NCBI RefSeq assembly: GCF_002024805.1
Contig: NZ_CP014337.1
Span: forward strand, 2,356,001 to 2,420,000
Reading direction: 5' to 3'
DNA length: 64,000 nucleotides
Source: Elizabethkingia bruuniana
GTDB lineage: Bacteria > Bacteroidota > Bacteroidia > Flavobacteriales > Weeksellaceae
In this document: positions 1 through 64,000 of the stretch, piece after piece
Numbering within the stretch: position 1 is the first letter of the stretch
Layout: every line of letters starts with the position of its first letter
Program-made: the position numbers and the translations under genes
The notes under the pieces: generated by a model
Databases searched by the model: none
The model's input: the letters and a program-made list of their open reading frames with translations, nothing else
What the model was told of the DNA's origin: nothing

Positions 1-275
1 ATGCTCCCAAAGGCTTCGAAGTTGCTCCTGACCCTTATTTATCAGAGAAACTATTCTTCCGTTCCGATAATGTGAATTTTGTGAAGAAAGGTATTGTTGC
101 CCACTCCTTCTCTACAGTAGATATGGAGCATCAAAATCATTACCATCAGGTAAATGATGATATCAATGTCATCAACACTCAGAACCTTACTCAGATTGTT
201 AACAGTTTTGCCAAAACAATTGATCAGCTGATGAAAAAAGATTTTAAACCTAAGTATGTAAAGCCACTTCAATAA
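1..275 (+). CDS. M28 family zinc peptidase, C-terminal end (partial)
   Basis: This is the last 90 codons of a gene that begins before the window, read in frame from base 3 to the TAA at 273-275. The reading includes a stretch ending STVDMEHQNHYHQVNDD. A final metal-binding His in an H-Y-H-Q-x-N-D context near the C-terminus is typical of M28 aminopeptidases (PepS/glutaminyl-cyclase-like fold). The catalytic Asp/Glu residues lie upstream and cannot be seen, so activity cannot be judged. A GTG at 72 could be taken as a start, but the frame is open and protein-like upstream of it, so the gene is truncated only by the window edge. Confidence 0.75.
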   Translation, partial: APKGFEVAPDPYLSEKLFFRSDNVNFVKKGIVAHSFSTVDMEHQNHYHQVNDDINVINTQNLTQIVNSFAKTIDQLMKKDFKPKYVKPLQ

Positions 276-278
276 ATA

Positions 279-310
279 AAAAAGGATGAATAATTTCATC
301 CTTTTTATTT
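279..310 (+). terminator. Rho-independent terminator after the M28 peptidase
   Basis: A 12-bp perfect stem (AAAAAGGATGAA / TTCATCCTTTTT, loop TAAT) is followed by a T-rich tract. It lies four bases after the stop codon, between two convergent genes, and could act on both strands. Confidence 0.85.
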
Positions 311-340
311 TTACAATAAGCGGTTAAGCTTTGATATCCT

Positions 341-1183
341 TTATAAAGAATTATTAAGAAACTCTGTCGAGTAGTTAACTACTTTTTCTAAATCCTCTGG
401 TAAAGCATCGCTATTCCATGGTTCTCTTCCACCGAAAACATGATCTGCTCCTTCAATGACTTTTAGCTCGGAGTTCTTTGCCCACTTATGTAACAGCTCA
501 GCTTCTTTTATCTTTACTGCTTCATCTTCGGTCCCATGAACAATCAGATAAGGCTTTTGAAGATTCTGTGCTGCTTTTTGTATATCTAATTCAGATTCAT
601 TTTCCCGGAAGTTTTCATAAAATTGCCAATAATGCGGCATTTCCTGCTTTGTTCTCCCATTAGTTACATAGAAAACTCCATTTTCTCTGTATCGTTCCAG
701 TCGATCATTTTTCGGGAATCGGGTTACAAAATTATTAACCCCAGCCAGTGTAATCAATGCTTTAACTTTAGGATCCCTTTGCGCCTGCAAAACAGTATCG
801 CCACCACCCCTGCTGTGCCCCATAATGGCAATCTTTTCGGAATCCACCTTAGGATGATTTTCAAAATAATCGATAACCGCCTGATAATCGGATAACTCTT
901 TTGTATAGTTATTATTTCCAAAAGCTTCCAGATCACCAAAATTTTCCGGATCATTTATGGTTGTTCCATTATGTGAAAAGTTGAATTTAACAAAGAAATA
1001 TCCAGCCTTTGCAAATGCTTCTGCCATTAGCCCCCAGGTTCCCCAATCTTTGTAGCCTTTATAACCATGTGCAAAGATTATTAAGGGCAACTTCCCTTCA
1101 GTTTCCGGGTAATAAGCATCTGCCAGAAAGCTCTTAGTTTCGGGGTTTTCTATAAGGATATTTTTTTCTGTTATGATGTTCAT
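341..1183 (-). CDS. Alpha/beta hydrolase (dienelactone-hydrolase/acyl-peptidase-like)
   Basis: This 280-residue protein has no signal peptide, so it is probably cytoplasmic. The alpha/beta-hydrolase landmarks are clear: an oxyanion-hole strand IIFAHGYKG (36-44), a nucleophile elbow GHSRGG with Ser124, a late acid loop HGTEDE with Asp220, and a GADHVFGG loop with His248. Length and motif spacing are usual for dienelactone-hydrolase or serine aminopeptidase-like esterases. The substrate cannot be told from sequence. It stands alone, convergent with the M28 peptidase and downstream of an M13 peptidase that has its own terminator. Confidence 0.85.
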   Translation of the reverse strand: MNIITEKNILIENPETKSFLADAYYPETEGKLPLIIFAHGYKGYKDWGTWGLMAEAFAKAGYFFVKFNFSHNGTTINDPENFGDLEAFGNNNYTKELSDYQAVIDYFENHPKVDSEKIAIMGHSRGGGDTVLQAQRDPKVKALITLAGVNNFVTRFPKNDRLERYRENGVFYVTNGRTKQEMPHYWQFYENFRENESELDIQKAAQNLQKPYLIVHGTEDEAVKIKEAELLHKWAKNSELKVIEGADHVFGGREPWNSDALPEDLEKVVNYSTEFLNNSL

Positions 1184-1216
1184 TTTTATTTTTAAAGTTA
1201 AACAATGAATTCCATC

Positions 1217-1252
1217 TAAAAAAGAAAGCTGCCCTTTAAAAGAGCAACTTTC
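1217..1252 (-). terminator. Terminator after M13 peptidase 1
   Basis: On the minus strand, GAAAGTTGC pairs with GCAGCTTTC (one T-G pair) and is followed by a run of T. It lies 24 bases beyond the stop codon of the M13 gene. Confidence 0.7.
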
Positions 1253-1275
1253 CGTTTATATAAATTATTATTTGA

Positions 1276-3348
1276 TTACCAGATTTTAACCCTATCCTCA
1301 GGTTTCTTATACAATTTATCACCCGGCTTCACATCAAAAGCTTTATAGAAAGCATCAGTATTTACTAACGGACCAAAAGCTCTGAATTCACCCGGAGCAT
1401 GCTCATTAGTTTTAATCTGATTGATTGTAGCCTTCTCAGTCATTAACGTTCTCCATACAGTAGCCCATGACATAAAGAATCTCTGGTCTTGTGTAAATCC
1501 ACTGATTTTTCCTGGATTGCCTTTATCTTTCAGGTACATTTGCAATGCATCATAAGCTACATTTACACCACCAAGGTCACCAATATTTTCTCCATTGGTA
1601 AATTCACCATTGATGTGTGTTCCTTTTACAGGTTCGTACTGACTAAACTGTTTTGCCAGTTTTGTTGTAGCATCCTTAAAATTCTTCAAGTCAGCATCAG
1701 ACCACCAGTTAACCAAATTTCCGTCACCATCGAAAGTAGCACCACTGTCATCGAAACCGTGAGACATCTCGTGACCAATTACAGCACCAATTCCACCGAA
1801 ATTAACCGCAGGATCTGCTTTGATGTTAAAGAATGGCGGCTGCAGAATTGCTGCAGGGAATACAATCTCGTTGTTTGTAGGATTGTAGTATGCATTTACA
1901 GTTTGTGGAGACATTCCCCACTCTGCTTTATCTACTGGCTTACCAATTTTATTTAGTTCTCTCTGATAGCTCCATTCCGATACTTTCTGAAGGTTAGCAT
2001 ATAAAGAACCACCGTCTTTCACTGATGTTTGCTCAAGCTTAGTGTAATCTTTCCACTTATCCGGATATCCTACTTTTACAGTGAATTTATTCAGCTTATC
2101 TAAAGCTTTTACTTTAGTTTCAGAAGACATCCATGTTAACTCATTAATATGTTTAGCAAAGCTTTTCTTCAGATAATCAATTAGCGTTAGCATTTCTGTT
2201 TTTGACTGCTGAGGGAAGTATTTTTCTACATACAGTTTACCGAAAGCTTCTCCAAGAACTCCATTGATAAGAGAAAGCCCTCTTTTGTTCATTGCTCTTT
2301 GTTCTTTTTGTCCTCTTAGAGTCTTACTATAGAAGTTAAACTGAATATCATCCAGTTTTTGATCTAAACGTCCTGCATTAGAAGAAATAAGATGGAATTT
2401 CAGGTAATCTTTAATTAACGGAATATTTTGCTCTGTAAGGAACTTATCCAAGTTTTTAACGTAGTTTAATTCACCTACGATAACTTTATTTGTATTTACC
2501 CCTACAGCTGTCAGGTAAGCTGGTAAATCTACATTCTTTACCAAACCTTTCAGCTGATCCATAGTCTCAGGATTATACTGAAGATTGGCATCACGGATCT
2601 GCTCTACGGTAAGCAATGACTTCGCCATATCTTTCTCGTAAGCAAAAATATTTTTAGCAGTTTCAGCTGAATTCTTATATCCTAAAACATCTAAAATTGA
2701 AGCAATATATTTCTGATATTCAGCTACTGTTTTAGCATTTTCAGCATTCTCTTTCTGATAATAATCTCTACCTAAACCTAAGTCTGCTGCTCCAAGATAT
2801 ACAGCATTCATTTTAGAATCTTTTAAATCAGCATCCACACCCCACTCATAGAAAGGATTAAACCCTTGTCTCGTAGATTCTTTTAGATAAGACTGCAGGT
2901 CATTAAGGTTTTTAATAGCATCAATTTTTGCTAAGTCAGCCTGAATAGGCTTAATACCATCTGCATTTCTCTTATTCATGTCCATGAAGGTCCCGTAAAG
3001 ATCTTGAATTTTCTGACCTTCACTACCTTTTGAAAAAGAGTCTTTCAGAATATTGTTCAAGATTGTCAGAGACTGATTGTCTGTAGCTTCAGCAAGCTCA
3101 TTAAACGCTCCCCAACTTGATTTATCAGAAGGGATTTTTGCTGTTTTCATCCAGCTACCGTTTACGTAATTGTAGAAATCATCCTGTGGACGTACTTTTC
3201 TGTCCATATTTTCCAGATGAAGGCCTTCATCTTTCATGGTCAAACTTTTTGTACTTTGAATTGTTTTTGTATTCTTTTTTTGAGCTATTACTACTCCTGT
3301 TGAAAGAAGTGAAACGGCCACTAACAGACTGGTAGTCAATTTTTTCAT
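1276..3348 (-). CDS. M13 (neprilysin/PepO-type) zinc metalloendopeptidase, copy 1
   Basis: This 690-residue protein begins with a Sec signal peptide (about 1-22, ending VVIAQ), so it is exported. The M13 landmarks are all present: an N-terminal RPQDDFYNYVNGSW block, NAYYNP, the zinc motif HEMSH (His526, Glu527, His530) and GENIGDLGG supplying the third ligand Glu587 and Asp591. It ends in the family-typical C-terminal ..KPEDRVKIW. Full length and apparently active, it should cut oligopeptides in the periplasm or at the surface. A close paralogue lies at 5451-7514 on the same strand. Two unrelated genes lie between, and each gene has its own terminator, so the two copies are not one operon. 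Confidence 0.95.
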   Translation of the reverse strand: MKKLTTSLLVAVSLLSTGVVIAQKKNTKTIQSTKSLTMKDEGLHLENMDRKVRPQDDFYNYVNGSWMKTAKIPSDKSSWGAFNELAEATDNQSLTILNNILKDSFSKGSEGQKIQDLYGTFMDMNKRNADGIKPIQADLAKIDAIKNLNDLQSYLKESTRQGFNPFYEWGVDADLKDSKMNAVYLGAADLGLGRDYYQKENAENAKTVAEYQKYIASILDVLGYKNSAETAKNIFAYEKDMAKSLLTVEQIRDANLQYNPETMDQLKGLVKNVDLPAYLTAVGVNTNKVIVGELNYVKNLDKFLTEQNIPLIKDYLKFHLISSNAGRLDQKLDDIQFNFYSKTLRGQKEQRAMNKRGLSLINGVLGEAFGKLYVEKYFPQQSKTEMLTLIDYLKKSFAKHINELTWMSSETKVKALDKLNKFTVKVGYPDKWKDYTKLEQTSVKDGGSLYANLQKVSEWSYQRELNKIGKPVDKAEWGMSPQTVNAYYNPTNNEIVFPAAILQPPFFNIKADPAVNFGGIGAVIGHEMSHGFDDSGATFDGDGNLVNWWSDADLKNFKDATTKLAKQFSQYEPVKGTHINGEFTNGENIGDLGGVNVAYDALQMYLKDKGNPGKISGFTQDQRFFMSWATVWRTLMTEKATINQIKTNEHAPGEFRAFGPLVNTDAFYKAFDVKPGDKLYKKPEDRVKIW

Positions 3349-3359
3349 AATATTATTTT

Positions 3360-3383
3360 AACAAAAGCCTATACATAGGCTTT
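3360..3383 (-). terminator. Terminator after the small membrane protein
   Basis: The stem is AAAGCCTA / TAGGCTTT with loop TGTA on the minus strand, followed by a T-rich stretch. It lies between the 192-aa membrane protein and M13 copy 1. Confidence 0.65.
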
Positions 3384-3421
3384 ATAAACTTACACAATGA
3401 GTAGATAAAATCACTGAAAAG

Positions 3422-4000
3422 TTACAACTCTTTCTGTAATTTATAGCTTTTAATTGAAGAAAGCTGCACAACCTTTACCTCATCATTTTTCAACAGAAAT
3501 AAGACGGTTTTAGTCTTCCCTATTAATTTAGCCTGTTCTTCCGTATTATCAGAATACAGAAAGCTCACTGGTTGATCTTTTATTATCTTTCTTTGAGAAA
3601 ATTTTCCATATACTCCTGCCGCCAGCCAAATATAAAACGGAATAATCAGTAAAACCGAAACCCCATTATAATACATGGATGAAAACCAAGATGTATAGTT
3701 CTGAAAGCTATAAATATTGTAGATTTTGGGGTGCTTTTCCTTGATATAAGAATCCAGTTTATAAATAGCCCCTAGAATAAGCACAGATACAAATGTGAAC
3801 AGAAAAATTCTGTAATCAGCAAATGGTGCGATCAGAAAATCTGTAATATCGGCGTAGTCGAATATATTGATATTAAAATGACTGTATTTCCGGTAATTGA
3901 AAATCATTCCTATACCAACTGCGAATAAATAAGCTATAGATAAAATAGTCTGAAAATCCTTCAACAATCGGTTATAAGTATTCTGTAGAAATTCCTTCAT
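3422..4000 (-). CDS. Hypothetical three-helix membrane protein
   Basis: I do not recognise this 192-residue protein. It shows three hydrophobic helices, at about 17-35 (TILSIAYLFAVGIGMIF), 63-82 (YRIFLFTFVSVLILGAIYKL) and 110-131 (GVSVLLIIPFYIWLAAGVYG). A soluble tail of about 60 residues follows, with a predicted beta pattern (TKTVLFLLKNDEVKVVQLSS). There is no signal peptide and no enzyme motif. It has its own terminator and is separated from the DUF2264 gene by another, so it is probably monocistronic. Its sequence composition matches the neighbours. Function is unknown. Confidence 0.7.
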   Translation of the reverse strand: MKEFLQNTYNRLLKDFQTILSIAYLFAVGIGMIFNYRKYSHFNINIFDYADITDFLIAPFADYRIFLFTFVSVLILGAIYKLDSYIKEKHPKIYNIYSFQNYTSWFSSMYYNGVSVLLIIPFYIWLAAGVYGKFSQRKIIKDQPVSFLYSDNTEEQAKLIGKTKTVLFLLKNDEVKVVQLSSIKSYKLQKEL

Positions 4001-4058
4001 AAATTATTTTTTATAAAAATAATTTATTTTATTCATTTATAAATATTCTGTTATAAAA

Positions 4059-4084
4059 AAACCACTCTGATCACAGAGTGGTTT
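4059..4084 (-). terminator. Terminator after the DUF2264 gene
   Basis: A perfect 11-bp stem AAACCACTCTG / CAGAGTGGTTT with loop ATCA lies 8 bases after the stop. On the minus strand a run of T follows. Confidence 0.85.
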
Positions 4085-4091
4085 TAAAATA

Positions 4092-5342
4092 TTAATATTC
4101 TACATGATAGTCTTTGGGGAAAGGCTCTCCTGCCCATGCTTTTTTAGCAGTCCACGCAGCGGGAGGATTAGTCCAGAATTTATCGGTAGCCGGCAAGCCT
4201 AGTGGTAAGAAACCTAATGTTGCCATATATAAACTCCCGGTGGATGTATAATAATCCGCTATTCCTGGCTGATGACCGTTAAACCCTAATACCAGCCATC
4301 CTGCTTTATCAAAGTTATTAGCATGATCGTACATTCTGTGCATAACCGCACTAAGCCCACATCTTACCTGTGCAGGATCTATATAATCGGGTAATTTATG
4401 CATCAGCGCTGTTTGCCCAAGTGCCTGGAATGCAGCTGTCCTATAAGTGATACTTCTTCCGAACGGTGGATAAGTACCTTCTGGGCTAATAAATCTTTCT
4501 GTAAACTCTGAATAACGAACCATTCTTTTTACAGCCTGATCGTATTCTTGTTGTTGGATCATTTTACGATCCAGTAAAACTTTGAAGAAATCTACCAGCA
4601 TAGGATGGATAACATAAGAGTTATAGTAATCTATACTCATACTTGGTCCGTCACTATACCAACCGTCTCCCTGATACCATTCCAATATTTTTCTTTTAGC
4701 AAACTCGATACGAACCGGATCTGGCTGTTCTCCTACACTTAGTAAAAACGCTTCGTTTAGTCCTGCAAATAATAACCAATTGTTATAAGCTCCGGATCTT
4801 GTGCGAAGTGCTTTAAATTCTTCGATTACTCTTTTTTTAGTCGTTTCATCCAGAGGTTCCCACAATGCTTTTGGTGCTCTTATAAAGGCATGTGCCATAT
4901 AAGCGGCATCTACAATCGGTTGCTTTTCTGTCCTGAAATTAAGATAATCCGGATTCTGAGGATCAACAGCATTTTTAAGACCCTTCAATAGTTCAGTTCT
5001 TAGTCTGGATCTTACTTTGGCTTCTTCCGTATTGTCATCCGGTAATGCCAACCATGGTGCTACACCTGCCATAGTCCGCCCTACAGCTTCCAGATGTGTT
5101 ACTTTATTAAAAAAGTCTGGCTTTAATCCGGGAGGTATTTCCACGGGCATATTTTTCCGAAGAGTACCTTCTGCCAGATTATGAACTACGGGATAAGCAA
5201 TTTTGTCTAATGTTTTCACCCAGAATTTACGGTCTTCCTGACCATCTTTGGGTACATATCCTTTAGAGGATTGTCCGAATAACTGAGATGCACAGCTTAA
5301 TACAGCAAACTGCATCACAATTATTAATTTGATGTTTCTCAT
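4092..5342 (-). CDS. DUF2264 domain protein (putative secreted glycan-acting enzyme)
   Basis: This 416-residue protein has an N-terminal hydrophobic leader ending AVLSCASQLFGQ. The LSC Cys could be a lipobox or part of a Sec leader. The rest matches what I know of DUF2264: an early KVTHLEAVGRTMAGVAPWLAL block, YNNWLLFAGLNEAFLL, and WYQGDGWYSDGPSMSIDYYN. DUF2264 proteins have an alpha/alpha-toroid fold like unsaturated glucuronyl hydrolases and polysaccharide lyases. Action on a carbohydrate is therefore plausible but unproven. No other sugar gene sits next to it; the fucosidase and mannosidase of this window are over 50 kb away. Confidence 0.8.
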   Translation of the reverse strand: MRNIKLIIVMQFAVLSCASQLFGQSSKGYVPKDGQEDRKFWVKTLDKIAYPVVHNLAEGTLRKNMPVEIPPGLKPDFFNKVTHLEAVGRTMAGVAPWLALPDDNTEEAKVRSRLRTELLKGLKNAVDPQNPDYLNFRTEKQPIVDAAYMAHAFIRAPKALWEPLDETTKKRVIEEFKALRTRSGAYNNWLLFAGLNEAFLLSVGEQPDPVRIEFAKRKILEWYQGDGWYSDGPSMSIDYYNSYVIHPMLVDFFKVLLDRKMIQQQEYDQAVKRMVRYSEFTERFISPEGTYPPFGRSITYRTAAFQALGQTALMHKLPDYIDPAQVRCGLSAVMHRMYDHANNFDKAGWLVLGFNGHQPGIADYYTSTGSLYMATLGFLPLGLPATDKFWTNPPAAWTAKKAWAGEPFPKDYHVEY

Positions 5343-5403
5343 GTTGGTTAATTAGTTAGTTTTTATGGTTGACTAAGTTAACATTTTTATTACTATAAAA
5401 AGT

Positions 5404-5429
5404 AAAAACCACCCTTTCAGGTGGTTTTT
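5404..5429 (-). terminator. Terminator after M13 peptidase 2
   Basis: A perfect 10-bp stem AAAAACCACC / GGTGGTTTTT with a 6-base loop lies 21 bases beyond the stop, and T residues follow on the minus strand. Confidence 0.85.
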
Positions 5430-5450
5430 GTATTATTTTATGGTTTATAA

Positions 5451-7514
5451 TTACCAGATTTTAATTCTGTCTTCTGGTTTTTTATAAAGTTTATCTCCTG
5501 GTTTAATATCAAAGGCATTATAGAATGCATCAACATTTACCAACGGTGCAAAAGCTCTGTACTCTCCCGGTGAATGCGGATCAGTTTTAACCTGATTCAC
5601 TTTGTACTGGTCAGTAGATAGAGTTCTCCATACAGTTGCCCAAGACATAAAGAATCTTTGATCCTGAGTAAGGTCACTGATCTTACCAGGGTTCCCCTTA
5701 TCTTTCAGATACATTTGTAAAGCTTCATAAGCTACATTAACACCTCCTAAATCACCAATATTCTCTCCCATTGTAAATTTACCATTTACGTGAGATCCTT
5801 TTACAGGCTCATAAGTATCATATTGTGCCCCCAATTTTTGAGTTGCAGCCTCAAATTTCTTTCTGTCTTCGTCTGTCCACCAGTTGTTCAGGTTACCATC
5901 ACCATCAAAACGGGAACCACTATCGTCGAATCCGTGAGAAATTTCGTGTCCAATTACAGCTCCGATTCCACCAAAATTAACAGCAGCATCTGCTTTAAAG
6001 TTGAAGAAAGGAGGCTGAAGAATAGCTGCAGGGAATACGATCTCGTTGTTTGAAGAACTATAATATGCATTAACAGTCTGTGGTGTCATTCCCCATTCTG
6101 TCTTATCTACAGGTTTACCTACTTTTTCAAGACCTTTCTGGTACTGCCACTTAGAAATCTCCTGAAGATTGCTATATAGTGAACCACCATCTGCATCAGA
6201 CTTCAATGTTAATTTAGAATAGTCCTTCCATTTATCAGGGTAAGCAACTTTTACAGTAAACTTATTAAGTTTATCCAATGCTTTTTCCTTAGTTACAGAA
6301 GACATCCAGTCTAGTTTTTTAATACGGCTTGCAAATGCTTTCTTAACATAATCTACTAACACAACCATTTCCGCTTTTGCCTCTGCAGGGAAATATTTCT
6401 CTACATAAAGTTTTCCGAAAGCTTCACCTACAATACCATTTACAAAAGATAAACCTCTTTTATCCATAGATCTCTGTTCTTGCTGGCCCTGCATTCTCTT
6501 ACTGTAGAAATTAAACTGAATATCATCCAATTTCTGATCCAGATTAGAAGCATTAGAAGCTATAATTCTGTATTTAAGATAATCTTTAATTAAAGGAAGG
6601 TTTTCCTGATTGATAAAAGAATCCAGGTTTTTATAATAGTTAATTTCACCTATAATTACTTTGTCAGTATTTACGCCAACTGTTTTTAAATAGTCTGGAA
6701 GATCTACATTTTTAACCAAAGCAGGAAGTTCAGCAACCGTCTTAGGGTTATAACGAAGATTGGCATCTCTTGCCTGCTCATTCGTTAATAATGTTTTAGC
6801 CATTCTCTTTTCAAAATCTAAAACATTCTGAGCTACTGATGCTGAATTCTGGTAACCAATTACACCTAATAATGTTGTAATATAGTTTTTATAATCTGCT
6901 AAAATCGCAGTATTCGCTTCATTTTCTTTCTGGTAATAATCTTTACCTAATCCTAATCTTGGTCCTCCCAAATAAACTGCATTCATTTTGGAGTTTTTCA
7001 TATCGGCACCAGCTCCCCATCCATAGAATGGATTATCACCTGTAAGGGTTGCCTGATCGATATATTGCTGGAAACTTTTTAGATCTTTAATAGCATCTAC
7101 TTTATCAAGATCAGCTTTAATTGGAGATATTCCTAAAGCATTTCTTTTAGTCCAGTCAGTATATGTTGTATAAAGTGCCTGAATTTTCTGACCTTCAGAT
7201 CCTGCAGGATATTTAGATTTCAGAATCTCTTTCAGAATATTCATAGAGTTGTTATCTGTATCTTCTCTTAACTGATTAAAAGATCCCCAACTAGATTTGT
7301 CAGAAGGGATTTTTGCGGTTTTCAGCCAACCACCGTTTACATAGTTAAAGAAGTCATCTTGCGGGCGTACAGATGTATCTCTGTAGCTAAGATCTAGCCC
7401 TTCGTCTTTTTGCGTTTTAGTCGCCACAGTCTTTCCTTTTTTTTGTTGAGCATTCACCTGAACTCCTGTAAAACAAAGAGAAAATGCTAATGCTGCAAAA
7501 GTTATTTTTTTCAT
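5451..7514 (-). CDS. M13 (neprilysin/PepO-type) zinc metalloendopeptidase, copy 2
   Basis: The chosen start is the ATG at 7514 (MKKITFAALAF), because it puts a standard signal peptide at the N-terminus; an in-frame upstream Met at 7532 adds six residues before it. The mature protein is about 665 residues and shares most blocks with copy 1: RPQDDFFNYVNGGW, NAYYSSSNNEIVFPAA, zinc motif HEISH (His523, Glu524, His527), ENIGD (Glu584, Asp588), and the C-terminus KPEDRIKIW. All ligands are intact, so both copies should be active. The differences are spread through the whole protein, which points to an old duplication. Confidence 0.95.
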   Translation of the reverse strand: MKKITFAALAFSLCFTGVQVNAQQKKGKTVATKTQKDEGLDLSYRDTSVRPQDDFFNYVNGGWLKTAKIPSDKSSWGSFNQLREDTDNNSMNILKEILKSKYPAGSEGQKIQALYTTYTDWTKRNALGISPIKADLDKVDAIKDLKSFQQYIDQATLTGDNPFYGWGAGADMKNSKMNAVYLGGPRLGLGKDYYQKENEANTAILADYKNYITTLLGVIGYQNSASVAQNVLDFEKRMAKTLLTNEQARDANLRYNPKTVAELPALVKNVDLPDYLKTVGVNTDKVIIGEINYYKNLDSFINQENLPLIKDYLKYRIIASNASNLDQKLDDIQFNFYSKRMQGQQEQRSMDKRGLSFVNGIVGEAFGKLYVEKYFPAEAKAEMVVLVDYVKKAFASRIKKLDWMSSVTKEKALDKLNKFTVKVAYPDKWKDYSKLTLKSDADGGSLYSNLQEISKWQYQKGLEKVGKPVDKTEWGMTPQTVNAYYSSSNNEIVFPAAILQPPFFNFKADAAVNFGGIGAVIGHEISHGFDDSGSRFDGDGNLNNWWTDEDRKKFEAATQKLGAQYDTYEPVKGSHVNGKFTMGENIGDLGGVNVAYEALQMYLKDKGNPGKISDLTQDQRFFMSWATVWRTLSTDQYKVNQVKTDPHSPGEYRAFAPLVNVDAFYNAFDIKPGDKLYKKPEDRIKIW

Positions 7515-7611
7515 ATACACAGATTTAATCAATCAGATAAAGATATTAATAATTTTTAAACAATTCTTAACATAATTATAACCTGTTATTTTTGTTTATA
7601 TCTTAATTCAT

Positions 7612-7648
7612 AAAAAAGCTACTGTGAGGTTTCACAGCAGCTTTTTTT
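7612..7648 (-). terminator. Terminator after the GIN-domain gene
   Basis: A stem with arms CTGTGA / TCACAG is extended by AAAAAGCT / AGCTTTTT with one mismatch, and is followed by T residues on the minus strand. It starts 17 bases after the stop codon. Confidence 0.8.
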
Positions 7649-7665
7649 CTTATTCTATATTTAAT

Positions 7666-8334
7666 TTATTTGAAACTAATATTACCTCCGGCAATTTTTT
7701 TAGTTTTCTTATCTGCAGGATTTCCATATACTGTAATATTACCTCCGGCACGCGTTTTAGCATCTACTGATTCCGTTGCCGAAACCTCTGCCTCACCTCC
7801 TGCATTTACTGTAACACTAGTAGTCGTAGTTGCCAACTGTTTTCCATAATATTTAGCCCCTGTATTCACAATTGCATTTTGATTATTGGCATGACCGGAT
7901 AATGTTATAAGCCCGCCTGTATTAGATTTCACTTCCAGTGTCTTAGCTTTAAGCCCCATAATAATTGAAGAACCTTCATTGGCTGTAAGTACAATTTTAT
8001 TTCCTTCTAATACTCCTTCATTACTTACTGTCGCTCCCTGACTAGCCTGAATATCGTTCAGCCTGTCATAGAATACCCTTACTTTTACATCATCTCCCTG
8101 TAAAAGATTAGTTGTTGTCATTCTTACTTTTAGCTCTCCATTTTTATTGACAACCTCTACATCTGAAGATTTTTTCCCATTCACTTCTACTTTATTGGAT
8201 GTAGAAGGAATTAATACTACCGGAATTTTATCGTAAACTTTCAGAGAACTGAATGTCCCAACGTTTTTAACCGTTTGAGCAAAAGAAAACTGAACTGCAA
8301 CTATGGCGATAGCGCCTGCTATAATATTTTTCAT
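7666..8334 (-). CDS. GIN-domain (DUF2807) exported protein
   Basis: The ATG at 8334 (MKNIIAGAIAIVAVQFSFAQ) gives a clean signal peptide; an in-frame Met at 8373 adds 13 residues with no such shape. The 222-residue product has a repetitive beta pattern with short Gly/Ala/Ser turns (QASQGATVSNEGVLEG, GGLITLSGHANNQ, VNAGGEAEVSATES, RAGGNITVYG). This is the right-handed beta-solenoid profile of DUF2807 'head GIN domain, putative auto-transporter adhesin' proteins. These are very common in Bacteroidota, and the function is not established. It appears monocistronic. Confidence 0.8.
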   Translation of the reverse strand: MKNIIAGAIAIVAVQFSFAQTVKNVGTFSSLKVYDKIPVVLIPSTSNKVEVNGKKSSDVEVVNKNGELKVRMTTTNLLQGDDVKVRVFYDRLNDIQASQGATVSNEGVLEGNKIVLTANEGSSIIMGLKAKTLEVKSNTGGLITLSGHANNQNAIVNTGAKYYGKQLATTTTSVTVNAGGEAEVSATESVDAKTRAGGNITVYGNPADKKTKKIAGGNISFK

Positions 8335-8593
8335 AATAGTTATTTTAAAAGCAGACCGCAATATTCCTGCCATAAAATGTTAGAAAAATATTAAAGAATC
8401 TTAATACTCGAATAGCAGGTATAGAAATCAGGAACTATAATCACTCATTAACCTCTTCACCCTTCAACCCGATAAAACATTTACAGAATAAAAACAAATC
8501 ATTATATTTAAAGATGTTATACCAAATTCACTAATCTTTAATAATAGATAAAACCTCAAACCTTTTTTATAAAATAATATAAAAACAAATAAA

Positions 8594-9313
8594 ATGGAAA
8601 ATCAAAAAAATCAGAATTCTATAGAAAAACTTCATAGAGAAATCAAGAAAATAAAAAACCAGAATAAAATACTATCCTTTAGTCTATTCATTATTGTAAT
8701 TTCTTTTTTTGCTTATTCATTTAGCACTAATCCTGAAGCAAAATTCTCATCTATTCGTGTTAAAAACATTATTGTAGAAGATGGTATGGGTAAAGATCGT
8801 ATCATTATAGCTTCTGATTTTTCAAAAACAAAATCCAGAATTCGAAAAGACTCTTTGGGAGGAGTTTTGGTGTTAGATGAAAATGGACATGATCAAGTTT
8901 TATTGGGACACTCTAGAACTGCACAGTTTAATGGAAAAAAAATAATACGTACTCAAAATGAAAAACCGTATGGTTTATATATTAATGATGAAAATGGTGA
9001 TGAAAGAGGAGGAATTACTTACTATAACAAAAGAAAAATAGCTGTATTAGGTCTTGACAACAGTACTGGAGAGGGGGTGCATCTTTTAGCTTCTGAAAAA
9101 GGATTTAACAATTTCTCAACCGGTATATTGGTACAAAAGACAGGAGGAAACGGGTCTCTTTTTGCTGGCGAAACTACGGACGGAAAAATGATGTTATCTC
9201 TAAACGCCAACAAAAATACAACTAACTTCTATGCTGACAAAAGTAGTTCTGCAATTGAATATAAAGATCTAAAAACAGACTCAATAAAACAAATATTGAA
9301 GATTTATAAATAG
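8594..9313 (+). CDS. Hypothetical membrane-anchored protein with a beta-rich exterior domain
   Basis: I do not recognise this 239-residue protein. It has a highly charged N-terminus (about 1-27, Lys/Asn/Gln-rich, coiled-coil-like), one hydrophobic helix at about 28-45 (LSFSLFIIVISFFAYSF) and a long exterior part of short beta units. These carry repeated D/N-G turns: IIVEDGMGKDRI, GVLVLDENGHDQVLLG, LYINDENGDERGG and LAVLGLDN-like stretches. The sense is opposite to its neighbours, and its upstream DNA (8335-8593) is very AT-rich with no clear promoter. That setting suggests an accessory gene. It has no operon partner. Confidence 0.65.
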   Translation: MENQKNQNSIEKLHREIKKIKNQNKILSFSLFIIVISFFAYSFSTNPEAKFSSIRVKNIIVEDGMGKDRIIIASDFSKTKSRIRKDSLGGVLVLDENGHDQVLLGHSRTAQFNGKKIIRTQNEKPYGLYINDENGDERGGITYYNKRKIAVLGLDNSTGEGVHLLASEKGFNNFSTGILVQKTGGNGSLFAGETTDGKMMLSLNANKNTTNFYADKSSSAIEYKDLKTDSIKQILKIYK

Positions 9314-9324
9314 AAATTAAAATT

Positions 9325-9352
9325 AAACCAGCTAAATTTTATTAGCTGGTTT
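9325..9352. terminator. Bidirectional terminator between convergent genes
   Basis: An 11-bp perfect stem AAACCAGCTAA / TTAGCTGGTTT with loop ATTTTA lies between the orphan gene at 8594-9313 and cinA. AT-rich tails on both sides allow it to serve both strands. Confidence 0.75.
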
Positions 9353-9409
9353 AATTTCCTCACTAGTTAATTCAATGCCTCTTTTTGTTTTAGTATATGG
9401 TAAGACTCT

Positions 9410-10657
9410 TTATTCTTCCAACCAGACAATAAGCGTTTCTATAATTTTTTGAGATACAAAATTCACAAAATCATTTCTTTCAAAACCGGGCAGAAATAAA
9501 TTAAAAGCCCTTATCTCATCTCCTTTTGCTATTGCATAATATACAGTTCCTACATCTTTACCATCTTCCCCTTTATTGGGACCTGAAACACCGGTAGAGG
9601 ATATTGCGATATCAGAACTAAAAATTTTCTGACAGGATTTTGCCATTTCTATAGCTACTTCTTTACTTACTACAGTGTGTTCCTTGATAGTATCTTCCGA
9701 AACATTTAACAACTGTGATTTCATTTCAGTAAAATAAGGAATAACCCCTCCTCTATAATAACTGCTGCTTCCTGAAACAGAAGTCAGTAATCTGGCTAAT
9801 TGTCCGGTAGTACAGCTCTCGGCGGTAGAAACTGTTAATCCTTTATCGAATAAAATAGAGGCCAGAATATTTTCTATAGCATCTTCGGACCAGGCAATTA
9901 CATGATCTCCAATTAGAGATTTCAAAGGCTGTATCAGCTGCTCCAGCTGTTCTTCAAGTATAGCTTGATTATCTCCGGTTCCTGTTAATCTAAGTTTCAC
10001 TCTTGTTCCTACCGGAAGATAAGATAGACTCACATTTTCAGGTAACGCCAATTCCCAGTCTTCAATAGTATCGGACAACAAACTTTCAGGAACTCCTACC
10101 ACGCTTACAATACGGGTATGAATAAAACTAAGCTCCCATTGCTGCTTCAGGAATGGTATAATCTGATCCTTTATTAATGGTTTTACTTCGAAGGGTACTC
10201 CGGGCAAACAAAAAGTAAATTTACCGTTTTGTTCCATCATCTGACATGGTGCTGTACCGTAATGGTTATCAAAAATTGTAGCTTTTGATAATACCTCGCA
10301 CTGATTTCTGTTACGTTCTAATAGTTCAAGACGGCCTCTTTTTTCCAAGTATTTTCCTAATTTCTCATAGAGTTCTTCTGAAAAAATTAATTCATCATGA
10401 AAAAATCCGGCATAGGCTTTTTTGGTTTTATCATCCTTTGTAGGCCCTAAGCCTCCGGTTGTAATTACAAGATTACTGTTTTCTAATGCTATTTTTAAAA
10501 AAGTTTCTATTTCAGAAATTTCATCAGAAATGGTGAAGATTTGCTGAACTTTTATTCCGATATCTTTTAGCTGCTGTGCTATAAAGTTAGAATTGGTATC
10601 TACGGTGTTTCCAGACAAAATCTCGTCACCAATAGTAATAATCGTCGCTGTTTTCAA
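9410..10657 (-). CDS. cinA: CinA family protein (nicotinamide-nucleotide amidohydrolase / competence-damage protein)
   Basis: This 415-residue cytoplasmic protein has the two CinA domains. The N-terminal MoCF_biosynth-like domain (about 1-170) carries IGDEILSGNTVDTNS and TTGGLGPTKDD. The C-terminal PncC-type domain (about 255-410) carries TVSTAESCTTGQLARLLT and ISSTGVSGPNKGEDGKDVGTVYYAI. CinA proteins hydrolyse NMN or ADP-ribose in pyridine-nucleotide recycling. The length is the normal full-length value. The start is only 3 bases after the stop of the dienelactone hydrolase gene upstream on the same strand, so the two are almost certainly co-transcribed. Confidence 0.93.
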   Translation of the reverse strand: MKTATIITIGDEILSGNTVDTNSNFIAQQLKDIGIKVQQIFTISDEISEIETFLKIALENSNLVITTGGLGPTKDDKTKKAYAGFFHDELIFSEELYEKLGKYLEKRGRLELLERNRNQCEVLSKATIFDNHYGTAPCQMMEQNGKFTFCLPGVPFEVKPLIKDQIIPFLKQQWELSFIHTRIVSVVGVPESLLSDTIEDWELALPENVSLSYLPVGTRVKLRLTGTGDNQAILEEQLEQLIQPLKSLIGDHVIAWSEDAIENILASILFDKGLTVSTAESCTTGQLARLLTSVSGSSSYYRGGVIPYFTEMKSQLLNVSEDTIKEHTVVSKEVAIEMAKSCQKIFSSDIAISSTGVSGPNKGEDGKDVGTVYYAIAKGDEIRAFNLFLPGFERNDFVNFVSQKIIETLIVWLEE

Positions 10658-10660
10658 TTT

Positions 10661-11494
10661 TTATTTAAAGATTTTATTAAAAAAGGTTATCATTTCTTTC
10701 CATGAAGCTTTATCTGCGGCTTCATTATATGCAACCTTCAGTTTATATTTTTTTCCAACTGCCGTAGCATCGGGATTGGTAAAAGAATGTATTGCGCCAG
10801 GATAGTTAACAAACTCATACTTAACCCCAGCAGAATCCATCTGTTTTTTAAAAGATGCAATTTCATCTTTAGAAACAAATGTGTCATCTTCTCCATTCAG
10901 TACGAGCACAGGTATACTGTTAGTTGTTGGTTTTACACCAGTCATCAGATTTCCATGAAAACTAATGACTCCTTTCAGCGGTTCGTTAATTCTGGCCATA
11001 TTAAGAGCCATTGCCCCACCAAAACAATAACCTATTGCTGCCATTTTCCCTGTATCAGCTTTTTCATTTTTTTCTATCTGTTTCAATGCAGCTTCAAAAC
11101 TTTGCTTTGCAAGATCTGCATTACCATAAAACGGTTTCGCCAGCTTTCCGGCATCATCTGGATTACCTATTACTTTTCCATCACCATACATATCCACAGC
11201 TATCGCTATATATCCTAAATCTGCTAATTGCTTTGCGCGGTTTTTCACATAATCATTCATGCCCCACCATTCCGGTATAATAAAAACCACAGGTAATTTT
11301 CCAGCTTTACTTTTATCAAAGGCCAGAAAAGATTTAAATGTTTTACCATTTTCGGAATACGTAAGATCTTCGGCAACAATCTCTTTCTGAAGATTCTTTG
11401 TGTATTTAGCGTCAGTATTCTCTGGTGTCTTCTTACAAGCTATTGTCCCTGACAACAAGAGCAATAAAGACACGGATAAGATTTGTATTTTCAT
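10661..11494 (-). CDS. Dienelactone hydrolase family lipoprotein
   Basis: This 277-residue protein has a lipoprotein signal peptide with lipobox SGTIAC (Cys20), so it should be membrane-anchored outside the cytoplasm. The catalytic triad of dienelactone hydrolases is visible: AIGYCFGGAMAL with nucleophile Cys157, LNGEDDTFV with Asp204, and YPGAIHSFTN with His236. A Cys rather than Ser nucleophile marks the true DLH family. It is the first gene of a unit with cinA, which follows after 3 bases. The physiological substrate is unknown, and no aromatic-degradation gene is nearby. Confidence 0.88.
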   Translation of the reverse strand: MKIQILSVSLLLLLSGTIACKKTPENTDAKYTKNLQKEIVAEDLTYSENGKTFKSFLAFDKSKAGKLPVVFIIPEWWGMNDYVKNRAKQLADLGYIAIAVDMYGDGKVIGNPDDAGKLAKPFYGNADLAKQSFEAALKQIEKNEKADTGKMAAIGYCFGGAMALNMARINEPLKGVISFHGNLMTGVKPTTNSIPVLVLNGEDDTFVSKDEIASFKKQMDSAGVKYEFVNYPGAIHSFTNPDATAVGKKYKLKVAYNEAADKASWKEMITFFNKIFK

Positions 11495-11582
11495 ATTATT
11501 GTTTTTTTGGTAAAGTAAAATTAAAAAATATGCTTTTAATAAAGCCTATTTATATTCTTTTATTAATCACTGAAAATAAAAA

Positions 11583-11604
11583 CAGACATCCCTTCGGATG
11601 TCTG
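11583..11604 (-). terminator. Terminator after the fimbrillin-like lipoprotein gene
   Basis: A perfect 9-bp stem CAGACATCC / GGATGTCTG with a 4-base loop is followed on the minus strand by TTTTTATTTT. It lies about 105 bases past the stop codon at 11710. Confidence 0.85.
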
Positions 11605-11709
11605 CCTTCAGACTGTTAACTAACAAAAATAGGATGATGACAAATAAGCACCGGATATTAACAGTTTTTCTTCTTCTTTATGGAAAGTAATAAGTGATTG
11701 AATTTATTA

Positions 11710-13296
11710 TTATTGACAAGCTATTATTTTCTTACCTACACCTAAACCTCTCATTACAGTAGCCCCAGTTACCAGCATAGTTGCCTCAACAGTATTTGAA
11801 CCTGTAGTCTTCCATGTAACAGTATTGAAACGGGTGCCACCATATAATTCAAGAGGTTCTAGACCTGAAGAAATTGTTCTTCTCCCCATCATAGAAACTG
11901 AACCATCCGGACCGATTGTAATTCTGATAATCGGCGTTGTGTTTGTTGAACTTCCTAAAGAATAAATCTGAGAAATTCCGGTATCCCCCCATTGCTTCTT
12001 GTCTGACTTAAACCAGATATTTCTTGGATAATTATCTACACCTGACTGAAATTGAATTTCCTGAGTTGCTAAATCTACTCCGTTAACCTTCATATTGAAG
12101 GAATTATCCAGTTCATAGATGTCAAATACAAATCCAGCATCTGCAGCTGGTGCATTAAATGTTCTTGTTAGTCTTGTTCCTGATCCGGAATCAGACATAC
12201 TAAAAGGCCAGGTTGGTGTTGCATCCATCGTACACGCAAACTTCAACTTAAGATTGTATTTCACTCCTGGAGTAACTACCAGATTATTAACAGAAAAATT
12301 TCTTTTGGTCTTAGCCCCTACGGTAATTGTTCCAGCTGCAGAGTCAGGAAATATTAACGTAGACATATCTGTTGCCAAAATACCGGGATTAGCAATTAGT
12401 GTAGGATTACTTGTCCATATTGCACTAGTTGATGTAGGAGGAGTAAAGTTAACAGACTTAGTTGCAGATGTACCACCAAAACTAACTACACCAGTAGATA
12501 AAGCCATACTGTTACCATTTCTTCTATGATTATCTAATACTATTCCGCTTCCTATAGAAGAAATTGGAGTTCCTGGTGCTACAGCAGAGGCATCTATAAC
12601 CGTAGTAATCTGACTGAATTTATGTGCCAGTATAATATTCAAAACATTATCTCCTTTGGATACCCTTACATTATTAGTACGGAAATACATTAGATCATTA
12701 TCTCCCGAAATACTTGGTAGTGTCGCAGTCGAAATGCTTCCTGTAACATCTCCCGGAGCCGTAGAATTATTATACGACAGCACCACAAAATCATATTTGT
12801 TAGTTGCTTCAGTATCTCCATCCAGCATCATATCACCAGTATCTGCCGTAGAAACCCCATTAGCGTCTATTGTATAGACATTACTTGCTACTTTAACTCC
12901 TGTACTTGTCCTGTATGCAATAACACGATATTTTACATTAGGACCTTTCAATGGATTCCTAATAACATCTGCTATAGGATTAACTGATGCTTGCGGAGCA
13001 ATTGCTGATGAAGTAATAGGTGTAAGCGTAGCAATAACAGGTTGCTCACCTGCCATAAATGTACTTACCTGCTCTTTTACAACAGAAGATACACCTGTAT
13101 TTTTAACAGATGCCTGTGTAGAGATAGTTTCCGTTTCATATTCACTTCCGAGCAAGTTCATCTTTATAAGAGCAGAACCATTAGTAATTAAATTTTCACC
13201 GGAATTATCTACAGCATTATCAGAGCTTCTGCACGATGTTATCAAAAGTGAACCGGATAACATAAAAACCGCAGTTGTTATTTTTAAGTTTTTCAT
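11710..13296 (-). CDS. Fimbrillin-like surface lipoprotein
   Basis: This 528-residue protein has a type II signal peptide with lipobox LLITSC (Cys22) followed by a Ser/Asp-rich linker. The architecture resembles Mfa1/FimA-type fimbrillins (Mfa_like_1): a first domain with YRVIAYRTSTGVKVASN (about 125-141), a following DYT-like strand, and NVLNIILAHKFSQITTVID (about 218-236). That last block is the HxFSxV/I core typical of fimbrillin domain two. The C-terminal half is beta- and Thr-rich. It could be a fimbrial subunit, a tip or anchor protein, or a related adhesin. It follows the 57-codon peptide gene by 52 bases and is followed by a strong terminator, which suggests a two-gene transcript downstream of three TPR-AraC regulators. 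Confidence 0.7.
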   Translation of the reverse strand: MKNLKITTAVFMLSGSLLITSCRSSDNAVDNSGENLITNGSALIKMNLLGSEYETETISTQASVKNTGVSSVVKEQVSTFMAGEQPVIATLTPITSSAIAPQASVNPIADVIRNPLKGPNVKYRVIAYRTSTGVKVASNVYTIDANGVSTADTGDMMLDGDTEATNKYDFVVLSYNNSTAPGDVTGSISTATLPSISGDNDLMYFRTNNVRVSKGDNVLNIILAHKFSQITTVIDASAVAPGTPISSIGSGIVLDNHRRNGNSMALSTGVVSFGGTSATKSVNFTPPTSTSAIWTSNPTLIANPGILATDMSTLIFPDSAAGTITVGAKTKRNFSVNNLVVTPGVKYNLKLKFACTMDATPTWPFSMSDSGSGTRLTRTFNAPAADAGFVFDIYELDNSFNMKVNGVDLATQEIQFQSGVDNYPRNIWFKSDKKQWGDTGISQIYSLGSSTNTTPIIRITIGPDGSVSMMGRRTISSGLEPLELYGGTRFNTVTWKTTGSNTVEATMLVTGATVMRGLGVGKKIIACQ

Positions 13297-13348
13297 TGTT
13301 TTTGAGGTAATAGATTTATTTCATATTTGTTTGTTTCAATCCAGATAC

Positions 13349-13522
13349 CTACCATTCAATGGATCTGTTATCGTCATCACCCTGAGTCCACTCTTCCTGA
13401 ACTTGGCCACCAGAATTTGGTGGAAGCACTTTAGCCGAACCAGCAGCTATTCCTTGCTCCATTTCTATTAGGAACATGTCAAATTTTGGAGATATATACT
13501 CCTCTTTTTTTAAATCATTCAT
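13349..13522 (-). CDS. 57-residue peptide gene upstream of the fimbrillin-like gene (previously hidden small ORF)
   Basis: I read this by hand on the minus strand. ATG at 13522-13520 opens 57 codons and ends at TAG 13351-13349. The peptide starts MNDLKKEEYISPKFDMF, has a middle block IEMEQGIAAGSAK, then a Pro/Gly/Gln linker, and ends EEWTQGDDDNRSIEW. It has no signal peptide and is acidic toward the C-terminus with two Trp. Short proteins with a Y-x-x-P start, an E-x-E-x-GI-A-x-S core and an acidic W-containing tail occur beside surface-lipoprotein genes in Bacteroidota; that is recall, not a search. It could be a leader, chaperone-like partner or precursor peptide. Codon use looks normal, and the gap to the lipoprotein gene is 52 bases. 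Confidence 0.75.
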   Translation of the reverse strand: MNDLKKEEYISPKFDMFLIEMEQGIAAGSAKVLPPNSGGQVQEEWTQGDDDNRSIEW

Positions 13523-13610
13523 TATACATTTGTTTGTGTTGTAATCTTCTTCTTTATGGGATAAGAGCGCTAGAAATAACCGGACAGTAATTTTTGTCTA
13601 CTGACCATAA

Positions 13611-13647
13611 TATTATTTAGACACTCTGATAAAGTTTATTATTTAGA
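13611..13647 (-). repeat. Two 11-bp direct repeats in the peptide-gene leader
   Basis: TATTATTTAGA occurs at 13611-13621 and again at 13637-13647, with starts 26 bases apart. Both copies lie between the putative -7 element and the peptide start codon. They could be binding sites for a regulator or simply AT-rich coincidence. Confidence 0.4.
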
Positions 13648-13699
13648 GTATCCTGTACAATTAAATCTAATGTTTGTTATCACCTGTCTTTGGCGATCG

Positions 13700-13732
13700 A
13701 TAAAGACGTGCAAAAATACTAGTAATAAAGAC
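13700..13732 (-). promoter_or_regulatory. Candidate promoter flanked by an ATAAAGAC direct repeat
   Basis: The minus strand reads TATTTTTGC at 13718-13710, matching the Bacteroidota -7 consensus TAnnTTTG. A clear -33 element is missing at the usual distance. The 8-mer ATAAAGAC (plus strand) sits on each side, at 13700-13707 and 13725-13732, 25 bases apart. This is the geometry of an activator-dependent promoter with a tandem operator, and AraC-type regulators are encoded just upstream. Confidence 0.4.
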
Positions 13733-13982
13733 TACCACGGAAGTACTACTGTTGTCAAAATCCGGAAAATGGCAAATAGAAGTTAAAAAACAACTTTTTA
13801 CTATATAGCTGATAATCAGTAATATAAAATTGTAAAATATAATTAAGGGCTATTTTGTAGTCGCTTTTATTATATTATTCAGAATGAGGATAAAAAAAAT
13901 CAACAGATGAATAAAGCACTTGTACTATGGTATGAATTGTATTTAGGAGATATAATCTGATAGATTTAAAACACAAAAAATA

Positions 13983-15521
13983 TCAGTGATCTTCATTTTT
14001 ACTAATAAACTTAATAAACTCCGAAGGCGAAACACCTGTAACATTTTTAAAGGTAGTTGTAAATTTGCTATGAGAACTTATTCCTACCTCGTCAGCTAAT
14101 GCACTTATTTTATATTGTCTGTATATAGGTTCGGCACTTAATTTTTTTAAAATATAATTAATTCTAAGCTCATTGGTATAAGTAGTAAAATCTTTCGCTC
14201 TATATTTCTTAATAATATAAGAGAGATATTTAGTATTGGTATCCATAAATGTTACCATATAGGACAAAGACATATTTTTATCTATAAACCGTACTTCCTG
14301 TTCAAATATATTTAGTTTTTCCAGAAGTGTCTTTTCTGTTTCTTCCGACATGACTGAAGTTGTATTATTATCAGATTTTTTTGGATTGGTTTGCACCAAT
14401 TTATTTTCTTCAGCAAGCTTATTCAGTATATCTTGAATTTTATTGATACGCTTTTTTTGCCTGTATCTGTATATAATGAAAAACAATATATTTCCCAATA
14501 TAAAAAGAACAGTCACATATATCAATATACTTTTAGTGAGTCCTTTTTTAGTTTTCTCCACACCTTCTTTCTCCAGGTTGAGGTATTTATTATTAATAAG
14601 CTCCGCATTCTGATCTTCTATTTCTGCAGAAAGAGAATCTTTTTTTCCTGTAGCTGCAAAAATTCTTTTTGCATCTTTTTTCTTAGTATAATATTCCTGT
14701 GCCGTGTGATAAATGTCTTTATCCAGATCTATGTATACAGACTTTCGGGCATATTCTTCAGCCCTGTCCAGATAGATTTTAGCTTTATCCGGTTCATCAT
14801 TCCGTATATAAGCCAATGCCAGCTCCTGATAGATCCTTCCTGCCAAAGCACTTCCCGGCATTTCCTTATCTGTGAAGAGTAATGCTTTATTATAGCAGGC
14901 GATGGCTTTTTTGTATTCTCCGATATTAATGTAACATACTCCCATCAATTGATCATTGGAAGCTGTAAAAAACTCTTTTGAGGAAAGTTTATCAAAATAT
15001 CCCTGGGCTTTTTTATATTTATCAATAGCTTCTTTATAACGATGTTGTTCAAAATCAAAATGAGCTAGTTCCTGCATTATAAGTCCCTGAACCTTAAAAG
15101 CATCAACACGATTACTGATTTTCTTTGCTGTTGCTAATGCTTTTTGGGAATAATATCTGGATTTATCATAGAGTTTCAGAAACCTGTACTGAGATGCCAG
15201 AAAACCATTTACTCTGGTTTGCCATGCATAATCATCGGTAATCTTTATAATTTCATCAGCTTTTTCAGCATAACTTATTGCTTTATCCATATCATTTTTC
15301 TGTTGATATAGTGTTGCTATGAGTAACAAGCTGCGGACTCTGTATGCAGGTATAACAGAACTCTTATACAATGAATCTGCAGCTACAATTGCTTTATCAA
15401 AATCTTCCTGAGCTATCTTATGAAGTATATTTTCATGAACTTTGCTATAAGCTTCATAATCCTGAGCTTTCACTAATAATACGAAAAAGCATATAACAAG
15501 TAAATAAATTTTATAAATCAT
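13983..15521 (-). CDS. TPR-transmembrane-AraC regulator 1
   Basis: This 512-residue one-component membrane regulator has a signal peptide (about 1-19, ending LLVKAQ). Tetratricopeptide-like helical repeats fill about 25-300, for example EFFTASNDQLMGVCYINIG and ALAYIRNDEPDKAKIYLDRA. One transmembrane helix lies at about 331-351 and a short linker follows. The AraC/XylS-type helix-turn-helix is at about 417-507 (core KISALADEVGISSHSKF, then VSPSEF). The expected topology is TPR outside, DNA-binding domain inside, with no kinase or receiver. It is the last of three tandem paralogues, 17 bases after regulator 2, and lies nearest the peptide and fimbrillin-like genes, which are plausible targets. 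Confidence 0.88.
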   Translation of the reverse strand: MIYKIYLLVICFFVLLVKAQDYEAYSKVHENILHKIAQEDFDKAIVAADSLYKSSVIPAYRVRSLLLIATLYQQKNDMDKAISYAEKADEIIKITDDYAWQTRVNGFLASQYRFLKLYDKSRYYSQKALATAKKISNRVDAFKVQGLIMQELAHFDFEQHRYKEAIDKYKKAQGYFDKLSSKEFFTASNDQLMGVCYINIGEYKKAIACYNKALLFTDKEMPGSALAGRIYQELALAYIRNDEPDKAKIYLDRAEEYARKSVYIDLDKDIYHTAQEYYTKKKDAKRIFAATGKKDSLSAEIEDQNAELINNKYLNLEKEGVEKTKKGLTKSILIYVTVLFILGNILFFIIYRYRQKKRINKIQDILNKLAEENKLVQTNPKKSDNNTTSVMSEETEKTLLEKLNIFEQEVRFIDKNMSLSYMVTFMDTNTKYLSYIIKKYRAKDFTTYTNELRINYILKKLSAEPIYRQYKISALADEVGISSHSKFTTTFKNVTGVSPSEFIKFISKNEDH

Positions 15522-15538
15522 AGCTTTTAATCATCAAA

Positions 15539-17104
15539 CTATTCGGTTACACTCTGATTGTCTTTATTCTCAATATATTTAATAAAATGTGACGGAGATA
15601 CATCCGTAACACTCTTAAAAATTGTTGTAAACTTACTGTGAGAAGAAAAGCCGGCATCTTCAGCCAGTGTACTTATCTTATATTGTCTGTATACAGGTTC
15701 CGTATTAAGTTTATCCAAGATATAATTGATCCTGAGTTCATTGATATAAGTAGTAAAATCTTTCCCTTTGTATTTTTTTATAACAAAGGACAAATATTTT
15801 GTATTGGTTCCTATATGAGTTGCAACATAGGATAGTGAAACTTTTTTGTCTGTAAATAATTGTTCTCTTTCAAAATTTTCAAGTTTTGTCAAAAGCAATT
15901 GTTCCGTTTCTAAAGACATTAGGGTTGTACCAGCATCTGTATTATCATCGGATTTCCCTGTCACTTCTATTTCAGCTTGTTCATTATTCTTTTCTTTAAG
16001 ATTTTTTAAAATATTTCTGATTTTTAATATTTGTCTCTTCTTTGCTCTGCTGTAGAAAAAGAAGAACAGCAGATTTCCGATAATGAAAACACCGCTTACT
16101 GCAATAAATATACTTTTAGTGAAATTTTTTTTCTCCTGTTCTGTATTCTGTTTTTCAAGCTTAGAGAATTGCTGATTCAGAAAACTCGTATTAAGAGAAG
16201 AAATCAGTTCCGATAAAGAATCCTTTTTTTCCGTTGCTAATGTAAAATTTTGTGCATCATTTTTCTTAGCATAATATTCCTGTGAAGTACTGTAAATTTC
16301 CTGATTAAGTCCCAAATACTTGGAATCTTTCACATAATCTTCAGCTTTATCCAGATATTCTTTTGCTTCGTCCAACTCTCCATTCCGAACATAAGCCAGT
16401 GCTAAGCCCTGAAACACTTTTCCTGCCAAAGTACTTTTAGGAATGTTTTTGTTTGCATATACCAAAGCTTCTTTATAATAAGTAATTGCTTTATCATACA
16501 TTCCTGCACCAATATAGCAGACACCCATCAGTTGGTTATTTGTAGCCGTAAAGAAATCTTTTTCACGAAGAAGACTGAATTTTTCCTGAGCTTTTTCTAA
16601 TTTAAAAATTGCTTTTTTATATTGTTTCGTTTTAATATCATAATGGGCCAATTCCTGCAGCATCAACCCCGTTACATTATCCGATTCAGCAGGATCTTTG
16701 ATATACTTTACAGCACTAAGTGCTTTCTCAGTATAAGATTTTGATTTATCATACAGACTGATAATTCTGTATTGTGACGCCAGGAAGCCAAATACCCTTG
16801 CACTATAATCATAAATTTGGTACTTCTCTATAATATCTTCCGACTTCTCCGCATAACTAACAGCCTTCTCTACCTCTCCTTTTCGTTGGTATAATTGCGC
16901 TAATAGCATAAGACTTTTAACCTGAAATGCAGGTTTAGCTGAACTTCTATATAGTGAGTCACCAGCAATTATAGCTTTATCAAAGTTCTTATGATAGGTT
17001 TCATGCAGTATTTTAGAATATACTTTATCATAGCTTTTAGCATTTTGTGCTTGCAATGACAATAAAAAAAGAACTGTCGTACATGTATAAATTTTCCGAA
17101 GCAT
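15539..17104 (-). CDS. TPR-transmembrane-AraC regulator 2
   Basis: The chosen start is the ATG at 17104 (MLRKIYTCTTVLFLLSLQAQ), which gives a proper signal peptide; an ATG three bases earlier and one at 17122 are alternatives. The product is about 521 residues with the same order as its neighbours: exported TPR region, one transmembrane helix (IFIAVSGVFIIGNLLFFFFY), then an AraC-type HTH with KISTLAEDAGFSSHSKF and VSPSHF near the end. A polar Glu/Lys linker between membrane and HTH is longer than in regulator 1. It is 45 bases after regulator 3 and 17 bases before regulator 1, so it is the middle gene of an operon. Confidence 0.88.
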   Translation of the reverse strand: MLRKIYTCTTVLFLLSLQAQNAKSYDKVYSKILHETYHKNFDKAIIAGDSLYRSSAKPAFQVKSLMLLAQLYQRKGEVEKAVSYAEKSEDIIEKYQIYDYSARVFGFLASQYRIISLYDKSKSYTEKALSAVKYIKDPAESDNVTGLMLQELAHYDIKTKQYKKAIFKLEKAQEKFSLLREKDFFTATNNQLMGVCYIGAGMYDKAITYYKEALVYANKNIPKSTLAGKVFQGLALAYVRNGELDEAKEYLDKAEDYVKDSKYLGLNQEIYSTSQEYYAKKNDAQNFTLATEKKDSLSELISSLNTSFLNQQFSKLEKQNTEQEKKNFTKSIFIAVSGVFIIGNLLFFFFYSRAKKRQILKIRNILKNLKEKNNEQAEIEVTGKSDDNTDAGTTLMSLETEQLLLTKLENFEREQLFTDKKVSLSYVATHIGTNTKYLSFVIKKYKGKDFTTYINELRINYILDKLNTEPVYRQYKISTLAEDAGFSSHSKFTTIFKSVTDVSPSHFIKYIENKDNQSVTE

Positions 17105-17149
17105 CATTTGTATTATTAGCATTTTATAAATCTAAAGTTTGCAGAAGCT

Positions 17150-18706
17150 TCAGACCTTCTTCTGGTTTATGTAATTAATAAAATGTGACGGAGATACATC
17201 TGTTATATTTTTAAAAATTGTTGCAAACTTACTGTGCGAAGAAAAGCCGGCTTCATCTGCAAGCACACTTATCTTGTATTGTCTGTATATGGGATCTGTC
17301 GTTAGTTTTTCTATGATATAATCAACTCTGAGTTCATTGATATAGCTTGTGAAATCTTTTTGCCTGTGTTTTTTAATGATATAAGAAAGATATTTTGTAT
17401 TGGTTTCCATATAAGAGGCTACATAGGATAGTGAAGCATTTTTATCTTTATAAAGCTGCTGTTTTTCAAACTTGTGCAAAGCTTCCAGCAAAGCACTCTC
17501 CGTTTCCGGAGGCATCATCTGTGTGCTTTTTTCTTTTGCAGCGCTATGTTCTGGTGCAGATGAATTTAAAGATGCATAAGATTCTTTTTGCCTTTTTTTA
17601 TGCTGATCCAGAATATACTGCATTCTGACCAATTGCTGCTTTTGTCTCCTCCGGTAGAATGTAAAAATTAATATCCCGCACAAAATACCTAAACCAACCA
17701 TAAGGATAGCAATATTTCTCAGAGAGCCGGTTTCTTTTGTTTTAATATTATTATTTTCTAACTGAACATAAGCATTATTGATAAAAGCATCTGTTTTTTT
17801 GGAAATTTTCTCTTCTACAACATCTTTTTTATCATTTATTTTACGAAGGTTCTCAATATCCTGTACTTTGCTGTAATACTCTTGGGTTCTTTTATAAACT
17901 TCTTTTTTCAGCTGCAGATATTCTGATTTATCTGCTATTTTCACAGCTTTATCCAGATACTCCTTAGCTTTATCCAATTCATCTGTCTTCATATATACCT
18001 CGGCAATTCCGGAATAAACAATTCCGGTAAGATAATTTTCCGGTCCGTCTTTCAGTAACGTTAAGGCTTCATTATAATATTTGAGGGAACGCCCTGTATC
18101 CCCTAGATTATAATAACACAAGCCTAAAAGTTGCTTATTACCAGCTGTCATAAAATCTTTATTCTGACTGATGTTATCAAAATACTTTTGAGAAGATTCT
18201 ATATTTTCGATAGCCTTTTGGTATTTCTGAACTGCTATATTATAATAAGCCAATTCCTGCGACACAAGACCTTTGGCACTACTAGCTGCTTCTTTATTTT
18301 CTATTTTTCCGGCATACTCCAATGCTTTTTCCGAATAAGTTCTGGATTTATTGAACAGGCCCAAAAGACGATACTGAGTGGAAAGAAAACCCAAAACCCG
18401 TGTATTCCAAGATGCATCACTTGTCTGTTCTATAATTTTTTCTGCTTTCAAGGCATAATCTACGGATCTTTTAAGATCATGAGTCTGTTGATATAAAGTA
18501 GCAGAAAGCATAAGGCTCTTTGTCTGTAACAAAGGGGTTTGTGATATATTAAAGAGAGAGTCTGAAACAGCCAAGGCTTTTTTGAAATCTTTCTGAGAAG
18601 TTTCAAGATATGTTTTTACATATATTTTATTAAAAGCTTCAGCATCCTGGCCTTTCACTATTAGCGTAAGAAACAGACCAAGAAAGCAAATTTTTATCTT
18701 CAACAT
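17150..18706 (-). CDS. TPR-transmembrane-AraC regulator 3 (first gene of the operon)
   Basis: This 518-residue protein is a paralogue of the next two genes. It has a signal peptide (MLKIKICFLGLFLTLIVKGQ), TPR repeats to about residue 305, one transmembrane helix (NIAILMVGLGILCGILIFTF) followed by basic residues RRRQKQQ, and a C-terminal AraC-type HTH (KISVLADEAGFSSHSKF, VSPSHF). The HTH is much better conserved among the three than the TPR part. This suggests they read similar DNA sites while sensing different partners. A good promoter lies about 143 bases upstream (18849-18880). Confidence 0.88.
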   Translation of the reverse strand: MLKIKICFLGLFLTLIVKGQDAEAFNKIYVKTYLETSQKDFKKALAVSDSLFNISQTPLLQTKSLMLSATLYQQTHDLKRSVDYALKAEKIIEQTSDASWNTRVLGFLSTQYRLLGLFNKSRTYSEKALEYAGKIENKEAASSAKGLVSQELAYYNIAVQKYQKAIENIESSQKYFDNISQNKDFMTAGNKQLLGLCYYNLGDTGRSLKYYNEALTLLKDGPENYLTGIVYSGIAEVYMKTDELDKAKEYLDKAVKIADKSEYLQLKKEVYKRTQEYYSKVQDIENLRKINDKKDVVEEKISKKTDAFINNAYVQLENNNIKTKETGSLRNIAILMVGLGILCGILIFTFYRRRQKQQLVRMQYILDQHKKRQKESYASLNSSAPEHSAAKEKSTQMMPPETESALLEALHKFEKQQLYKDKNASLSYVASYMETNTKYLSYIIKKHRQKDFTSYINELRVDYIIEKLTTDPIYRQYKISVLADEAGFSSHSKFATIFKNITDVSPSHFINYINQKKV

Positions 18707-18848
18707 AAAGTATTTTTAACCTAACGAGTTTGTACAACTTTAGCAAGATTAACTTATGATCTCAGATTTTGCTCAGCAATCCATCTTAATTTCCCTAAAA
18801 GAAAATTACAATATACATTTATCTGTACACAATAGTCAATTCAGACTG

Positions 18849-18880
18849 CAAATGTATACAAACAATGTATTTATAACAAA
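18849..18880 (-). promoter_or_regulatory. Promoter of the TPR-AraC operon
   Basis: The minus strand reads TTTG (18880-18877), 20 bases, then TACATTTG (18856-18849) followed by C. This matches the Bacteroidota sigma-A consensus TTTG-N19-21-TAnnTTTG very well. The implied transcript has a leader of about 135 bases. Confidence 0.65.
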
Positions 18881-19072
18881 AACATATTGAATAAAAATAA
18901 CTTACACCTGTTATTTAAATAAATATAAGTGTAAAAAAGCACATGCTTATATTAAAAAAATATAAAATATAATACCTTGGTATACCAAATAAAAATAGCA
19001 ATAAGATTTTATAAATGAGGTTATTACCATAAGTTATAGCTTGTATACCCTATAAAATCACAGGTTAAAAAA

Positions 19073-19098
19073 ATACCCTTCGGAATTCCGAAGGGTAT
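19073..19098 (-). terminator. Terminator after lipA
   Basis: A perfect 11-bp stem with loop AATT (arms ATACCCTTCGG / CCGAAGGGTAT) is followed by seven T on the minus strand. It lies 18 bases past the lipA stop. Confidence 0.92.
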
Positions 19099-19116
19099 CA
19101 TTTCACAAATTAAATT

Positions 19117-19989
19117 TTAGTGGATGTGTTTTTCTGCATGATAAGAAGAACGCACCAATGGAGAGCTTTCCACATGTCTGAAGCCTAGGCTTCTCGCAAA
19201 AGCTCCATATTCATCGAACTCTTCCGGTGTAATAAATCTTTTTACCGGTAAGTGTTTCTTAGTAGGTTGTAAGTATTGCCCTAGTGTAATAACATCAACA
19301 TTTGCATTTCTGATATCTTCAATAGTCTGGAATACTTCATCTTTTTCTTCACCCAATCCCAGCATTACTCCGGTTTTGGTACGACGCTGTCCTGCCTCTT
19401 TCATATATCTAAGTACTTCCAGACTTCTTTCATATTTTGCCTGAATACGCACCTCACGGGTAAGCCTTTTCACGGTTTCCATATTATGGGAAATTACCTC
19501 CGGAGCTACCTCTATAAGCCTGTCAATATGTTTTGTTATTCCCTGGAAATCCGGAATTAATGTTTCCATTGTTGTTCCCGGAGATATTCTTCGTACTGCA
19601 TTTACTGTTTCTGCCCACAGGATAGATCCCATATCTTTCAGGTCATCTCTGTCTACAGAAGTTAATACAGCATGTTTGATTTTCATTAACTTGATGGAAC
19701 GGGCTACTTTTTCAGGTTCATCCCAGTTAACATCTAGCGGCTTTCCGGTTTTCACCCCGCAAAATCCACAGCTTCTGGTACAGATATTCCCCAGAATCAT
19801 AAAAGTTGCTGTTCCTTCTCCCCAACATTCCCCCATATTAGGGCAACTTCCACTCTGACAAATTGTATTTAGTTTGTACTTATCTACAAGTGTTCTTAAC
19901 TCGCGGTAATTTTTCCCTGTTGGTAGCTTTACCCTAATCCATTTAGGTTTTTGAGTTGTAGTATCGTTAGTTAATGTCTCGTTACTCAT
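19117..19989 (-). CDS. lipA: Lipoyl synthase
   Basis: This 290-residue radical-SAM enzyme inserts two sulfur atoms into octanoyl-lipoyl domains. Both iron-sulfur cluster motifs are present. The auxiliary cluster is [12 protein letters not shown] (Cys44, Cys49, Cys55), and the radical-SAM cluster is CTRSCGFC (Cys70, Cys74, Cys77). The C-terminal RSSYHAE motif, whose Ser ligates the auxiliary cluster, is also there. Length is normal. Its first 8 bases overlap the end of the sigma factor gene, so the two are translationally coupled and co-transcribed. That is an unusual partner for a cofactor gene. Confidence 0.97.
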
Positions 19990-20542
19990 TGTATAACTCG
20001 TTATTTTTTAATAATTCTGCCAATACCTTTTTCGCCCGCATAATTCTGACTTTAGTATTAGCAACTGAGAGATTCAGCTCTTCAGCAATTTCTTTTATAC
20101 TCTTTTCTTCAAAGAATCTAAGTCTGATAATATCCTGATAATTTGCATCCATAGAGGCAACAATTTGTAGGATCTCATCATTTTCTTCTTCAGAAATCAA
20201 TAGTTCTTCCGGTGATTTTACAAAAACATTTTTCACTTCTTCCAGATCTCCGGTTGCATCTTCTGCTTCACGGCTTTTCTTTCTCCAGTAATCGATCACA
20301 GTATTCTGGGCAATCGTCAGAATCCACGTTTTAAACTGAAAACTCGGATCGAATAAATCCAGCTTCGTTAAAACCTTGGAAAATACATTTACTGTAATTT
20401 CATCTGCAAGGATATCATCCTGAACTTTCTTCATTATAAAAGAAAAAACATCCACCCAGAACATATTGATCAATTGGGTTTGTGCCTTCTGATCTTTACT
20501 TTGTGCTTTCCGGATAAGATGGATTAAGGATTCCTCGTTCAA
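19982..20542 (-). CDS. ECF-type RNA polymerase sigma factor
   Basis: This 186-residue sigma-70 family protein has region 2 at about 20-90 ([37 protein letters not shown] read in part) and a region 4 HTH at about 125-180 ([22 protein letters not shown], then [10 protein letters not shown]). There is no anti-sigma gene beside it. Instead the gene runs into lipA with an 8-base overlap. A -7-like element TATCTTTG lies just upstream. The target regulon cannot be told from here. Confidence 0.93.
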
Positions 20543-20564
20543 AACTTTTTTCTAAAAAACAATA

Positions 20565-20572
20565 CAAAGATA
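20565..20572 (-). promoter_or_regulatory. Probable -7 promoter element of the sigma factor-lipA unit
   Basis: The minus strand reads TATCTTTG, a full match to TAnnTTTG, 22 bases before the start codon. No good -33 TTG is seen at 19-21 bases, so support is partial. Confidence 0.45.
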
Positions 20573-20734
20573 CTGAAGAGTTTGCTGAAAAAAAAGTCAG
20601 TATTTTTCGTTTTTCCATATCGCCATAAGTGATGATAACGATAGTCATCTGATTCTTTTATTTTTTTTCTTTAATTTAACACAGAATAACAGCCTGAAAA
20701 AACAGCTGTAATACAAATTAAGAACAACCATAGT

Positions 20735-22048
20735 ATGAAAAAAACTTTAAGTATATTTTTAATCTGCGCTATAACAATAGGCATTTCCGCACAGAGAAAA
20801 ACCACAAAAAAACAACCTAAAAAATCTTCCGGAAAAGCTACAATGGTGGATATTGCAGGAGTTACTGATACTGCTTCTGATAAATCTGAAGCCGATACTT
20901 TAAAACTAAAAGCAGGCAAAGCTTATGTTTTATTAATAGATGTTGCTCCCAATATGAAGGGGGTATCAGTAGGAGGTGACGATCAGGAGAAGAATGAACT
21001 GATAAAGAATTTCAGTAAAAACACTCCGGAAATTATTCAGTTATACAGCTATACCTATGTACTTGCTGAAAATGGGCAATATATTGATCTTACGGGTGAT
21101 GGCAATACTTATCAGGCCGTTGCCTACTGGAGTGGAAAGATGAATGACAATATTGTAGCAAGGGAGGGAAAAAAAATGGCGACAGAATTTGTTGCAACTC
21201 AGCTGGGACAGAAAAAAGAATCTTCCTATATCACGAACAGCAAAAAATATAAGGAGGAAGTTAAATCTTTACAGGGTAAAAATAATTTCACAAAAAAATC
21301 AGCAGAAGTAATGCAGTCATACTTACAACATCTCGCTGTACCCAAAATTTGCTTTATTGAAAATAAAATGCTTTTCAATAGGGACCAATCCAAAGTAAAA
21401 ACAATTACCACCTATATTACAGGAGATAATGGCAAAAAGCAAAAATATCTGGTTACAGAGCTTAATGAATTAGGTCAGCCCATTACCATTACAGAATACA
21501 GATCTGATGAAAAAACTGTTCAGAAGTTCACCTATAAAGATGGTATTCTTACAAACATCCAGACACCTGTAAATACTACAAATATAAGCTATGATAATGA
21601 CAGAATGATTACTTCCAGCGATTTGGGTGGAGGCATGGAAACTGAAATTTACCACCTGGAAAAAAATGAGCTATTACGTAAAAGCTATATTATAATGAAA
21701 GACGATAACAGTGATAATATGAATGCTGCTACTGATGAAAAAATAGAGAAATCTTGTACCAATTTCTATATAGACAATATTATACAAACGTCTAATTGCA
21801 GTGGTAATGCCAATGATTTTCCGTTTACCCATACCAGCACTGTTTATCAGGACGGAAAACTAATGCAGGAAACAAAATACAGAATTGAGAAAAAATCACC
21901 AGTAATATATGAAAGTCAATATACAAGAGACAATAATGTAAGAAAAGCGACATATCACCTGAACGATAAAGGATTATTGGAGTCTTATCAGAGGTACGAT
22001 AATAACAGGAAAAACACGGTTTGGTTAGAATATACTTACTTCCTTTAG
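20735..22048 (+). CDS. Hypothetical exported protein
   Basis: This 437-residue protein has a signal peptide (MKKTLSIFLICAITIGISAQ). A basic low-complexity stretch (RKTTKKQPKKSSGK) follows, then a region of about 170 residues with no motif I recognise. The C-terminal half (about 225-437) has repeated short strands, such as ITTYITGDNGKKQKYLV, LGQPITITEYRSDEK and VQKFTYKDGILTNI. These recall the YD-repeat/YwqK-type 'text-like' beta repeats of exported Bacteroidota proteins. There is no catalytic signature. It is divergent from the sigma factor and upstream of tyrS, which has its own promoter. Confidence 0.7.
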   Translation: MKKTLSIFLICAITIGISAQRKTTKKQPKKSSGKATMVDIAGVTDTASDKSEADTLKLKAGKAYVLLIDVAPNMKGVSVGGDDQEKNELIKNFSKNTPEIIQLYSYTYVLAENGQYIDLTGDGNTYQAVAYWSGKMNDNIVAREGKKMATEFVATQLGQKKESSYITNSKKYKEEVKSLQGKNNFTKKSAEVMQSYLQHLAVPKICFIENKMLFNRDQSKVKTITTYITGDNGKKQKYLVTELNELGQPITITEYRSDEKTVQKFTYKDGILTNIQTPVNTTNISYDNDRMITSSDLGGGMETEIYHLEKNELLRKSYIIMKDDNSDNMNAATDEKIEKSCTNFYIDNIIQTSNCSGNANDFPFTHTSTVYQDGKLMQETKYRIEKKSPVIYESQYTRDNNVRKATYHLNDKGLLESYQRYDNNRKNTVWLEYTYFL

Positions 22049-22121
22049 TATACAAACTACAGCAATCTAAAGTTCCTGAAAAAATCAAATATTTTTATAA
22101 GCCTGTGCAAAAGCATTTTTG

Positions 22122-22129
22122 TACCTTTG
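22122..22129 (+). promoter_or_regulatory. -7 element of the tyrS promoter
   Basis: TACCTTTG followed by C fits the Bacteroidota TAnnTTTG consensus and lies 20 bases before the tyrS ATG. A clear -33 element is not visible. Confidence 0.5.
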
Positions 22130-22149
22130 CATCTTAAAATTTTTATATA

Positions 22150-23445
22150 ATGAATGCTTTTATTGAAGAACTGAAATGGCGCGGGCTATGGGCTGACATG
22201 ACGCCGGGGACTGAAGATCAACTCAACAAAGAGATGACTACAGCCTATATCGGTTTCGATCCAACAGCAGATTCGTTACACATTGGGAGCCTTATTCCGA
22301 TTAAGATTTTGGCTCATTTTCAACGTCACGGCCACAAACCAATTGCTTTGGTAGGCGGTGCAACAGGAATGATAGGTGACCCATCCGGCAAGTCCGCAGA
22401 ACGTAATCTGTTAGATGAGGAGACCCTATTGTATTACGTAGACTGTTTAAAAAATCAGCTGTCAAGATTTTTAGATTTTGAAGGTGACGGCCCTAACAGA
22501 GCTGAGCTGGTAAACAACTACGACTGGATGAAAAATGTTACTTTCCTTGATTTTGCAAAAAATATCGGAAAGCACATTACTGTAAACTACATGATGGCAA
22601 AAGACTCTGTGAAAAAACGTTTTTCGGGAGAAGATGGTGCCGATGGAATGAGCTTTACAGAGTTTACTTATCAGTTATTGCAAGGTTATGATTACCTGCA
22701 TCTATATAAAGAGAAAGGTGTAAAACTACAAATGGGAGGTTCTGACCAGTGGGGAAATATCACCACAGGAACTGAGCTTATCCGTAGAAAAGCACAGGGT
22801 GAAGCTTTTGCACTTACCACTAAATTAATCACTAAAGCAGACGGATCCAAGTTTGGAAAATCTGAAAGCGGAGAAAATTACTGGTTGGATGCTAAAAGAA
22901 CTTCTCCATACAGATTCTACCAATTCTGGTTAAATGCTACAGATGAAGATGGTGAAAGATTCATCAGGTTCTATACTTTCCTTGAAAAAGAAGAAATAGA
23001 AAAACTAATAGAAGAGCACAGAACAGCTCCGCATGAACGTAAACTTCAGAAGAAATTAGCTGAAGAAGTTACGGTATGGGTACATGGCCGCAATGAATAT
23101 GAAAGAGCTCTTAAAGCTTCTGAAATATTATTTGGACGTTCTACTGCTGAGGACTTGGTTAGCCTTGATGAAGAACTATTCCTTCAGATTTTTGATGGTG
23201 TTCCACAAAAAGAAGTTGCAAAATCTGAAGTTATCGGAAGCAATATTGTAGATCTTATTTCAGATAAGTCAGGATTCCTTAAATCTAAAGGTGAAGCTAA
23301 AAGAGAACTTACCGGAAATGCTATTTCTGTAAATAAAGAGAAAGTGAATGATACTTTTGAAGTTTCAGAAAAAGATCTTATTGACGGAAAATTCCTTTTA
23401 TTACAAAAAGGAAAGAAAAGTTACTTTATTGTAAAGACTGTATAA
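22150..23445 (+). CDS. tyrS: Tyrosyl-tRNA synthetase
   Basis: This 431-residue class I aminoacyl-tRNA synthetase attaches tyrosine to tRNA-Tyr in the cytoplasm. Visible landmarks are a HIGH-type motif LHIGS (His44-Ser47), the tyrosine-pocket block [13 protein letters not shown] (about 195-207), and a KMSKS-type loop KFGKS (234-238). A C-terminal S4-like RNA-binding domain spans about 370-431 ([18 protein letters not shown]). Full length, with its own promoter element and terminator. Confidence 0.97.
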
Positions 23446-23471
23446 TTTATAAATTATATTAATAACAATGA

Positions 23472-23498
23472 GCCATCTCTTTTGAGGTGGCTTTTTTA
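23472..23498 (+). terminator. Terminator after tyrS
   Basis: The stem GCCATCTC / GAGGTGGC (one T-G pair) with loop TTTT is followed by six T, 26 bases after the stop codon. Confidence 0.88.
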
Positions 23499-23570
23499 TA
23501 TAAAAATGTTTTTGTGGTATTATATCTTTTTTCTAATTTCACATTCATAACACTCAAAAAATATGATAAA

Positions 23571-24212
23571 ATGAAAAAAATACTTCCTTTAATATCTTTA
23601 TTATTCTTTGGGCTTATTATCAAGGCTCAATATGTAGAACCTGAAAAAGCAGACAAAGAAGCTGCCAAGAGAAAAGCTTCCGAAGTAATTACAATGCCTA
23701 CTCAGAAATTTGATTCGCTACAAGCCAAAAGTATGCTTGCATTAGGAAAGGGAACAATTGTAGGTGAAGCTTTTACCAGACAAAAGAATGGATACGGAAT
23801 GAAAATATTAGGAAAAGTAAAAGCCAATAAAATAAAAGTAATTCTGTTCCCTGTTACACCTTACTTTGAAGAATATTACAAGCTTTGGAGTGATAAAAGC
23901 AAGAATAACCCTAAGAAAAACAGGTACGTTTATATGGACAGAAATGCGATGAGATATCGTATAGAAGCTATTACCAATAGCGATGGAGAATTCACATTTC
24001 CCAATATGAAGCCCGGGAAATATTATCTTTACGGAAGTATGGATTATAGCCTGAATTACAACTATAATAAATATACAGGAAGTGGCTATGACAATTATGG
24101 CAGAATAGACTACTACTCCCCGAGTTCTTACAGTAAAGACTATAATGAATTTTTAGAAACTTTTGTTGAAGTAAAGGCTGATGGAGAGGTTGTAAAAGTA
24201 AAACTGAAATAA
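23571..24212 (+). CDS. Hypothetical exported protein with a carboxypeptidase-regulatory-like module
   Basis: The start at 23571 (MKKILPLISLLFFGLIIKAQ) gives a signal peptide. The longer frame from 23487 runs through the tyrS terminator and is rejected. The 213-residue product has a beta-sandwich-like region (about 55-150) ending ITNSDGEFTFPNMKPGKYYLYGSMDY, the G-E-F-x-F-x-N-x-x-P-G-x-Y pattern of carboxypeptidase-regulatory/SpaA-like domains. A Tyr/Asn-rich stretch follows (NYNYNKYTGSGYDNYG). It is probably a periplasmic or surface structural protein of unknown role. It is convergent with the ATP-grasp gene. Confidence 0.7.
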   Translation: MKKILPLISLLFFGLIIKAQYVEPEKADKEAAKRKASEVITMPTQKFDSLQAKSMLALGKGTIVGEAFTRQKNGYGMKILGKVKANKIKVILFPVTPYFEEYYKLWSDKSKNNPKKNRYVYMDRNAMRYRIEAITNSDGEFTFPNMKPGKYYLYGSMDYSLNYNYNKYTGSGYDNYGRIDYYSPSSYSKDYNEFLETFVEVKADGEVVKVKLK

Positions 24213-24218
24213 AAATAA

Positions 24219-24231
24219 AGAGGCTGCCTCT
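24219..24231. terminator. Weak hairpin between convergent genes
   Basis: AGAGG-CTG-CCTCT forms a short 5-bp stem with A/T runs on both sides. It may terminate either neighbour, but the stem is short. Confidence 0.3.
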
Positions 24232-24278
24232 AAAAAAAGCAACCCCTTTCCACTTATTACTACTATTTACTTATCAAA

Positions 24279-25145
24279 TTAAATATGCTGCAACAAAGCC
24301 TGATAATAGTTTTCGAATAATGCGGCATCCGAGTTTAAGAATAAATAAGGTTCTATAAGTTCTAACTCCATTAGCTGAAATGTATTATTTATAAGTACTC
24401 CATCTACACGGGCATAGAGTGTTTGTTGAGGAACTACTTTCAGATACTCTTCTGCCTGAGCTATATGTTTCGGATCCGCCTCAGGATAACTGATGCTTCC
24501 ACCGTGATAATGCTGCACTCTGAAATCTCCCTGCTTTGGCTTTTTCAATGCACAATGACTGTACTTACCATTAAAAAACAGAAATGACCACTCTCCTTCT
24601 TTTATTTCATTTACAAAAGGCTGAACCATATAATCTTCTTCCGAAATCAAAGTATTTATTTCAGCTCTTTTATCGGAAATAGTCTCTTTACTTACTGTTA
24701 TTGTATTCTTGGCTCCAGCACTTACACAAGGTTTTACAACAAGATTATCCGTATCAAACATTTCAAAAAACTCATCCCGGAATTCGTTTCCTTTAGAAAT
24801 ATACTCCGTCCGAATCACTGGAAGTCCTTTGCCATTAATATCTTTAAGATAATGTTTATTACTATTCCATTTAATAGTATCTACAGGGTTCAAAACTTTA
24901 ATCTGCAACTTGTGAAGAGAATCCAGCCAATCCGAAAATTCAGTAACATGCTCATGATAATCCCATGGGGATTTTATAATAACTACATCATAATCTGTCC
25001 AATTTATATTGTTGTCATTCCATATGACTAAACTAATATCCAGTCCTTTTTCTTTCAGAAAATTCAATAAATCTGTATCTTCATCATTAGTTGTTCCCGT
25101 GGAAAACTTTTCCTGTAACTTATTACCTACAAATGCTAATTTCAT
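24279..25145 (-). CDS. ATP-grasp domain protein (RimK / glutathione synthetase-like ligase)
   Basis: This 288-residue cytoplasmic protein resembles the ATP-grasp family that includes RimK, prokaryotic glutathione synthetase and cycloserine ligase DcsG. It has a pre-ATP-grasp domain (about 1-95, with DVVIIKSPWDYHEH), the nucleotide-binding loop VVKPCVSAGAKNTITV (about 147-162), VQPFVNEIKEGEWSFLFF (about 184-201), and an acidic metal-binding strand ARVDGVL..LMELELIEP near the end. It should make a peptide or amide bond using ATP. No amino-acid or peptide partner gene is nearby to name a substrate. Confidence 0.8.
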   Translation of the reverse strand: MKLAFVGNKLQEKFSTGTTNDEDTDLLNFLKEKGLDISLVIWNDNNINWTDYDVVIIKSPWDYHEHVTEFSDWLDSLHKLQIKVLNPVDTIKWNSNKHYLKDINGKGLPVIRTEYISKGNEFRDEFFEMFDTDNLVVKPCVSAGAKNTITVSKETISDKRAEINTLISEEDYMVQPFVNEIKEGEWSFLFFNGKYSHCALKKPKQGDFRVQHYHGGSISYPEADPKHIAQAEEYLKVVPQQTLYARVDGVLINNTFQLMELELIEPYLFLNSDAALFENYYQALLQHI

Positions 25146-25244
25146 AATTCAGTTTGTATTTGATAAAGCAAATTTAAGAGAGAGCAATCGATAAACACAG
25201 TACCAGTTTTACCATTTTAAATAGGTACAGTTTTAAAACACAAA

Positions 25245-25266
25245 AGCCTCCCTTTTCCGGGAGGCT
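25245..25266 (-). terminator. Terminator after the 2-oxoglutarate/Fe oxygenase gene
   Basis: A perfect 8-bp stem AGCCTCCC / GGGAGGCT with a 6-base loop is followed by T residues on the minus strand, 24 bases past the stop. Confidence 0.82.
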
Positions 25267-25289
25267 CTGCTATTATTAAGTAATTAAAT

Positions 25290-26240
25290 TTACTTCTTAA
25301 TCAATCCTAACTCTACAAGTCTTTCATGTAAGAATTCTCCGGCAGTTGTATCAGGATACAATTTAGGATTGTTTTCGTCAATCGTTTTTTCTAATGCATT
25401 TAGTGGCATTTCGCTCACCGGGTGCATAAAGAAAGGAATAGAAAATCTGGAAGTACTCCATAATTCTCTTGGCGGATTAACAACTCTGTGAATTGTAGAT
25501 TTCAGTTTGTTGTTGGTATGTCTGGATAACATATCTCCAACATTAATCATTAATTCATCCGGTTCAGCAATAGCATCAATCCAATCACCATTGTGATTCT
25601 GAACCTGAAGACCTTTCCCTTGTGCTCCCATAAGAAGTGTAATAAGGTTAATGTCTCCATGTGCAGCAGCACGTACCGCATCATCTGGTTCGTGAGTGAT
25701 TGGCGGATAATGAATTGGTCTAAGGATTGAATTACCTTCTGCAATATACTTGTCAAAATAAAACTCGTCCAGTCCAAGGTGAAGAGCCAAAGCTCTCAAT
25801 ACATACTGTCCTGTTTTCTCCAACATTTGATAAGTTTCTTTTCCAACTTCGTTGAATTTAGGTAGCTCATCTACAATTACATTGTCTGGGTACTCAGTTG
25901 CATATTTGGAACCTTCCTGAAGGTATTGTCCAAAATGCCAAAATTCTTTAAGGTCTCCCTTTTTAAAACCTTTTGCCGTTTCTTTTCCAAAACCAACATA
26001 ACCACGTTGTCCTCCAATTCCCTGGATTTCGTACTTCTGTTTAGTTTCTAGTGGCAGTTCGAAGAAATTTCTTACTTCTCCGTAGAGATTGTCTACCAGA
26101 TTGTCGTCCAAAAAGTGTCCTTTAAGGGCAACAAATCCAATTTCTTCGTAAGCTTTTCCGATTTCATTTACAAATTTCTGTTTGCGTTCCGGGTTATCCG
26201 AAAGGAAATCACGCAGGTCTACACTTGGGATTTTATCCAT
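25290..26240 (-). CDS. 2-oxoglutarate/Fe(II)-dependent dioxygenase (isopenicillin N synthase-like)
   Basis: This 316-residue soluble protein has an N-terminal DIOX_N-type region (IPSVDLRDF, then GFVALKGH) and a double-stranded beta-helix core. The iron ligands are visible as His194 and Asp196 in AAHGDINLITLL and His251 in STIHRVVNP. The 2-oxoglutarate carboxylate-binding RxS motif is Arg265-Phe-Ser267. Length matches the isopenicillin-N-synthase/flavonol-synthase-like family. The substrate cannot be predicted, and no biosynthetic cluster is present. It is divergent from the carboxylesterase gene. Confidence 0.9.
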   Translation of the reverse strand: MDKIPSVDLRDFLSDNPERKQKFVNEIGKAYEEIGFVALKGHFLDDNLVDNLYGEVRNFFELPLETKQKYEIQGIGGQRGYVGFGKETAKGFKKGDLKEFWHFGQYLQEGSKYATEYPDNVIVDELPKFNEVGKETYQMLEKTGQYVLRALALHLGLDEFYFDKYIAEGNSILRPIHYPPITHEPDDAVRAAAHGDINLITLLMGAQGKGLQVQNHNGDWIDAIAEPDELMINVGDMLSRHTNNKLKSTIHRVVNPPRELWSTSRFSIPFFMHPVSEMPLNALEKTIDENNPKLYPDTTAGEFLHERLVELGLIKK

Positions 26241-26426
26241 TTTATATTTAGAAATTTTCGTGCTGTAAATTTACATTTTTTTAATATAAATGAAATAATT
26301 ACTGAAGCAGTTATTGAAGTTATCATTTAATAAACTAAAATACCTTGTATATAAAGCACAGATGCAGCTTTTAGCTAAAAAACACGATCTTAACCTATCT
26401 TTAATCGAAATATTGCTTAACTTAAT

Positions 26427-26434
26427 TATATTTG
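26427..26434 (+). promoter_or_regulatory. -7-like element immediately before the carboxylesterase start
   Basis: TATATTTG matches TAnnTTTG but ends only four bases before the ATG at 26439. If used, transcription would start at or beside the ATG, giving a leaderless or nearly leaderless mRNA. No -33 TTG at 19-21 bases is seen. Confidence 0.35.
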
Positions 26435-26438
26435 TGGT

Positions 26439-27071
26439 ATGAACATAAATTATTTGGTGAGAAAACCTGAAGTTATCACTCCAAAAACACAACTTTTGGT
26501 TATGCTTCACGGTTATGGAAGTAATGAAGAAGACCTTTTTAGCTTTGTACCTACTCTGCCGGAAGACTGGTTAATCGTTAGCCTAAGAGCCCCTAAGGAT
26601 TCACCTTACGGAGGTTATTCTTGGTACGATATAGATTTTTCTTCTGCAGACAGATTTATCGATATAGAAGAGGCCACTGATGCTATGAAAAGCATTCTGA
26701 ACCTGATAAGAGATATAAAAGAGGAATATCAGCTTACTGAAAGAACTCATTTAATGGGATTCAGTCAGGGTGGTATTTTATCCTATTCTATGGCATTAAC
26801 GTATCCTGAACTCTTTAATAAAATTGCGATACTTAGTGCTTATCCGGAGACTAAGATTCTTCAGAATATCAGCAAGGATAAAAAAGCATTTACAGAAATG
26901 CGTTTCTTTATTTCCCACGGAATGGAAGATGCTGTAATTCCTTTGGATATGGGGAGAGCGGCGGCAGATATGCTGTATGATCTCGGATGTTTTTTCTCAT
27001 TCCGGGAATATGTAAGCGGGCACAATATCAATCAGAAAAACTACATGGACTTAATGGCGTTTCTTTCTTAA
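26439..27071 (+). CDS. Phospholipase/carboxylesterase family hydrolase
   Basis: This 210-residue alpha/beta hydrolase belongs to the abhydrolase_2 (acyl-protein thioesterase/carboxylesterase) family. Visible features are MLHGYGSNEEDL (about 22-33, oxyanion hole), the nucleophile elbow GFSQGG with Ser109, HGMEDAVIP with Asp164, and SGHNI with His195. There is no signal peptide, so it acts in the cytoplasm on small esters or acylated proteins. It ends one base before the next ATG at 27073, so it is co-transcribed with the membrane pseudo-peptidase. Confidence 0.9.
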   Translation: MNINYLVRKPEVITPKTQLLVMLHGYGSNEEDLFSFVPTLPEDWLIVSLRAPKDSPYGGYSWYDIDFSSADRFIDIEEATDAMKSILNLIRDIKEEYQLTERTHLMGFSQGGILSYSMALTYPELFNKIAILSAYPETKILQNISKDKKAFTEMRFFISHGMEDAVIPLDMGRAAADMLYDLGCFFSFREYVSGHNINQKNYMDLMAFLS

Positions 27072-27072
27072 A

Positions 27073-29952
27073 ATGAAAATTCGGGACATCTATCAAAATA
27101 TTTCAACTCGGGAAATCCGTATGCAGTCAGGAATACATCCTGTCCCGAAAATTATTGCCTGTTTTTTCCTATTCTCTTCTTTCTGTGTAAAGGCTCAGAA
27201 AGATAGTATAAGCCTACAGATAAAGCTGGACGAAAACAGATATGTTGCACACATACAGCAGAAAATTGTCTATCAGAACAGACTTTCGCGTCCTGTAGAT
27301 TCTATAAAATTATTATCGTGGGCAAACGCCTACCGAAACAGAAGAACACCATTAGGCAAGCGAAAATTGCAGGAAAGAAAAACTGCATTATACTTCAGTA
27401 ACAAAGAAAAACTGGGGTATATAGAGAATCTGAGAGTAGATTTTTCGAAAGATGTGAAGTCTTATTCTGATGAAAGGGGTGAAAATATATATCTTGGATT
27501 AAAACAACCTCTTCCACAAAACGGAAAAATAACATTAAATCTGGAGTATGATATCCATATTCCTGCATCCGATTTTACAGGTTACGGTTATGGAGACAAC
27601 CAGATGCTTCTGAAATATTTCTTCATTGTTCCGGATAGTTTTGAAGATTCTAAACTATCAGAAAAATCATATCTGGATTTGGATGAAAACCAAAATAACG
27701 GCAGCTATTGGAATATTAATTTTGAAAAAGGCCCATATATTATTCAGTCCAACCTGCATCAGAAAGACAGCTATACCTTTGAAGGCTCCCTGTATGAAGA
27801 TCCGGAATTTATGGTTTCGCATACAGAAAATACCAAAATGGATTTTGATGTAGACAAGCAAAAAGTCACACTGGATTTAGGCTACACAATATCCTCGGAA
27901 GAGCAGGCAAACCTTGCTTTTTTGGTTCCTTTACAATTAAAATTCATTAAAGATAAAATCGGTTTTTTACCGGGTAAGATTTTTATTTCCGATCGGGCGA
28001 GAGACCGAAACGGATTTATTGGAAGTGATGATATAAAGTTCCGCAAATGGAAATTCAAATTATTTTCTGATCCTGAAAAATCCGATTTCAATTACTTTAG
28101 TGTCATCTCCCAGAATGTTGTTAATCAATCTTTCTTAGCTGACAAGAATACAGATCACTGGTTGTACAACGGATTAAGAACCTATCTGGAAATAGAATAC
28201 CTGAATAAAAACTATAGTGATAAAAAACTAGCCGGAAATCTTCCAGATCAGATTAGATTATGGAAAATAAAACCTCTGAAATGGTTCGAAGTTTCAAAAA
28301 TAAAATTGACAGATCGTTATGGGCTTGCTTATGATTATATTCTCAATCAGAATTTGGACCAAAGCATAAATACCCATTTACAAGATCTTAGTAAGTTTAA
28401 TATAACGGCTGTAAGCAGCTTCGAAACCGGGCTTATATTCAGTATGCTGAATGATAAGACGCAAAGCTTCGATAGTTTTGTTCAGGAGTATTTAGCAAAA
28501 AACCGTAGTAAGAAAATTGACAGTAAGGACTTCATGACCCAGTTGGATTCTTATACTAATCATACGAGTGAATTTTTAGAAAAATTTGTTCAGCATAAAA
28601 ACAGGGTAAACTTTAATCTCAGATCTTTTAAAAAGACAGACGACAATCAGCTGGAGTTAAGAGTATCTAAGAATACACCACTAAAAATCCCTTTCAAAGT
28701 AGAAGCTGAAGATTTTAACGGGAAAATAAAATCCTATTGGTTCAACACTACTGAAAGTATCGACAAACAGGTTTACAGAATACCAAATGACAGTACTAAA
28801 AAGATTTCTATAAATAACGATTACACCTTCCCTGAAGCCAACTTCAGAGATAACTATCTTTATACAAAAGGAATGTTTTCTAATATGAAAAAAATTAGAT
28901 TCAAGTTATTTACTGACATTCCTAATCCGGAGTATAATGAAGTCTACGTTGCTCCGATATTATCATGGAATAACTATGACAAATTCCTTCTCGGAATGAA
29001 GTTTACAAACAAAAGTCTTATAGACCGTAAATTTGTATACTCGCTTGTTCCATATTACAGTACCGGGACCAGTCAGCTGACAGGTTCTGCGGGAGCTAGT
29101 TATCAATTTATGCCGGCAGATTCTTTCTTTAGAAGCTGGCTATTTGCAGCTAATGGCTCTTATTTCCATTACGATTATAACCTTCCGTATAAAAAGGTAA
29201 ACCTTCTTACCAGCATCAATTTTGCAAAAGATCCAAGAAGCCAGGTAAGCCGAAACTTAGGGTTCTCTTACAGCTACTTCGAAAGAACACTTTCTCCTGC
29301 TCTGATTGCAAAAAATGATTATGATAAGTATAACTTGTGGAATATCTCTTATTCATATTCTGACAACAAAGCTATTCATGAAAATTACCTGATGACTAAT
29401 CTTCAATGGATGGAAGACTTCCAGAAGCTATCTGCTGAATATTATTACCGTTGGGAATATGCTAAAGATAAAAAAGTAATGCTAAGGGCTTTCGGAGGTT
29501 TGTTTATAGAGAACAAAACCCGAAATAACCTTTTCAACTTTGGTCTTTCCAGAGTTTCTAACTATTCATTTAGCTATGGTCTTTTGGGCCAGTCAGCTAC
29601 GGACGGGGTACTTTCTCAGCAGTTTATTCTTGCAGAAGGCGGATTTAAATCCGATTTTAAAAACTTTGTGAACAGTTGGGTTGTTTCCACCAATGTGGAT
29701 GCCCACTTATGGAAAATGTTCAACGTTTATGCAGATGCTGGCTTGTACAAAAACAAAGGCCAGAACATGAAGTTTATCTGGGATAGTGGTATCAAACTAA
29801 AAGTAATTCCTGATTTTCTGGAAATTTATTTCCCGGTTCAGTCTTCTCTGGGATTCGAACCTGCATTCAAAGGATACGGAAGCCGAATCCGATACATGCT
29901 GAATCTTAATCTGGGGGCCGTGATTGGATACTTCAGAAGAGGAGTGTTCTAA
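27073..29952 (+). CDS. M1-peptidase-like pseudoenzyme fused to an outer-membrane beta-barrel
   Basis: This is a 959-residue protein. The ATG at 27073 follows the upstream stop by one base; a second Met at 27121 puts the signal sequence (IIACFFLFSSFCVKAQ) closer to the N-terminus. Residues about 45-300 look like the beta-rich N-terminal domain of M1 aminopeptidases. Where M1 enzymes have HExxHQxF and then WLNEG, this protein has QNVVNQSF (347-354) and WLYNG (363-367). The zinc ligands and catalytic Glu therefore appear to be replaced (Gln347, Asn348, Asn351, Asn366). From about 600 to the end, aromatic amphipathic strands ending in ..NLGAVIGYFRRGVF look like an outer-membrane barrel. Confidence 0.7.
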   Translation: MKIRDIYQNISTREIRMQSGIHPVPKIIACFFLFSSFCVKAQKDSISLQIKLDENRYVAHIQQKIVYQNRLSRPVDSIKLLSWANAYRNRRTPLGKRKLQERKTALYFSNKEKLGYIENLRVDFSKDVKSYSDERGENIYLGLKQPLPQNGKITLNLEYDIHIPASDFTGYGYGDNQMLLKYFFIVPDSFEDSKLSEKSYLDLDENQNNGSYWNINFEKGPYIIQSNLHQKDSYTFEGSLYEDPEFMVSHTENTKMDFDVDKQKVTLDLGYTISSEEQANLAFLVPLQLKFIKDKIGFLPGKIFISDRARDRNGFIGSDDIKFRKWKFKLFSDPEKSDFNYFSVISQNVVNQSFLADKNTDHWLYNGLRTYLEIEYLNKNYSDKKLAGNLPDQIRLWKIKPLKWFEVSKIKLTDRYGLAYDYILNQNLDQSINTHLQDLSKFNITAVSSFETGLIFSMLNDKTQSFDSFVQEYLAKNRSKKIDSKDFMTQLDSYTNHTSEFLEKFVQHKNRVNFNLRSFKKTDDNQLELRVSKNTPLKIPFKVEAEDFNGKIKSYWFNTTESIDKQVYRIPNDSTKKISINNDYTFPEANFRDNYLYTKGMFSNMKKIRFKLFTDIPNPEYNEVYVAPILSWNNYDKFLLGMKFTNKSLIDRKFVYSLVPYYSTGTSQLTGSAGASYQFMPADSFFRSWLFAANGSYFHYDYNLPYKKVNLLTSINFAKDPRSQVSRNLGFSYSYFERTLSPALIAKNDYDKYNLWNISYSYSDNKAIHENYLMTNLQWMEDFQKLSAEYYYRWEYAKDKKVMLRAFGGLFIENKTRNNLFNFGLSRVSNYSFSYGLLGQSATDGVLSQQFILAEGGFKSDFKNFVNSWVVSTNVDAHLWKMFNVYADAGLYKNKGQNMKFIWDSGIKLKVIPDFLEIYFPVQSSLGFEPAFKGYGSRIRYMLNLNLGAVIGYFRRGVF

Positions 29953-30036
29953 ATTTAGAAATTAGAATTCAGAAAATTGGAACCCGAAAAGTTTCAAAGT
30001 ATTTATAAACACCAAAAAACAAATAAGATTTTTCTG

Positions 30037-31098
30037 ATGAAGTATTTAAACAGAAAAGTATTAATTACATTACTTTCAATTTTTTCATATTCTTATATCA
30101 GTGCTCAGCAAGGGCAAAACATTATAAAAAACAAAATAGATTCGTTGCTTGACACTGAAACTATCAAGCCCTTTAATGGTGTTATTCTGGTTTCTCTAAA
30201 CGGAAAAAATCTGTATTTAAATACAAAAGGGTATTCTAATCTGAAATACAAAACGCCTTTAAAAACAGATGACCAGTTTATTAGTGGATCTATAGGCAAA
30301 CAGTTTACTTCTGCTTTAGTATTACAAGCCTATGAAAATAATTTGTTGGCTATGGATGTTCCCATTCGAAAATATCTGCCAGAATTATCACAATCCTGGA
30401 AAGATACGATCACAATAAAACTGCTTCTAAATCATACCAGCGGTATAGAAGCTTTGGATAAGCCTACATTATTTGTACCGGGAACTCAGTTCGACTACTC
30501 CCACTCTACTGTTACTTATGATCTTCTGGCTAAGATACTGGAGAAGCTATATCATAAATCTTTTGCAGAAATCACAGCTGCGTTATTCCAAAAGTGCGGA
30601 ATGAAAGACACCTATCATCCGGATATCAAAAAGTACACGAAACTAACAACTCCTTATACTGAAAATAAAAACGGACAATTAGATATTGAAACAAATAGCT
30701 TCATGTATTCTCATGCTCCTGCAGGAGGAAGCTTTATAACAACAGCATTAGACTTGGGTAAGTGGAATCAGCTTTATTTTGAAGGGAAATTACTTAAAAA
30801 GAAAACAATGGAACAATTGTTTACCAAGCAAAAGAATTCGGTAAGAAACCATCCTGTTTTTGGATTAACAGAATATGGACTGGGAATTACTATTGATACC
30901 AGTGACAATCTTCTAATGGCTGGCCAAACCGGATTTGTTCCCGGATTTGTTACAGAGAATTATTACTTCCCGAAAAACCATGTTGGCGTTACTGTTCTGA
31001 GTAATGTTGACTATAATTCCGGAGGATTTAAAGAAAGCTTCCGGTATCATACAGCAATTTTAAACATTGTACGGAAGTATCTGCAACACAAAAAATAA
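30037..31098 (+). CDS. Serine hydrolase of the beta-lactamase / penicillin-binding fold
   Basis: The start at 30037 (MKYLNRKVLITLLSIFSYSYISAQ) gives a signal peptide; the frame can be extended to 29977 without one. The 353-residue product has the class C/AmpH-like landmarks: SIGK (Ser85, Lys88) as the S-x-x-K motif, YSHS (Tyr154) in the Y-x-N position, HTSGI (133-137), and a late HAPAGG. These are usually peptidases or esterases rather than true beta-lactamases. It acts in the periplasm. It is convergent with the S41 peptidase gene, with only three bases between the stop codons. Confidence 0.85.
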   Translation: MKYLNRKVLITLLSIFSYSYISAQQGQNIIKNKIDSLLDTETIKPFNGVILVSLNGKNLYLNTKGYSNLKYKTPLKTDDQFISGSIGKQFTSALVLQAYENNLLAMDVPIRKYLPELSQSWKDTITIKLLLNHTSGIEALDKPTLFVPGTQFDYSHSTVTYDLLAKILEKLYHKSFAEITAALFQKCGMKDTYHPDIKKYTKLTTPYTENKNGQLDIETNSFMYSHAPAGGSFITTALDLGKWNQLYFEGKLLKKKTMEQLFTKQKNSVRNHPVFGLTEYGLGITIDTSDNLLMAGQTGFVPGFVTENYYFPKNHVGVTVLSNVDYNSGGFKESFRYHTAILNIVRKYLQHKK

Positions 31099-31101
31099 AG
31101 A

Positions 31102-32292
31102 TTACTTTATCTCAAAAGCTTTATGAAGAGTTTCTTCTATATTTTTAGTATGTATTCCTGGAACAAAATCTTCCCTCGGCGTTCCATTCACATGATACAA
31201 CCTTTCTGTAGGGAATTGATATCCAATCTTAGTTTCAGTCATCTGAAAGCCCGATATTGCACCTATTAATCCTGCCATTTTTGTCCCAATTACTTTAGCT
31301 CGTTTCATTCCGTCAAAGCCAATAGCCAGGCCCTCTCCCATACTTCCGGTCCAGTGTCCTACTAAAATATAAAGTTTTCCTTTGTAAGTTTTGCCTCTCG
31401 GTACAACGTATTCTACCCAATGTCTTTTAGTTTGATATCTTACCTCATCAAATTCGTGCACCTGATATGGAAGCATCTTATCTGTAAACCTTCCCATAAT
31501 AGCTCTTGCAACAGTTGTATTTCCGCCACTCGGGGTTTCTGTTAAATCAATTATTACGTTTTTGTAATTCAATAATGAATCGAGCGCTTTATCAAAGGTT
31601 GATATTAAATTATTATCTCCTAATGAGTTGTTTACTTTTAAATATGCTGTTTTTTTATTTAATATTTTGCTTTCTAAAAGTTGTTTATTACCAGACAGTG
31701 TAATGAAATTATCAGGATAAAAGTTTACAGATTTACCCTTCTCAGCTATAGCAATTTCTCTTTTCACATTATGGGTACCTGCAAAAAGCATATCCAATGC
31801 ATATTGATACATTGCGGGTGTATACTGATCTGTATACTTGGGAAGGAATTGTTTTAGCTGGTCTTCTATATTCTTTCCATTAAATAAGCTTACTTCCATT
31901 CCTGCTTTTAATCCGGATTTCTCTGCACCGTAGCCTTTTCTCACATCAGCAATAATATATTTATCCTGTTCTTTTTCAACGTATATATCTTGTCCGGAAG
32001 GAACCAGCCTATTTGAAATATCAAGATTAGTATTCAGAGACGAATGACCATTGTGAAGTTCATTAAGAATCTTTTCCAGCAACTGAACAAATGCATAAGT
32101 ATTATTGATTTCCGCCACTTTCGGACTGTAAATTTCTTTTACCTTCTGCCAATTAATTTGTTGTTCATCCAGATAAGCATATTTCTGATCTATATCATTC
32201 CAAAATTCGTTAAAATCTTTCTGATACTTAGTTTGTGACCATATTGTATTTAAAGAAAATAAAAATCCAAAAAGTAAAATTTGTTTAATCAT
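31102..32292 (-). CDS. S41 family (C-terminal processing type) peptidase
   Basis: This 396-residue exported protein has a signal peptide (MIKQILLFGFLFSLNTIWSQ). A helical region with LHNGHSSL (79-86) follows, then a PDZ-like part with GYGAEKSGLKAGMEV (120-134). The S41 catalytic domain has VIIDLTETPSGGNTTVARAI and GHWTGSMGEGLAIGF with the probable nucleophile Ser317. Its length and order match the tricorn/Tsp-type S41A peptidases of Bacteroidota. It starts 16 bases after the amylase stop on the same strand, so the two may be co-transcribed. Confidence 0.87.
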   Translation of the reverse strand: MIKQILLFGFLFSLNTIWSQTKYQKDFNEFWNDIDQKYAYLDEQQINWQKVKEIYSPKVAEINNTYAFVQLLEKILNELHNGHSSLNTNLDISNRLVPSGQDIYVEKEQDKYIIADVRKGYGAEKSGLKAGMEVSLFNGKNIEDQLKQFLPKYTDQYTPAMYQYALDMLFAGTHNVKREIAIAEKGKSVNFYPDNFITLSGNKQLLESKILNKKTAYLKVNNSLGDNNLISTFDKALDSLLNYKNVIIDLTETPSGGNTTVARAIMGRFTDKMLPYQVHEFDEVRYQTKRHWVEYVVPRGKTYKGKLYILVGHWTGSMGEGLAIGFDGMKRAKVIGTKMAGLIGAISGFQMTETKIGYQFPTERLYHVNGTPREDFVPGIHTKNIEETLHKAFEIK

Positions 32293-32308
32293 TCTATACT
32301 ATTATACA

Positions 32309-33592
32309 TTATTTTTCAAAAACCATATATTCAAAAGGCTGCAATGTAAATGCTGTTTGACTGGTAAAATCATGCTCCGTATCAGAAAACAGACTTCTGA
32401 AGATACCTAAAACATACGAATCTGTAAGGCTGAAATTAAGCTCCGCTTCTCTGGACATGTTAAGAATTACCAGAACCTCATCATCTCCATTTTTACGCAA
32501 ATAAGAAAACACTTTACCCGGAGATGTATTCTGAAGCAGAATAGTTACAACATTGCTATCAGCACCTCTCAAAGCCGGATTATTAGACTTTAAAGTCAGC
32601 AGTTTTTTATAAAATGCTGCCATTTCATAAGTTCCGTTCCAAGGAATAGGATCTTTCTCAAAAAACTCCAGTCTTTTAGTTCTCAAAGGTAATTCCTGAC
32701 CACTATAAATTAAAGGAATTCCGTCCCATGTAATACTGAACACGGCTAAAGCTTTGGCCATTTCACCATATTTCTCATACTCGGTACCATTCCAGCTGTT
32801 TTCATCGTGATTGGATGTAAACCAAGCCCGCATACTGGAATACTGAATATTTGAATATTGTTTTAACAGATTTATAAGATTCGAAAGCGGCAGATTGTTT
32901 TTATAAAAGTCTTCCGTAAGGTGCATCCATTTCCATGAATAACTGGCATCAAATGTCTTTCCGTACTCAGGATTTTCCAGTTCGTCGTATTCACCAATAA
33001 AAAATAAAGGTTTTATTTTCTCTGTTTCAGGGCGTGCCTGCTCCCAGAAATCAGCTTCTACCCAGGACGCCAAATCACATCTGAATCCGTCTATATCTGC
33101 TTCCCTTACCCAGAATTTCATTGCTTCAATCATTTCCCGACGCATTTCCTGATTTGTATAATCAAGCTCTATAATATCGTCCATACCTGAAGCTTTGTGA
33201 AAGCTTCCATCAGCATCATGCAGATAATATTCAGGATGCGTTTTGGTCCATATATGGTCCCACCCCGTATGATTGGCTACCCAGTCTATAATTACTTTAA
33301 AGCCTTGCTCATGCGCGGTATTCACAAGATCTTTAAAATTCTGTAAGGTTCCGAATTCCGGGTTGACAGATGTATAATCCTGTGCAGCATATGGGCTCCC
33401 CATGCTCCCTTTCTTCTGCTCCTGAGCAATAGGAGTAATGGGCATAAACCACAATACTTTTATTCCCATATCCTTTAGTCGGGGCAATTCCTTTTCAAAA
33501 GCTTTGAAAGTTCCTTCTTCTGTATATTGCCTTACATTAACTTCATAAATATTAGCTGTATGCTTCCAATCCGTTGATAATTGTCCAATCAT
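32309..33592 (-). CDS. Alpha-amylase family glycoside hydrolase (GH13)
   Basis: This 427-residue GH13 enzyme has all four conserved regions: DWVANHTG (103-110), GFRCDLASW with nucleophile Asp173 (169-177), FFIGEYDE with acid/base Glu201, and FTSNHDENSW with Asp263. A short C-terminal beta domain follows (VLVILNMSREAELNFSL). There is no signal peptide, so unlike most starch-system amylases it should act on intracellular alpha-glucans or maltodextrins. No susCD pair is nearby. It is followed by the S41 peptidase gene after 16 bases. Confidence 0.93.
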   Translation of the reverse strand: MIGQLSTDWKHTANIYEVNVRQYTEEGTFKAFEKELPRLKDMGIKVLWFMPITPIAQEQKKGSMGSPYAAQDYTSVNPEFGTLQNFKDLVNTAHEQGFKVIIDWVANHTGWDHIWTKTHPEYYLHDADGSFHKASGMDDIIELDYTNQEMRREMIEAMKFWVREADIDGFRCDLASWVEADFWEQARPETEKIKPLFFIGEYDELENPEYGKTFDASYSWKWMHLTEDFYKNNLPLSNLINLLKQYSNIQYSSMRAWFTSNHDENSWNGTEYEKYGEMAKALAVFSITWDGIPLIYSGQELPLRTKRLEFFEKDPIPWNGTYEMAAFYKKLLTLKSNNPALRGADSNVVTILLQNTSPGKVFSYLRKNGDDEVLVILNMSREAELNFSLTDSYVLGIFRSLFSDTEHDFTSQTAFTLQPFEYMVFEK

Positions 33593-33691
33593 AGTTTTTC
33601 AGGAATTGTATTTACATGAAATTGCACCGATATCAACAAAACAATTCTTGTCATCATTCAGGTGCCTAGTTGAAACTTCAAGATAATAAAA

Positions 33692-33712
33692 AAACCGGTT
33701 AAAAACCGGTTT
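33692..33712 (-). terminator. Terminator after the pRiA4b-ORF3-like gene
   Basis: A perfect 9-bp stem AAACCGGTT / AACCGGTTT with a 3-base loop is followed by T on the minus strand, 8 bases past the stop. Confidence 0.82.
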
Positions 33713-33720
33713 AATATTTT

Positions 33721-34299
33721 TTAGATTTTATCGAGATCTTCTTCATCATAAAGATCGTCTCCATATCCTCCTTCTTCTTCTTCCTCGTCATCGTCAAAGT
33801 CATCGAAATCGTCTCCTTTAAAATCAGAAGAGATGTCTCCAAACTCATCATCTGCCATAGGCATTGCCATTTTACCACCTCCGTTACCAGATTTAGATGG
33901 TGCCTTTAATGGCATATTTCCAAATCTAAAAGCTGTGATAGGATAGTTAACTGCTGGCTTTTCTTCGATTATCTCCTGCAATTCGCAGAAGAATTCCCAT
34001 AGGTCCAGAAGGCCATACTTGAAAAGCATTTTTGCTCCTTTCTCGGCAAATGCTTCATTTAAATAAATATCCGACATGGTTTCCCCATCTCCTTCATCTG
34101 ACATATCTTCTAATGGGATTGCATTTCCTTCTGTCCATTCTTCATCTGAAAAATAAAAAGAAGAAAGCTCTTCTCCCTGCAGGCTGAAAGCACTTTTAAT
34201 TCCTAAGTGCAAATTCCATAGAGTTTGTTTGTCCTTGATTTCTATATCACGGAAAACACTGTCTTTAGCATCTAAAATTACTCTTACTTTGTAAATCAT
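33721..34299 (-). CDS. pRiA4b ORF-3-like protein with an acidic tail
   Basis: This 192-residue cytoplasmic protein starts MIYKVRVILDAKDSVFRDIEIKD, continues TLWNLHLGIKSAF and shows SSFYFSDEEWTEG. This is the beta/alpha pattern of the 'plasmid pRiA4b ORF-3' family. The last 45 residues are almost entirely Asp/Glu with Gly (FDDFDDDEEEEEGGYGDD). The family also occurs as transposon passenger genes, but there is no transposase or inverted repeat here. In Flavobacteriia it is a stable chromosomal gene of unknown function. It stands alone. Confidence 0.8.
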   Translation of the reverse strand: MIYKVRVILDAKDSVFRDIEIKDKQTLWNLHLGIKSAFSLQGEELSSFYFSDEEWTEGNAIPLEDMSDEGDGETMSDIYLNEAFAEKGAKMLFKYGLLDLWEFFCELQEIIEEKPAVNYPITAFRFGNMPLKAPSKSGNGGGKMAMPMADDEFGDISSDFKGDDFDDFDDDEEEEEGGYGDDLYDEEDLDKI

Positions 34300-34426
34300 T
34301 TTGGATTACTTGTCTATTTTACTTTACTGTTTAAATTAAGGTCTAAATTCAGCTACAAATATAAAACAGCGTTTGTATAAAAGAAGACTTTTTTTCAAAA
34401 ATAATTTTTCCTATTTTCCGGCCCGA

Positions 34427-35455
34427 TTATTTCACTAAATCGAGTCTAAAACTAAAGCTGGTTCCCTCCAAATAGACACTTTTAACATCTATATTCTTCT
34501 TATGGGCTTCCAGAATATGCTTTACAATGGCAAGTCCTAGTCCTGATCCGCCATCTTTACGGCTACGGCTGGATTCTACACGGTAAAAACGTTCAAAAAT
34601 ACGGGGAAGGCTTTCAGGTTTTATCCCCATTCCGTTATCCTTTACCTCAACAAGCACTTCATTACCTGTGATAATTGTATTTACAACAATCTGTGCTTTT
34701 TCCCGATTGGCATAATGGATAGCATTGGCCAAAAGGTTTATAAGTACCTGAGAGATCTTATTACGGTCTGCATTTACCATTACTGCGCTTTGTGAAGTCG
34801 TAAGCAAAAACTTAGCTCCCGTTTTGTGGGCTTCCAGATCCAGAAGATCGAAGATATCGCGGACAAGGATATTAATATCAAATTTGGATAAGGAAAGGCT
34901 TATCTGCCCTGATTCTAATCGACTGATCATATCCAGATCCTGAACAATATTCAGTATTCTCTCAACCGATTTATCAATCCTTTCTAAATATTTATCACGG
35001 ATATTCATATCGTCCACTCCGCCATCCATTAATGTTTCTACATATCCCTGGATAGAAAACAGTGGTGTTTTCAATTCGTGGGCAACATTACCCAGGTATT
35101 CTTTACGGTAGTTTTCCATTTCCTTCATGGTTACCATTCTGGCATCTGCTTCTTCCCGCATCCCGGTAATTTTTTCTCCGAGTTCGGTAAAGGTGGTAGG
35201 ATTTTCTTCCTGAATAAAATACTCCGGAAATGTCTGAGAGATTTTACGTATCTGCCGCTGATCGTAATTTCTGAAAAGGAAAACCAGAACCACATAATTG
35301 ATTCCGGTAATTATAAGTAAGGCTATTATTACAAGTAATAATGTGATATTTCTGCTGTCGTAAAGGTGGTGAAATTTCTCATAAATCATGGCTATTGCCG
35401 CCATACAAAGCGTAAGAAATATTGCAGAAATAATTTTAACAGGGCTTACATTCAT
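34427..35455 (-). CDS. PhoR-type sensor histidine kinase
   Basis: This 342-residue inner-membrane kinase has two transmembrane helices (about 7-24 and 38-61) with only a short loop between them, so there is little periplasmic sensor. The HisKA domain has NVAHELKTPLFSIQGY (His126). The ATPase domain follows, with an N-box NKISQVLINLLANAIHY, VKDNGMGIKPESLP, and GGSGLGLAIVKHI. The layout matches PhoR, which senses phosphate through the Pst transporter rather than a large sensor domain. It starts 9 bases after the response-regulator stop and forms an operon with it. The Pho-box-like array at 36225 supports the PhoR reading. Confidence 0.88.
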   Translation of the reverse strand: MNVSPVKIISAIFLTLCMAAIAMIYEKFHHLYDSRNITLLLVIIALLIITGINYVVLVFLFRNYDQRQIRKISQTFPEYFIQEENPTTFTELGEKITGMREEADARMVTMKEMENYRKEYLGNVAHELKTPLFSIQGYVETLMDGGVDDMNIRDKYLERIDKSVERILNIVQDLDMISRLESGQISLSLSKFDINILVRDIFDLLDLEAHKTGAKFLLTTSQSAVMVNADRNKISQVLINLLANAIHYANREKAQIVVNTIITGNEVLVEVKDNGMGIKPESLPRIFERFYRVESSRSRKDGGSGLGLAIVKHILEAHKKNIDVKSVYLEGTSFSFRLDLVK

Positions 35456-35464
35456 AGTGAAAAA

Positions 35465-36142
35465 TTACACTACCAATTTATACCCGATACCTTTAAGAGT
35501 CTGAATGGTATCTATCCCTAATTTTTCTCTGAGTCTACGAATATGTACGTCGATGGTTCTTTCTCCAACAATAACATCATTACCCCAAACTTTTTCTAAT
35601 ATCTCGTCTCTTTTAAAGACTTTCTGAGTATTAGAAGCTAGTAAATAAAGTAAATCGAACTCTTTCTTTGGTAATAAAAACTGTTGAGTCCCTTTTGTTA
35701 CTCTGAAGTTATCCTTGTCTATCGTAAGACTTCCGATTTTCAATTGTTGTGCCTGTGTTGCTACACGTGTTGTAAGTTCCATCAGTGCATTAACTTTCGA
35801 AATAAGTACTTTTGGCTTTATTACCTTCGTAATATAATCATTAGCACCTGCCTGGAAACCTGCTAGTTGAGAGAATTCTTCACCACGCGCAGAAAGGAAA
35901 ATAATTAGCGTTTTTTCTAGCTCTTTAATGTTACGCAGATCCTGGCAAGTTTCTATTCCGTCTTTCTCAGGCATCATTACATCCAGAAGTATCATATCCG
36001 GAATAAGCTCTTTTGCTTTCTCAATTCCTTCTACTCCGTTTTTAGCGGTTTCAACCAAATATCCTTCTTTGGTTAGATTATAGGATAATAATTCTAAAAT
36101 ATCCGGTTCATCATCTATTAAAAGGATTTTTTTAGTGCTCAT
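35465..36142 (-). CDS. PhoB-type response regulator (OmpR family)
   Basis: The start at 36142 (MSTKKILLIDDEPD) places the receiver domain at the N-terminus; a longer frame from 36172 adds ten unlikely residues. The 225-residue product has receiver residues Asp10 and Asp11 and phosphorylation site Asp54 in ILLDVMMPEKDG. Lys119 follows in the VIKPKV context. A C-terminal winged-helix trans_reg_C domain ends GERTIDVHIRRLREKLG. It is first in an operon with the kinase. It diverges from a TonB-dependent receptor across a DNA region with five phased 11-bp repeats that look like Pho boxes. Confidence 0.9.
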   Translation of the reverse strand: MSTKKILLIDDEPDILELLSYNLTKEGYLVETAKNGVEGIEKAKELIPDMILLDVMMPEKDGIETCQDLRNIKELEKTLIIFLSARGEEFSQLAGFQAGANDYITKVIKPKVLISKVNALMELTTRVATQAQQLKIGSLTIDKDNFRVTKGTQQFLLPKKEFDLLYLLASNTQKVFKRDEILEKVWGNDVIVGERTIDVHIRRLREKLGIDTIQTLKGIGYKLVV

Positions 36143-36160
36143 GTTTACTTTTTTAAAACC

Positions 36161-36168
36161 CAAAATTA
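36161..36168 (-). promoter_or_regulatory. Possible -7 element for the phoB-phoR-type operon
   Basis: The minus strand reads TAATTTTG, a match to TAnnTTTG, 19 bases before the start codon. The nearest TTG upstream is 16 bases away, shorter than ideal. Confidence 0.35.
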
Positions 36169-36224
36169 ACAAATTTTAATACATCAACCTCTCATTAACG
36201 ATAATTTAATATTAACAACATTCT

Positions 36225-36279
36225 GTTAACACAAACTTAAAAAATACTTAAATATGGCTTAAAAAAAACTTAAACAATT
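36225..36279 (+). promoter_or_regulatory. Pho-box-like array of five 11-bp phased repeats
   Basis: CTTAA occurs at 36236, 36247, 36258 and 36269, each exactly 11 bases apart, and GTTAA at 36225 continues the same phase. PhoB-type regulators bind tandem 7-bp repeats separated by 4 AT-rich bases, which is an 11-bp period. The array ends just before a -7-like element (36285-36292), where a PhoB activator would stand in for a -33 element. It lies between a PhoB/PhoR-type pair and a TonB-dependent receptor. Confidence 0.75.
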
Positions 36280-36284
36280 CTTGG

Positions 36285-36292
36285 TTTCTTTG
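36285..36292 (+). promoter_or_regulatory. -7-like element of the TonB-receptor promoter
   Basis: TTTCTTTG followed by C matches TAnnTTTG except at its second base. It lies 16 bases after the start of the last Pho-box-like repeat and about 15-27 bases before the candidate start codons. Confidence 0.45.
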
Positions 36293-36306
36293 CCCCAATA
36301 AAATAA

Positions 36307-38925
36307 ATGAAAAGTAAAATGAGAATAACTAAACTCTCAATTGGTGTTTTCTTCGCTTTTATTTCTACCACATCTTTAATGGCTCAGGCAACGCAAGATA
36401 CCATTAAAAAGAATGAGGCTAAAAATATTGAAGGTGTAAAATTACAGGGCCAAAGGAACAAAAAAACCGAAACGGCTATTTTACAAGAGCAGAAAAAAGC
36501 TGTTATCCAAAAACAAGCCATGGGGGCTGAGGAGATTTCCAGAAAAGGAATTTCTAATATAGAACAGGGCTTAACCAAAATAACAGGGATAAATACCGTT
36601 GAGGGAAGAGGGCTTTTCGTACGGGGATTGGAAGAACGTTATAACTATCTTTTGATTAATGGACTTGGTTCTCCTTCTAATAACCCTTTCCAGAAGATTA
36701 TTGCATTAAAGCAGTTTCCAACTGATGTTGTTGGTAAGCTTAATATCTACAAAACATTCAACTCTAATCTTTATGCAGACTTTGCAGGAGCTACATTTGA
36801 AATTGAAACGTTGAGTTTTGAGAAAGCTTTTACAAAAGTAGAATTTGGAATCGGAGTAAATACATTAAGCACTTTCAGAAATGATTTTAAAATAAGTGAG
36901 AATGCCAATACCATGAAAGGATATATTGGCCTTAATTCTCATGACAAACGCCTCCCTTCAGAAGTCAGAAATGATATTCCGAGCGGATACCGTTTCTCCA
37001 AAGACCAGTCCATTAATTCTTTTAAAGACAACTGGAATGTAGACAATGTAAAGTCTATGCCTAATACCAGCTTTGGGTTTACAACTGCACAAAAATTTAA
37101 AGCGGGAGAATCCGGAACTTTAGGTTTATTATTCTCTTTGAATCATGGAAGCAAATACAGATATCAAAATGGTGTTAAAAACCAGTTTATACCACTTGGG
37201 TCAAGTATTATTCTAAACAATGACCTCAACAGAAAAGAATATAGCTATGAATTAGAATCTTCTGTGTTATTAGGACTTGGTTATAAGAATAAAGGTACTA
37301 ATATTAACTTTAACGGGATATTCTTACAAAACTCTGCAAATCTTATTCAGGATTATTTAGGTTATAGAAATAATGAAGTCCAGAACACTCAGTTTTTCAG
37401 AGTAAATCAACAAGATATTTCAAGATTTTTGGACTTGCAATTAACCGCTTCTCAGAAAATTGGAGAAAGGCACTTACTAAAGGCAGGAGCCAGTTGGGTA
37501 ATCAATACATTTAGTCAACCAGACAGAAAGATTATTGATAACTCTAAACCAACTGGGAATCCGAATGAAGTTATGCTAAACTATGGTGGAAATAATCTTA
37601 TCCGTCAGTATCTTGATGTAAATGGTAAAGATTATTTGTCTGCCTTTGCAGAATACTCAGTAGGGTTAGGTGAAAAAGGTGATAAAAAGGAGTTTCCTTG
37701 GACCCTTGCTGTGGGATATAATGGGTTCTTCGACAGAAGGAGTAATTCGTACAGGTTTATCTACGGATATCCAAACGACCTTTCACAGAGTACAGTACGT
37801 GTGAATATAGACAGACCACAGGAAGTCTTCAACCAGTCAATCAGAAACAATGCATTATACTACAGAGAAGATGCTTATTCATATGCATTCAAAAGTAATA
37901 TTTATCAGTTTGTAAATGCTGGTTATCTAAATGTGAATTTCAAACCGTCCGAGAAATGGGATATACTAGTAGGCGGACGTGTTGAGAACAACATGAACAT
38001 TACACGTTACAAGCAAGCCGGAGACAGAGCAACTGATCCATTCAGAAATCTAACGAAAAACCAATATTTTGTTCTCCCATCCTTAGCTGTAAAAATGGCT
38101 GTAAACGACAAATCTAATTTAAGATTTGCAGCCAGCAAAACTATTACCCGTCCTATTCTTATAGAATATATGCCAATTGTATATATCAATCCTGATAATG
38201 AGAATATTTTTGGTAATAAGGATCTAAAGAATAGTGAAAACTACAATTTGGACTTAAAATATGAGATTTTCCCTACCTCAAAAGAAATGTTTGCTGTAAA
38301 TCTTTTTGCTAAAAGAATTGATAATGCTATTGAAAGATCTTTCATTACATCCGGAAACTCTAACGGGCAAACTATAACTTTTTATAATGCTAAAAAGGCA
38401 ACATTGGCGGGGATTGAAATCGAGGGTTTAATGAACTTAAGTAGAATAAACGAAAATCTGAATAAGTGGAGCCTTGGTGCTAATGCAACATTTATGTATT
38501 CCAAAGTAACTAGAGGTGCAGATCAAACTGAAGAAACTGATGCTATTGCAAATAGAAACAGAACTTTACAAGGTGCTGCTCCATGGACCGTAAATGCTGA
38601 TTTAAAATATGAGTTCAAAAACAGAAGCAATTTAACTCATACCGTGTCTTTAGTGTACAACGTATCCGGAAAGAAAATTTATGGTGTCGGATTCCAGAAG
38701 TTGGATAATATATACGAATTACCATTTCATCAGTTAGACGTCATTTATGCAGCTCAATTAACTAAAAACTGGAATTTAAAATTAGGAATTCAGAACATTC
38801 TGGACTCTACCTATAAACTAGATTTGGGGCCGGATAGTTTGATTCCGGTAGATGCAGCTTCATTGAGAATGACTGATTACAAAAGAGGAACAACATTTAA
38901 TTTAACTATCGGATATACATTTTAA
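36307..38925 (+). CDS. TonB-dependent outer-membrane receptor (probably phosphate-starvation induced)
   Basis: This 872-residue protein (or from the Met at 36319) has a signal peptide ending TTSLMAQ. A TonB-box-like region and a plug domain follow (KITGINTVEGRGLFVRGL, LINGLGSPSNN), then a long barrel of aromatic strands ending MTDYKRGTTFNLTIGYTF. It lacks the N-terminal carboxypeptidase-regulatory-like domain of SusC proteins, and no SusD follows. Instead a beta-helix lipoprotein gene follows after 23 bases. The Pho-box-like promoter suggests uptake of phosphate or an organophosphate. That substrate is inference; the receptor class itself is clear. Confidence 0.92.
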   Translation: MKSKMRITKLSIGVFFAFISTTSLMAQATQDTIKKNEAKNIEGVKLQGQRNKKTETAILQEQKKAVIQKQAMGAEEISRKGISNIEQGLTKITGINTVEGRGLFVRGLEERYNYLLINGLGSPSNNPFQKIIALKQFPTDVVGKLNIYKTFNSNLYADFAGATFEIETLSFEKAFTKVEFGIGVNTLSTFRNDFKISENANTMKGYIGLNSHDKRLPSEVRNDIPSGYRFSKDQSINSFKDNWNVDNVKSMPNTSFGFTTAQKFKAGESGTLGLLFSLNHGSKYRYQNGVKNQFIPLGSSIILNNDLNRKEYSYELESSVLLGLGYKNKGTNINFNGIFLQNSANLIQDYLGYRNNEVQNTQFFRVNQQDISRFLDLQLTASQKIGERHLLKAGASWVINTFSQPDRKIIDNSKPTGNPNEVMLNYGGNNLIRQYLDVNGKDYLSAFAEYSVGLGEKGDKKEFPWTLAVGYNGFFDRRSNSYRFIYGYPNDLSQSTVRVNIDRPQEVFNQSIRNNALYYREDAYSYAFKSNIYQFVNAGYLNVNFKPSEKWDILVGGRVENNMNITRYKQAGDRATDPFRNLTKNQYFVLPSLAVKMAVNDKSNLRFAASKTITRPILIEYMPIVYINPDNENIFGNKDLKNSENYNLDLKYEIFPTSKEMFAVNLFAKRIDNAIERSFITSGNSNGQTITFYNAKKATLAGIEIEGLMNLSRINENLNKWSLGANATFMYSKVTRGADQTEETDAIANRNRTLQGAAPWTVNADLKYEFKNRSNLTHTVSLVYNVSGKKIYGVGFQKLDNIYELPFHQLDVIYAAQLTKNWNLKLGIQNILDSTYKLDLGPDSLIPVDAASLRMTDYKRGTTFNLTIGYTF

Positions 38926-38948
38926 TAACTAAAAAAAGATTTAACAAT

Positions 38949-40175
38949 ATGAAAAAGAACATTTTATCTCTATTAGCAATAGGCGTTTTATTTTCAATTA
39001 ATTCATGTACAGTGGAAATTAATGAGGATAACGGAAACAATCCTAATGGAGGAGGTGGAACTGAAATCCCGGGAAATGTACTAAATGGAACTGGTACACT
39101 TAGTGGTACTATTACAAAAGATTTATTAGTAAAAAAGGGCAATTACAAACTTGAAGGTATTGTTACAATAGCTAATGGTGCAACACTTACGATTGAAGCC
39201 GGAGCTAACTTTACGGCAGTAAGCAGTGCTGGAAGTAGCTTGGTAGTTCTAAAGGGAGCTAAAATAAAAGCTGAAGGTACAGCAGACCAGCCTATCGTAT
39301 TTACAACCGATACTAAAAAGCCAGGTGACTGGGGTGGTATTACAATCTATGGTAATGCTCCTATCAAAGCTTTAGGAGGCGGAGCAACTGCTCTTTCTGA
39401 AGACGGAAACAATCAATATTATGGAGGAGATGATGCTAATGATAATTCAGGAGTAATGCGTTTCGTAAGAGTTGAATATGGAGGTCGTAAAATTGGCGAT
39501 GGTAAATCTGAGACTAACTCTTTTACATTCTATTCTACAGGGGCAGGGACTGTTCTAGAAAATCTTGTTGCATACAAAGGAACTGATGATGGTTTCGAAT
39601 TCTTTGGAGGTACTGCAAGTGCTAAGAACCTTATCTCTTACGGTAACTACGATGATTCTTTCGACTGGCAGGATGCATGGTCAGGCCAGAATAATTCTAA
39701 TTGGTATGCTTATCAAACAGAAGTAGGAAATTTCGGTATGGAGATCGAAGCTTCTTCTAATATAGATAATACTGCACCAAAAATTAATGGTATTACTTTA
39801 ATAAGAGCTGCAGGAACAAAACCTGAAGTTGCAGGATCTGCAGAAATTTCAGCTATACAATTTAAAAAGCAAGGTTCGGGAATCTTCACTAATGTTTATG
39901 CTGAAGGTTATAAAGATTTGGATAAACAACAAGCTTTTGCAGTGTTAATTCAGGATAAAGCCACTGAAACTGATCAGTTTGCTAAGAAAAAAATTGAAGT
40001 CTCTCCTATTAATTATCTAAATTCTGATAATTTAGGTGTTTGGGGTTACGCTTATACAGATGTTGCAAACCCAATAAAATTCACAGCAGATACTAAGATT
40101 CAAAAATCTCAATTTGTATCAGGAGCATGGGCAATTGTAGACGGTGTAGATTTATTAGCGCCATTAAAAAAATAA
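38949..40175 (+). CDS. Right-handed beta-helix surface lipoprotein, partner of the TonB receptor
   Basis: This 408-residue protein has a lipoprotein signal with lipobox SINSC (Cys20) and a Gly/Asn-rich linker (NGNNPNGGGG). The rest has repeated short strands (LVKKGNYKLEGIVTIANGATLTIEAG, then GAKIKAEGTADQPIVFTTD, read in parts). Further on are GDWGGITIYGNAPI and the DDGFEFFGGTASAKNLISYG region with several DDS/DDG turns. This is a parallel beta-helix profile. It replaces SusD as the partner of the upstream receptor, 23 bases away, and is likely a surface-exposed substrate-binding or enzymatic lipoprotein under the same Pho-type control. Confidence 0.8.
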   Translation: MKKNILSLLAIGVLFSINSCTVEINEDNGNNPNGGGGTEIPGNVLNGTGTLSGTITKDLLVKKGNYKLEGIVTIANGATLTIEAGANFTAVSSAGSSLVVLKGAKIKAEGTADQPIVFTTDTKKPGDWGGITIYGNAPIKALGGGATALSEDGNNQYYGGDDANDNSGVMRFVRVEYGGRKIGDGKSETNSFTFYSTGAGTVLENLVAYKGTDDGFEFFGGTASAKNLISYGNYDDSFDWQDAWSGQNNSNWYAYQTEVGNFGMEIEASSNIDNTAPKINGITLIRAAGTKPEVAGSAEISAIQFKKQGSGIFTNVYAEGYKDLDKQQAFAVLIQDKATETDQFAKKKIEVSPINYLNSDNLGVWGYAYTDVANPIKFTADTKIQKSQFVSGAWAIVDGVDLLAPLKK

Positions 40176-40206
40176 TCAATTTTTATTCATAAGTTCAAAT
40201 TCAAAA

Positions 40207-40234
40207 AATCCCGAAGTTATATGACTTCGGGATT
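40207..40234. terminator. Bidirectional terminator between the beta-helix lipoprotein and barstar genes
   Basis: A perfect 11-bp stem AATCCCGAAGT / ACTTCGGGATT with a 6-base loop is bordered by A-runs on the left and T on the right. It serves two convergent genes. Confidence 0.87.
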
Positions 40235-40271
40235 TTATATTATCTATTTAAAGATTTTTTTGAATCTGTAT

Positions 40272-40559
40272 TTAATCTTCATCTTCAAACTGTTCCAGAA
40301 AATAGGAGAAAGTGAAGCCCTCAACATTTTCTTCTGCATCTTCCATCGTCTCCAACAAATCTTCAAAAGTCTCCAGCTGGTCTACACTAAGATTAACGAA
40401 CTCTATATGCAAAGGCATTTCCAAATCACCTGTTAATACATCATACAGACCATCCAGATTGTCTCCGAAATAATCAGGTAACGGAAGTTTTTCCTTTAGT
40501 TGTTCGTAAAATTCTTCATAGTCACCTATCTGACTAAAATCTATGAATACTTCTTTCAT
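40272..40559 (-). CDS. Barstar-family ribonuclease inhibitor
   Basis: This 95-residue protein matches the length and sequence of barstar. The inhibitory helix and loop are recognisable: LPDYFGDNLDGLYD at 27-40 corresponds to barstar's barnase-binding segment. Asp36 and Asp40 stand at the two key acidic positions (Asp35 and Asp39 of barstar). It is strongly acidic overall, with C-terminal EQFEDED. It is cytoplasmic and should protect the cell from the barnase-like RNase encoded 13 bases upstream on the same strand, so the pair is a toxin-immunity unit. Expression of the inhibitor from the same mRNA, after the RNase, is the usual order. Confidence 0.92.
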   Translation of the reverse strand: MKEVFIDFSQIGDYEEFYEQLKEKLPLPDYFGDNLDGLYDVLTGDLEMPLHIEFVNLSVDQLETFEDLLETMEDAEENVEGFTFSYFLEQFEDED

Positions 40560-40572
40560 TTGTTTCTATTCG

Positions 40573-41064
40573 TTATTTCTGTTCAAAACTTTTATAATGA
40601 TCTTTACTTATAAATACCAATCCGTCGTTACTAAATACCATACGCTCAGCATCTCTTCTTCCGCAATCGTAGTTTACATCGGCTTCAAAGTATTTTCTGC
40701 CATTTTCTTTGGGCAGCTTTCCCTCTCTGTTTCCAAAGTAATCCCCACCAATTGCCTTGCCTGGTAAAACATCACAAAGATTTCCTTTAGATGGTTCCCA
40801 GCCTTTTTCTCTGGCTTCTCTTTTAGTGATATAGTAATCAGGCAGTTTTTTATTTTTTTTCACATAATCTGCTACAACCTTCTCATTTGTTAGTGTAGCT
40901 ATATCTGTCTGGGTATTTTTAGAAGTTGCAGGATCGTAATTTACCACCTCATCGGTAGTAGGCATTCTCTTTCCTGTATTTTTGTTAATCAGAGACATCA
41001 CTCCTATTCCTGCTGTAAAAGCAACAACGAAAAGAAGCATAATCTTTAAAAACTTAGAGTTCAT
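40573..41064 (-). CDS. Barnase-type guanyl-specific ribonuclease with a membrane/export leader
   Basis: This 163-residue protein has a hydrophobic leader (about 8-26, IMLLFVVAFTAGIGVMSLI), a linker, and a barnase domain from about 60. All catalytic residues of barnase have equivalents: Lys81 in YITK, Arg113 in GNREGKLP, general base Glu127 in FEADVNY, Arg137 and Arg141, and general acid His156 in KDHYKSF. Cys97 and Cys134 could form a disulfide that barnase lacks. The leader shows no clear cleavage site, so the enzyme may be secreted or stay membrane-anchored. Barstar follows after 13 bases. Confidence 0.93.
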   Translation of the reverse strand: MNSKFLKIMLLFVVAFTAGIGVMSLINKNTGKRMPTTDEVVNYDPATSKNTQTDIATLTNEKVVADYVKKNKKLPDYYITKREAREKGWEPSKGNLCDVLPGKAIGGDYFGNREGKLPKENGRKYFEADVNYDCGRRDAERMVFSNDGLVFISKDHYKSFEQK

Positions 41065-41135
41065 TCTTTTATAGTTTATAGTTGTTGATTATCAGCATTT
41101 GTTTTCTCCGAATACTGACTCTCAATCTCTATTTA

Positions 41136-41927
41136 TTAATTCAATAATGTTTCCGGAATTTCACAGACTGGTATCGGATTTATTTTATGCAGAGTTGCTC
41201 TGTGCAATTTATCATAAATCTGAAAAACTTCTTTTTCTCTCCCCGAAAAATCATCAGCTTTATGGGTATTATAAACACTCATTGCCCATTCCAATTCAGG
41301 ATAAGAAGCTCCCATTTGTTGTTCATCAGTTCTTTCTTCATCCCATAATCCATCTGTAGGAATTGCTTTTTGTATACTTTCTACAATATCCAGATGTCTT
41401 GCTACTTCATATACCTGTGTTTTTACCAGATCTGCAATCGGACTGATATCCACCCCGCCATCACCGTACTTAGTGAAAAAGCCTACACCAAAATCTTCTA
41501 TTTTATTTCCTGTACCGGTAACTAAAAGATTATGAATCTGCCCGTAATAGTATAAAGTAATCATACGCAAACGGGAACGGGAATTGGCTAAAGCCAGCTG
41601 CTCATTTGGAAAATCTGCATCATTTACATCTATCTGACTCTGAAAAGTATCGAATGTAGGGGTAAGATCTACTCTAAAACCATCTACATTAGGAAATTTG
41701 TTTTTCAGAAAATCAATATGCTCCTGAGCTCGGTTCACCTGATCTTCTTTCTGACGGATAGGCATTTCTAAAACCAAAGTTTTCATACCTGTCATCGCTG
41801 CTAGCGTAGAAACTACTGCCGAATCAATTCCGCCGGATACTCCGACTACGAAACCTTTCATGCCTGCTTTTTCCGCATAGTTCTTCAGCCATGCTACAAT
41901 ATGTTCTATAACTTTTTCTGATTGCAT
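41136..41927 (-). CDS. nadE: NH3-dependent NAD+ synthetase
   Basis: This 263-residue cytoplasmic enzyme performs the last step of NAD synthesis, amidation of deamido-NAD. The ATP-pyrophosphatase P-loop SGGIDSAVVS (31-40) is clear. FLNGTGNKIEDFGVGFF-type and TKYGDGGVDISPIADLVKT blocks follow, along with a C-terminal region with PTDGLWDEERTDEQQMGASY. The length is that of the ammonia-using, single-domain form. It starts 7 bases after the GNAT acetyltransferase stop, so the two form an operon. Confidence 0.96.
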   Translation of the reverse strand: MQSEKVIEHIVAWLKNYAEKAGMKGFVVGVSGGIDSAVVSTLAAMTGMKTLVLEMPIRQKEDQVNRAQEHIDFLKNKFPNVDGFRVDLTPTFDTFQSQIDVNDADFPNEQLALANSRSRLRMITLYYYGQIHNLLVTGTGNKIEDFGVGFFTKYGDGGVDISPIADLVKTQVYEVARHLDIVESIQKAIPTDGLWDEERTDEQQMGASYPELEWAMSVYNTHKADDFSGREKEVFQIYDKLHRATLHKINPIPVCEIPETLLN

Positions 41928-41934
41928 ATTTTAT

Positions 41935-42465
41935 TTAGTTCTGTTTGTAATTTTCTCTCTCTAGCTTATACCAGTAACACAGATCACCGTTGTCCAAGAA
42001 AGTTCCCAGCTCCTCAAAGCCTAACTTCCGCAGAACACGATTAGATCCTGTATTTTCGGTAACTGCCATTGCATATACGATGTCTGTTTTTATGCTATCA
42101 AATGCATAATTCAAGGCTGCTATCGCCGTCTCTGTGGCATAACCTTTTCCCCAGTATTCCGGCAAAAAACGATATCCTAGTTCATAAACATTCTTCATAC
42201 CGTTTATCTCACTCGTCAGATATTTTAGCCCACTCCATCCAATAAAGAGATTGCTGCTTTTCTCGATTACCGCAAGTCTTCCTACACCATTTTCTTTATA
42301 CTGTTTTTGTATAAATTCAATCATTTTACGGCTATGTCCAATTTCTGTAGAGACTACACCACCGACGTACTTCATCACTTCGGGATTAGAGTCTAAAAGA
42401 AAGAGACCTTCTGTATCTGTTTCTTCAAATGGTCTCATTATTAATCGGTTGGTTTCTAACTGCAC
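41935..42465 (-). CDS. GNAT family N-acetyltransferase (RimJ/RimL type)
   Basis: This 176-residue protein has the start LETNRLIMRPFEETD typical of RimJ/RimL-like acetyltransferases, a beta-strand ELGYRFLPEYWGKGYATE that carries the acetyl-CoA loop (R/Q-x-x-G-x-G/A as YWGKGYA), and AVTENTGSNRVLRKLGFEELG near the C-terminus. It transfers acetyl groups to an amine, either a protein N-terminus or a small molecule; the target is unknown. It is upstream of and probably co-transcribed with nadE, 7 bases apart. Confidence 0.92.
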   Translation of the reverse strand: MQLETNRLIMRPFEETDTEGLFLLDSNPEVMKYVGGVVSTEIGHSRKMIEFIQKQYKENGVGRLAVIEKSSNLFIGWSGLKYLTSEINGMKNVYELGYRFLPEYWGKGYATETAIAALNYAFDSIKTDIVYAMAVTENTGSNRVLRKLGFEELGTFLDNGDLCYWYKLERENYKQN

Positions 42466-42483
42466 TTTGTCCTTAGAATTTAT

Positions 42484-42491
42484 TATTTTTG
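42484..42491 (+). promoter_or_regulatory. Possible -7 element for the gldC unit
   Basis: TATTTTTG followed by C matches TAnnTTTG but would give a leader of about 147 bases before gldC. No strong -33 element is visible, so this is tentative. Confidence 0.3.
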
Positions 42492-42644
42492 CACATTAAA
42501 ATATAATGTAAAAGTAAAGAAGTTTTTCGAAAACTTTTATATCTGTTTTTCCTTTTGGTAAGGTTTTATTTTCCTTATCAGTAATATAAACAGATAACAG
42601 ATTCAATTTCGGAAACTAATCGGATTAAACAGACTGTAGAAATT

Positions 42645-42971
42645 ATGAGACAAACACAGATATCTATCAATGTAGAACTAGACGAAAATCACGTACCGGA
42701 AAAACTAACATGGAATGCTCAGGACGGAGGTATCGACAACCAGGAAACTAAAGCTGTCATGATCTCTGTATGGGATGAAAAGAAACATGAAGCGCTACGT
42801 ATAGACTTATGGACAAAAGAAATGCCTGTTGACCAGATGAAGATGTTTTTCCATCAGATTCTTGTTTCATTAGGCCATACTTATGAAAGAGCTACCGGCG
42901 AAGAAGATGTTGCTGAAAAAGTAATGGAATTTGCTGAGGAGTTTGCTGCTCTTGCAAAAATCAAAGGATAA
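42645..42971 (+). CDS. gldC: Gliding-motility-associated protein GldC
   Basis: This 108-residue protein matches GldC in length and sequence: the start QTQISINVELDENHVPEKL, then WNAQDGGIDNQETKAVMISVWDE and a C-terminal helical part KVMEFAEEFAALAKIKG. In flavobacteria GldC is a small cytoplasmic or peripheral protein that helps gliding, which depends on the type IX secretion machinery. It persists in non-gliding relatives. It is followed by a lipoprotein gene 28 bases later and then a cystathionine gamma-synthase gene on the same strand. Confidence 0.95.
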   Translation: MRQTQISINVELDENHVPEKLTWNAQDGGIDNQETKAVMISVWDEKKHEALRIDLWTKEMPVDQMKMFFHQILVSLGHTYERATGEEDVAEKVMEFAEEFAALAKIKG

Positions 42972-42999
42972 CAAACACAAACCAACACCAAATATTAAT

Positions 43000-43536
43000 A
43001 TGAAAAAAACATTTTTAGTACTAAGCATACTCTCTTTATTTGCCTGTCAGAAAAAGACAGAAACTAAAGAAATAAACGCTAAAGATAGTATCACTATAAA
43101 AAAAGATACTGTAAAGGCTGATAAAACAACTATTCCGGCTGCACAATTAAACGTCGTGGATTTTAAACCGGATGAGATTCCTGCTGAAATGCTAAAGGGC
43201 AGTACACATCCATATGATATGGAAGGAGAATCTATTATGGAGTTGGTACCAAGTATGAAAGATTTTATCAAAGGGACTCCTTTAAATGTTGTTTATATTG
43301 ATCTTTCTCTGAAAAAAGCTTTTATAAAAGCAGATGGTAAGATTGTTACTCTTAAGGAAACCGGAGAAGATCAGTATGCCAATAACGAGTATAAACTGTC
43401 TTTTACATCTAAAACTCCTGAAAAACTACCTCAGGAAATAGAGGTTGTAACGTATGCTTACGAAGGAAAAATAACAATTATCAGAAATTCTGACCAAAGT
43501 ACAGTAGTAAGAGACTATTTTGCCGCAGGTCTTTAA
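43000..43536 (+). CDS. Hypothetical lipoprotein
   Basis: The start at 43000 (MKKTFLVLSILSLFAC) gives a lipobox SLFAC with Cys16; the frame can be extended to 42931 only by overlapping gldC out of frame, so that start is rejected. The 178-residue product has a Lys/Thr-rich linker after the Cys. The soluble domain follows, with a STHPYDMEGESIMELVPSM stretch and several beta strands. I know no family for it. It lies between gldC and the cystathionine gamma-synthase gene on the same strand, with 13 bases to the latter, so co-transcription is likely. Confidence 0.75.
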   Translation: MKKTFLVLSILSLFACQKKTETKEINAKDSITIKKDTVKADKTTIPAAQLNVVDFKPDEIPAEMLKGSTHPYDMEGESIMELVPSMKDFIKGTPLNVVYIDLSLKKAFIKADGKIVTLKETGEDQYANNEYKLSFTSKTPEKLPQEIEVVTYAYEGKITIIRNSDQSTVVRDYFAAGL

Positions 43537-43549
43537 ATACAAATAAAAA

Positions 43550-44698
43550 ATGAAATTCAATACTAAAGTAATTCATGGAAACCAACATGCTGAACCACAT
43601 ACAGGTTCTGTAAATGTACCGGTATTCCTTACTTCAACTTTCGCACAAAAAAGCCCCGGACAATTACGTGCAGGATATGAATATTCCCGTGGTGCAAACC
43701 CAACACGTCAGGCATTAGAAGATGCCCTGGCAAGTATAGAAAACGGAGCCAGAGGTTTAGCTTTCGGTTCAGGTCTTGCTGCTATCGACTGTGTACTGAA
43801 GTTATTAAATCCTGGTGATGAAGTTATTGCTGTAGACGATCTTTATGGTGGTACTTACAGAATGTTTACCCGCCTTTTTGAAAAATATCAGTTAAAGTTT
43901 ACGTTCGTTAATTTTGATGATGTTTCAAAAATAGCTGGTCTTATCAATGATAAAACAAAACTAATCTGGTTGGAAACACCAACTAATCCTTTAATGAAGT
44001 TGGTAGACATTAAAGCGGTTGCAGATCTTATCCAGGGGAAAGATATTCTTTTAGCTGTAGACAATACTTTTGCATCACCATACCTTCAGCAGCCTTTAGA
44101 TTTAGGTGCAGATATCATTATGCATTCTGCTACTAAATATCTTGGAGGTCACTCTGATGTTGTTGCAGGAGCGTTGGTTGCTAAAACGGAAGAATTAGGA
44201 GAAAAACTACACTTCATCCAGTTTGCATCCGGAGGTATTTTAGGTCCACATGATTCTTACTTAGTACTAAGAGGTATTAAAACTTTAGCATTGAGAATGC
44301 AAAGACATTCTGAAAACGGAATCAAAGTTGCTCAATTCCTTGAAAAACACCCAGCTATTGAACAAGTATTTTATCCAGGATTAGAAAGTCATTCACAACA
44401 TGATTTAGCTAAAAAACAAATGAAAGACTTTGGCGGAATGGTTTCTTTTACCTTCAAGTCCGGTAAAAAAGAAGACTCTGTTAAGTTCCTGGAAAATCTT
44501 CGTGTTTTCACATTAGCGGAATCTCTTGGAGGTGTAGAGTCTTTAGCAAATCACCCTGCAATGATGACACACGCGTCTATTCCTGCTGAAAAACGTGCAG
44601 AACTAGGTATTACTGATGATCTTGTACGTCTGAGCGCTGGTATCGAAGATATCGAAGATCTTTTACGAGACTTGGAGCAGGCTCTGAATGCTATATAA
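43550..44698 (+). CDS. metB: Cystathionine gamma-synthase / trans-sulfuration enzyme
   Basis: This 382-residue PLP enzyme of the Cys/Met metabolism family condenses O-acyl-homoserine with cysteine. The PLP-binding block includes YSRGANPTRQALEDALA, SGLAAIDCVLKLL and HSATKYLGGHSDVV with the Schiff-base Lys196. The C-terminal part has LGGVESLANHPAMMTHASIP and LVRLSAGIED. Cystathionine gamma-lyase is very similar, so the direction (synthase or lyase) is inferred. There is no SAM riboswitch in front of it, unlike the TonB receptor at 47642-50422. It is followed by a palindrome and the Sua5 gene. Confidence 0.87.
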   Translation: MKFNTKVIHGNQHAEPHTGSVNVPVFLTSTFAQKSPGQLRAGYEYSRGANPTRQALEDALASIENGARGLAFGSGLAAIDCVLKLLNPGDEVIAVDDLYGGTYRMFTRLFEKYQLKFTFVNFDDVSKIAGLINDKTKLIWLETPTNPLMKLVDIKAVADLIQGKDILLAVDNTFASPYLQQPLDLGADIIMHSATKYLGGHSDVVAGALVAKTEELGEKLHFIQFASGGILGPHDSYLVLRGIKTLALRMQRHSENGIKVAQFLEKHPAIEQVFYPGLESHSQHDLAKKQMKDFGGMVSFTFKSGKKEDSVKFLENLRVFTLAESLGGVESLANHPAMMTHASIPAEKRAELGITDDLVRLSAGIEDIEDLLRDLEQALNAI

Positions 44699-44731
44699 GC
44701 CCGTTGGCAAAAAATTATAATTAAATATCAT

Positions 44732-44757
44732 TAGAGGCGGGCAAAAACCCGTCTCTA
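44732..44757. repeat. Intergenic palindrome TAGAGGCGGG / CCCGTCTCTA
   Basis: A 10-bp stem with one G-T pair and loop CAAAAA lies between metB and the Sua5 gene. There is no T-tract, so a terminator is unlikely. Its GC-rich sequence stands out from the AT-rich surroundings and it resembles a dispersed repeat. Confidence 0.5.
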
Positions 44758-44769
44758 CTATAAAAATAA

Positions 44770-45318
44770 ATGGAACAGATAATCAACATACTAAAATCCG
44801 GAGGCACTATTGTATACCCTACCGATACGATATGGGGAATTGGCTGTGATGCTACTAATATCGAAGCGATAAAAAAAATCTACGATATAAAGCACCGTGA
44901 TGCTAATAAATCTATGATCATCCTTGTAGAAAATGAACGCCGCCTTCAGGAACTGGTAGAAGTACCTGAACTGGCATGGGAAATGATGGATCTTAGCGAA
45001 AAACCTATTACCTTTATCTATGACAATCCTAAAGGCCTACCAAAAGAGCTTTTAGCAGAGGATGGCAGTATAGGAATTCGTCTGGTAAAAAATGATTTTT
45101 GTAAGAAACTTATCTCCAAACTCAACAAGCCATTAGTATCTACCTCTGCTAATCTTAGTGGCAACAAAAGTCCGCTGAAATTTGCAGACATAGATTCTGA
45201 TATTCTGAAAAAGGTTGACTATGTTGTAGAAGAGTTTCACGATGTTGTTTCTGAATACCCTGGATCATCCGTGATTAAAATCGGTCAGGATGGTAAAATA
45301 AAAATCATTAGAGAATAA
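44770..45318 (+). CDS. L-threonylcarbamoyladenylate synthase (Sua5/YrdC/YciO family)
   Basis: This 182-residue protein has the YrdC-fold landmarks GGTIVYPTDTIWGIGCDATN (start of the domain, about 12-31), KRDANKSMIILVEN-like text in the KHRDANK segment, and STSANLSGNKSP near 128-139. It makes the threonylcarbamoyl-AMP used for the t6A modification of tRNAs. Its short length matches the TsaC/YrdC form without the extra Sua5 domain. It is 14 bases ahead of the CCA tRNA nucleotidyltransferase gene, so two tRNA-maturation genes form a unit. Confidence 0.93.
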   Translation: MEQIINILKSGGTIVYPTDTIWGIGCDATNIEAIKKIYDIKHRDANKSMIILVENERRLQELVEVPELAWEMMDLSEKPITFIYDNPKGLPKELLAEDGSIGIRLVKNDFCKKLISKLNKPLVSTSANLSGNKSPLKFADIDSDILKKVDYVVEEFHDVVSEYPGSSVIKIGQDGKIKIIRE

Positions 45319-45332
45319 CGAAAAGATATATT

Positions 45333-46757
45333 TTGAAGATCAATCTTAACCAAAATAAACACTTAAAAATATTCAAACTGGTCTCTGAGGCTGCAGAAAA
45401 AAATGCGCAATCTGCTTATATAGTAGGCGGATATGTTCGTGATTTGCTTATGCAACGGAAGGATCCAACAGATATCGATTTTGTAACGGAGAGCAGCGGA
45501 ATCAAACTTGCAGAAACCGTAGCAGAAAATATCAATCCCAAACCTAAGGTTTCTGTTTTCAAAACCTATGGTACAGCTATGATTAAATATCAGAATCTCG
45601 ATCTGGAATTTGTTGGAGCACGTAAAGAGAGTTATAATGAAAACAGCCGCAATCCGGAGGTAGAAGTCGGCACATTGGAAGATGACCAGAAGCGTCGGGA
45701 TTTTACTATTAATGCAATGGCAATATCTCTGGGGAAGGAAAATTTCGGAGAACTGATTGATCCTTTCAACGGAATGCAGGATTTAAGCGATAAAATTCTT
45801 CGCACCCCTTTGGAACCATCACAAACCTATTCTGATGATCCTTTGCGTATGATGCGCGCTATAAGATTTGCGTCTACTCTTAATTTCAGAATTGAAGACA
45901 ATTCATTAAAGGCTATTAAGCAGGAAGCTAAGCGTATAGAAATTGTATCTATGGAACGCATTATGACAGAGTTCAACAAAATAATGCTTTCCGAAAAGCC
46001 CTCTATAGGATTGAGTCTTTTGGAGAAAACAGGACTTTTCGATATTATTCTTCCTGAAATCACAGCTCTTAAGGGGATAGAAGAAAAAGAAGGACAAACC
46101 CACAAAGACAATTTCTATCATACACTGGAAGTTGTAGACAATATTTCTGTAAATACAGACAATCTATGGCTGCGTTGGGCTGCATTGCTCCATGATGTAG
46201 GAAAAGCGCCTACCAAGAAATTCACACCTGAACAGGGATGGTCTTTCCACGGTCATGAGTTTCTGGGCTCTAAAATGGTAAAAACACTATTCCAAAGACT
46301 GAAACTTCCTTTAGGCACTGAAATGAAGTATGTACAAAAAATGGTAAAGCTATCTTCCCGTCCTATTGCCCTTATTACGGATGATACATCAGATAGTGCA
46401 TTAAGAAGACTTCTCTTTGACGCAGGAAAGGACCTTGAAGATCTTTTCACCTTATGTAAAGCTGATATTACGACTAAAAATTCGAGCAAACAGAAACGTT
46501 TCAAGAAAAATTTCGAGTATGTAGAACAAAAAATAAAGGAAGTAGAAGAGAAAGATCATGTACGCAATTTCCAGCCTCCTATCTCGGGAGAAGAAATTAT
46601 GGAAATGTTTTCTTTAAAGCCCGGTAAGGAAATTGGTATTCTGAAAGAAAAAGTGAAAGAAGCTATTCTGGAAGGAGAAATTCCAAACGAAAAAGAAGCT
46701 GCCAGAATTTTTGTTATAGAACAAGCCTCATTGATAGGCGTTGAAATAAAAAAGTAA
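45333..46757 (+). CDS. cca: CCA tRNA nucleotidyltransferase with HD domain
   Basis: This 474-residue cytoplasmic enzyme adds or repairs the 3' CCA of tRNA. It has the class II head signature GGYVRDLL (32-39), the catalytic Asp pair in TDIDF (Asp47, Asp49), RRDFTINAMA (121-130), the B/A-motif area around SDDPLRMMRAIRFAST, and an HD-type phosphohydrolase domain with ALLHDVGK (His287, Asp288). The start codon is TTG (45333). The next in-frame ATG would remove the catalytic GGYVRD block, so TTG is needed. It lies 14 bases after the Sua5 stop. Confidence 0.94.
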   Translation: MKINLNQNKHLKIFKLVSEAAEKNAQSAYIVGGYVRDLLMQRKDPTDIDFVTESSGIKLAETVAENINPKPKVSVFKTYGTAMIKYQNLDLEFVGARKESYNENSRNPEVEVGTLEDDQKRRDFTINAMAISLGKENFGELIDPFNGMQDLSDKILRTPLEPSQTYSDDPLRMMRAIRFASTLNFRIEDNSLKAIKQEAKRIEIVSMERIMTEFNKIMLSEKPSIGLSLLEKTGLFDIILPEITALKGIEEKEGQTHKDNFYHTLEVVDNISVNTDNLWLRWAALLHDVGKAPTKKFTPEQGWSFHGHEFLGSKMVKTLFQRLKLPLGTEMKYVQKMVKLSSRPIALITDDTSDSALRRLLFDAGKDLEDLFTLCKADITTKNSSKQKRFKKNFEYVEQKIKEVEEKDHVRNFQPPISGEEIMEMFSLKPGKEIGILKEKVKEAILEGEIPNEKEAARIFVIEQASLIGVEIKK

Positions 46758-46763
46758 ATAGAT

Positions 46764-46797
46764 AAAGCGTTTCAGAAAATTGAAACGCTTTATTTTG
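46764..46797 (+). terminator. Terminator after cca
   Basis: A perfect 11-bp stem AAAGCGTTTCA / TGAAACGCTTT with loop GAAAAT is followed by ATTTTG. It starts 7 bases after the stop. Confidence 0.85.
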
Positions 46798-46858
46798 TAG
46801 ATATTTTAGGAAGGCTAATTATCATACATGGATTATCCTAATTAAAAGAAACCCTGAA

Positions 46859-47581
46859 ATGAATCACACTCAAAATCTAATCAAGGATACCCGCCACAGA
46901 CCCTGGGAACTGCCAAAAGGAAAATGGCAATATTATCAGGAGTGGAATGATGCTTTATTCCTGCATTTTGAAGTAGATTTCAATTTGCTTAGAAAGCTTG
47001 TCCCTGAAAATTTAAATATTGATAGCTTCGAAGGAAAATATTACATCTCTGTTGTGGCCTTTAAAATGGAAAAAATACGTCCGAGAAATCTTCCTTCAGT
47101 AGGATTTATTTCAGATTTCTACGAGATAAATGTCCGTACTTATATCAACAATGACGATAAGCAGGGCGTGTATTTTCTTAATATTGAAGCCGAAAAACAA
47201 CTTTCTGCTTTTGTAGCAAGAACATTATCAGGATTGCCTTATGAAAAATCTGAGATCAAACGCAGTACTGAAAGTTATAGCAATAGAAATACAAAAAAGA
47301 GATTCTCTCTCATAGCGAACTTTGAGCCTCGTGAAAGAATAGAGAACAAAACAGCTTTCGATTTATGGTTAACTGAGAGATATTGTTTATATCTTATCAA
47401 AGATCAGAAAACCTTAAGATATGAGATACATCACGCAGAATGGCCATTGCATTCTGTTAATCATTCAGATTTATCTTTAAATTATGGTTTTGAGGCAATT
47501 AATTTAAATGCTGAAAAAGTTATTGCCAGCCACTACTCACCCGGAGTAAAAGTACTTTCCTGGAAAGCAGAAAAGCTCTAA
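46859..47581 (+). CDS. DUF2071 (YqjF-like) protein
   Basis: This 240-residue cytoplasmic protein contains the DUF2071 pattern: DTRHRPWELPKGKWQYYQEW at the start, DALFLHFEVDFNLLRKLVPENL (read as the WNDALFLHFEV region), VVAFKMEKIRPRNLP, SDFYEINVRTYI, and FLNIEAEKQ. Its C-terminal part ends with YSPGVKVLSWKAEKL. The family (acetoacetate-decarboxylase-like fold) has no established reaction. There is no signal peptide. It stands alone between two terminators, convergent with the SAM-riboswitch-controlled receptor gene. Confidence 0.85.
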   Translation: MNHTQNLIKDTRHRPWELPKGKWQYYQEWNDALFLHFEVDFNLLRKLVPENLNIDSFEGKYYISVVAFKMEKIRPRNLPSVGFISDFYEINVRTYINNDDKQGVYFLNIEAEKQLSAFVARTLSGLPYEKSEIKRSTESYSNRNTKKRFSLIANFEPRERIENKTAFDLWLTERYCLYLIKDQKTLRYEIHHAEWPLHSVNHSDLSLNYGFEAINLNAEKVIASHYSPGVKVLSWKAEKL

Positions 47582-47600
47582 ACTAAATAAACAGAAAATA

Positions 47601-47630
47601 AAACCCGCATCAGAATCTGATGCGGGTTTT
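47601..47630. terminator. Bidirectional terminator between DUF2071 and the TonB receptor
   Basis: A perfect 13-bp stem AAACCCGCATCAG / CTGATGCGGGTTT with loop AAT lies between two convergent genes. T-rich tails occur on both strands. Confidence 0.9.
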
Positions 47631-47641
47631 TAATGTATCAA

Positions 47642-50422
47642 TTAGAAATTAAAATTAAGCCTTGTAAAGACATAGCGTCCGTTCATTCCGAACTGCGATG
47701 TAGATCTGGTATATACAAACTGATCGTTATTAGAAGATACCGGAAGGTTTCTGGAAGGATACACATCGAATACATTATTGGCTCCGAGTGTTAAACTGAT
47801 ATTTTTTGTAAATCCATAAGCTACAGAAAGATCTGTAATTACTCTGTCGGACATAATCTGGTGAGTATCTGGTTGTACAATTATATCTGCACCTGTAACT
47901 TTACCATAGTAAGTGTTTCTTACATACACATCTAACTTACCAAATTGTAAAGTATGTGCAAGACTCGCCTTCACTCTCGGTACAGCCTCCTCCAAGTAAA
48001 CTCTGGATTTTTCAGAAAAATATACATTATCCAAACCTGCATTATGCAATAAATCTGATGAATGAATATCTCCTACTCTTTTCGTTTTATTCAGGTTAAT
48101 CGCAAAATCATTTTTCAAAGAGAATCCAGGTGTTTTATAGTTATGACTGATTACAATATCTACTCCACGGGTCTCAGTATCTATAGCATTAGCAAAAAAC
48201 TGAGCTCCATCAACACCTAAAGCATTCATAGTGTTGTTTACTTCTTGTTGTTCAGGAGTAAGATTTGTTCCTTTAAACTTAGAAAATAAGTCTGTAAGTA
48301 CAATTCTGTTCTTTACTTTAATCCAATAGCCATCAGCTGTAATATTCAGGTTTAAGGCCGGGATTTTATAGGTAAATCCTGCACTTACAGATTGAGAGGT
48401 TTCCTGCTTTAGTTTCGGTATGCCAAAACCTCTTGCAATTTGAGAGTCATTACTAAATGTTCCTACTTCCTGAATTTCTCCTATTGGATTTCCAGGTATT
48501 GTAACATATAAGCTGGATGTTGTATTATAATAAATCTGGTGAATAGATGGCGCTCTGAATCCTGTAGATCCAGCAAATCTAAAGTTAAGATCCTTCGTCA
48601 ACTTTATACGTGAAGCTAGCTTGAAATTTACCGTATTCCCAAAATCTGAATAATTTTCATAACGTACAGCTCCGTCTACCAATAACCAGTTGGTAAAGTT
48701 AACTTCTGCATCTGCATAGGCAGCATAAGAATTACGATTTTTACTTACTGCATTCACACTTCTGTATCCGCTAAATACCTGTGATCCTCCAGGCAATGCA
48801 TTACCAAAAAAGTCTGTTGGTCTTAGTTGATTTACATAGTCTGTAACCGGATTTCCATTAATATCATAGGTTAGATAAGAAGCCGGCTCCCCTTCATTTA
48901 TTTTAAAATTCTCATGTCTTTGCTCACCACCAAAAGCAAAGTTTAATCCCTCAAAAACATCAAACTTCTTACTAAAGTCCAGGTTTATTGTATTTTGTAA
49001 AAATCTAAGTCCCCCTGCTTTAAATTTACTCGGAGAATTAAATCTTAAACTGGTATTTCCTGTATTACTAATTGTATAATCAAAAGAGTTTTGCCCAAAA
49101 GTATTACTAAAATCTACATTCCAGCCATCCCATGTTCCCTTTACACCTGCAGAAAGCGATACATCCTGTATATCTGTATTAATCTTAGGTAAATAACCAT
49201 CTAAATAAAGCCCTGTAAATGTTCTGGACTGATTTGGCTTTCTAAAGAAACCTCCCGAAGTTCCGTATCTGTATCCATAGCCACCGAATGTATATACTTT
49301 CCAGGTATCACTTAACGGGATTTCAGCATTTACAAAAATCTGATTGTTGTTCAGCTTGGACTGCCCAACCCACATATTAAAGTCACGTCTGTCTTGTCCT
49401 CTGTAGGCTAATTCCTGATCTGTATAATTATTTCCTAAAAGCCCCTGAAGTGTCGAAATATTACCAGCATTCTGAATTTGTTGCTGGTAGGCATTATCAA
49501 AATAATTTACTTTTTGTGCATACTGTTTTATAACTCCAATCAATTGTTGCTGTTGCTGGCTGTTAAGCTGATCCATACGTGTAAAATATGATGAAAGGTT
49601 TACACCTCCTTCAGCAGCTCTCTTTTCAATAGCATTATAGGCATTGTATATATTTCCGCTTTCAGCACCTGCTCTGAAAGTTGGATTACGATACTGGGAA
49701 GAAAAAGTCACATTAACAAATCCTCCTTTTTTACCCACTTTAGCACCATAGTTTAAATCCACCTGAATCTGATCACCATCCCAGTTGCCTGTATGATTCT
49801 TGGCTGCATCTGTTAAGTAACCGCCATAACTAATCTGTCCTGTAAGTTTCCCTGTATCTCTTTTTAACTGTAAATTCATAACCCCGGCAATAGCATCGGA
49901 TCCGTATTGTGCAGAAGCACCATCACGCAATACCTCGATTCTGCTTAAAGCAAAAGAAGGGATAGCATTAAGGTCTGTTCCTACAGTACCTCTTCCGGGA
50001 GAACCATTTACATTGATTAAAGCTGAAGTATGTCGTCTTTTACCATTAACCAACACCAAAACCTGGTCTGGTCCCAGGCCTCTTAATTGTGCCGGATCCA
50101 AATGGTCAGTACCATCTGCATTGGTTTGTACTGTAGATGTAAAAGATGGTGCTACAGCATTAAGAATTTGGTTAATATTGGTTTGTGGTAATACTAAAGA
50201 TGTTTCTTTAAGATTGAAAACATCCACCGGAACCGGGCTATCTGCTTTGGAGCGCCCTCCGGAACGTGAACCTACAATAACAACCTCATCAATATTTTTA
50301 TCTTTAAGGCTGTCCTTTTTTGTTTCCTGCCCATATACCTGTCCAAAACCGACAAAAAACAGAACAGAAGCTGTAAGTACAACTCTGGATTTTTTTTCAG
50401 TCAAAATGTTTTTCTTTATCAT
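47642..50422 (-). CDS. TonB-dependent outer-membrane receptor under SAM-I riboswitch control
   Basis: This 926-residue receptor has a signal region (VVLTASVLFFVGFGQVYGQ), a TonB-box-like segment IDEVVIVGSRSGGRS (44-58), and a plug domain with DPAQLRGLGPDQVLVLVNGKRR (read in parts) and YGSDAIAGVMNLQLK. A long barrel ends ..FGMNGRYVFTRLNFNF. It is monocistronic. The leader holds a promoter, a SAM-I aptamer and a terminator directly before the start, so high SAM should shut it off. This points to uptake of methionine or a related sulfur nutrient, or a cofactor tied to methionine synthesis. The ligand is not readable from sequence. Confidence 0.93.
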   Translation of the reverse strand: MIKKNILTEKKSRVVLTASVLFFVGFGQVYGQETKKDSLKDKNIDEVVIVGSRSGGRSKADSPVPVDVFNLKETSLVLPQTNINQILNAVAPSFTSTVQTNADGTDHLDPAQLRGLGPDQVLVLVNGKRRHTSALINVNGSPGRGTVGTDLNAIPSFALSRIEVLRDGASAQYGSDAIAGVMNLQLKRDTGKLTGQISYGGYLTDAAKNHTGNWDGDQIQVDLNYGAKVGKKGGFVNVTFSSQYRNPTFRAGAESGNIYNAYNAIEKRAAEGGVNLSSYFTRMDQLNSQQQQQLIGVIKQYAQKVNYFDNAYQQQIQNAGNISTLQGLLGNNYTDQELAYRGQDRRDFNMWVGQSKLNNNQIFVNAEIPLSDTWKVYTFGGYGYRYGTSGGFFRKPNQSRTFTGLYLDGYLPKINTDIQDVSLSAGVKGTWDGWNVDFSNTFGQNSFDYTISNTGNTSLRFNSPSKFKAGGLRFLQNTINLDFSKKFDVFEGLNFAFGGEQRHENFKINEGEPASYLTYDINGNPVTDYVNQLRPTDFFGNALPGGSQVFSGYRSVNAVSKNRNSYAAYADAEVNFTNWLLVDGAVRYENYSDFGNTVNFKLASRIKLTKDLNFRFAGSTGFRAPSIHQIYYNTTSSLYVTIPGNPIGEIQEVGTFSNDSQIARGFGIPKLKQETSQSVSAGFTYKIPALNLNITADGYWIKVKNRIVLTDLFSKFKGTNLTPEQQEVNNTMNALGVDGAQFFANAIDTETRGVDIVISHNYKTPGFSLKNDFAINLNKTKRVGDIHSSDLLHNAGLDNVYFSEKSRVYLEEAVPRVKASLAHTLQFGKLDVYVRNTYYGKVTGADIIVQPDTHQIMSDRVITDLSVAYGFTKNISLTLGANNVFDVYPSRNLPVSSNNDQFVYTRSTSQFGMNGRYVFTRLNFNF

Positions 50423-50441
50423 ATTCTAATATTTTTCGATT

Positions 50442-50470
50442 AAAAAACCTCATTAGTAAAGCTAATGAGG
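50442..50470 (-). terminator. Terminator hairpin of the SAM-riboswitch expression platform
   Basis: On the minus strand, stem CCTCATTAG / CTAATGAGG with loop CTTTA is followed by six T. It ends 20 bases before the receptor start codon and follows the aptamer by about 18 bases, as expected for a transcription-attenuating riboswitch. Confidence 0.88.
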
Positions 50471-50488
50471 CATTGCATTATATCTTTA

Positions 50489-50580
50489 CTTATTTTCCCT
50501 TTCGGCTGAATGTAACACCTTACCTTTCGGCAGGTTGTCAAGACTTCATAGGTTCAGTTCCCTCCGTCTTTCTTAATAAG
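50489..50580 (-). ncRNA. SAM-I (S-box) riboswitch aptamer
   Basis: The minus strand has all SAM-I landmarks in order. P1 is CTTATT (50580-50575) pairing with AATAAG (50494-50489). Next come AAGA, then the core GGAGGGAACTGAACC, then ATGAAG with GACAACC, a P3 hairpin closed by GAAA, then GGTG..ACATTCAGCC (the P4 and J4/1 region), and GAAAATAAG closing P1. It is 92 bases long, slightly short but complete. It binds S-adenosylmethionine and lies between a matching promoter and a terminator in front of a TonB-dependent receptor gene. Confidence 0.92.
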
Positions 50581-50608
50581 CTATTAATTCTGTGAAATAA
50601 TTTCGGTA

Positions 50609-50639
50609 CAAAGATATAAAAAATCTAAAATACTACAAA
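50609..50639 (-). promoter_or_regulatory. Promoter of the riboswitch-controlled receptor
   Basis: The minus strand reads TTTG (50639-50636), 19 bases, then TATCTTTG (50616-50609). This is a near-perfect Bacteroidota promoter whose start point, about 7 bases on, lies just before the SAM-I aptamer. Confidence 0.75.
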
Positions 50640-50655
50640 TCTGATAGGAGTTATT

Positions 50656-51189
50656 TTATTCTTTTATTTTTGACTTAAACTTTGACTGAAATCTATCCCA
50701 TTCATCTCTTGTCTTTATCGTTTTATAAGCTTCTGTAGAAATAAGGCTCAGATAGGGTTCCATTTCTTTCGGGGTAAAGAACCCCATAAGATTTGTAATC
50801 TGCATATAATCTTCGTCCATAAAAACCGTAGATGGGTAAGAGTATATATTCATGAATCTTGCAAACTCATGCTGCACTCCTCTGCCCGGTGTTTTTTTAA
50901 AATTAGGATTGTCAAAATCTCTTCCGTTAAAAAACAATTTTTCTTTCCCTTCAGCATTAAATTTTACCGGATAAAAGTTATCATTGATAAATTTAGAAAT
51001 AATTGGGTTTGTATAAGTCTGATTGTCCATCATTTTACAAGGCCCGCACCAGTCTGCATAAAAGTCAATTAAAATCTTCTTAGGCTTTTTCTTCATAGCA
51101 TCCATAGCATCAGTCATCGTCATCCATTTAACCTGACTATATCCAAAGCTTATAAAAAGTATACTGAAAAATAAAATTATTCTCTTCAT
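50656..51189 (-). CDS. Exported thioredoxin-like protein
   Basis: The start is the ATG at 51189 (MKRIILFFSILFISFGYSQ); the frame upstream offers only a TTG. The 177-residue product has a signal peptide and a thioredoxin fold with the active site FYADWCGPCKMM (Cys-Gly-Pro-Cys) and the cis-Pro region SYPSTVFMDED. It is a periplasmic disulfide reductase or isomerase, or a thiol-dependent chaperone. It starts 33 bases after the first POT transporter gene stop on the same strand, so co-transcription is possible, although a functional link is not obvious. Confidence 0.9.
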   Translation of the reverse strand: MKRIILFFSILFISFGYSQVKWMTMTDAMDAMKKKPKKILIDFYADWCGPCKMMDNQTYTNPIISKFINDNFYPVKFNAEGKEKLFFNGRDFDNPNFKKTPGRGVQHEFARFMNIYSYPSTVFMDEDYMQITNLMGFFTPKEMEPYLSLISTEAYKTIKTRDEWDRFQSKFKSKIKE

Positions 51190-51221
51190 CTTATTCAAAT
51201 TTAGGCATTGTTGTGAATATA

Positions 51222-52736
51222 TTAACGCACTTCCTGCATTAATTTTTTCACCAATGGCGATATCAAAATCAGTACCACACCTGCAATTAATGCATAGACT
51301 CCCAACATTTTATATCCTTCTGTATAAGTCATTAATGATTCTGCCGGTCCTGCATTTTCTTTAGCCTGAGCCATTCCTGCACCAATAAGTCCCGCAACAT
51401 ACTGACCATATGCAGAAGCCAGGAACCACATCCCCATCATAATCCCTTGCAGCCTTGCCGGGGATAATTTTGTCATAATCGATAATCCTATTGGTGACAA
51501 ACAAAGCTCACCAAATGTAATAACCAATAATGCCAGAGTAAATATATTAAGAGAAGAAACTCCATTAACAGAAAAGAATCTTGTCGCAAATAATACATAA
51601 TACCCTAATCCTAAAAATATAAAACCTAGTCCAAATTTGATAATCGTATTGGGTTCAACTCTTTTTTTACCTAACCACAGCCATAATAACCCGAATAAAG
51701 GTGCCAATAAAATAATAAAGAAAGCTCCTCCCGAATTATTTACTCCGTTGGGATCTGCTGTAATACCCAGCAAAGAATCATTCAGGTTTTTAGCTGCGAA
51801 AATACTCATAGAGCCTCCGCTCTGCTCATAAATTCCCCAGAAAATAATGGAGAAGATAATAAATACTAAAGCTGCAATTAATTTCTTTCTTTCAGCAACC
51901 GTAACTTTGGTCATCTCATAAAACAAGTAGATTAAAGTTAGTGGCCCGATTGTGTACATAAAATAATCGGTATACTCGGTTTTGGAAACCATAATCTGAA
52001 TAAGAGGAATGAATAATAATGTTCCTCCATATACAGCATATTCTGCCCATTTAGGCAACGGTTTTGTTTTTACAATAGCATCAGGATGCCCTGGTTGTAA
52101 TCCAATTGGTCCTAAGCGACGCTTTGTAAAATTAAAATTGATAAGACTGGCTAACATTCCTATAGCTGCCAAACCAAAAGCTACATTCCAACGGTGCGGT
52201 TCCTCGATTACGGAAGAAAGCATATAACCTTTCCCTATAGCTACACAAACATAACCTCCCAGAAAAGCGCCCAGATTAATTCCGGCATAAAATAAAGAGA
52301 AACCAGCATCTGTACGGTGGTCTCCATCTTTATAAAGCTCTCCTACCATTGTAGAAATATTTGGTTTGAAAAAACCAGTTCCGATAATGATGAAGGCTAA
52401 TCCGAAAAAGAAAAATTTGTGGGGATCTATTGCCAGAAGTATACTTCCAACAATCATTAAAGAACCTCCCCAGAATAAAGATTTACGGAAACCTAATATT
52501 TTGTCCGCAAAAAGTCCGCCTACAAATGTAAACGCATATACAAATGCCTGCGTGGCACCATATTGTAAATTTGCCTGCACTTCTGCAAAATTTAGCTGGT
52601 GTATCATAAAAAACACCAACATCCCCCTCATTCCGTAGAAACAAAAACGCTCCCACATTTCAGAAAAGAAAAGGCTCCAGATCTGTCTTGGATATTTTCC
52701 TTTAAAATCCTGAATTTGTTCTAATGTTAAACTCAT
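51222..52736 (-). CDS. POT family proton-coupled oligopeptide transporter 1
   Basis: This 504-residue inner-membrane protein has about 12-14 helices and the POT/PTR2 hallmarks: the ExxER motif in SEMWERFCFYGMRGM near the start, and DAGFSLFYAGINLGAFLGGY (signature PTR2). A later GELCLSPIGLSIMTKLSP block is typical of bacterial POT proteins. It imports di- and tripeptides with protons. It is one of three tandem POT genes followed (upstream in transcription) by an exported dipeptidyl peptidase, which would supply dipeptides. It is the shortest of the three. Confidence 0.94.
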   Translation of the reverse strand: MSLTLEQIQDFKGKYPRQIWSLFFSEMWERFCFYGMRGMLVFFMIHQLNFAEVQANLQYGATQAFVYAFTFVGGLFADKILGFRKSLFWGGSLMIVGSILLAIDPHKFFFFGLAFIIIGTGFFKPNISTMVGELYKDGDHRTDAGFSLFYAGINLGAFLGGYVCVAIGKGYMLSSVIEEPHRWNVAFGLAAIGMLASLINFNFTKRRLGPIGLQPGHPDAIVKTKPLPKWAEYAVYGGTLLFIPLIQIMVSKTEYTDYFMYTIGPLTLIYLFYEMTKVTVAERKKLIAALVFIIFSIIFWGIYEQSGGSMSIFAAKNLNDSLLGITADPNGVNNSGGAFFIILLAPLFGLLWLWLGKKRVEPNTIIKFGLGFIFLGLGYYVLFATRFFSVNGVSSLNIFTLALLVITFGELCLSPIGLSIMTKLSPARLQGIMMGMWFLASAYGQYVAGLIGAGMAQAKENAGPAESLMTYTEGYKMLGVYALIAGVVLILISPLVKKLMQEVR

Positions 52737-52806
52737 TAATCATTACATATTTAATTAATCTCCGTGAAGTTGTTTTTTAATAAAAAACAATCCGACCAAA
52801 TTACAA

Positions 52807-52834
52807 AAAAACCTCTGATTGCTCAGAGGTTTTT
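52807..52834 (-). terminator. Terminator after POT transporter 2
   Basis: A 12-bp stem AAAAACCTCTGA / TCAGAGGTTTTT with a 4-base loop lies about 30 bases after the stop. It separates POT 2 from POT 1, so these are distinct transcripts. Confidence 0.85.
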
Positions 52835-52864
52835 ATAATTATCTTCTAGTGAATAGGTCTAATT

Positions 52865-54574
52865 TTATTTTATACCATTCATCATTTTCTTTAAAAGAGG
52901 TGATATTAAAGCTAATACTACAGATGCAATACCACATAGTACAACAAATACCATAAAGAATTCAAATAAGTTATGAATCTCAAATCCGGCAAAAGTATGA
53001 TTCTCTAACGGGATCTGATTCTTCGTTAACAAATCTGTCTGCTCTGCTGTAAGCGTAACCTTCTTGTCTAAAACATCCTGAAGATTAACCCCCAATTCCT
53101 GGGCTTTTTTGAATTTATCTCCCGTAGCAGGAAGGATAGACCCTAAAATACCTGCTAAAGCATAACCAGCAGCGTTAGAGATAAAGAATACCCCGTATAA
53201 CAATGAAGCAAATCTCTTAGGAGCTAATTTACCTACCAATGAAAGTCCGATAGGAGATAAGCAAAGCTCACCGCAAGTCTGGATAAAGTATAGTAATATT
53301 AACCACTTAATAGCCAGTAATCCTGAACTACCAAGATCTTTTACATTGTGTGCAATAATAAAGTAAGACAATGCAATCAGTGCAAGTCCAAATGCTTGTT
53401 TCAATGGAGAAACCGGCTCTTTACCTGCAGCTCTTAACTTATCCCATAATAAACTGAAAGGTACCGCTAAAAGAACTACAAATATTCCGTTAAAGATCTG
53501 CACCATAGATGCAGGCATCTGCCATCCGAATAAGAATGTTCTGTCTGTCTGGTTAGAAGCTATAAAGGTTAGTGATGAACCTGCCTGTTCGAATGCAGCC
53601 CAGAAGAAAATAATAAAGAACGAAATAATATAGATTACTAAGATTCTCTGTGTTTCTACTTTTGTAAGTGTTTTATCTAATAAAATAAGAACAGCAAGCG
53701 ATATCCCCGATGCATAAATAATAGGATAAATAATACCTTTTACTAATGTTCCGATCTCGAAGCTGCTAAAGAAAATTTCATCTACCAAAAGGTATCTGAA
53801 TCCAAAGAACAACGCAACCAAAAGTACAAGGAATACAGCCAAAGATGAACCAGTAAATTTAGCCTGCTCTATAACCTCTCCTTCTGCAGTATTTTTAGAG
53901 GGTACACCACCAATTGGCTTACCTTCTGGTGTAACTACATATTTATTTTTAAGGATGAAGAACAATACAGTTCCTAAGACCATAGCAATACCTGCCATTA
54001 AATATCCCCACTTGAATGCAAATACATCCTGTTTTCCGTCTACAACAACATCTGCAAACATTGGTACAAAATACTGGCTTAAAAGTGCCCCGATGTTGAT
54101 ACCCATGTAGAAAATAGTAAATGCTGAGTCTAGTTTAGTTTTCTCTTGTGGCGGATATAAACTTCCTACCATAGAAGAAATATTCGGTTTAAAGAATCCG
54201 TTCCCGAATATAATGACAAGTAATCCTAGCCAGAATACACTCTTGGAAGATTCCAGCCCTGTATCGAAAATACAAGCACTATAGAACAGGAGTAACTGCC
54301 CTATAGCCATTAAAGATCCTCCTAAGATGATACAATTCCTGTTACCTAAATACTTATCTGAAATAAATCCACCTAAAAGTGGTGTTAAATAGCAAAGTGC
54401 CAAGAAACCTCCATAAATGATCGAGGCATTCGATTCACCAAGCATAAGGGCATGAACCATGAAAAGCGTAAGAATAGCACGCATTCCGTAGAAGTTAAAA
54501 CGCTCCCACATTTCTGTGCCGAACAATACCCATAAACCTTTTGGATGTCTCGACTGAGATTGAACTGTCTCCAT
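52865..54574 (-). CDS. POT family proton-coupled oligopeptide transporter 2
   Basis: This 569-residue paralogue of its neighbours has FGTEMWERFNFYGMRAIL near the start (ExxER motif), SAFTIFYMGINIGALLSQY, and GELCLSPIGLSLVGKLAP. It has an extra polar segment of about 45 residues near the C-terminus (KAQELGVNLQDVLDKKVT and following) between two late helices, absent from POT 1. It imports di- or tripeptides. Its upstream DNA has a -7 element TATATTTG, and it has its own terminator. Confidence 0.94.
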   Translation of the reverse strand: METVQSQSRHPKGLWVLFGTEMWERFNFYGMRAILTLFMVHALMLGESNASIIYGGFLALCYLTPLLGGFISDKYLGNRNCIILGGSLMAIGQLLLFYSACIFDTGLESSKSVFWLGLLVIIFGNGFFKPNISSMVGSLYPPQEKTKLDSAFTIFYMGINIGALLSQYFVPMFADVVVDGKQDVFAFKWGYLMAGIAMVLGTVLFFILKNKYVVTPEGKPIGGVPSKNTAEGEVIEQAKFTGSSLAVFLVLLVALFFGFRYLLVDEIFFSSFEIGTLVKGIIYPIIYASGISLAVLILLDKTLTKVETQRILVIYIISFFIIFFWAAFEQAGSSLTFIASNQTDRTFLFGWQMPASMVQIFNGIFVVLLAVPFSLLWDKLRAAGKEPVSPLKQAFGLALIALSYFIIAHNVKDLGSSGLLAIKWLILLYFIQTCGELCLSPIGLSLVGKLAPKRFASLLYGVFFISNAAGYALAGILGSILPATGDKFKKAQELGVNLQDVLDKKVTLTAEQTDLLTKNQIPLENHTFAGFEIHNLFEFFMVFVVLCGIASVVLALISPLLKKMMNGIK

Positions 54575-54607
54575 ATTTTATTTAATGTTAACTTTTGTTA
54601 AGATGAG

Positions 54608-54615
54608 CAAATATA
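54608..54615 (-). promoter_or_regulatory. -7 element before POT transporter 2
   Basis: The minus strand reads TATATTTG followed by C, a full consensus match 33 bases before the start codon. No good -33 element is seen. Confidence 0.45.
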
Positions 54616-54711
54616 GTTTTTTTTAGTATGTAAGCCGGAATAATATTCAATATTACACTTTGTTGTAACATATTTTCAGTTAATTATATTCCGAAAAAAA
54701 CTATAAAAAAG

Positions 54712-54741
54712 AAAAACCATCCTATATATCGGATGGTTTTT
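54712..54741 (-). terminator. Terminator after POT transporter 3
   Basis: An 11-bp perfect stem AAAAACCATCC / GGATGGTTTTT with an 8-base loop lies 13 bases after the stop; a TC-rich stretch with T follows on the minus strand. Confidence 0.82.
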
Positions 54742-54754
54742 ATCCGGACAACTT

Positions 54755-56413
54755 TTAGTTTAGTCCTTTCTCTTTCATTACTTTATTTAAGAATTTCAGC
54801 ATTAATAAGCCTATGAAGAAGGCAAAAATTAACAATCCGAAATTCACTAAGAAATAGTATTCTTTATTCTCGTAGTTGTACCATGTACTTGCCAAAATAC
54901 CGGAAAGCTTATTCCCTACGGAGTTAGCCAGGAAGAATCCTCCCATCATTAACGCTGTAATCCTTGGTGGAGAAAGCTTGGATACTATGGATAATCCCAT
55001 TGGTGAGAGACACAATTCTCCTACCGTTACGACTCCGTAGCTGGCAACAAGCCATAAAGCAGAAACTTTCACGGCACCATTACTTGCGATATAGGCTGCT
55101 CCTACCATTACCAGACAGGACAATGCTGTTATAAACAGCCCCAGCACAATCTTGGTTGGTGTAGAAGGCTCTTTCTTTTTCCTTCGTAATAAAGTCCAGA
55201 ACCCTACGACAACAGGTGTGAGCACAATTACCCAGAAAGGATTAATAGACTGGAAAAGCTCTGTATTGTAGAGATAGACATTCTTATTTTCTCCCGATTC
55301 CAGCTCTGCGCGTTTTTCTGGAGTGATATTTTTGAAATAAACATCCTTTCCTTGCTCTTTTACAGTCTTACCGTCTGCATCTTTCTGTGCACGGAACTGA
55401 TCATCGTATGCTGTAACCTCTTTAGTCTCATAGCTTTTAGTTTCAACAAGATAGATATTTTCCAATGGTTTTTCAACTGCCGCCGGAACCGTTCTGTCAG
55501 TATAATAATTAGCCCAACGGGTAAGGGCTGTTCCATTCTGTTTAAAAATTGCCCAGAAGAACATAGAGACCATAAATATTAATAACAACGCTCCAATTGG
55601 TCTCTTTTCATCAGACTTCGCTTTAAGGTATAATGAAATATAGAAATAGATTACGGGGATACATGCAAAGATAAAGGCATCTGTATTATCACTCCCGAAA
55701 ATATTCCCCGGAATAACCCATCCAATAACTCCGGCAACAATTGCAGGAACAAATACTTTGATCAGTACATCGGATATTTTGGTATCTCCTTTTTCTGCAG
55801 GCTTCATTTCAGTTGCATGGCGGATATGTCTTCTGCCCAGACTAAAGATTACCAAACCTAGTAACATTCCTACACCAGCCGTAATGAAGGCTTCTCCCCA
55901 TCCGAATTTGTTACGCATAAAGGCAGCAATAATATTACAGATAAATGCCCCGATATTAATCCCCATATAGAAGATATTATAACCCGAGTCTTTATTGGCT
56001 TTGTAAGGTTCTTCACTGTAAAGGTTCCCCAATACAGTAGAAATTGTTGGCTTAAAGAAACCGTTCCCGACAATAATTAACGCCAGGGAAGTATAGAAAA
56101 GTCCTGGTTCTTTGAAAAGTCCCAGACCGATGTATCCGGCAGCCATTAAAATCCCGCCGAGATAGATAGATTTAATATATCCTAAAACACGGTCTGCAAG
56201 GAAACCTCCCAGAAACGGTGTAAGATAAGTTAATGCAATATAAGTCCCGAAAATGTCATCAGCCATTTTATCAGGGAATCCCAATCCTCCTTTTGCTCCT
56301 TCCGGATCAATCATATACAATACGAAAATTCCAAGGATCAGGTAATAACCAAAACGTTCCCACATTTCGGTAAAAAATAAGTAGGGTAAGCCTTTAGGAT
56401 GCTTGCTCTTCAT
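54755..56413 (-). CDS. POT family proton-coupled oligopeptide transporter 3 (with a large polar insertion)
   Basis: The start is taken at 56413 (MKSKHPKGLPYLFFTEMWERFGYY), which places the ExxER motif where POT 1 and 2 have it; a longer frame from 56476 adds 21 residues that do not align. The product is 552 residues. It shares DSGYNIFYMGINIGAFICN and GELCLSPMGLSIVSKLSP with its paralogues. Unlike them, it has a polar insertion of about 80 residues in the middle (NYYTDRTVPAAVEKPLEN.. to ..ENKNVYLYNTELF), probably a periplasmic domain between two helices. The function is peptide import; the insertion may alter partner or substrate choice. Confidence 0.93.
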   Translation of the reverse strand: MKSKHPKGLPYLFFTEMWERFGYYLILGIFVLYMIDPEGAKGGLGFPDKMADDIFGTYIALTYLTPFLGGFLADRVLGYIKSIYLGGILMAAGYIGLGLFKEPGLFYTSLALIIVGNGFFKPTISTVLGNLYSEEPYKANKDSGYNIFYMGINIGAFICNIIAAFMRNKFGWGEAFITAGVGMLLGLVIFSLGRRHIRHATEMKPAEKGDTKISDVLIKVFVPAIVAGVIGWVIPGNIFGSDNTDAFIFACIPVIYFYISLYLKAKSDEKRPIGALLLIFMVSMFFWAIFKQNGTALTRWANYYTDRTVPAAVEKPLENIYLVETKSYETKEVTAYDDQFRAQKDADGKTVKEQGKDVYFKNITPEKRAELESGENKNVYLYNTELFQSINPFWVIVLTPVVVGFWTLLRRKKKEPSTPTKIVLGLFITALSCLVMVGAAYIASNGAVKVSALWLVASYGVVTVGELCLSPMGLSIVSKLSPPRITALMMGGFFLANSVGNKLSGILASTWYNYENKEYYFLVNFGLLIFAFFIGLLMLKFLNKVMKEKGLN

Positions 56414-56458
56414 TCTTTTAATTTTTAGTTTACAGTAAATATTTACATTGAATAGTGT

Positions 56459-56543
56459 ACAGTATACAGCCGGCAATGTATTGCTTCCAAATCATAGTAT
56501 ACTGTAAGATCATGTAGAATATATTCTATACCTTACAGTATAC
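56459..56543. repeat. Three ACAGTATAC motifs and a long inverted repeat between DPP-IV and POT 3
   Basis: ACAGTATAC occurs at 56459-56467 and 56535-56543 and in inverted form GTATACTGT at 56497-56505. The last two form a stem extended to GTATACTGTAAG / CTTACAGTATAC, with an inner palindrome TAGAATATATTCTA. There is no T-tract, so it may be an operator, a processing hairpin or a weak terminator. Confidence 0.5.
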
Positions 56544-56556
56544 CTATTTTGTACTT

Positions 56557-58692
56557 TTAAAGATTTTCCAGAATATAATTGGTCATCTTTTCATACAATT
56601 GCGGACGTGTATTACCTCCGTAAATTCCATGGTTCTTATCCGGATAAGCCATGAAATCGAATTGCTTCTTATTCTGAATCAATGCCTCAGAAAACTCCAT
56701 AGAATTCTGGAAGTGTACATTATCATCAGCTGTACCATGAATTAATAAGAACTTACCTTTTAATAGTTTTGCATATGTTGTAGGAGAATTCAGGTCATAA
56801 CCATCTTTATTCTCCTGTGGTGTCTGTAAGAATCTCTCGGTATAAACACTGTCATAGAATCTCCAGTTGGTTACCGGTGCTACAGCAATTCCCATTTTGA
56901 AAACATCAGCACCTTTTGTCATTGCCAAAGAAGCCATATAGCCTCCAAAGCTCCATCCAAAGATTCCGATTCTGGATTTGTCTACATAAGACTGATTGCC
57001 CAGCCATTTTGCAGCAGTAATCTGATCTTCTATTTCGTATTTACCAAGATTTTTATAAGTAACTTTTTTGTATTTGGTTCCGCGGAAACCAGTTCCTCTA
57101 CCATCCACACAAACTACAATATAGCCTTTTTGTGCCAGCATATCGAACCAGATACCATTTCCGCCATCCCAACTGTTGGATACCTGCTGAGAGCCAGGTC
57201 CTGAATATTGGAACATAAATACAGGATATTTTTTAGCAGGGTTAAAATCTTTAGGCTTAATTACCCAAGCATTCATCTGATCTCCTGCTGTATTTGGTAT
57301 TGATATAAATTCCTTATTCAGGAAGTTATCTGCTTTTAACTTACCTAGTAAGTCGTTGTTGTTTTGTAATTCTTTTACATCTTTCCCGTTAGCATCTTTT
57401 AGTACATAGCTGGTTGGAACTTTCGCTGTAGAAGAAGTATTGATGAAATAATTAAATGTCTTGCTGAACGCAGCACTGTTATTACCTTCAGCATTAGAAA
57501 GTAATTGTGTTTTCCCTGTATTAATATTCAATTTGGAAACCACCTTGTTTGTACTTCCTTTTTCAGTTGTCTGAATGTAAGCCTCTTTTGTTTTTGGGTT
57601 ATAACCATAATAGTTTATAATTTCCCAATCTCCCTTAGACACCTGCTTTTTTAGCTTACCATTGGTATCATACCAATAAAGATGTCTGTGTCCGTCTCTC
57701 TCAGAAGCCCAAAGGAATGAATTGTCTTCCAGGAACTCCATAGTAAGATTATCTGTTTCTATCCAGGCAGCATCAGTTTCAGTAAACAACTTATTTACAG
57801 AAGCTGTCTTTGTATTTACTTTCAGCAGATCTACCTTATTTTGGTGTCTGTTAGAGGTTGCTACAACGATTTCATCATTAGCATTCGTTTGGAATATCTG
57901 CGGAATATAATAGTTCTCGAAGCTTCCTAAGTTCAGCTGTGAAGTTTTCCCGGCAGATAACTGATATAAATGAGCCGTTACAGCAGAGTTCTCCTCTCCT
58001 GCTTTCGGGTATTTATAAGTCATCATCTTTGGATACAGATTCTGATAATAAATCGGAATATTAATTTCCGGTACTTTACGCTCATCGAATCTTACAAAGA
58101 TTATAGCATCTCCGGCTTTATTCCACTGATAGTAATCCGGATGTCCGAATTCCTCTTCATATACCCAATCTCCTAATCCGTTAATAATTTCATTTTTCTT
58201 ACCATCAGTAGTAATCTGAGTAATTTTACCACTATTCAGATCCTGATAGTAAAGGTTATTATCCGCAATAAAAGCTACTTTACTTCCGTCCGGAGAAAAC
58301 TTTGGTTCCTGTACCCAGTTTCCGTTATTAAGGCTTACAACCTTATCGGATTTCAGATCTTTAACATCGAATTTCCCAAGGAATGAATGTCTGTAAATAG
58401 GTTCACTGCTTTTTTGCAATAATATTTTAGATTCATCATTAGAGAAAGTATAACCTTCAAAACGCCCGTCTACAATATTCTTCTCCTTCTGAGAGGTTTT
58501 ATAAGAATATTTGGCAATTCCTGTAGGTTCAATTGTTGCATAATTCTCTCCGTCGTTTAGTGACGCTATTCCTGTAATACCTTTTGCACGGTAATATCCG
58601 GAATAGATTTTGTCCAGAGTGATTTCCTGCGCCGACACCCCATGAAAGGCAACAACCGCAATACTTAGCAAACCAAAAAACTTCTTCTTCAT
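56557..58692 (-). CDS. Dipeptidyl peptidase IV (S9B prolyl oligopeptidase family)
   Basis: This 711-residue exported enzyme has a signal peptide (MKKKFFGLLSIAVVAFHGVSAQ) and an N-terminal beta-propeller that carries the DPP-IV double-Glu motif DWVYEEEFG. The alpha/beta-hydrolase domain has nucleophile Ser581 in GIFGWSFGGYMASLA, Asp656 in HGTADDNVHF and His688 in DKNHGIYGG. It removes X-Pro or X-Ala dipeptides from peptide N-termini in the periplasm. Its position before three POT di/tripeptide transporters is consistent with feeding them. Confidence 0.96.
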   Translation of the reverse strand: MKKKFFGLLSIAVVAFHGVSAQEITLDKIYSGYYRAKGITGIASLNDGENYATIEPTGIAKYSYKTSQKEKNIVDGRFEGYTFSNDESKILLQKSSEPIYRHSFLGKFDVKDLKSDKVVSLNNGNWVQEPKFSPDGSKVAFIADNNLYYQDLNSGKITQITTDGKKNEIINGLGDWVYEEEFGHPDYYQWNKAGDAIIFVRFDERKVPEINIPIYYQNLYPKMMTYKYPKAGEENSAVTAHLYQLSAGKTSQLNLGSFENYYIPQIFQTNANDEIVVATSNRHQNKVDLLKVNTKTASVNKLFTETDAAWIETDNLTMEFLEDNSFLWASERDGHRHLYWYDTNGKLKKQVSKGDWEIINYYGYNPKTKEAYIQTTEKGSTNKVVSKLNINTGKTQLLSNAEGNNSAAFSKTFNYFINTSSTAKVPTSYVLKDANGKDVKELQNNNDLLGKLKADNFLNKEFISIPNTAGDQMNAWVIKPKDFNPAKKYPVFMFQYSGPGSQQVSNSWDGGNGIWFDMLAQKGYIVVCVDGRGTGFRGTKYKKVTYKNLGKYEIEDQITAAKWLGNQSYVDKSRIGIFGWSFGGYMASLAMTKGADVFKMGIAVAPVTNWRFYDSVYTERFLQTPQENKDGYDLNSPTTYAKLLKGKFLLIHGTADDNVHFQNSMEFSEALIQNKKQFDFMAYPDKNHGIYGGNTRPQLYEKMTNYILENL

Positions 58693-58811
58693 ATTATTTA
58701 TTGATTTTTTTAACTAAAAGTCCGTAAATATAAGCTTTTTAGTAAATATGCTAAAACACTGAATAAAACGCTTTTCAGCATTATTATAATCACAGAATAT
58801 GACAAGAATAA

Positions 58812-58842
58812 TTGTTTTGTCTTTAACAAAAAAATATATTTG
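58812..58842 (+). promoter_or_regulatory. Promoter of the alpha-L-fucosidase gene
   Basis: TTG (58812-58814), 20 bases, then TATATTTG (58835-58842) matches the Bacteroidota consensus. The implied start is about 15 bases before the ATG at 58864. Confidence 0.6.
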
Positions 58843-58863
58843 TAAGTAAAGACTTGACTAACC

Positions 58864-60243
58864 ATGAAAAAAATTTTCCTATCCCTTTTCCTGTGCTCTT
58901 CACTGGGAGCCTCTGCTCAGGGCTATATCCCGCCCAAGGAGCAGGAAGTACAGCAGAAACTAAAGCAATGGCAGGACAAAAAATTCGGCATTATTATTCA
59001 TTGGGGACTTTACAGCATTCCCGGAATTGTGGAATCCTGGAATCTTTGCTCTGAAGAAGAAGATTGGATTCCCCGCCCAAAAAATATCAACTATGACGAT
59101 TACAAAAAATGGTACTGGGGACTCAGCAAACAGTTTAACCCAATAAAGTTCAATCCGGAAGCATGGGCTAAAATGGCTAAAAACGCTGGTATGCAATATG
59201 TCGTATTTTCCACCAAGCATCATGATGGCTTCAATATGTTCGACACCAGGCAAACTGACTTTAAAATAACAAATCCGGAAGTTCCATTTTCTAAAAACCC
59301 GAAAAGCAATATTGCCAAAGAAGTATTTAATGCTTTCCGAAAAGAAGGATTATGGGTTGGTGCTTATTTCTCTAAGCCCGACTGGCATTCAGAAAACTAT
59401 TGGTGGCCATACTACGCTACTTCTAACAGGAATAATAACTACAGTATAGACAAAAATCCCGAACGATGGAATGCCTTTAAAAAATATACGTATAATCAGT
59501 TAGAAGAATTAGCCTCTCAGTATGGCAAGCTCGATTTATTCTGGCTGGATGGCGGCTGGGTAAGACCTTCTAATCCTGAGAAGTATAAAGGTGACAAAAT
59601 TTATAAAGGCAGTCAGGATATCGATATGGATAAAATTGCAGGTATGCTGCGTGGATATCAAAAAGACCTTATTATTGTTGACCGTTCGGTACATGGCATC
59701 TACGAAAATTACACAACACCCGAAAGAGAAATTCCGGAAAAACCATTGAACTATCCATGGGAGGCCTGTGATCCTTTGGGAGATAACTGGGGATATGTAC
59801 CCAATGATCCTATGAAATCTACCAACAAAGTTATCCATACATTAGCCGAGATTATTTCCAAAGGTGGTAATTACCTTTTAGGAATTGGTCCGGACGGAAA
59901 TGGTGAATTTGATCCAAGAGTAACCAAAACATTAAAAGAAATTGGTGACTGGATGAAAATTAATGGTGAAGCTGTTTATGGTACGAAACCTGTTGCACCT
60001 TATGCCGATGGCAACTTCCGCTTTACTCAGAAAGGAAATACTGTTTATGCTTTCTATCTTGTTTCGGAAAATAATACGCAGCTACCTCAGAATTTACAAT
60101 TCTCTTTTCCTAAGAAGTTTAAAAAAGTATCTGTTTTGGGAAGTAACAAAGCTGTAAAATTTGAGCAAAAAGAAAATAAGATTAATCTACAAATTACAGG
60201 TATCGGACAATTGCCTCATGCTGTAGTTTTCAAAATGGAATAA
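58864..60243 (+). CDS. Alpha-L-fucosidase (GH29)
   Basis: This 459-residue exported glycoside hydrolase has a signal peptide (MKKIFLSLFLCSSLGASAQ). The GH29 barrel has FGIIIHWGLYSIPGIVESW (41-59), FSTKHHDGFNMFDT (115-128, substrate-binding His pair), and LFWLDGGWV with the nucleophile Asp229. A later segment has GGNYLLGIGPDGNGEF, and a C-terminal beta-sandwich ends the protein. It releases L-fucose from glycans outside the cytoplasm. It lies near, and divergent in sense from, the beta-mannosidase, so host or plant N-glycan use is plausible. It is monocistronic. Confidence 0.95.
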   Translation: MKKIFLSLFLCSSLGASAQGYIPPKEQEVQQKLKQWQDKKFGIIIHWGLYSIPGIVESWNLCSEEEDWIPRPKNINYDDYKKWYWGLSKQFNPIKFNPEAWAKMAKNAGMQYVVFSTKHHDGFNMFDTRQTDFKITNPEVPFSKNPKSNIAKEVFNAFRKEGLWVGAYFSKPDWHSENYWWPYYATSNRNNNYSIDKNPERWNAFKKYTYNQLEELASQYGKLDLFWLDGGWVRPSNPEKYKGDKIYKGSQDIDMDKIAGMLRGYQKDLIIVDRSVHGIYENYTTPEREIPEKPLNYPWEACDPLGDNWGYVPNDPMKSTNKVIHTLAEIISKGGNYLLGIGPDGNGEFDPRVTKTLKEIGDWMKINGEAVYGTKPVAPYADGNFRFTQKGNTVYAFYLVSENNTQLPQNLQFSFPKKFKKVSVLGSNKAVKFEQKENKINLQITGIGQLPHAVVFKME

Positions 60244-60280
60244 ATTAGAAATCATATCCAAACTTCATAGATTTTGGAGA

Positions 60281-60313
60281 AACCCTGTCAAGGTTTAGAA
60301 CCTTGACAGGGTT
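60281..60313. repeat. 15-bp inverted repeat AACCCTGTCAAGGTT
   Basis: The arms AACCCTGTCAAGGTT and AACCTTGACAGGGTT are perfect complements with loop TAG. It follows the fucosidase stop by about 37 bases and is not followed by a T-tract. It resembles dispersed intergenic palindromes of Bacteroidota; it may also act as an mRNA-end structure. Confidence 0.65.
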
Positions 60314-60374
60314 ATTTATATAAAGCTCAAACCTTAGTTGTACTAATAAATTATGAGGTTTATTCTAATACCAG

Positions 60375-60400
60375 ACTCTTCGACTACGCTCAGAGTGACA
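60375..60400. repeat. TTCGACTACGCTCAG-type intergenic element
   Basis: The sequence CTCTTCGACTACGCTCAGAG (arms CTCT / AGAG) followed by TGACA is far more GC-rich than its surroundings. I have seen this TTCGACTACGCTCAG core as a dispersed intergenic repeat in many Bacteroidota genomes; that is recall only. Confidence 0.5.
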
Positions 60401-60462
60401 GCAGGTTCTAAACTATGTAACTTCGTTATTTTTTACTTATCCGGTGATATTTGCACCTCGTG

Positions 60463-60490
60463 CTTCTAACTTCTAACTTCTAACTTCGTA
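60463..60490. repeat. Tandem 7-bp repeat (CTTCTAA)3 plus one degenerate copy
   Basis: Four units in a row read CTTCTAA, CTTCTAA, CTTCTAA, CTTCGTA. The array ends one base before the stop codon of the AEC transporter gene (minus strand), so length changes here could reach its end. Confidence 0.75.
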
Positions 60491-60491
60491 C

Positions 60492-61403
60492 TTAGAAAAG
60501 GTATTCCACAGCTCCAAACCACAGGAGTATAGAGAAGAAACCGACTACAATACTAATCCCGATAATAAGGTTGGTGAGTTTTGTGTTCAGCTTAAATTGT
60601 TCAGCAATAATACTGGACGAAATGAGTGTAGGCATTGCAGATTCCAGAATACTTACTTTTGCTACATTCCCCTTTATTCCGAAAAGTAAAGCCAATCCAA
60701 GCACCACAGCCGGAGCTAATAACAATTTATAAAACATTGAGGTAGAAATTTGTGGAATAAGTTTTTTCCAACCGTTAAACTTCAGCTGCAGACCTACTGA
60801 AAATAAAGCTAACGGACCTACAGTTGCCGCCAGTTTATCAAAGAAAGGTTCCACAGGTGCAAGGTCTACTACCTGCGAGAGAACCAAAGCGCTGATACAA
60901 CCTAAAAATGGTGGGAAAGTAAACAAACGTTTGAGTATAAATTTAGCACTGATGGTTCCGGATGAACTTCCCCCTCTTAAGGCTGCTATAATTCCTAATG
61001 TAGAAAGAGCCAGAAACATGGTCTGGTCACAGATAATGGCGATACTCAGTAAACCGTCACCGTACAAAGCACTGATTAATGGAAAACCAATAAAAGAAGT
61101 ATTGCTATACCCGCTTGCCAATTCCAGTGTACTTCTTGATCTGGCAGAATAGCCTTTTTTCTTACTGTACAACAACATGAAAAACCAACTGCCTATAGCG
61201 ATAAGAAAAGTAGAAATAATGGGAAATAACATTTCCTGTGACCACTGAACTTTTGGCAGGTATTTAAAAGAAACTGCCGGCAGGGCAATATAAAGAATCC
61301 AGGTATTGATTCCTTTATGTGCATCGGGATGAATGGACTTGGTGGCTTTAAAAATCATCCCCGCTACAATACAAACCACAATCAGCACAAAATTAATCAT
61401 CAC
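60492..61403 (-). CDS. AEC family transporter (auxin efflux carrier-like)
   Basis: This 303-residue inner-membrane protein has about ten hydrophobic helices in two halves. Landmarks are WILYIALPAVSFKYLPKVQW near the start, a GYSNTSFIGFPLISALYGDG region (about 93-112) with the conserved N-x-x-F-x-G-x-P of AEC proteins, and SAMPTLISSSIIAEQFKLNT near the end. Family members move organic acids or amino acids, and the substrate is not predictable. A 303-base gene-free stretch lies beyond its start. Confidence 0.9.
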   Translation of the reverse strand: MMINFVLIVVCIVAGMIFKATKSIHPDAHKGINTWILYIALPAVSFKYLPKVQWSQEMLFPIISTFLIAIGSWFFMLLYSKKKGYSARSRSTLELASGYSNTSFIGFPLISALYGDGLLSIAIICDQTMFLALSTLGIIAALRGGSSSGTISAKFILKRLFTFPPFLGCISALVLSQVVDLAPVEPFFDKLAATVGPLALFSVGLQLKFNGWKKLIPQISTSMFYKLLLAPAVVLGLALLFGIKGNVAKVSILESAMPTLISSSIIAEQFKLNTKLTNLIIGISIVVGFFSILLWFGAVEYLF

Positions 61404-61559
61404 GTATTTTTAAAGTGCAAAGGTACTTCAGTCAATTGTATCATTCCCAAAAACAGTATCGATTTTTTATAAAAAACACATTACCTATTTCAATCATTTT
61501 TTCGCTTCATTTTTCAACCTCCTGAAACATAAGGTTTCATAGGCATTACCAGAGTTTTC

Positions 61560-61651
61560 TTCGAGGCTTGTTCGGGGATCCTTCGGGAGCGCTTCGGAAA
61601 ACAGGCACTTTTCCCGAACAACTCTCGAACAAGGGTCGAACAACACCCGAA
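61560..61651. repeat. Dyad array of eight TTCG/CGAA motifs with 11-bp phasing
   Basis: TTCG occurs at 61560, 61571, 61582 and 61593 and CGAA at 61615, 61626, 61637 and 61648. Every step within a half is exactly 11 bases. The two halves are perfect mirror images about 61605.5, with an 18-base centre between them. The bases between motifs pair poorly, so the conserved part is the phased TTCG pattern itself. Codon-free and GC-richer than its surroundings, it looks like a structured repeat element. Confidence 0.8.
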
Positions 61652-61652
61652 G

Positions 61653-61691
61653 AAAAAGCCTCACATATCGTATCGATATGTGAGGCTTTTT
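61653..61691 (-). terminator. Terminator after the beta-mannosidase gene
   Basis: An 18-bp perfect stem (arm AAAAAGCCTCACATATCG, loop of 3) ends in T5 on the minus strand, 16 bases beyond the stop. It adjoins the TTCG/CGAA array directly. Confidence 0.9.
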
Positions 61692-61706
61692 ATCAGAATC
61701 TATACT

Positions 61707-64000
61707 TTATTTTTTAGTATCCCAGAGGCTCATTATGTCTATTTTTTCTAATGGCTTACTAAGGCTAATTCTTTTCTTAGTATTTGGCATCAGATCAAAG
61801 AAATTATCACTAAACTGAGTATCTCCCATCAGGTAAATATCTTTCGCCAGAATATCTGTAGAAACTTCTATTTCTGTGGCCGAAATCTTTTTAACTAGTA
61901 AATTAGGTTTTGTCAGTTTCAGATCTTTAGGGTATACCAAGTAGAAATTGCTCTCTGCCAATACATTATTCTTTTCATCTTTCAACGTGTAATGTATTAC
62001 CACCCGATCCTGAAGTTCTTTAGCTACTATATCTGCAATTTTCAGAGGGTTATATTCTACAATCGAATTTGCATTAAGCTTTTGATCTGTTTCATCAAAT
62101 TGCTCAACAACTTCACCATTTAATTTCTGAATAGAAACAGATAGTCTTACAGATTTAAAATCTTTAAGTCCGTCATTAATTACACGGGTTTTCAGTATTC
62201 CGTCTTTATTCTCTACAGCAATTAACTGTTGCTCAAAACTTCTCTTCGCCTGATAATGTGCCGCTTTCCAATTTCCAAGATAATCGATTGACGACCATGA
62301 TACCACCGGCCAACAGTCATTAATCTGCCAGTATAACGATCCCATATTGTAGGGCATAGCACGACGGTGAGCCTCTATAGCTACCTGCATAGCACGTGCC
62401 TGTAGCAGCTGCGACAGATAGTTGTATTTTACAAGATCCGTTTGCAATGTATAGTATCTTGTCATATACCCATCAATAATCTGCCAGCCTCTTGCGTGTT
62501 TTTCATGTGCTTTAATTACCGGATTTTGTAAATTGAGATCTGCTTTACCCGAAAACATGGACTTTACAGTCTCCATGCTTGGCATTCCCTGTACACCATA
62601 CTCAGAAGCAAAACGTGGCACCTTCTCTTCATACATTTCAAAAGGCTGTTCACCCCACCATACACCCCAGTAATGAGAATCTCCCTCAGTAAGGCTTTCT
62701 TTATGTCCCCAGCCTATAGATGGGGAACTCGGCCAATAGATATTGTTATCGGGAGTTAATGTTTCTTTCAGCGTCTGTGGAATGGCTTCATGAAAAACTT
62801 TACGGTAATCTTTCCACACCTGCAAAGAATCTTCCTTGGTGTATTTAAACTGCTTCTGATATCCCCAGTTTACTATAGCTTCATCAACTTCATTATTCCC
62901 GCACCATAATGCAATCGATGGATGGTTTTGCAGTCGTCTTACCTGGTACTTCACTTCCTCTTTTACATTTTCCACAAAGGCATCATCCGAAGGATAGAAA
63001 CTTCCGGCAAACATAAAATCCTGCCATACCAGTATTCCGTTTTCGTCACAGGCTTTATAGAACGCTTCATCTTCATAGGTTCCTCCACCCCAGATGCGTA
63101 TCATATTCATGTTTGCATCCTTAGCATCCTGTATCAGTTTATAGTACTTCTGTTTGGTTATTCTCGGCAGGAAGCTATCCGACGGAATCCAGTTGGTTCC
63201 TTTAGCATAAAGCGGCTTTCCGTTCACCAAAAAATAGAAGGATTTTCCCTTAGCATCTTTTTCCTGAACAAGTTTCACTGTACGGAATCCATGCCTCAGG
63301 CTTTCTTCATCCAGTTTTTTAGATTGCTGTGTCAGTGTAACCTTAAAATCATACAACTCTGGTTTTCCCCAACCATTTGGCTGCCATAATTTTGGATTCT
63401 TAACTTCATAGGGTATAGAAATTTTATTTATTCCTTTCTGTAATGTAAAAGCTTTCGAAGCTAAATTGTTTACAGCTACCTGATAGTTTCCGGATTTATC
63501 TGCTACAACTTCTATATTAAAGGACAATTGCCCCTTGGCTGTGGTTAAAGATTTTTGTTCCAGCTGGATGTTACTTATTTTGGCATTGTTCCAGAAATTA
63601 AGCTTTACATCCTTCCATATACCTGCTGTTACCAGACGTGGTCCCCAGTCCCATCCGAATTGATACTGAGCCTTACGAACCATACTTCTCGGGCTCTCGG
63701 GCAGTTTAAATGGTACTTTTTTAGCCAGTTCATTTCCTACATTTACACTGGATTTAAATTTTATCTGTAAAATATTGTCCCCCTTCACCAATATGTTTTT
63801 TACAGGAACAATCCACTGACGGAACATATTATTGGTTTGCTGAAGTGGTTTTCCGTTCAGGTAGATTTCCGCAAAAGTATCCAGGCCATCGAAGATTAAT
63901 TCTGCCTGATCATTTTTAAGTTCAGCATCGGAAATTTTAAAAGTCGTCTGATAGTCCCAATCTTCGGTTTCTACCCACTGTACATTCTTTTCATTTTCAT
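61707..64000 (-). CDS. Beta-mannosidase (GH2), N-terminus beyond the window
   Basis: The frame continues to the right window edge (open from 63998 down), with DWDYQTTFKI and FDGLDTFAEIYLNGK before the first internal Met at 63827, so the gene is cut by the window. The visible 764 residues have the GH2 order: sugar-binding beta domain, immunoglobulin-like domain, TIM barrel. The acid/base Glu is in CGNNEVDEA (codon 62891-62889), and the nucleophile Glu is in FASEYGVQG (codon 62603-62601). GRWGGGTYEDEAFY-like text (IWGGGTYEDEAFYKACDE) is typical of beta-mannosidases. It removes terminal beta-mannose from N-glycans or mannans. Confidence 0.93.
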   Translation of the reverse strand, partial: ENEKNVQWVETEDWDYQTTFKISDAELKNDQAELIFDGLDTFAEIYLNGKPLQQTNNMFRQWIVPVKNILVKGDNILQIKFKSSVNVGNELAKKVPFKLPESPRSMVRKAQYQFGWDWGPRLVTAGIWKDVKLNFWNNAKISNIQLEQKSLTTAKGQLSFNIEVVADKSGNYQVAVNNLASKAFTLQKGINKISIPYEVKNPKLWQPNGWGKPELYDFKVTLTQQSKKLDEESLRHGFRTVKLVQEKDAKGKSFYFLVNGKPLYAKGTNWIPSDSFLPRITKQKYYKLIQDAKDANMNMIRIWGGGTYEDEAFYKACDENGILVWQDFMFAGSFYPSDDAFVENVKEEVKYQVRRLQNHPSIALWCGNNEVDEAIVNWGYQKQFKYTKEDSLQVWKDYRKVFHEAIPQTLKETLTPDNNIYWPSSPSIGWGHKESLTEGDSHYWGVWWGEQPFEMYEEKVPRFASEYGVQGMPSMETVKSMFSGKADLNLQNPVIKAHEKHARGWQIIDGYMTRYYTLQTDLVKYNYLSQLLQARAMQVAIEAHRRAMPYNMGSLYWQINDCWPVVSWSSIDYLGNWKAAHYQAKRSFEQQLIAVENKDGILKTRVINDGLKDFKSVRLSVSIQKLNGEVVEQFDETDQKLNANSIVEYNPLKIADIVAKELQDRVVIHYTLKDEKNNVLAESNFYLVYPKDLKLTKPNLLVKKISATEIEVSTDILAKDIYLMGDTQFSDNFFDLMPNTKKRISLSKPLEKIDIMSLWDTKK

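Follow-up and report, generated by a model that had tools for sequence, protein, structure and literature searches.

Precursor-like peptides paired with surface lipoproteins in Elizabethkingia bruuniana, and a candidate maturation operon resembling that of linear polyphosphorylated peptides

Two described peptide systems invite comparison with the locus reported here. Linear Polyphosphorylated Peptides (LPPs; LppA/B/K/S/D/N) come from Bacillota (Popov et al., Nat Commun 2026; PMC13381572), and paeninodin-type lasso peptides combine a discrete PqqD/RRE protein, an HprK kinase and an NTP transferase with a [Y/W]xxP leader (PMC13381572). The YxxP leader motif is bound by RiPP recognition elements (RREs), and the role of both LPPs and paeninodins has been called unknown (PMC13381572). 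The present locus lies on the minus strand of a 64,000-nucleotide stretch of the Elizabethkingia bruuniana genome, referred to below as the window.

The locus begins with three TPR-AraC membrane regulators in tandem: regulator 1 (17150..18706, 518 aa; TPR_12 and HTH_18 above the Pfam cut-off), regulator 2 (15539..17122, 527 aa; Pfam) and regulator 3 (13983..15521, 512 aa; Pfam and synteny), with gaps of 27 and 17 nt in the ORF map. Pfam and hydropathy give regulator 1 a signal-like N-terminus, a TPR part, a TM-like window at residue 332 and an AraC HTH, and the TPR part, TM segment and AraC HTH that characterize TPR-AraC proteins were found in the window regulators as a group. By hydropathy, all three are hydrophobic near the N-terminus and have, ahead of the HTH, a single strong TM-like window (residue 332–338). 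The three same-direction genes described in the first-pass annotation are thus borne out by the ORF map, Pfam and hydropathy, although they are not the near-identical sensors it took them for: they are paralogues, the outer two being 53% and 45% identical to the middle one. Nor did its “good promoter” hold up, as sigma-70-like sites are at chance level (38, against 36.6 ± 6.4 in shuffles), with a consensus that may not apply to Bacteroidota.

The regulators are followed by a 460-nt stretch (13523..13982), a gene for a 57-residue precursor-like peptide, here called PEP (13349..13522), and a gene for its partner, a 528-residue surface lipoprotein, F0, with its lipobox cysteine at Cys22 (11710..13296). 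The long leader proposed ahead of the 57-codon gene can be accepted as regards the gap and the reading frame; the promoter scan of the gap stayed at chance level, and a promoter or leader was not located. The strong terminator proposed behind the lipoprotein is present as a 15-pair intrinsic-terminator-like hairpin (11577..11610); terminator-like sites in the region number 10, against 3.2 ± 1.9 in shuffles.

Genome search, alignment and dN/dS identify the window PEP as one of 29 copies in E. bruuniana, and PEPs recur in Sphingobacterium, there too with an F0 partner. The dN/dS ratio is 0.065–0.15 for the window PEP (six comparisons, four species) and 0.092 when pooled over 13 PEP orthologue pairs, three of which have no synonymous difference and one of which spans 58 codons, with its start two codons upstream. 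The 57-codon frame is therefore real and under purifying selection. In the first family search, 26 of the 31 matching genomes had only matches at E 0.03–0.9, which were treated as chance. We also dropped the matches in G290 and G349, which lie inside repeat proteins of ~930 aa (L066, L065), and those in G726 and G792, which fall at residue 243 of a lipoprotein of 319 aa (L134, L133).

PEPs have a constant leader, YxxPxIxVxxVEMEx(G/S)IAxxS, and then a variable core of 21–39 residues (45 pairs). In the window PEP the leader comprises residues 1–26 (13445..13522) and ends in EMEQGIA at a putative cleavage site; it includes the YxxP motif, Y9–P12 (13487..13498), a predicted RRE-binding site on the basis of its conservation and the published role of the motif (PMC13381572). 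The core comprises residues 27–57 (13352..13444), with Ser29, at core position 3, as the predicted modification site. The counts cover 133 of 137 distinct PEPs, four that fitted fewer than three of five leader residues being omitted. Y is present in 132, P in 133, E in 132, A at −1 in 127 and Ser at +3 in 130, and since each PEP was placed by best fit to five leader residues and then counted, the counts for those five lean high. Position −3 is Gly or Ser in 129/133, and the residue two after P is one of [ILVFM] in 131/133. Hydropathy finds no hydrophobic 19-residue window in the PEP (maximum 0.80), and searches of Pfam and NCBIfam gave no leader family better than E 0.02, the best being a single member, among 27, that touches lasso_PadeA_fam at E 0.022.

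The pairing with F0 is widespread. An F0 gene starts ≤400 nt downstream of 27 of the 29 PEPs in E. bruuniana, 17/20 in E. miricola stretches, and 7/8 and 11/13 in the Sphingobacterium genomes G237 and G446, with a median gap of 32 nt; at four loci in Sphingobacterium, F0 instead lies a short way upstream of the PEP. F0 ORFs without a PEP make up 8 of 35 in the E. bruuniana stretches examined. Searched against the genome, the window F0 gives 27 hits at E ≤ 1, a number that includes fragments of a single gene. We note that three PEP–F0 loci contain recombinase genes and inverted repeats that resemble invertible promoters, as judged without a shuffle control.

Like the fimbrillin-like (Mfa_like_1) lipoproteins and tip adhesins of Bacteroidota, F0 proteins have a lipobox, and one of them, the paralogue L042, passes Mfa_like_1 (31.6 bits, cut-off 27); unlike them, the window F0 matched no Pfam or NCBIfam model. 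The description “fimbrillin-like” derives from this paralogue. None of 34 aligned family members (including the window protein, without L042) matched Mfa_like_1 at E ≤ 0.01; C-terminal domains found among them at this threshold were Fib_succ_major (10), Lcl_C (3) and a chitin-binding-like domain (1). A solved-structure search with the F0 profile found no relative. The family appears to be distantly fimbrillin-like, with variable C-terminal domains.

The similarity of PEP cores follows that of the partner lipoproteins, even between genera, and that of the leaders does so much less. Core similarity correlates with that of the N-terminal part of F0 with r of 0.59 and 0.56 within genera and 0.447 between genera, a value reached by 3 of 5000 permutations; between genera the correlation is 0.42 given the leader (1/5000), against 0.13 for the leader given the core (1006/5000). 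Within genera the leader tracks F0 weakly, at 0.30 (0/5000) and 0.26 (7/5000), and the core also tracks the C-terminal part of F0 (0.40 and 0.48 within genera, 0.24 between, 21/5000), so that part of the association may stem from duplication or transfer of both genes together. A sliding window placed the F0 regions tracking the core in broad peaks at ~195–234 and ~299–381, a purely exploratory result.

A candidate maturation operon is found far from the window, at about 154.1–158.4 kb in the E. bruuniana genome. It encodes a Sec11-like peptidase, a PqqD/RRE protein, an NTP transferase, an MsbA-like exporter and an HprK-like kinase, and is preceded by nine genes, eight of them glycosyltransferases (Pfam). 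The discrete PqqD/RRE protein matches PF05402 (60.2 bits, cut-off 23.4), and its nearest solved RRE is TfuB1 (6jx3, E 1e-5). PqqD was found in 5/5 PEP genomes searched but also in 3/14 control genomes, and is therefore not specific. The peptidase matches Peptidase_S24 (33.2 bits, cut-off 23.3), with the archaeal-type TIGR02228 as its best NCBIfam model (41.1 bits, below the cut-off of 51.85); its Ser-His-Asp motifs SM, HR and GDGN are invariant in five sequences. Library matches of the kinase are weak (TIGR04249, E 3e-5; TIGR04355, E 6e-4) and its sequence found no relative among solved structures; its P-loop GKSTH and GxPWSGKT are invariant in six sequences. The NTP transferase matches PF14907 (126.5 bits), and the exporter has ABC_membrane and ABC_tran domains and no C39 domain. 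At ~2.2 Mb from the window, the operon was out of sight of the first-pass annotation; it points to a likely biochemistry for the peptide.

The operon is present in most of the PEP-bearing genomes tested. The NTP transferase occurs in 7 of 395 genomes of the class, including 5/5 genuine PEP genomes; the other two have no RRE gene in the 20 kb around each copy. Among 93 Sphingobacterium genomes, 70 have both PEP and transferase, 1 the transferase only, 9 PEP only and 13 neither (p 2.4e-9); none of the counts given here allows for phylogeny. The nine without a transferase at E ≤ 1e-15, out of 79 bearing PEPs, include three that hold 4–8 PEPs, and three loci examined from such genomes had no operon nearby. 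PEPs adjoin the operon or its parts at L094, L096, L196, L235–L238 and L242, with cases in Sphingobacterium and G333. In single-contig Sphingobacterium genomes, 6 of 68 PEPs (those among the matches listed, plus two from G237) lie ≤12 kb from the operon, against 0.50 expected, and 4 of 60 against about 0.35 when G237 is left out. In G545 a small ORF assigned by its YxxP motif only (L200:14843–14986) directly precedes the kinase gene, with no F0. In E. bruuniana no PEP lies closer to the operon than ~32 kb, which makes it a link in trans in this genome.

We consider it quite probable that PEPs are LPP-like precursors, that one operon matures them in trans, and that each core is the partner of its own lipoprotein. 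A local regulator would switch on one PEP–F0 pair, the TPR-AraC trio acting as ordinary one-component regulators of the pair in the window. The RRE protein would hold the PEP leader via YxxP, the kinase and NTP transferase would modify the predicted site, Ser3 of the core, the peptidase would cut after (G/S)IA, as predicted, and the ABC exporter would move the core out; at the cell surface the core would then bind its own F0 lipoprotein or help in its assembly. A single trans-acting machine would serve about 29 precursors. Cleavage, modification and export are steps that we infer, with the cut site deduced from conservation.

It is improbable that the PEP is instead an unmodified cytosolic helper of the lipoprotein (a chaperone, adaptor or translation regulator), found with the operon through a shared history of polysaccharide and adhesin loci. 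Such a helper would fit the lack of a hydrophobic window, the co-variation of core and F0, and the glycosyltransferase genes ahead of the E. bruuniana operon; however, it leaves unexplained the near-invariance of YxxP and AxxS in the leader, the adjacency of PEP and operon in Sphingobacterium and G333, and the YxxP ORF before the kinase gene in G545.

The model that follows from the first-pass annotation makes the PEP a signal for the periplasmic TPR domains of the neighbouring TPR-AraC regulators, or their partner in a switch. Peptides are bound by TPR domains elsewhere, as in the RRNPP family, and the three regulators lie directly upstream of the PEP in the same direction. A TPR-AraC-like gene lies ≤4 kb from 9 of the 29 PEPs here, including L040, where the PEP is 81% identical to that of the window and adjoins a divergent TPR-AraC gene; in E. 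miricola stretches the figure is 5/20. However, 20/29 PEPs here have none, as do 20/21 in two Sphingobacterium genomes (present for 0/8 and 1/13), and an equally close paralogue (L043, also 81%) adjoins a histidine kinase–LytTR pair instead. Synteny shows that E. miricola (L110) has a broken regulator 3, that E. occulta (L112) lacks it and that it is intact in Elizabethkingia sp. YR214 (L111), whereas all three keep an intact PEP and lipoprotein; moreover, the core follows the lipoprotein. This pairing is very improbable for the window, and the neighbourhood counts led us to reject it as a general rule. What survives of the proposed linked system is the peptide–lipoprotein pair, which is repeated, under selection and conserved in other genomes, and which thus withstands the two refuting conditions that the annotation had set; the TPR-AraC trio falls outside the conserved unit, and the repeated PEP–F0 pair replaces the unit of three sensors, peptide and lipoprotein.

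Scarcely credible is a reading of PEPs as bacteriocin or pheromone precursors of the double-glycine type that leave the cell through C39 peptidase–ABC transporters, set aside after examination of the three C39 loci of the genome (L113, L114, L115): GIAAGS resembles a small-residue cut site and no precursor was recognised for the L113 transporter, but L114 encodes precursors for itself, whose canonical MKKLxRxxLKxIxGG leaders differ from those of PEPs, L115 is part of a lanthipeptide-like cluster, no ELxxIxGG-type leader occurs in the PEP alignment, no library leader family matches better than noted above, and PEPs accompany an RRE operon whose exporter lacks C39.

If PEPs are precursors matured in trans, a tentative extension, which we think somewhat unlikely, is that the modified core is a surface adaptor: bearing a phosphate- or sugar-based group on Ser3 and exported by a polysaccharide-locus machine, it would anchor or assemble its own lipoprotein adhesin on exopolysaccharide or the outer membrane. 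The bacterium would then have about 27 peptide-coded adhesins that it could switch, all needing one maturation machine. Elizabethkingia includes opportunistic human pathogens, so control of this surface repertoire is of practical interest. More generally, our results suggest that dozens of dispersed precursors are handled in trans by a RiPP-type machine, and they provide, from one genome, about 29 candidate substrates that no Pfam or NCBIfam model covers.

A literature search of titles and abstract openings, covering few subscription journals and no bioRxiv, found no Bacteroidota counterpart, and the terms “fimbr”, “nucleotidyltransferase” and “signal peptidase” are absent from the text of PMC10352776, on RiPPs of Bacteroidales. 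The HprK-related/SynChlorMet cassettes (TIGR04352, TIGR04355, TIGR04248, TIGR04249) share weak kinase and PqqD-like matches, but all fall far below curated cut-offs. Paeninodin-type lasso peptides are alike in gene set and leader motif, in the lasso_PadeA_fam match and in having TfuB1 as the nearest solved RRE; unlike theirs, the operon peptidase is Sec11/SpI-like, and Pfam found no lasso cyclase (Asn-synthetase-like) or B2 peptidase among 17 genes at the E. bruuniana operon.

The LPP systems share with the PEP system an SpI-like peptidase, a discrete RRE, an HprK-like kinase, an NTP transferase and an MsbA-like exporter, precursors whose leader carries YxxPx[V] and whose C-terminus varies, a setting in surface-polysaccharide loci, the lack of a macrolactam cyclase (among the 17 genes scanned here) and a conserved Ser, which is at core position 3 if the putative cut site is correct; this likeness is judged by domain set and published motifs. 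The PEP leader differs from the LPP leader, YxxPxVLxHQxIxFETxxS (PMC13381572), in that (G/S)IA stands in place of FET and Y and Ser are 20 residues apart rather than 18. LPPs are from Bacillota, with 1–3 precursors inside the cluster (PMC13381572), whereas in these Bacteroidota about 29 are scattered genome-wide and, unlike LPP precursors, most are paired with a lipoprotein. An LPP-equivalent gene set in Bacteroidota, together with genome-wide precursor-like peptides tied pairwise to surface lipoproteins, thus offers a concrete and testable role for such peptides, as partners of adhesin-like lipoproteins.

The window lies in a single-contig genome of 4.43 Mb (G000), and its minus strand carries three TPR-AraC membrane regulators, a 57-residue precursor-like peptide (PEP) and a 528-residue lipoprotein (F0), the last two without a match in Pfam or NCBIfam. 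G000 gave 29 PEP matches, which were read and aligned, and 27 matches to F0, some of which are pieces of one gene. PEP and F0 were counted as a pair when an F0 profile match on the same strand started no more than 400 nt downstream of PEP. On this definition, F0 follows 27 of the 29 PEPs in G000, 7/8 in Sphingobacterium sp. CZ-2 (G237), 11/13 in a second genome of that genus (G446) and 17/20 in stretches of E. miricola, as well as 45 of 59 in a further locus set that partly repeats loci of these genomes and in which the stretch breaks off at three of the misses. The median gap is 32 nt over the 107 pairs counted. The order is reversed at four Sphingobacterium loci, L162, L173, L175 and L176, where F0 lies immediately upstream of PEP (F0 profile E ≤ 3.4e-97), and at L178, from the same genus, the two overlap. 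Eight of the 35 F0 ORFs in the fetched G000 stretches have no PEP. The F0 gene behind one G000 PEP (L052:6353-7845) is split into two frames and is probably decaying.

Purifying selection on orthologous PEPs is strong, with a pooled dN/dS of 0.092 over 13 orthologue pairs between G000 and E. miricola; across four species the window PEP gives 0.065–0.15 and its F0 0.11–0.17. The checks that the first-pass annotation set do not refute the peptide-lipoprotein pair: the peptide is conserved beside lipoprotein genes in other genomes, and its frame is under purifying selection.

The same annotation had joined peptide, lipoprotein and regulators into one unit. The PEP-F0 pair stands, but the regulator trio does not go with it: TPR-AraC genes are just one kind among the many regulators that stand near PEPs. 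In G000, AraC genes occur near PEPs at L046, L047 and L054, genes that weakly resemble LuxR, some with TPR and some without, at L039, L041, L042 and L048, and a histidine kinase-LytTR pair at L043; at L039 a histidine kinase and a NarL-type regulator stand beside a PEP that lacks F0. The third regulator of the window locus is intact in Elizabethkingia sp. YR214, split in E. miricola and missing in E. occulta, while PEP and F0 are intact in all three. We therefore regard the trio as local wiring. Nor are the three regulators near-identical, as had been described: the outer two share 45% and 53% identity with the middle one.

Integrase-type recombinase genes also occur near G000 PEPs, once at L045 and twice at L055. 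Between each of them and its PEP-F0 pair lies an inverted repeat (L045:7482-7707, L055:8060-8296 and L055:16050-16291), with arms of 24–26 nt that are 84–100% complementary and 178–192 nt apart, as scored without a shuffle control. The three repeats have a TAGTCCT core in common. They are likely to be invertible promoters, which would make these PEP-F0 pairs phase-variable.

Leader windows were positioned where five leader residues fitted best, which took in 133 of the 137 distinct PEPs. At fixed spacing, Y is present in 132 of these, P in 133, E in 132, A in 127 and S in 130, and Gly or Ser stands three residues before the predicted cut in 129. The C-terminal part is variable. The four PEPs left out form one orphan subfamily with no F0 downstream. 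An orphan PEP-like peptide of four Elizabethkingia genomes (L047:11174-11314, L124:7798-7968, L157:9047-9217 and L158:9101-9271) shows RMG(H/D)GITSGP where other PEPs have the usual motif; it lacks the Ser and the C-terminal Trp, and no F0 follows it.

Similarity between PEP cores correlates with similarity between the N-terminal parts of F0, with r 0.59 within Elizabethkingia (27 pairs) and 0.56 within Sphingobacterium (18 pairs), values reached in 0 of 5000 permutations in either genus. Between the two genera r is 0.447 (3/5000), or 0.42 (1/5000) given the leader. The leader follows F0 more weakly than the core does, at 0.30 (0/5000) and 0.26 (7/5000) within genera and 0.21 (381/5000) between them, falling to 0.13 (1006/5000) given the core. 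The C-terminal part of F0 also gives weaker correlations with the core than the N-terminal part (0.40 and 0.48 within genera; 0.24 between, 21/5000). When the Elizabethkingia comparison is limited to pairs from separate loci whose cores are less than 0.7 identical (327 pairs), the core gives r 0.61 and the leader 0.04. This co-variation suggests contact between the PEP core and F0; joint inheritance can contribute to it.

In view of the leader motif, we searched for RiPP recognition elements (RREs). A PqqD protein was found in all five PEP genomes searched, and three of the 14 control genomes have one too. The G000 copy sits near 154.5 kb, within a gene row encoding a Sec11-like peptidase, PqqD, an NTP_transf_5-type transferase, an MsbA-like ABC exporter with no C39 domain, an HprK-like kinase, and Wza-like and Wzc-like proteins. 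The row stands behind nine genes, eight of them glycosyltransferases, and no PEP lies closer to it than about 32 kb. The catalytic signatures of the peptidase and the kinase are invariant in the sequences compared.

At L235, L236, L237, L238 and L242 a PEP-F0 pair adjoins the whole operon, with an OmpA-family gene beside each, and at L094 and L096 it adjoins PqqD, transferase and Wzc-like genes, without peptidase and exporter. Sphingobacterium sp. CZ-2 has two PEP-F0 pairs that border parts of the operon. At L196 (genome G333), PEP lies between Wzc and a 728-residue lipoprotein with no match to the F0 profile or Pfam; OmpA, peptidase and exporter come next. At L200 (G545), a small ORF with YxxP, a motif match that the PEP profile did not detect, directly precedes the kinase gene; the profile-detected PEP of G545 is about 10 kb away, behind a C10 peptidase gene. 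At L108:2304-7201 of G545, a PEP-like peptide stands directly behind a 1576-residue C10 peptidase, in place of the F0 lipoprotein; the peptidase has a Spi inhibitor and a type IX sorting tail.

Other peptide clusters were seen in G000. A C39 transporter locus (L114:3355-7327) encodes at least five small peptides whose leaders are of the canonical MKKLxRxxLKxIxGG-like type, with a VKOR/DsbB-like protein close by, and is probably a double-glycine peptide cluster; at L115:1-7148 a Lant_dehydr_N protein beside a C39 transporter marks a probable class I lanthipeptide-like cluster.

PEP and transferase tend to occur together, in counts that are not corrected for phylogeny. Among 395 genomes of the class (transferase E ≤ 1e-15, PEP E ≤ 0.01), each was found in seven, two of the PEP matches lying inside long repeat proteins. 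In each of the five genuine PEP genomes (G000, G237, G446, G333 and G545), the transferase is present and has genes for RRE, peptidase, kinase and exporter next to it. In this comparison the RRE was looked for in transferase-positive genomes; in the two with transferase only, none lies within the 20 kb read around their three copies. A wider PEP profile matched six genomes in a phylum sample of 395, the matches in G726 and G792 being internal to a lipoprotein. Among 199 relatives, all five clear PEP genomes have the transferase (E ≤ 1e-149). Both are missing from G002, which belongs to the genus of G000, and three others have weaker transferase matches without PEP. Of 93 Sphingobacterium genomes, 70 have both, one the transferase only, nine PEP only and 13 neither (Fisher p 2.4e-9). 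The PEPs without transferase (L239:10007-10177 and eight further genomes) number 4–8 copies in three genomes, and no operon was found near L239–L241, three PEP loci from such genomes. These PEPs are not explained by the model below unless other parts of the system remain.

The convergent sequence evidence makes PEP very probably the substrate of the PqqD/peptidase operon. In the most likely mechanism, the RRE protein would bind the leader at YxxP, the kinase and transferase would modify the Ser at core position 3, the Sec11-like peptidase would cut after (G/S)IA, and the exporter would release the core, which would act together with its own F0. The cut site and the Ser modification are proposed by analogy; to the partnership with F0, which pairing and co-variation suggest, we give roughly an even chance. 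F0 proteins have a lipobox and a shared N-terminal part, and some carry C-terminal Fib_succ_major, Lcl_C or chitin-binding-like domains, so that an adhesin-like role is plausible.

The core gene set of the G000 operon is that reported for Linear Polyphosphorylated Peptides (LPPs) by Popov et al. (2026; PMC13381572), who showed that an RRE together with a SpI-like peptidase cleaves the leader and that Ser3 of the core is polyphosphorylated. They describe LPPs and paeninodins as restricted to Bacillota, with roles unknown; most, not all, of their SpI-like peptidase matches come from Bacillota, and the stem 'Bacteroid' is absent from the main text of the paper. The PEP system has this gene set and would work alike, but differs in phylum, in details of the leader, in its scattered precursors and in the pairing with a lipoprotein. 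We file it as a variant of the LPP kind rather than as a proven LPP.
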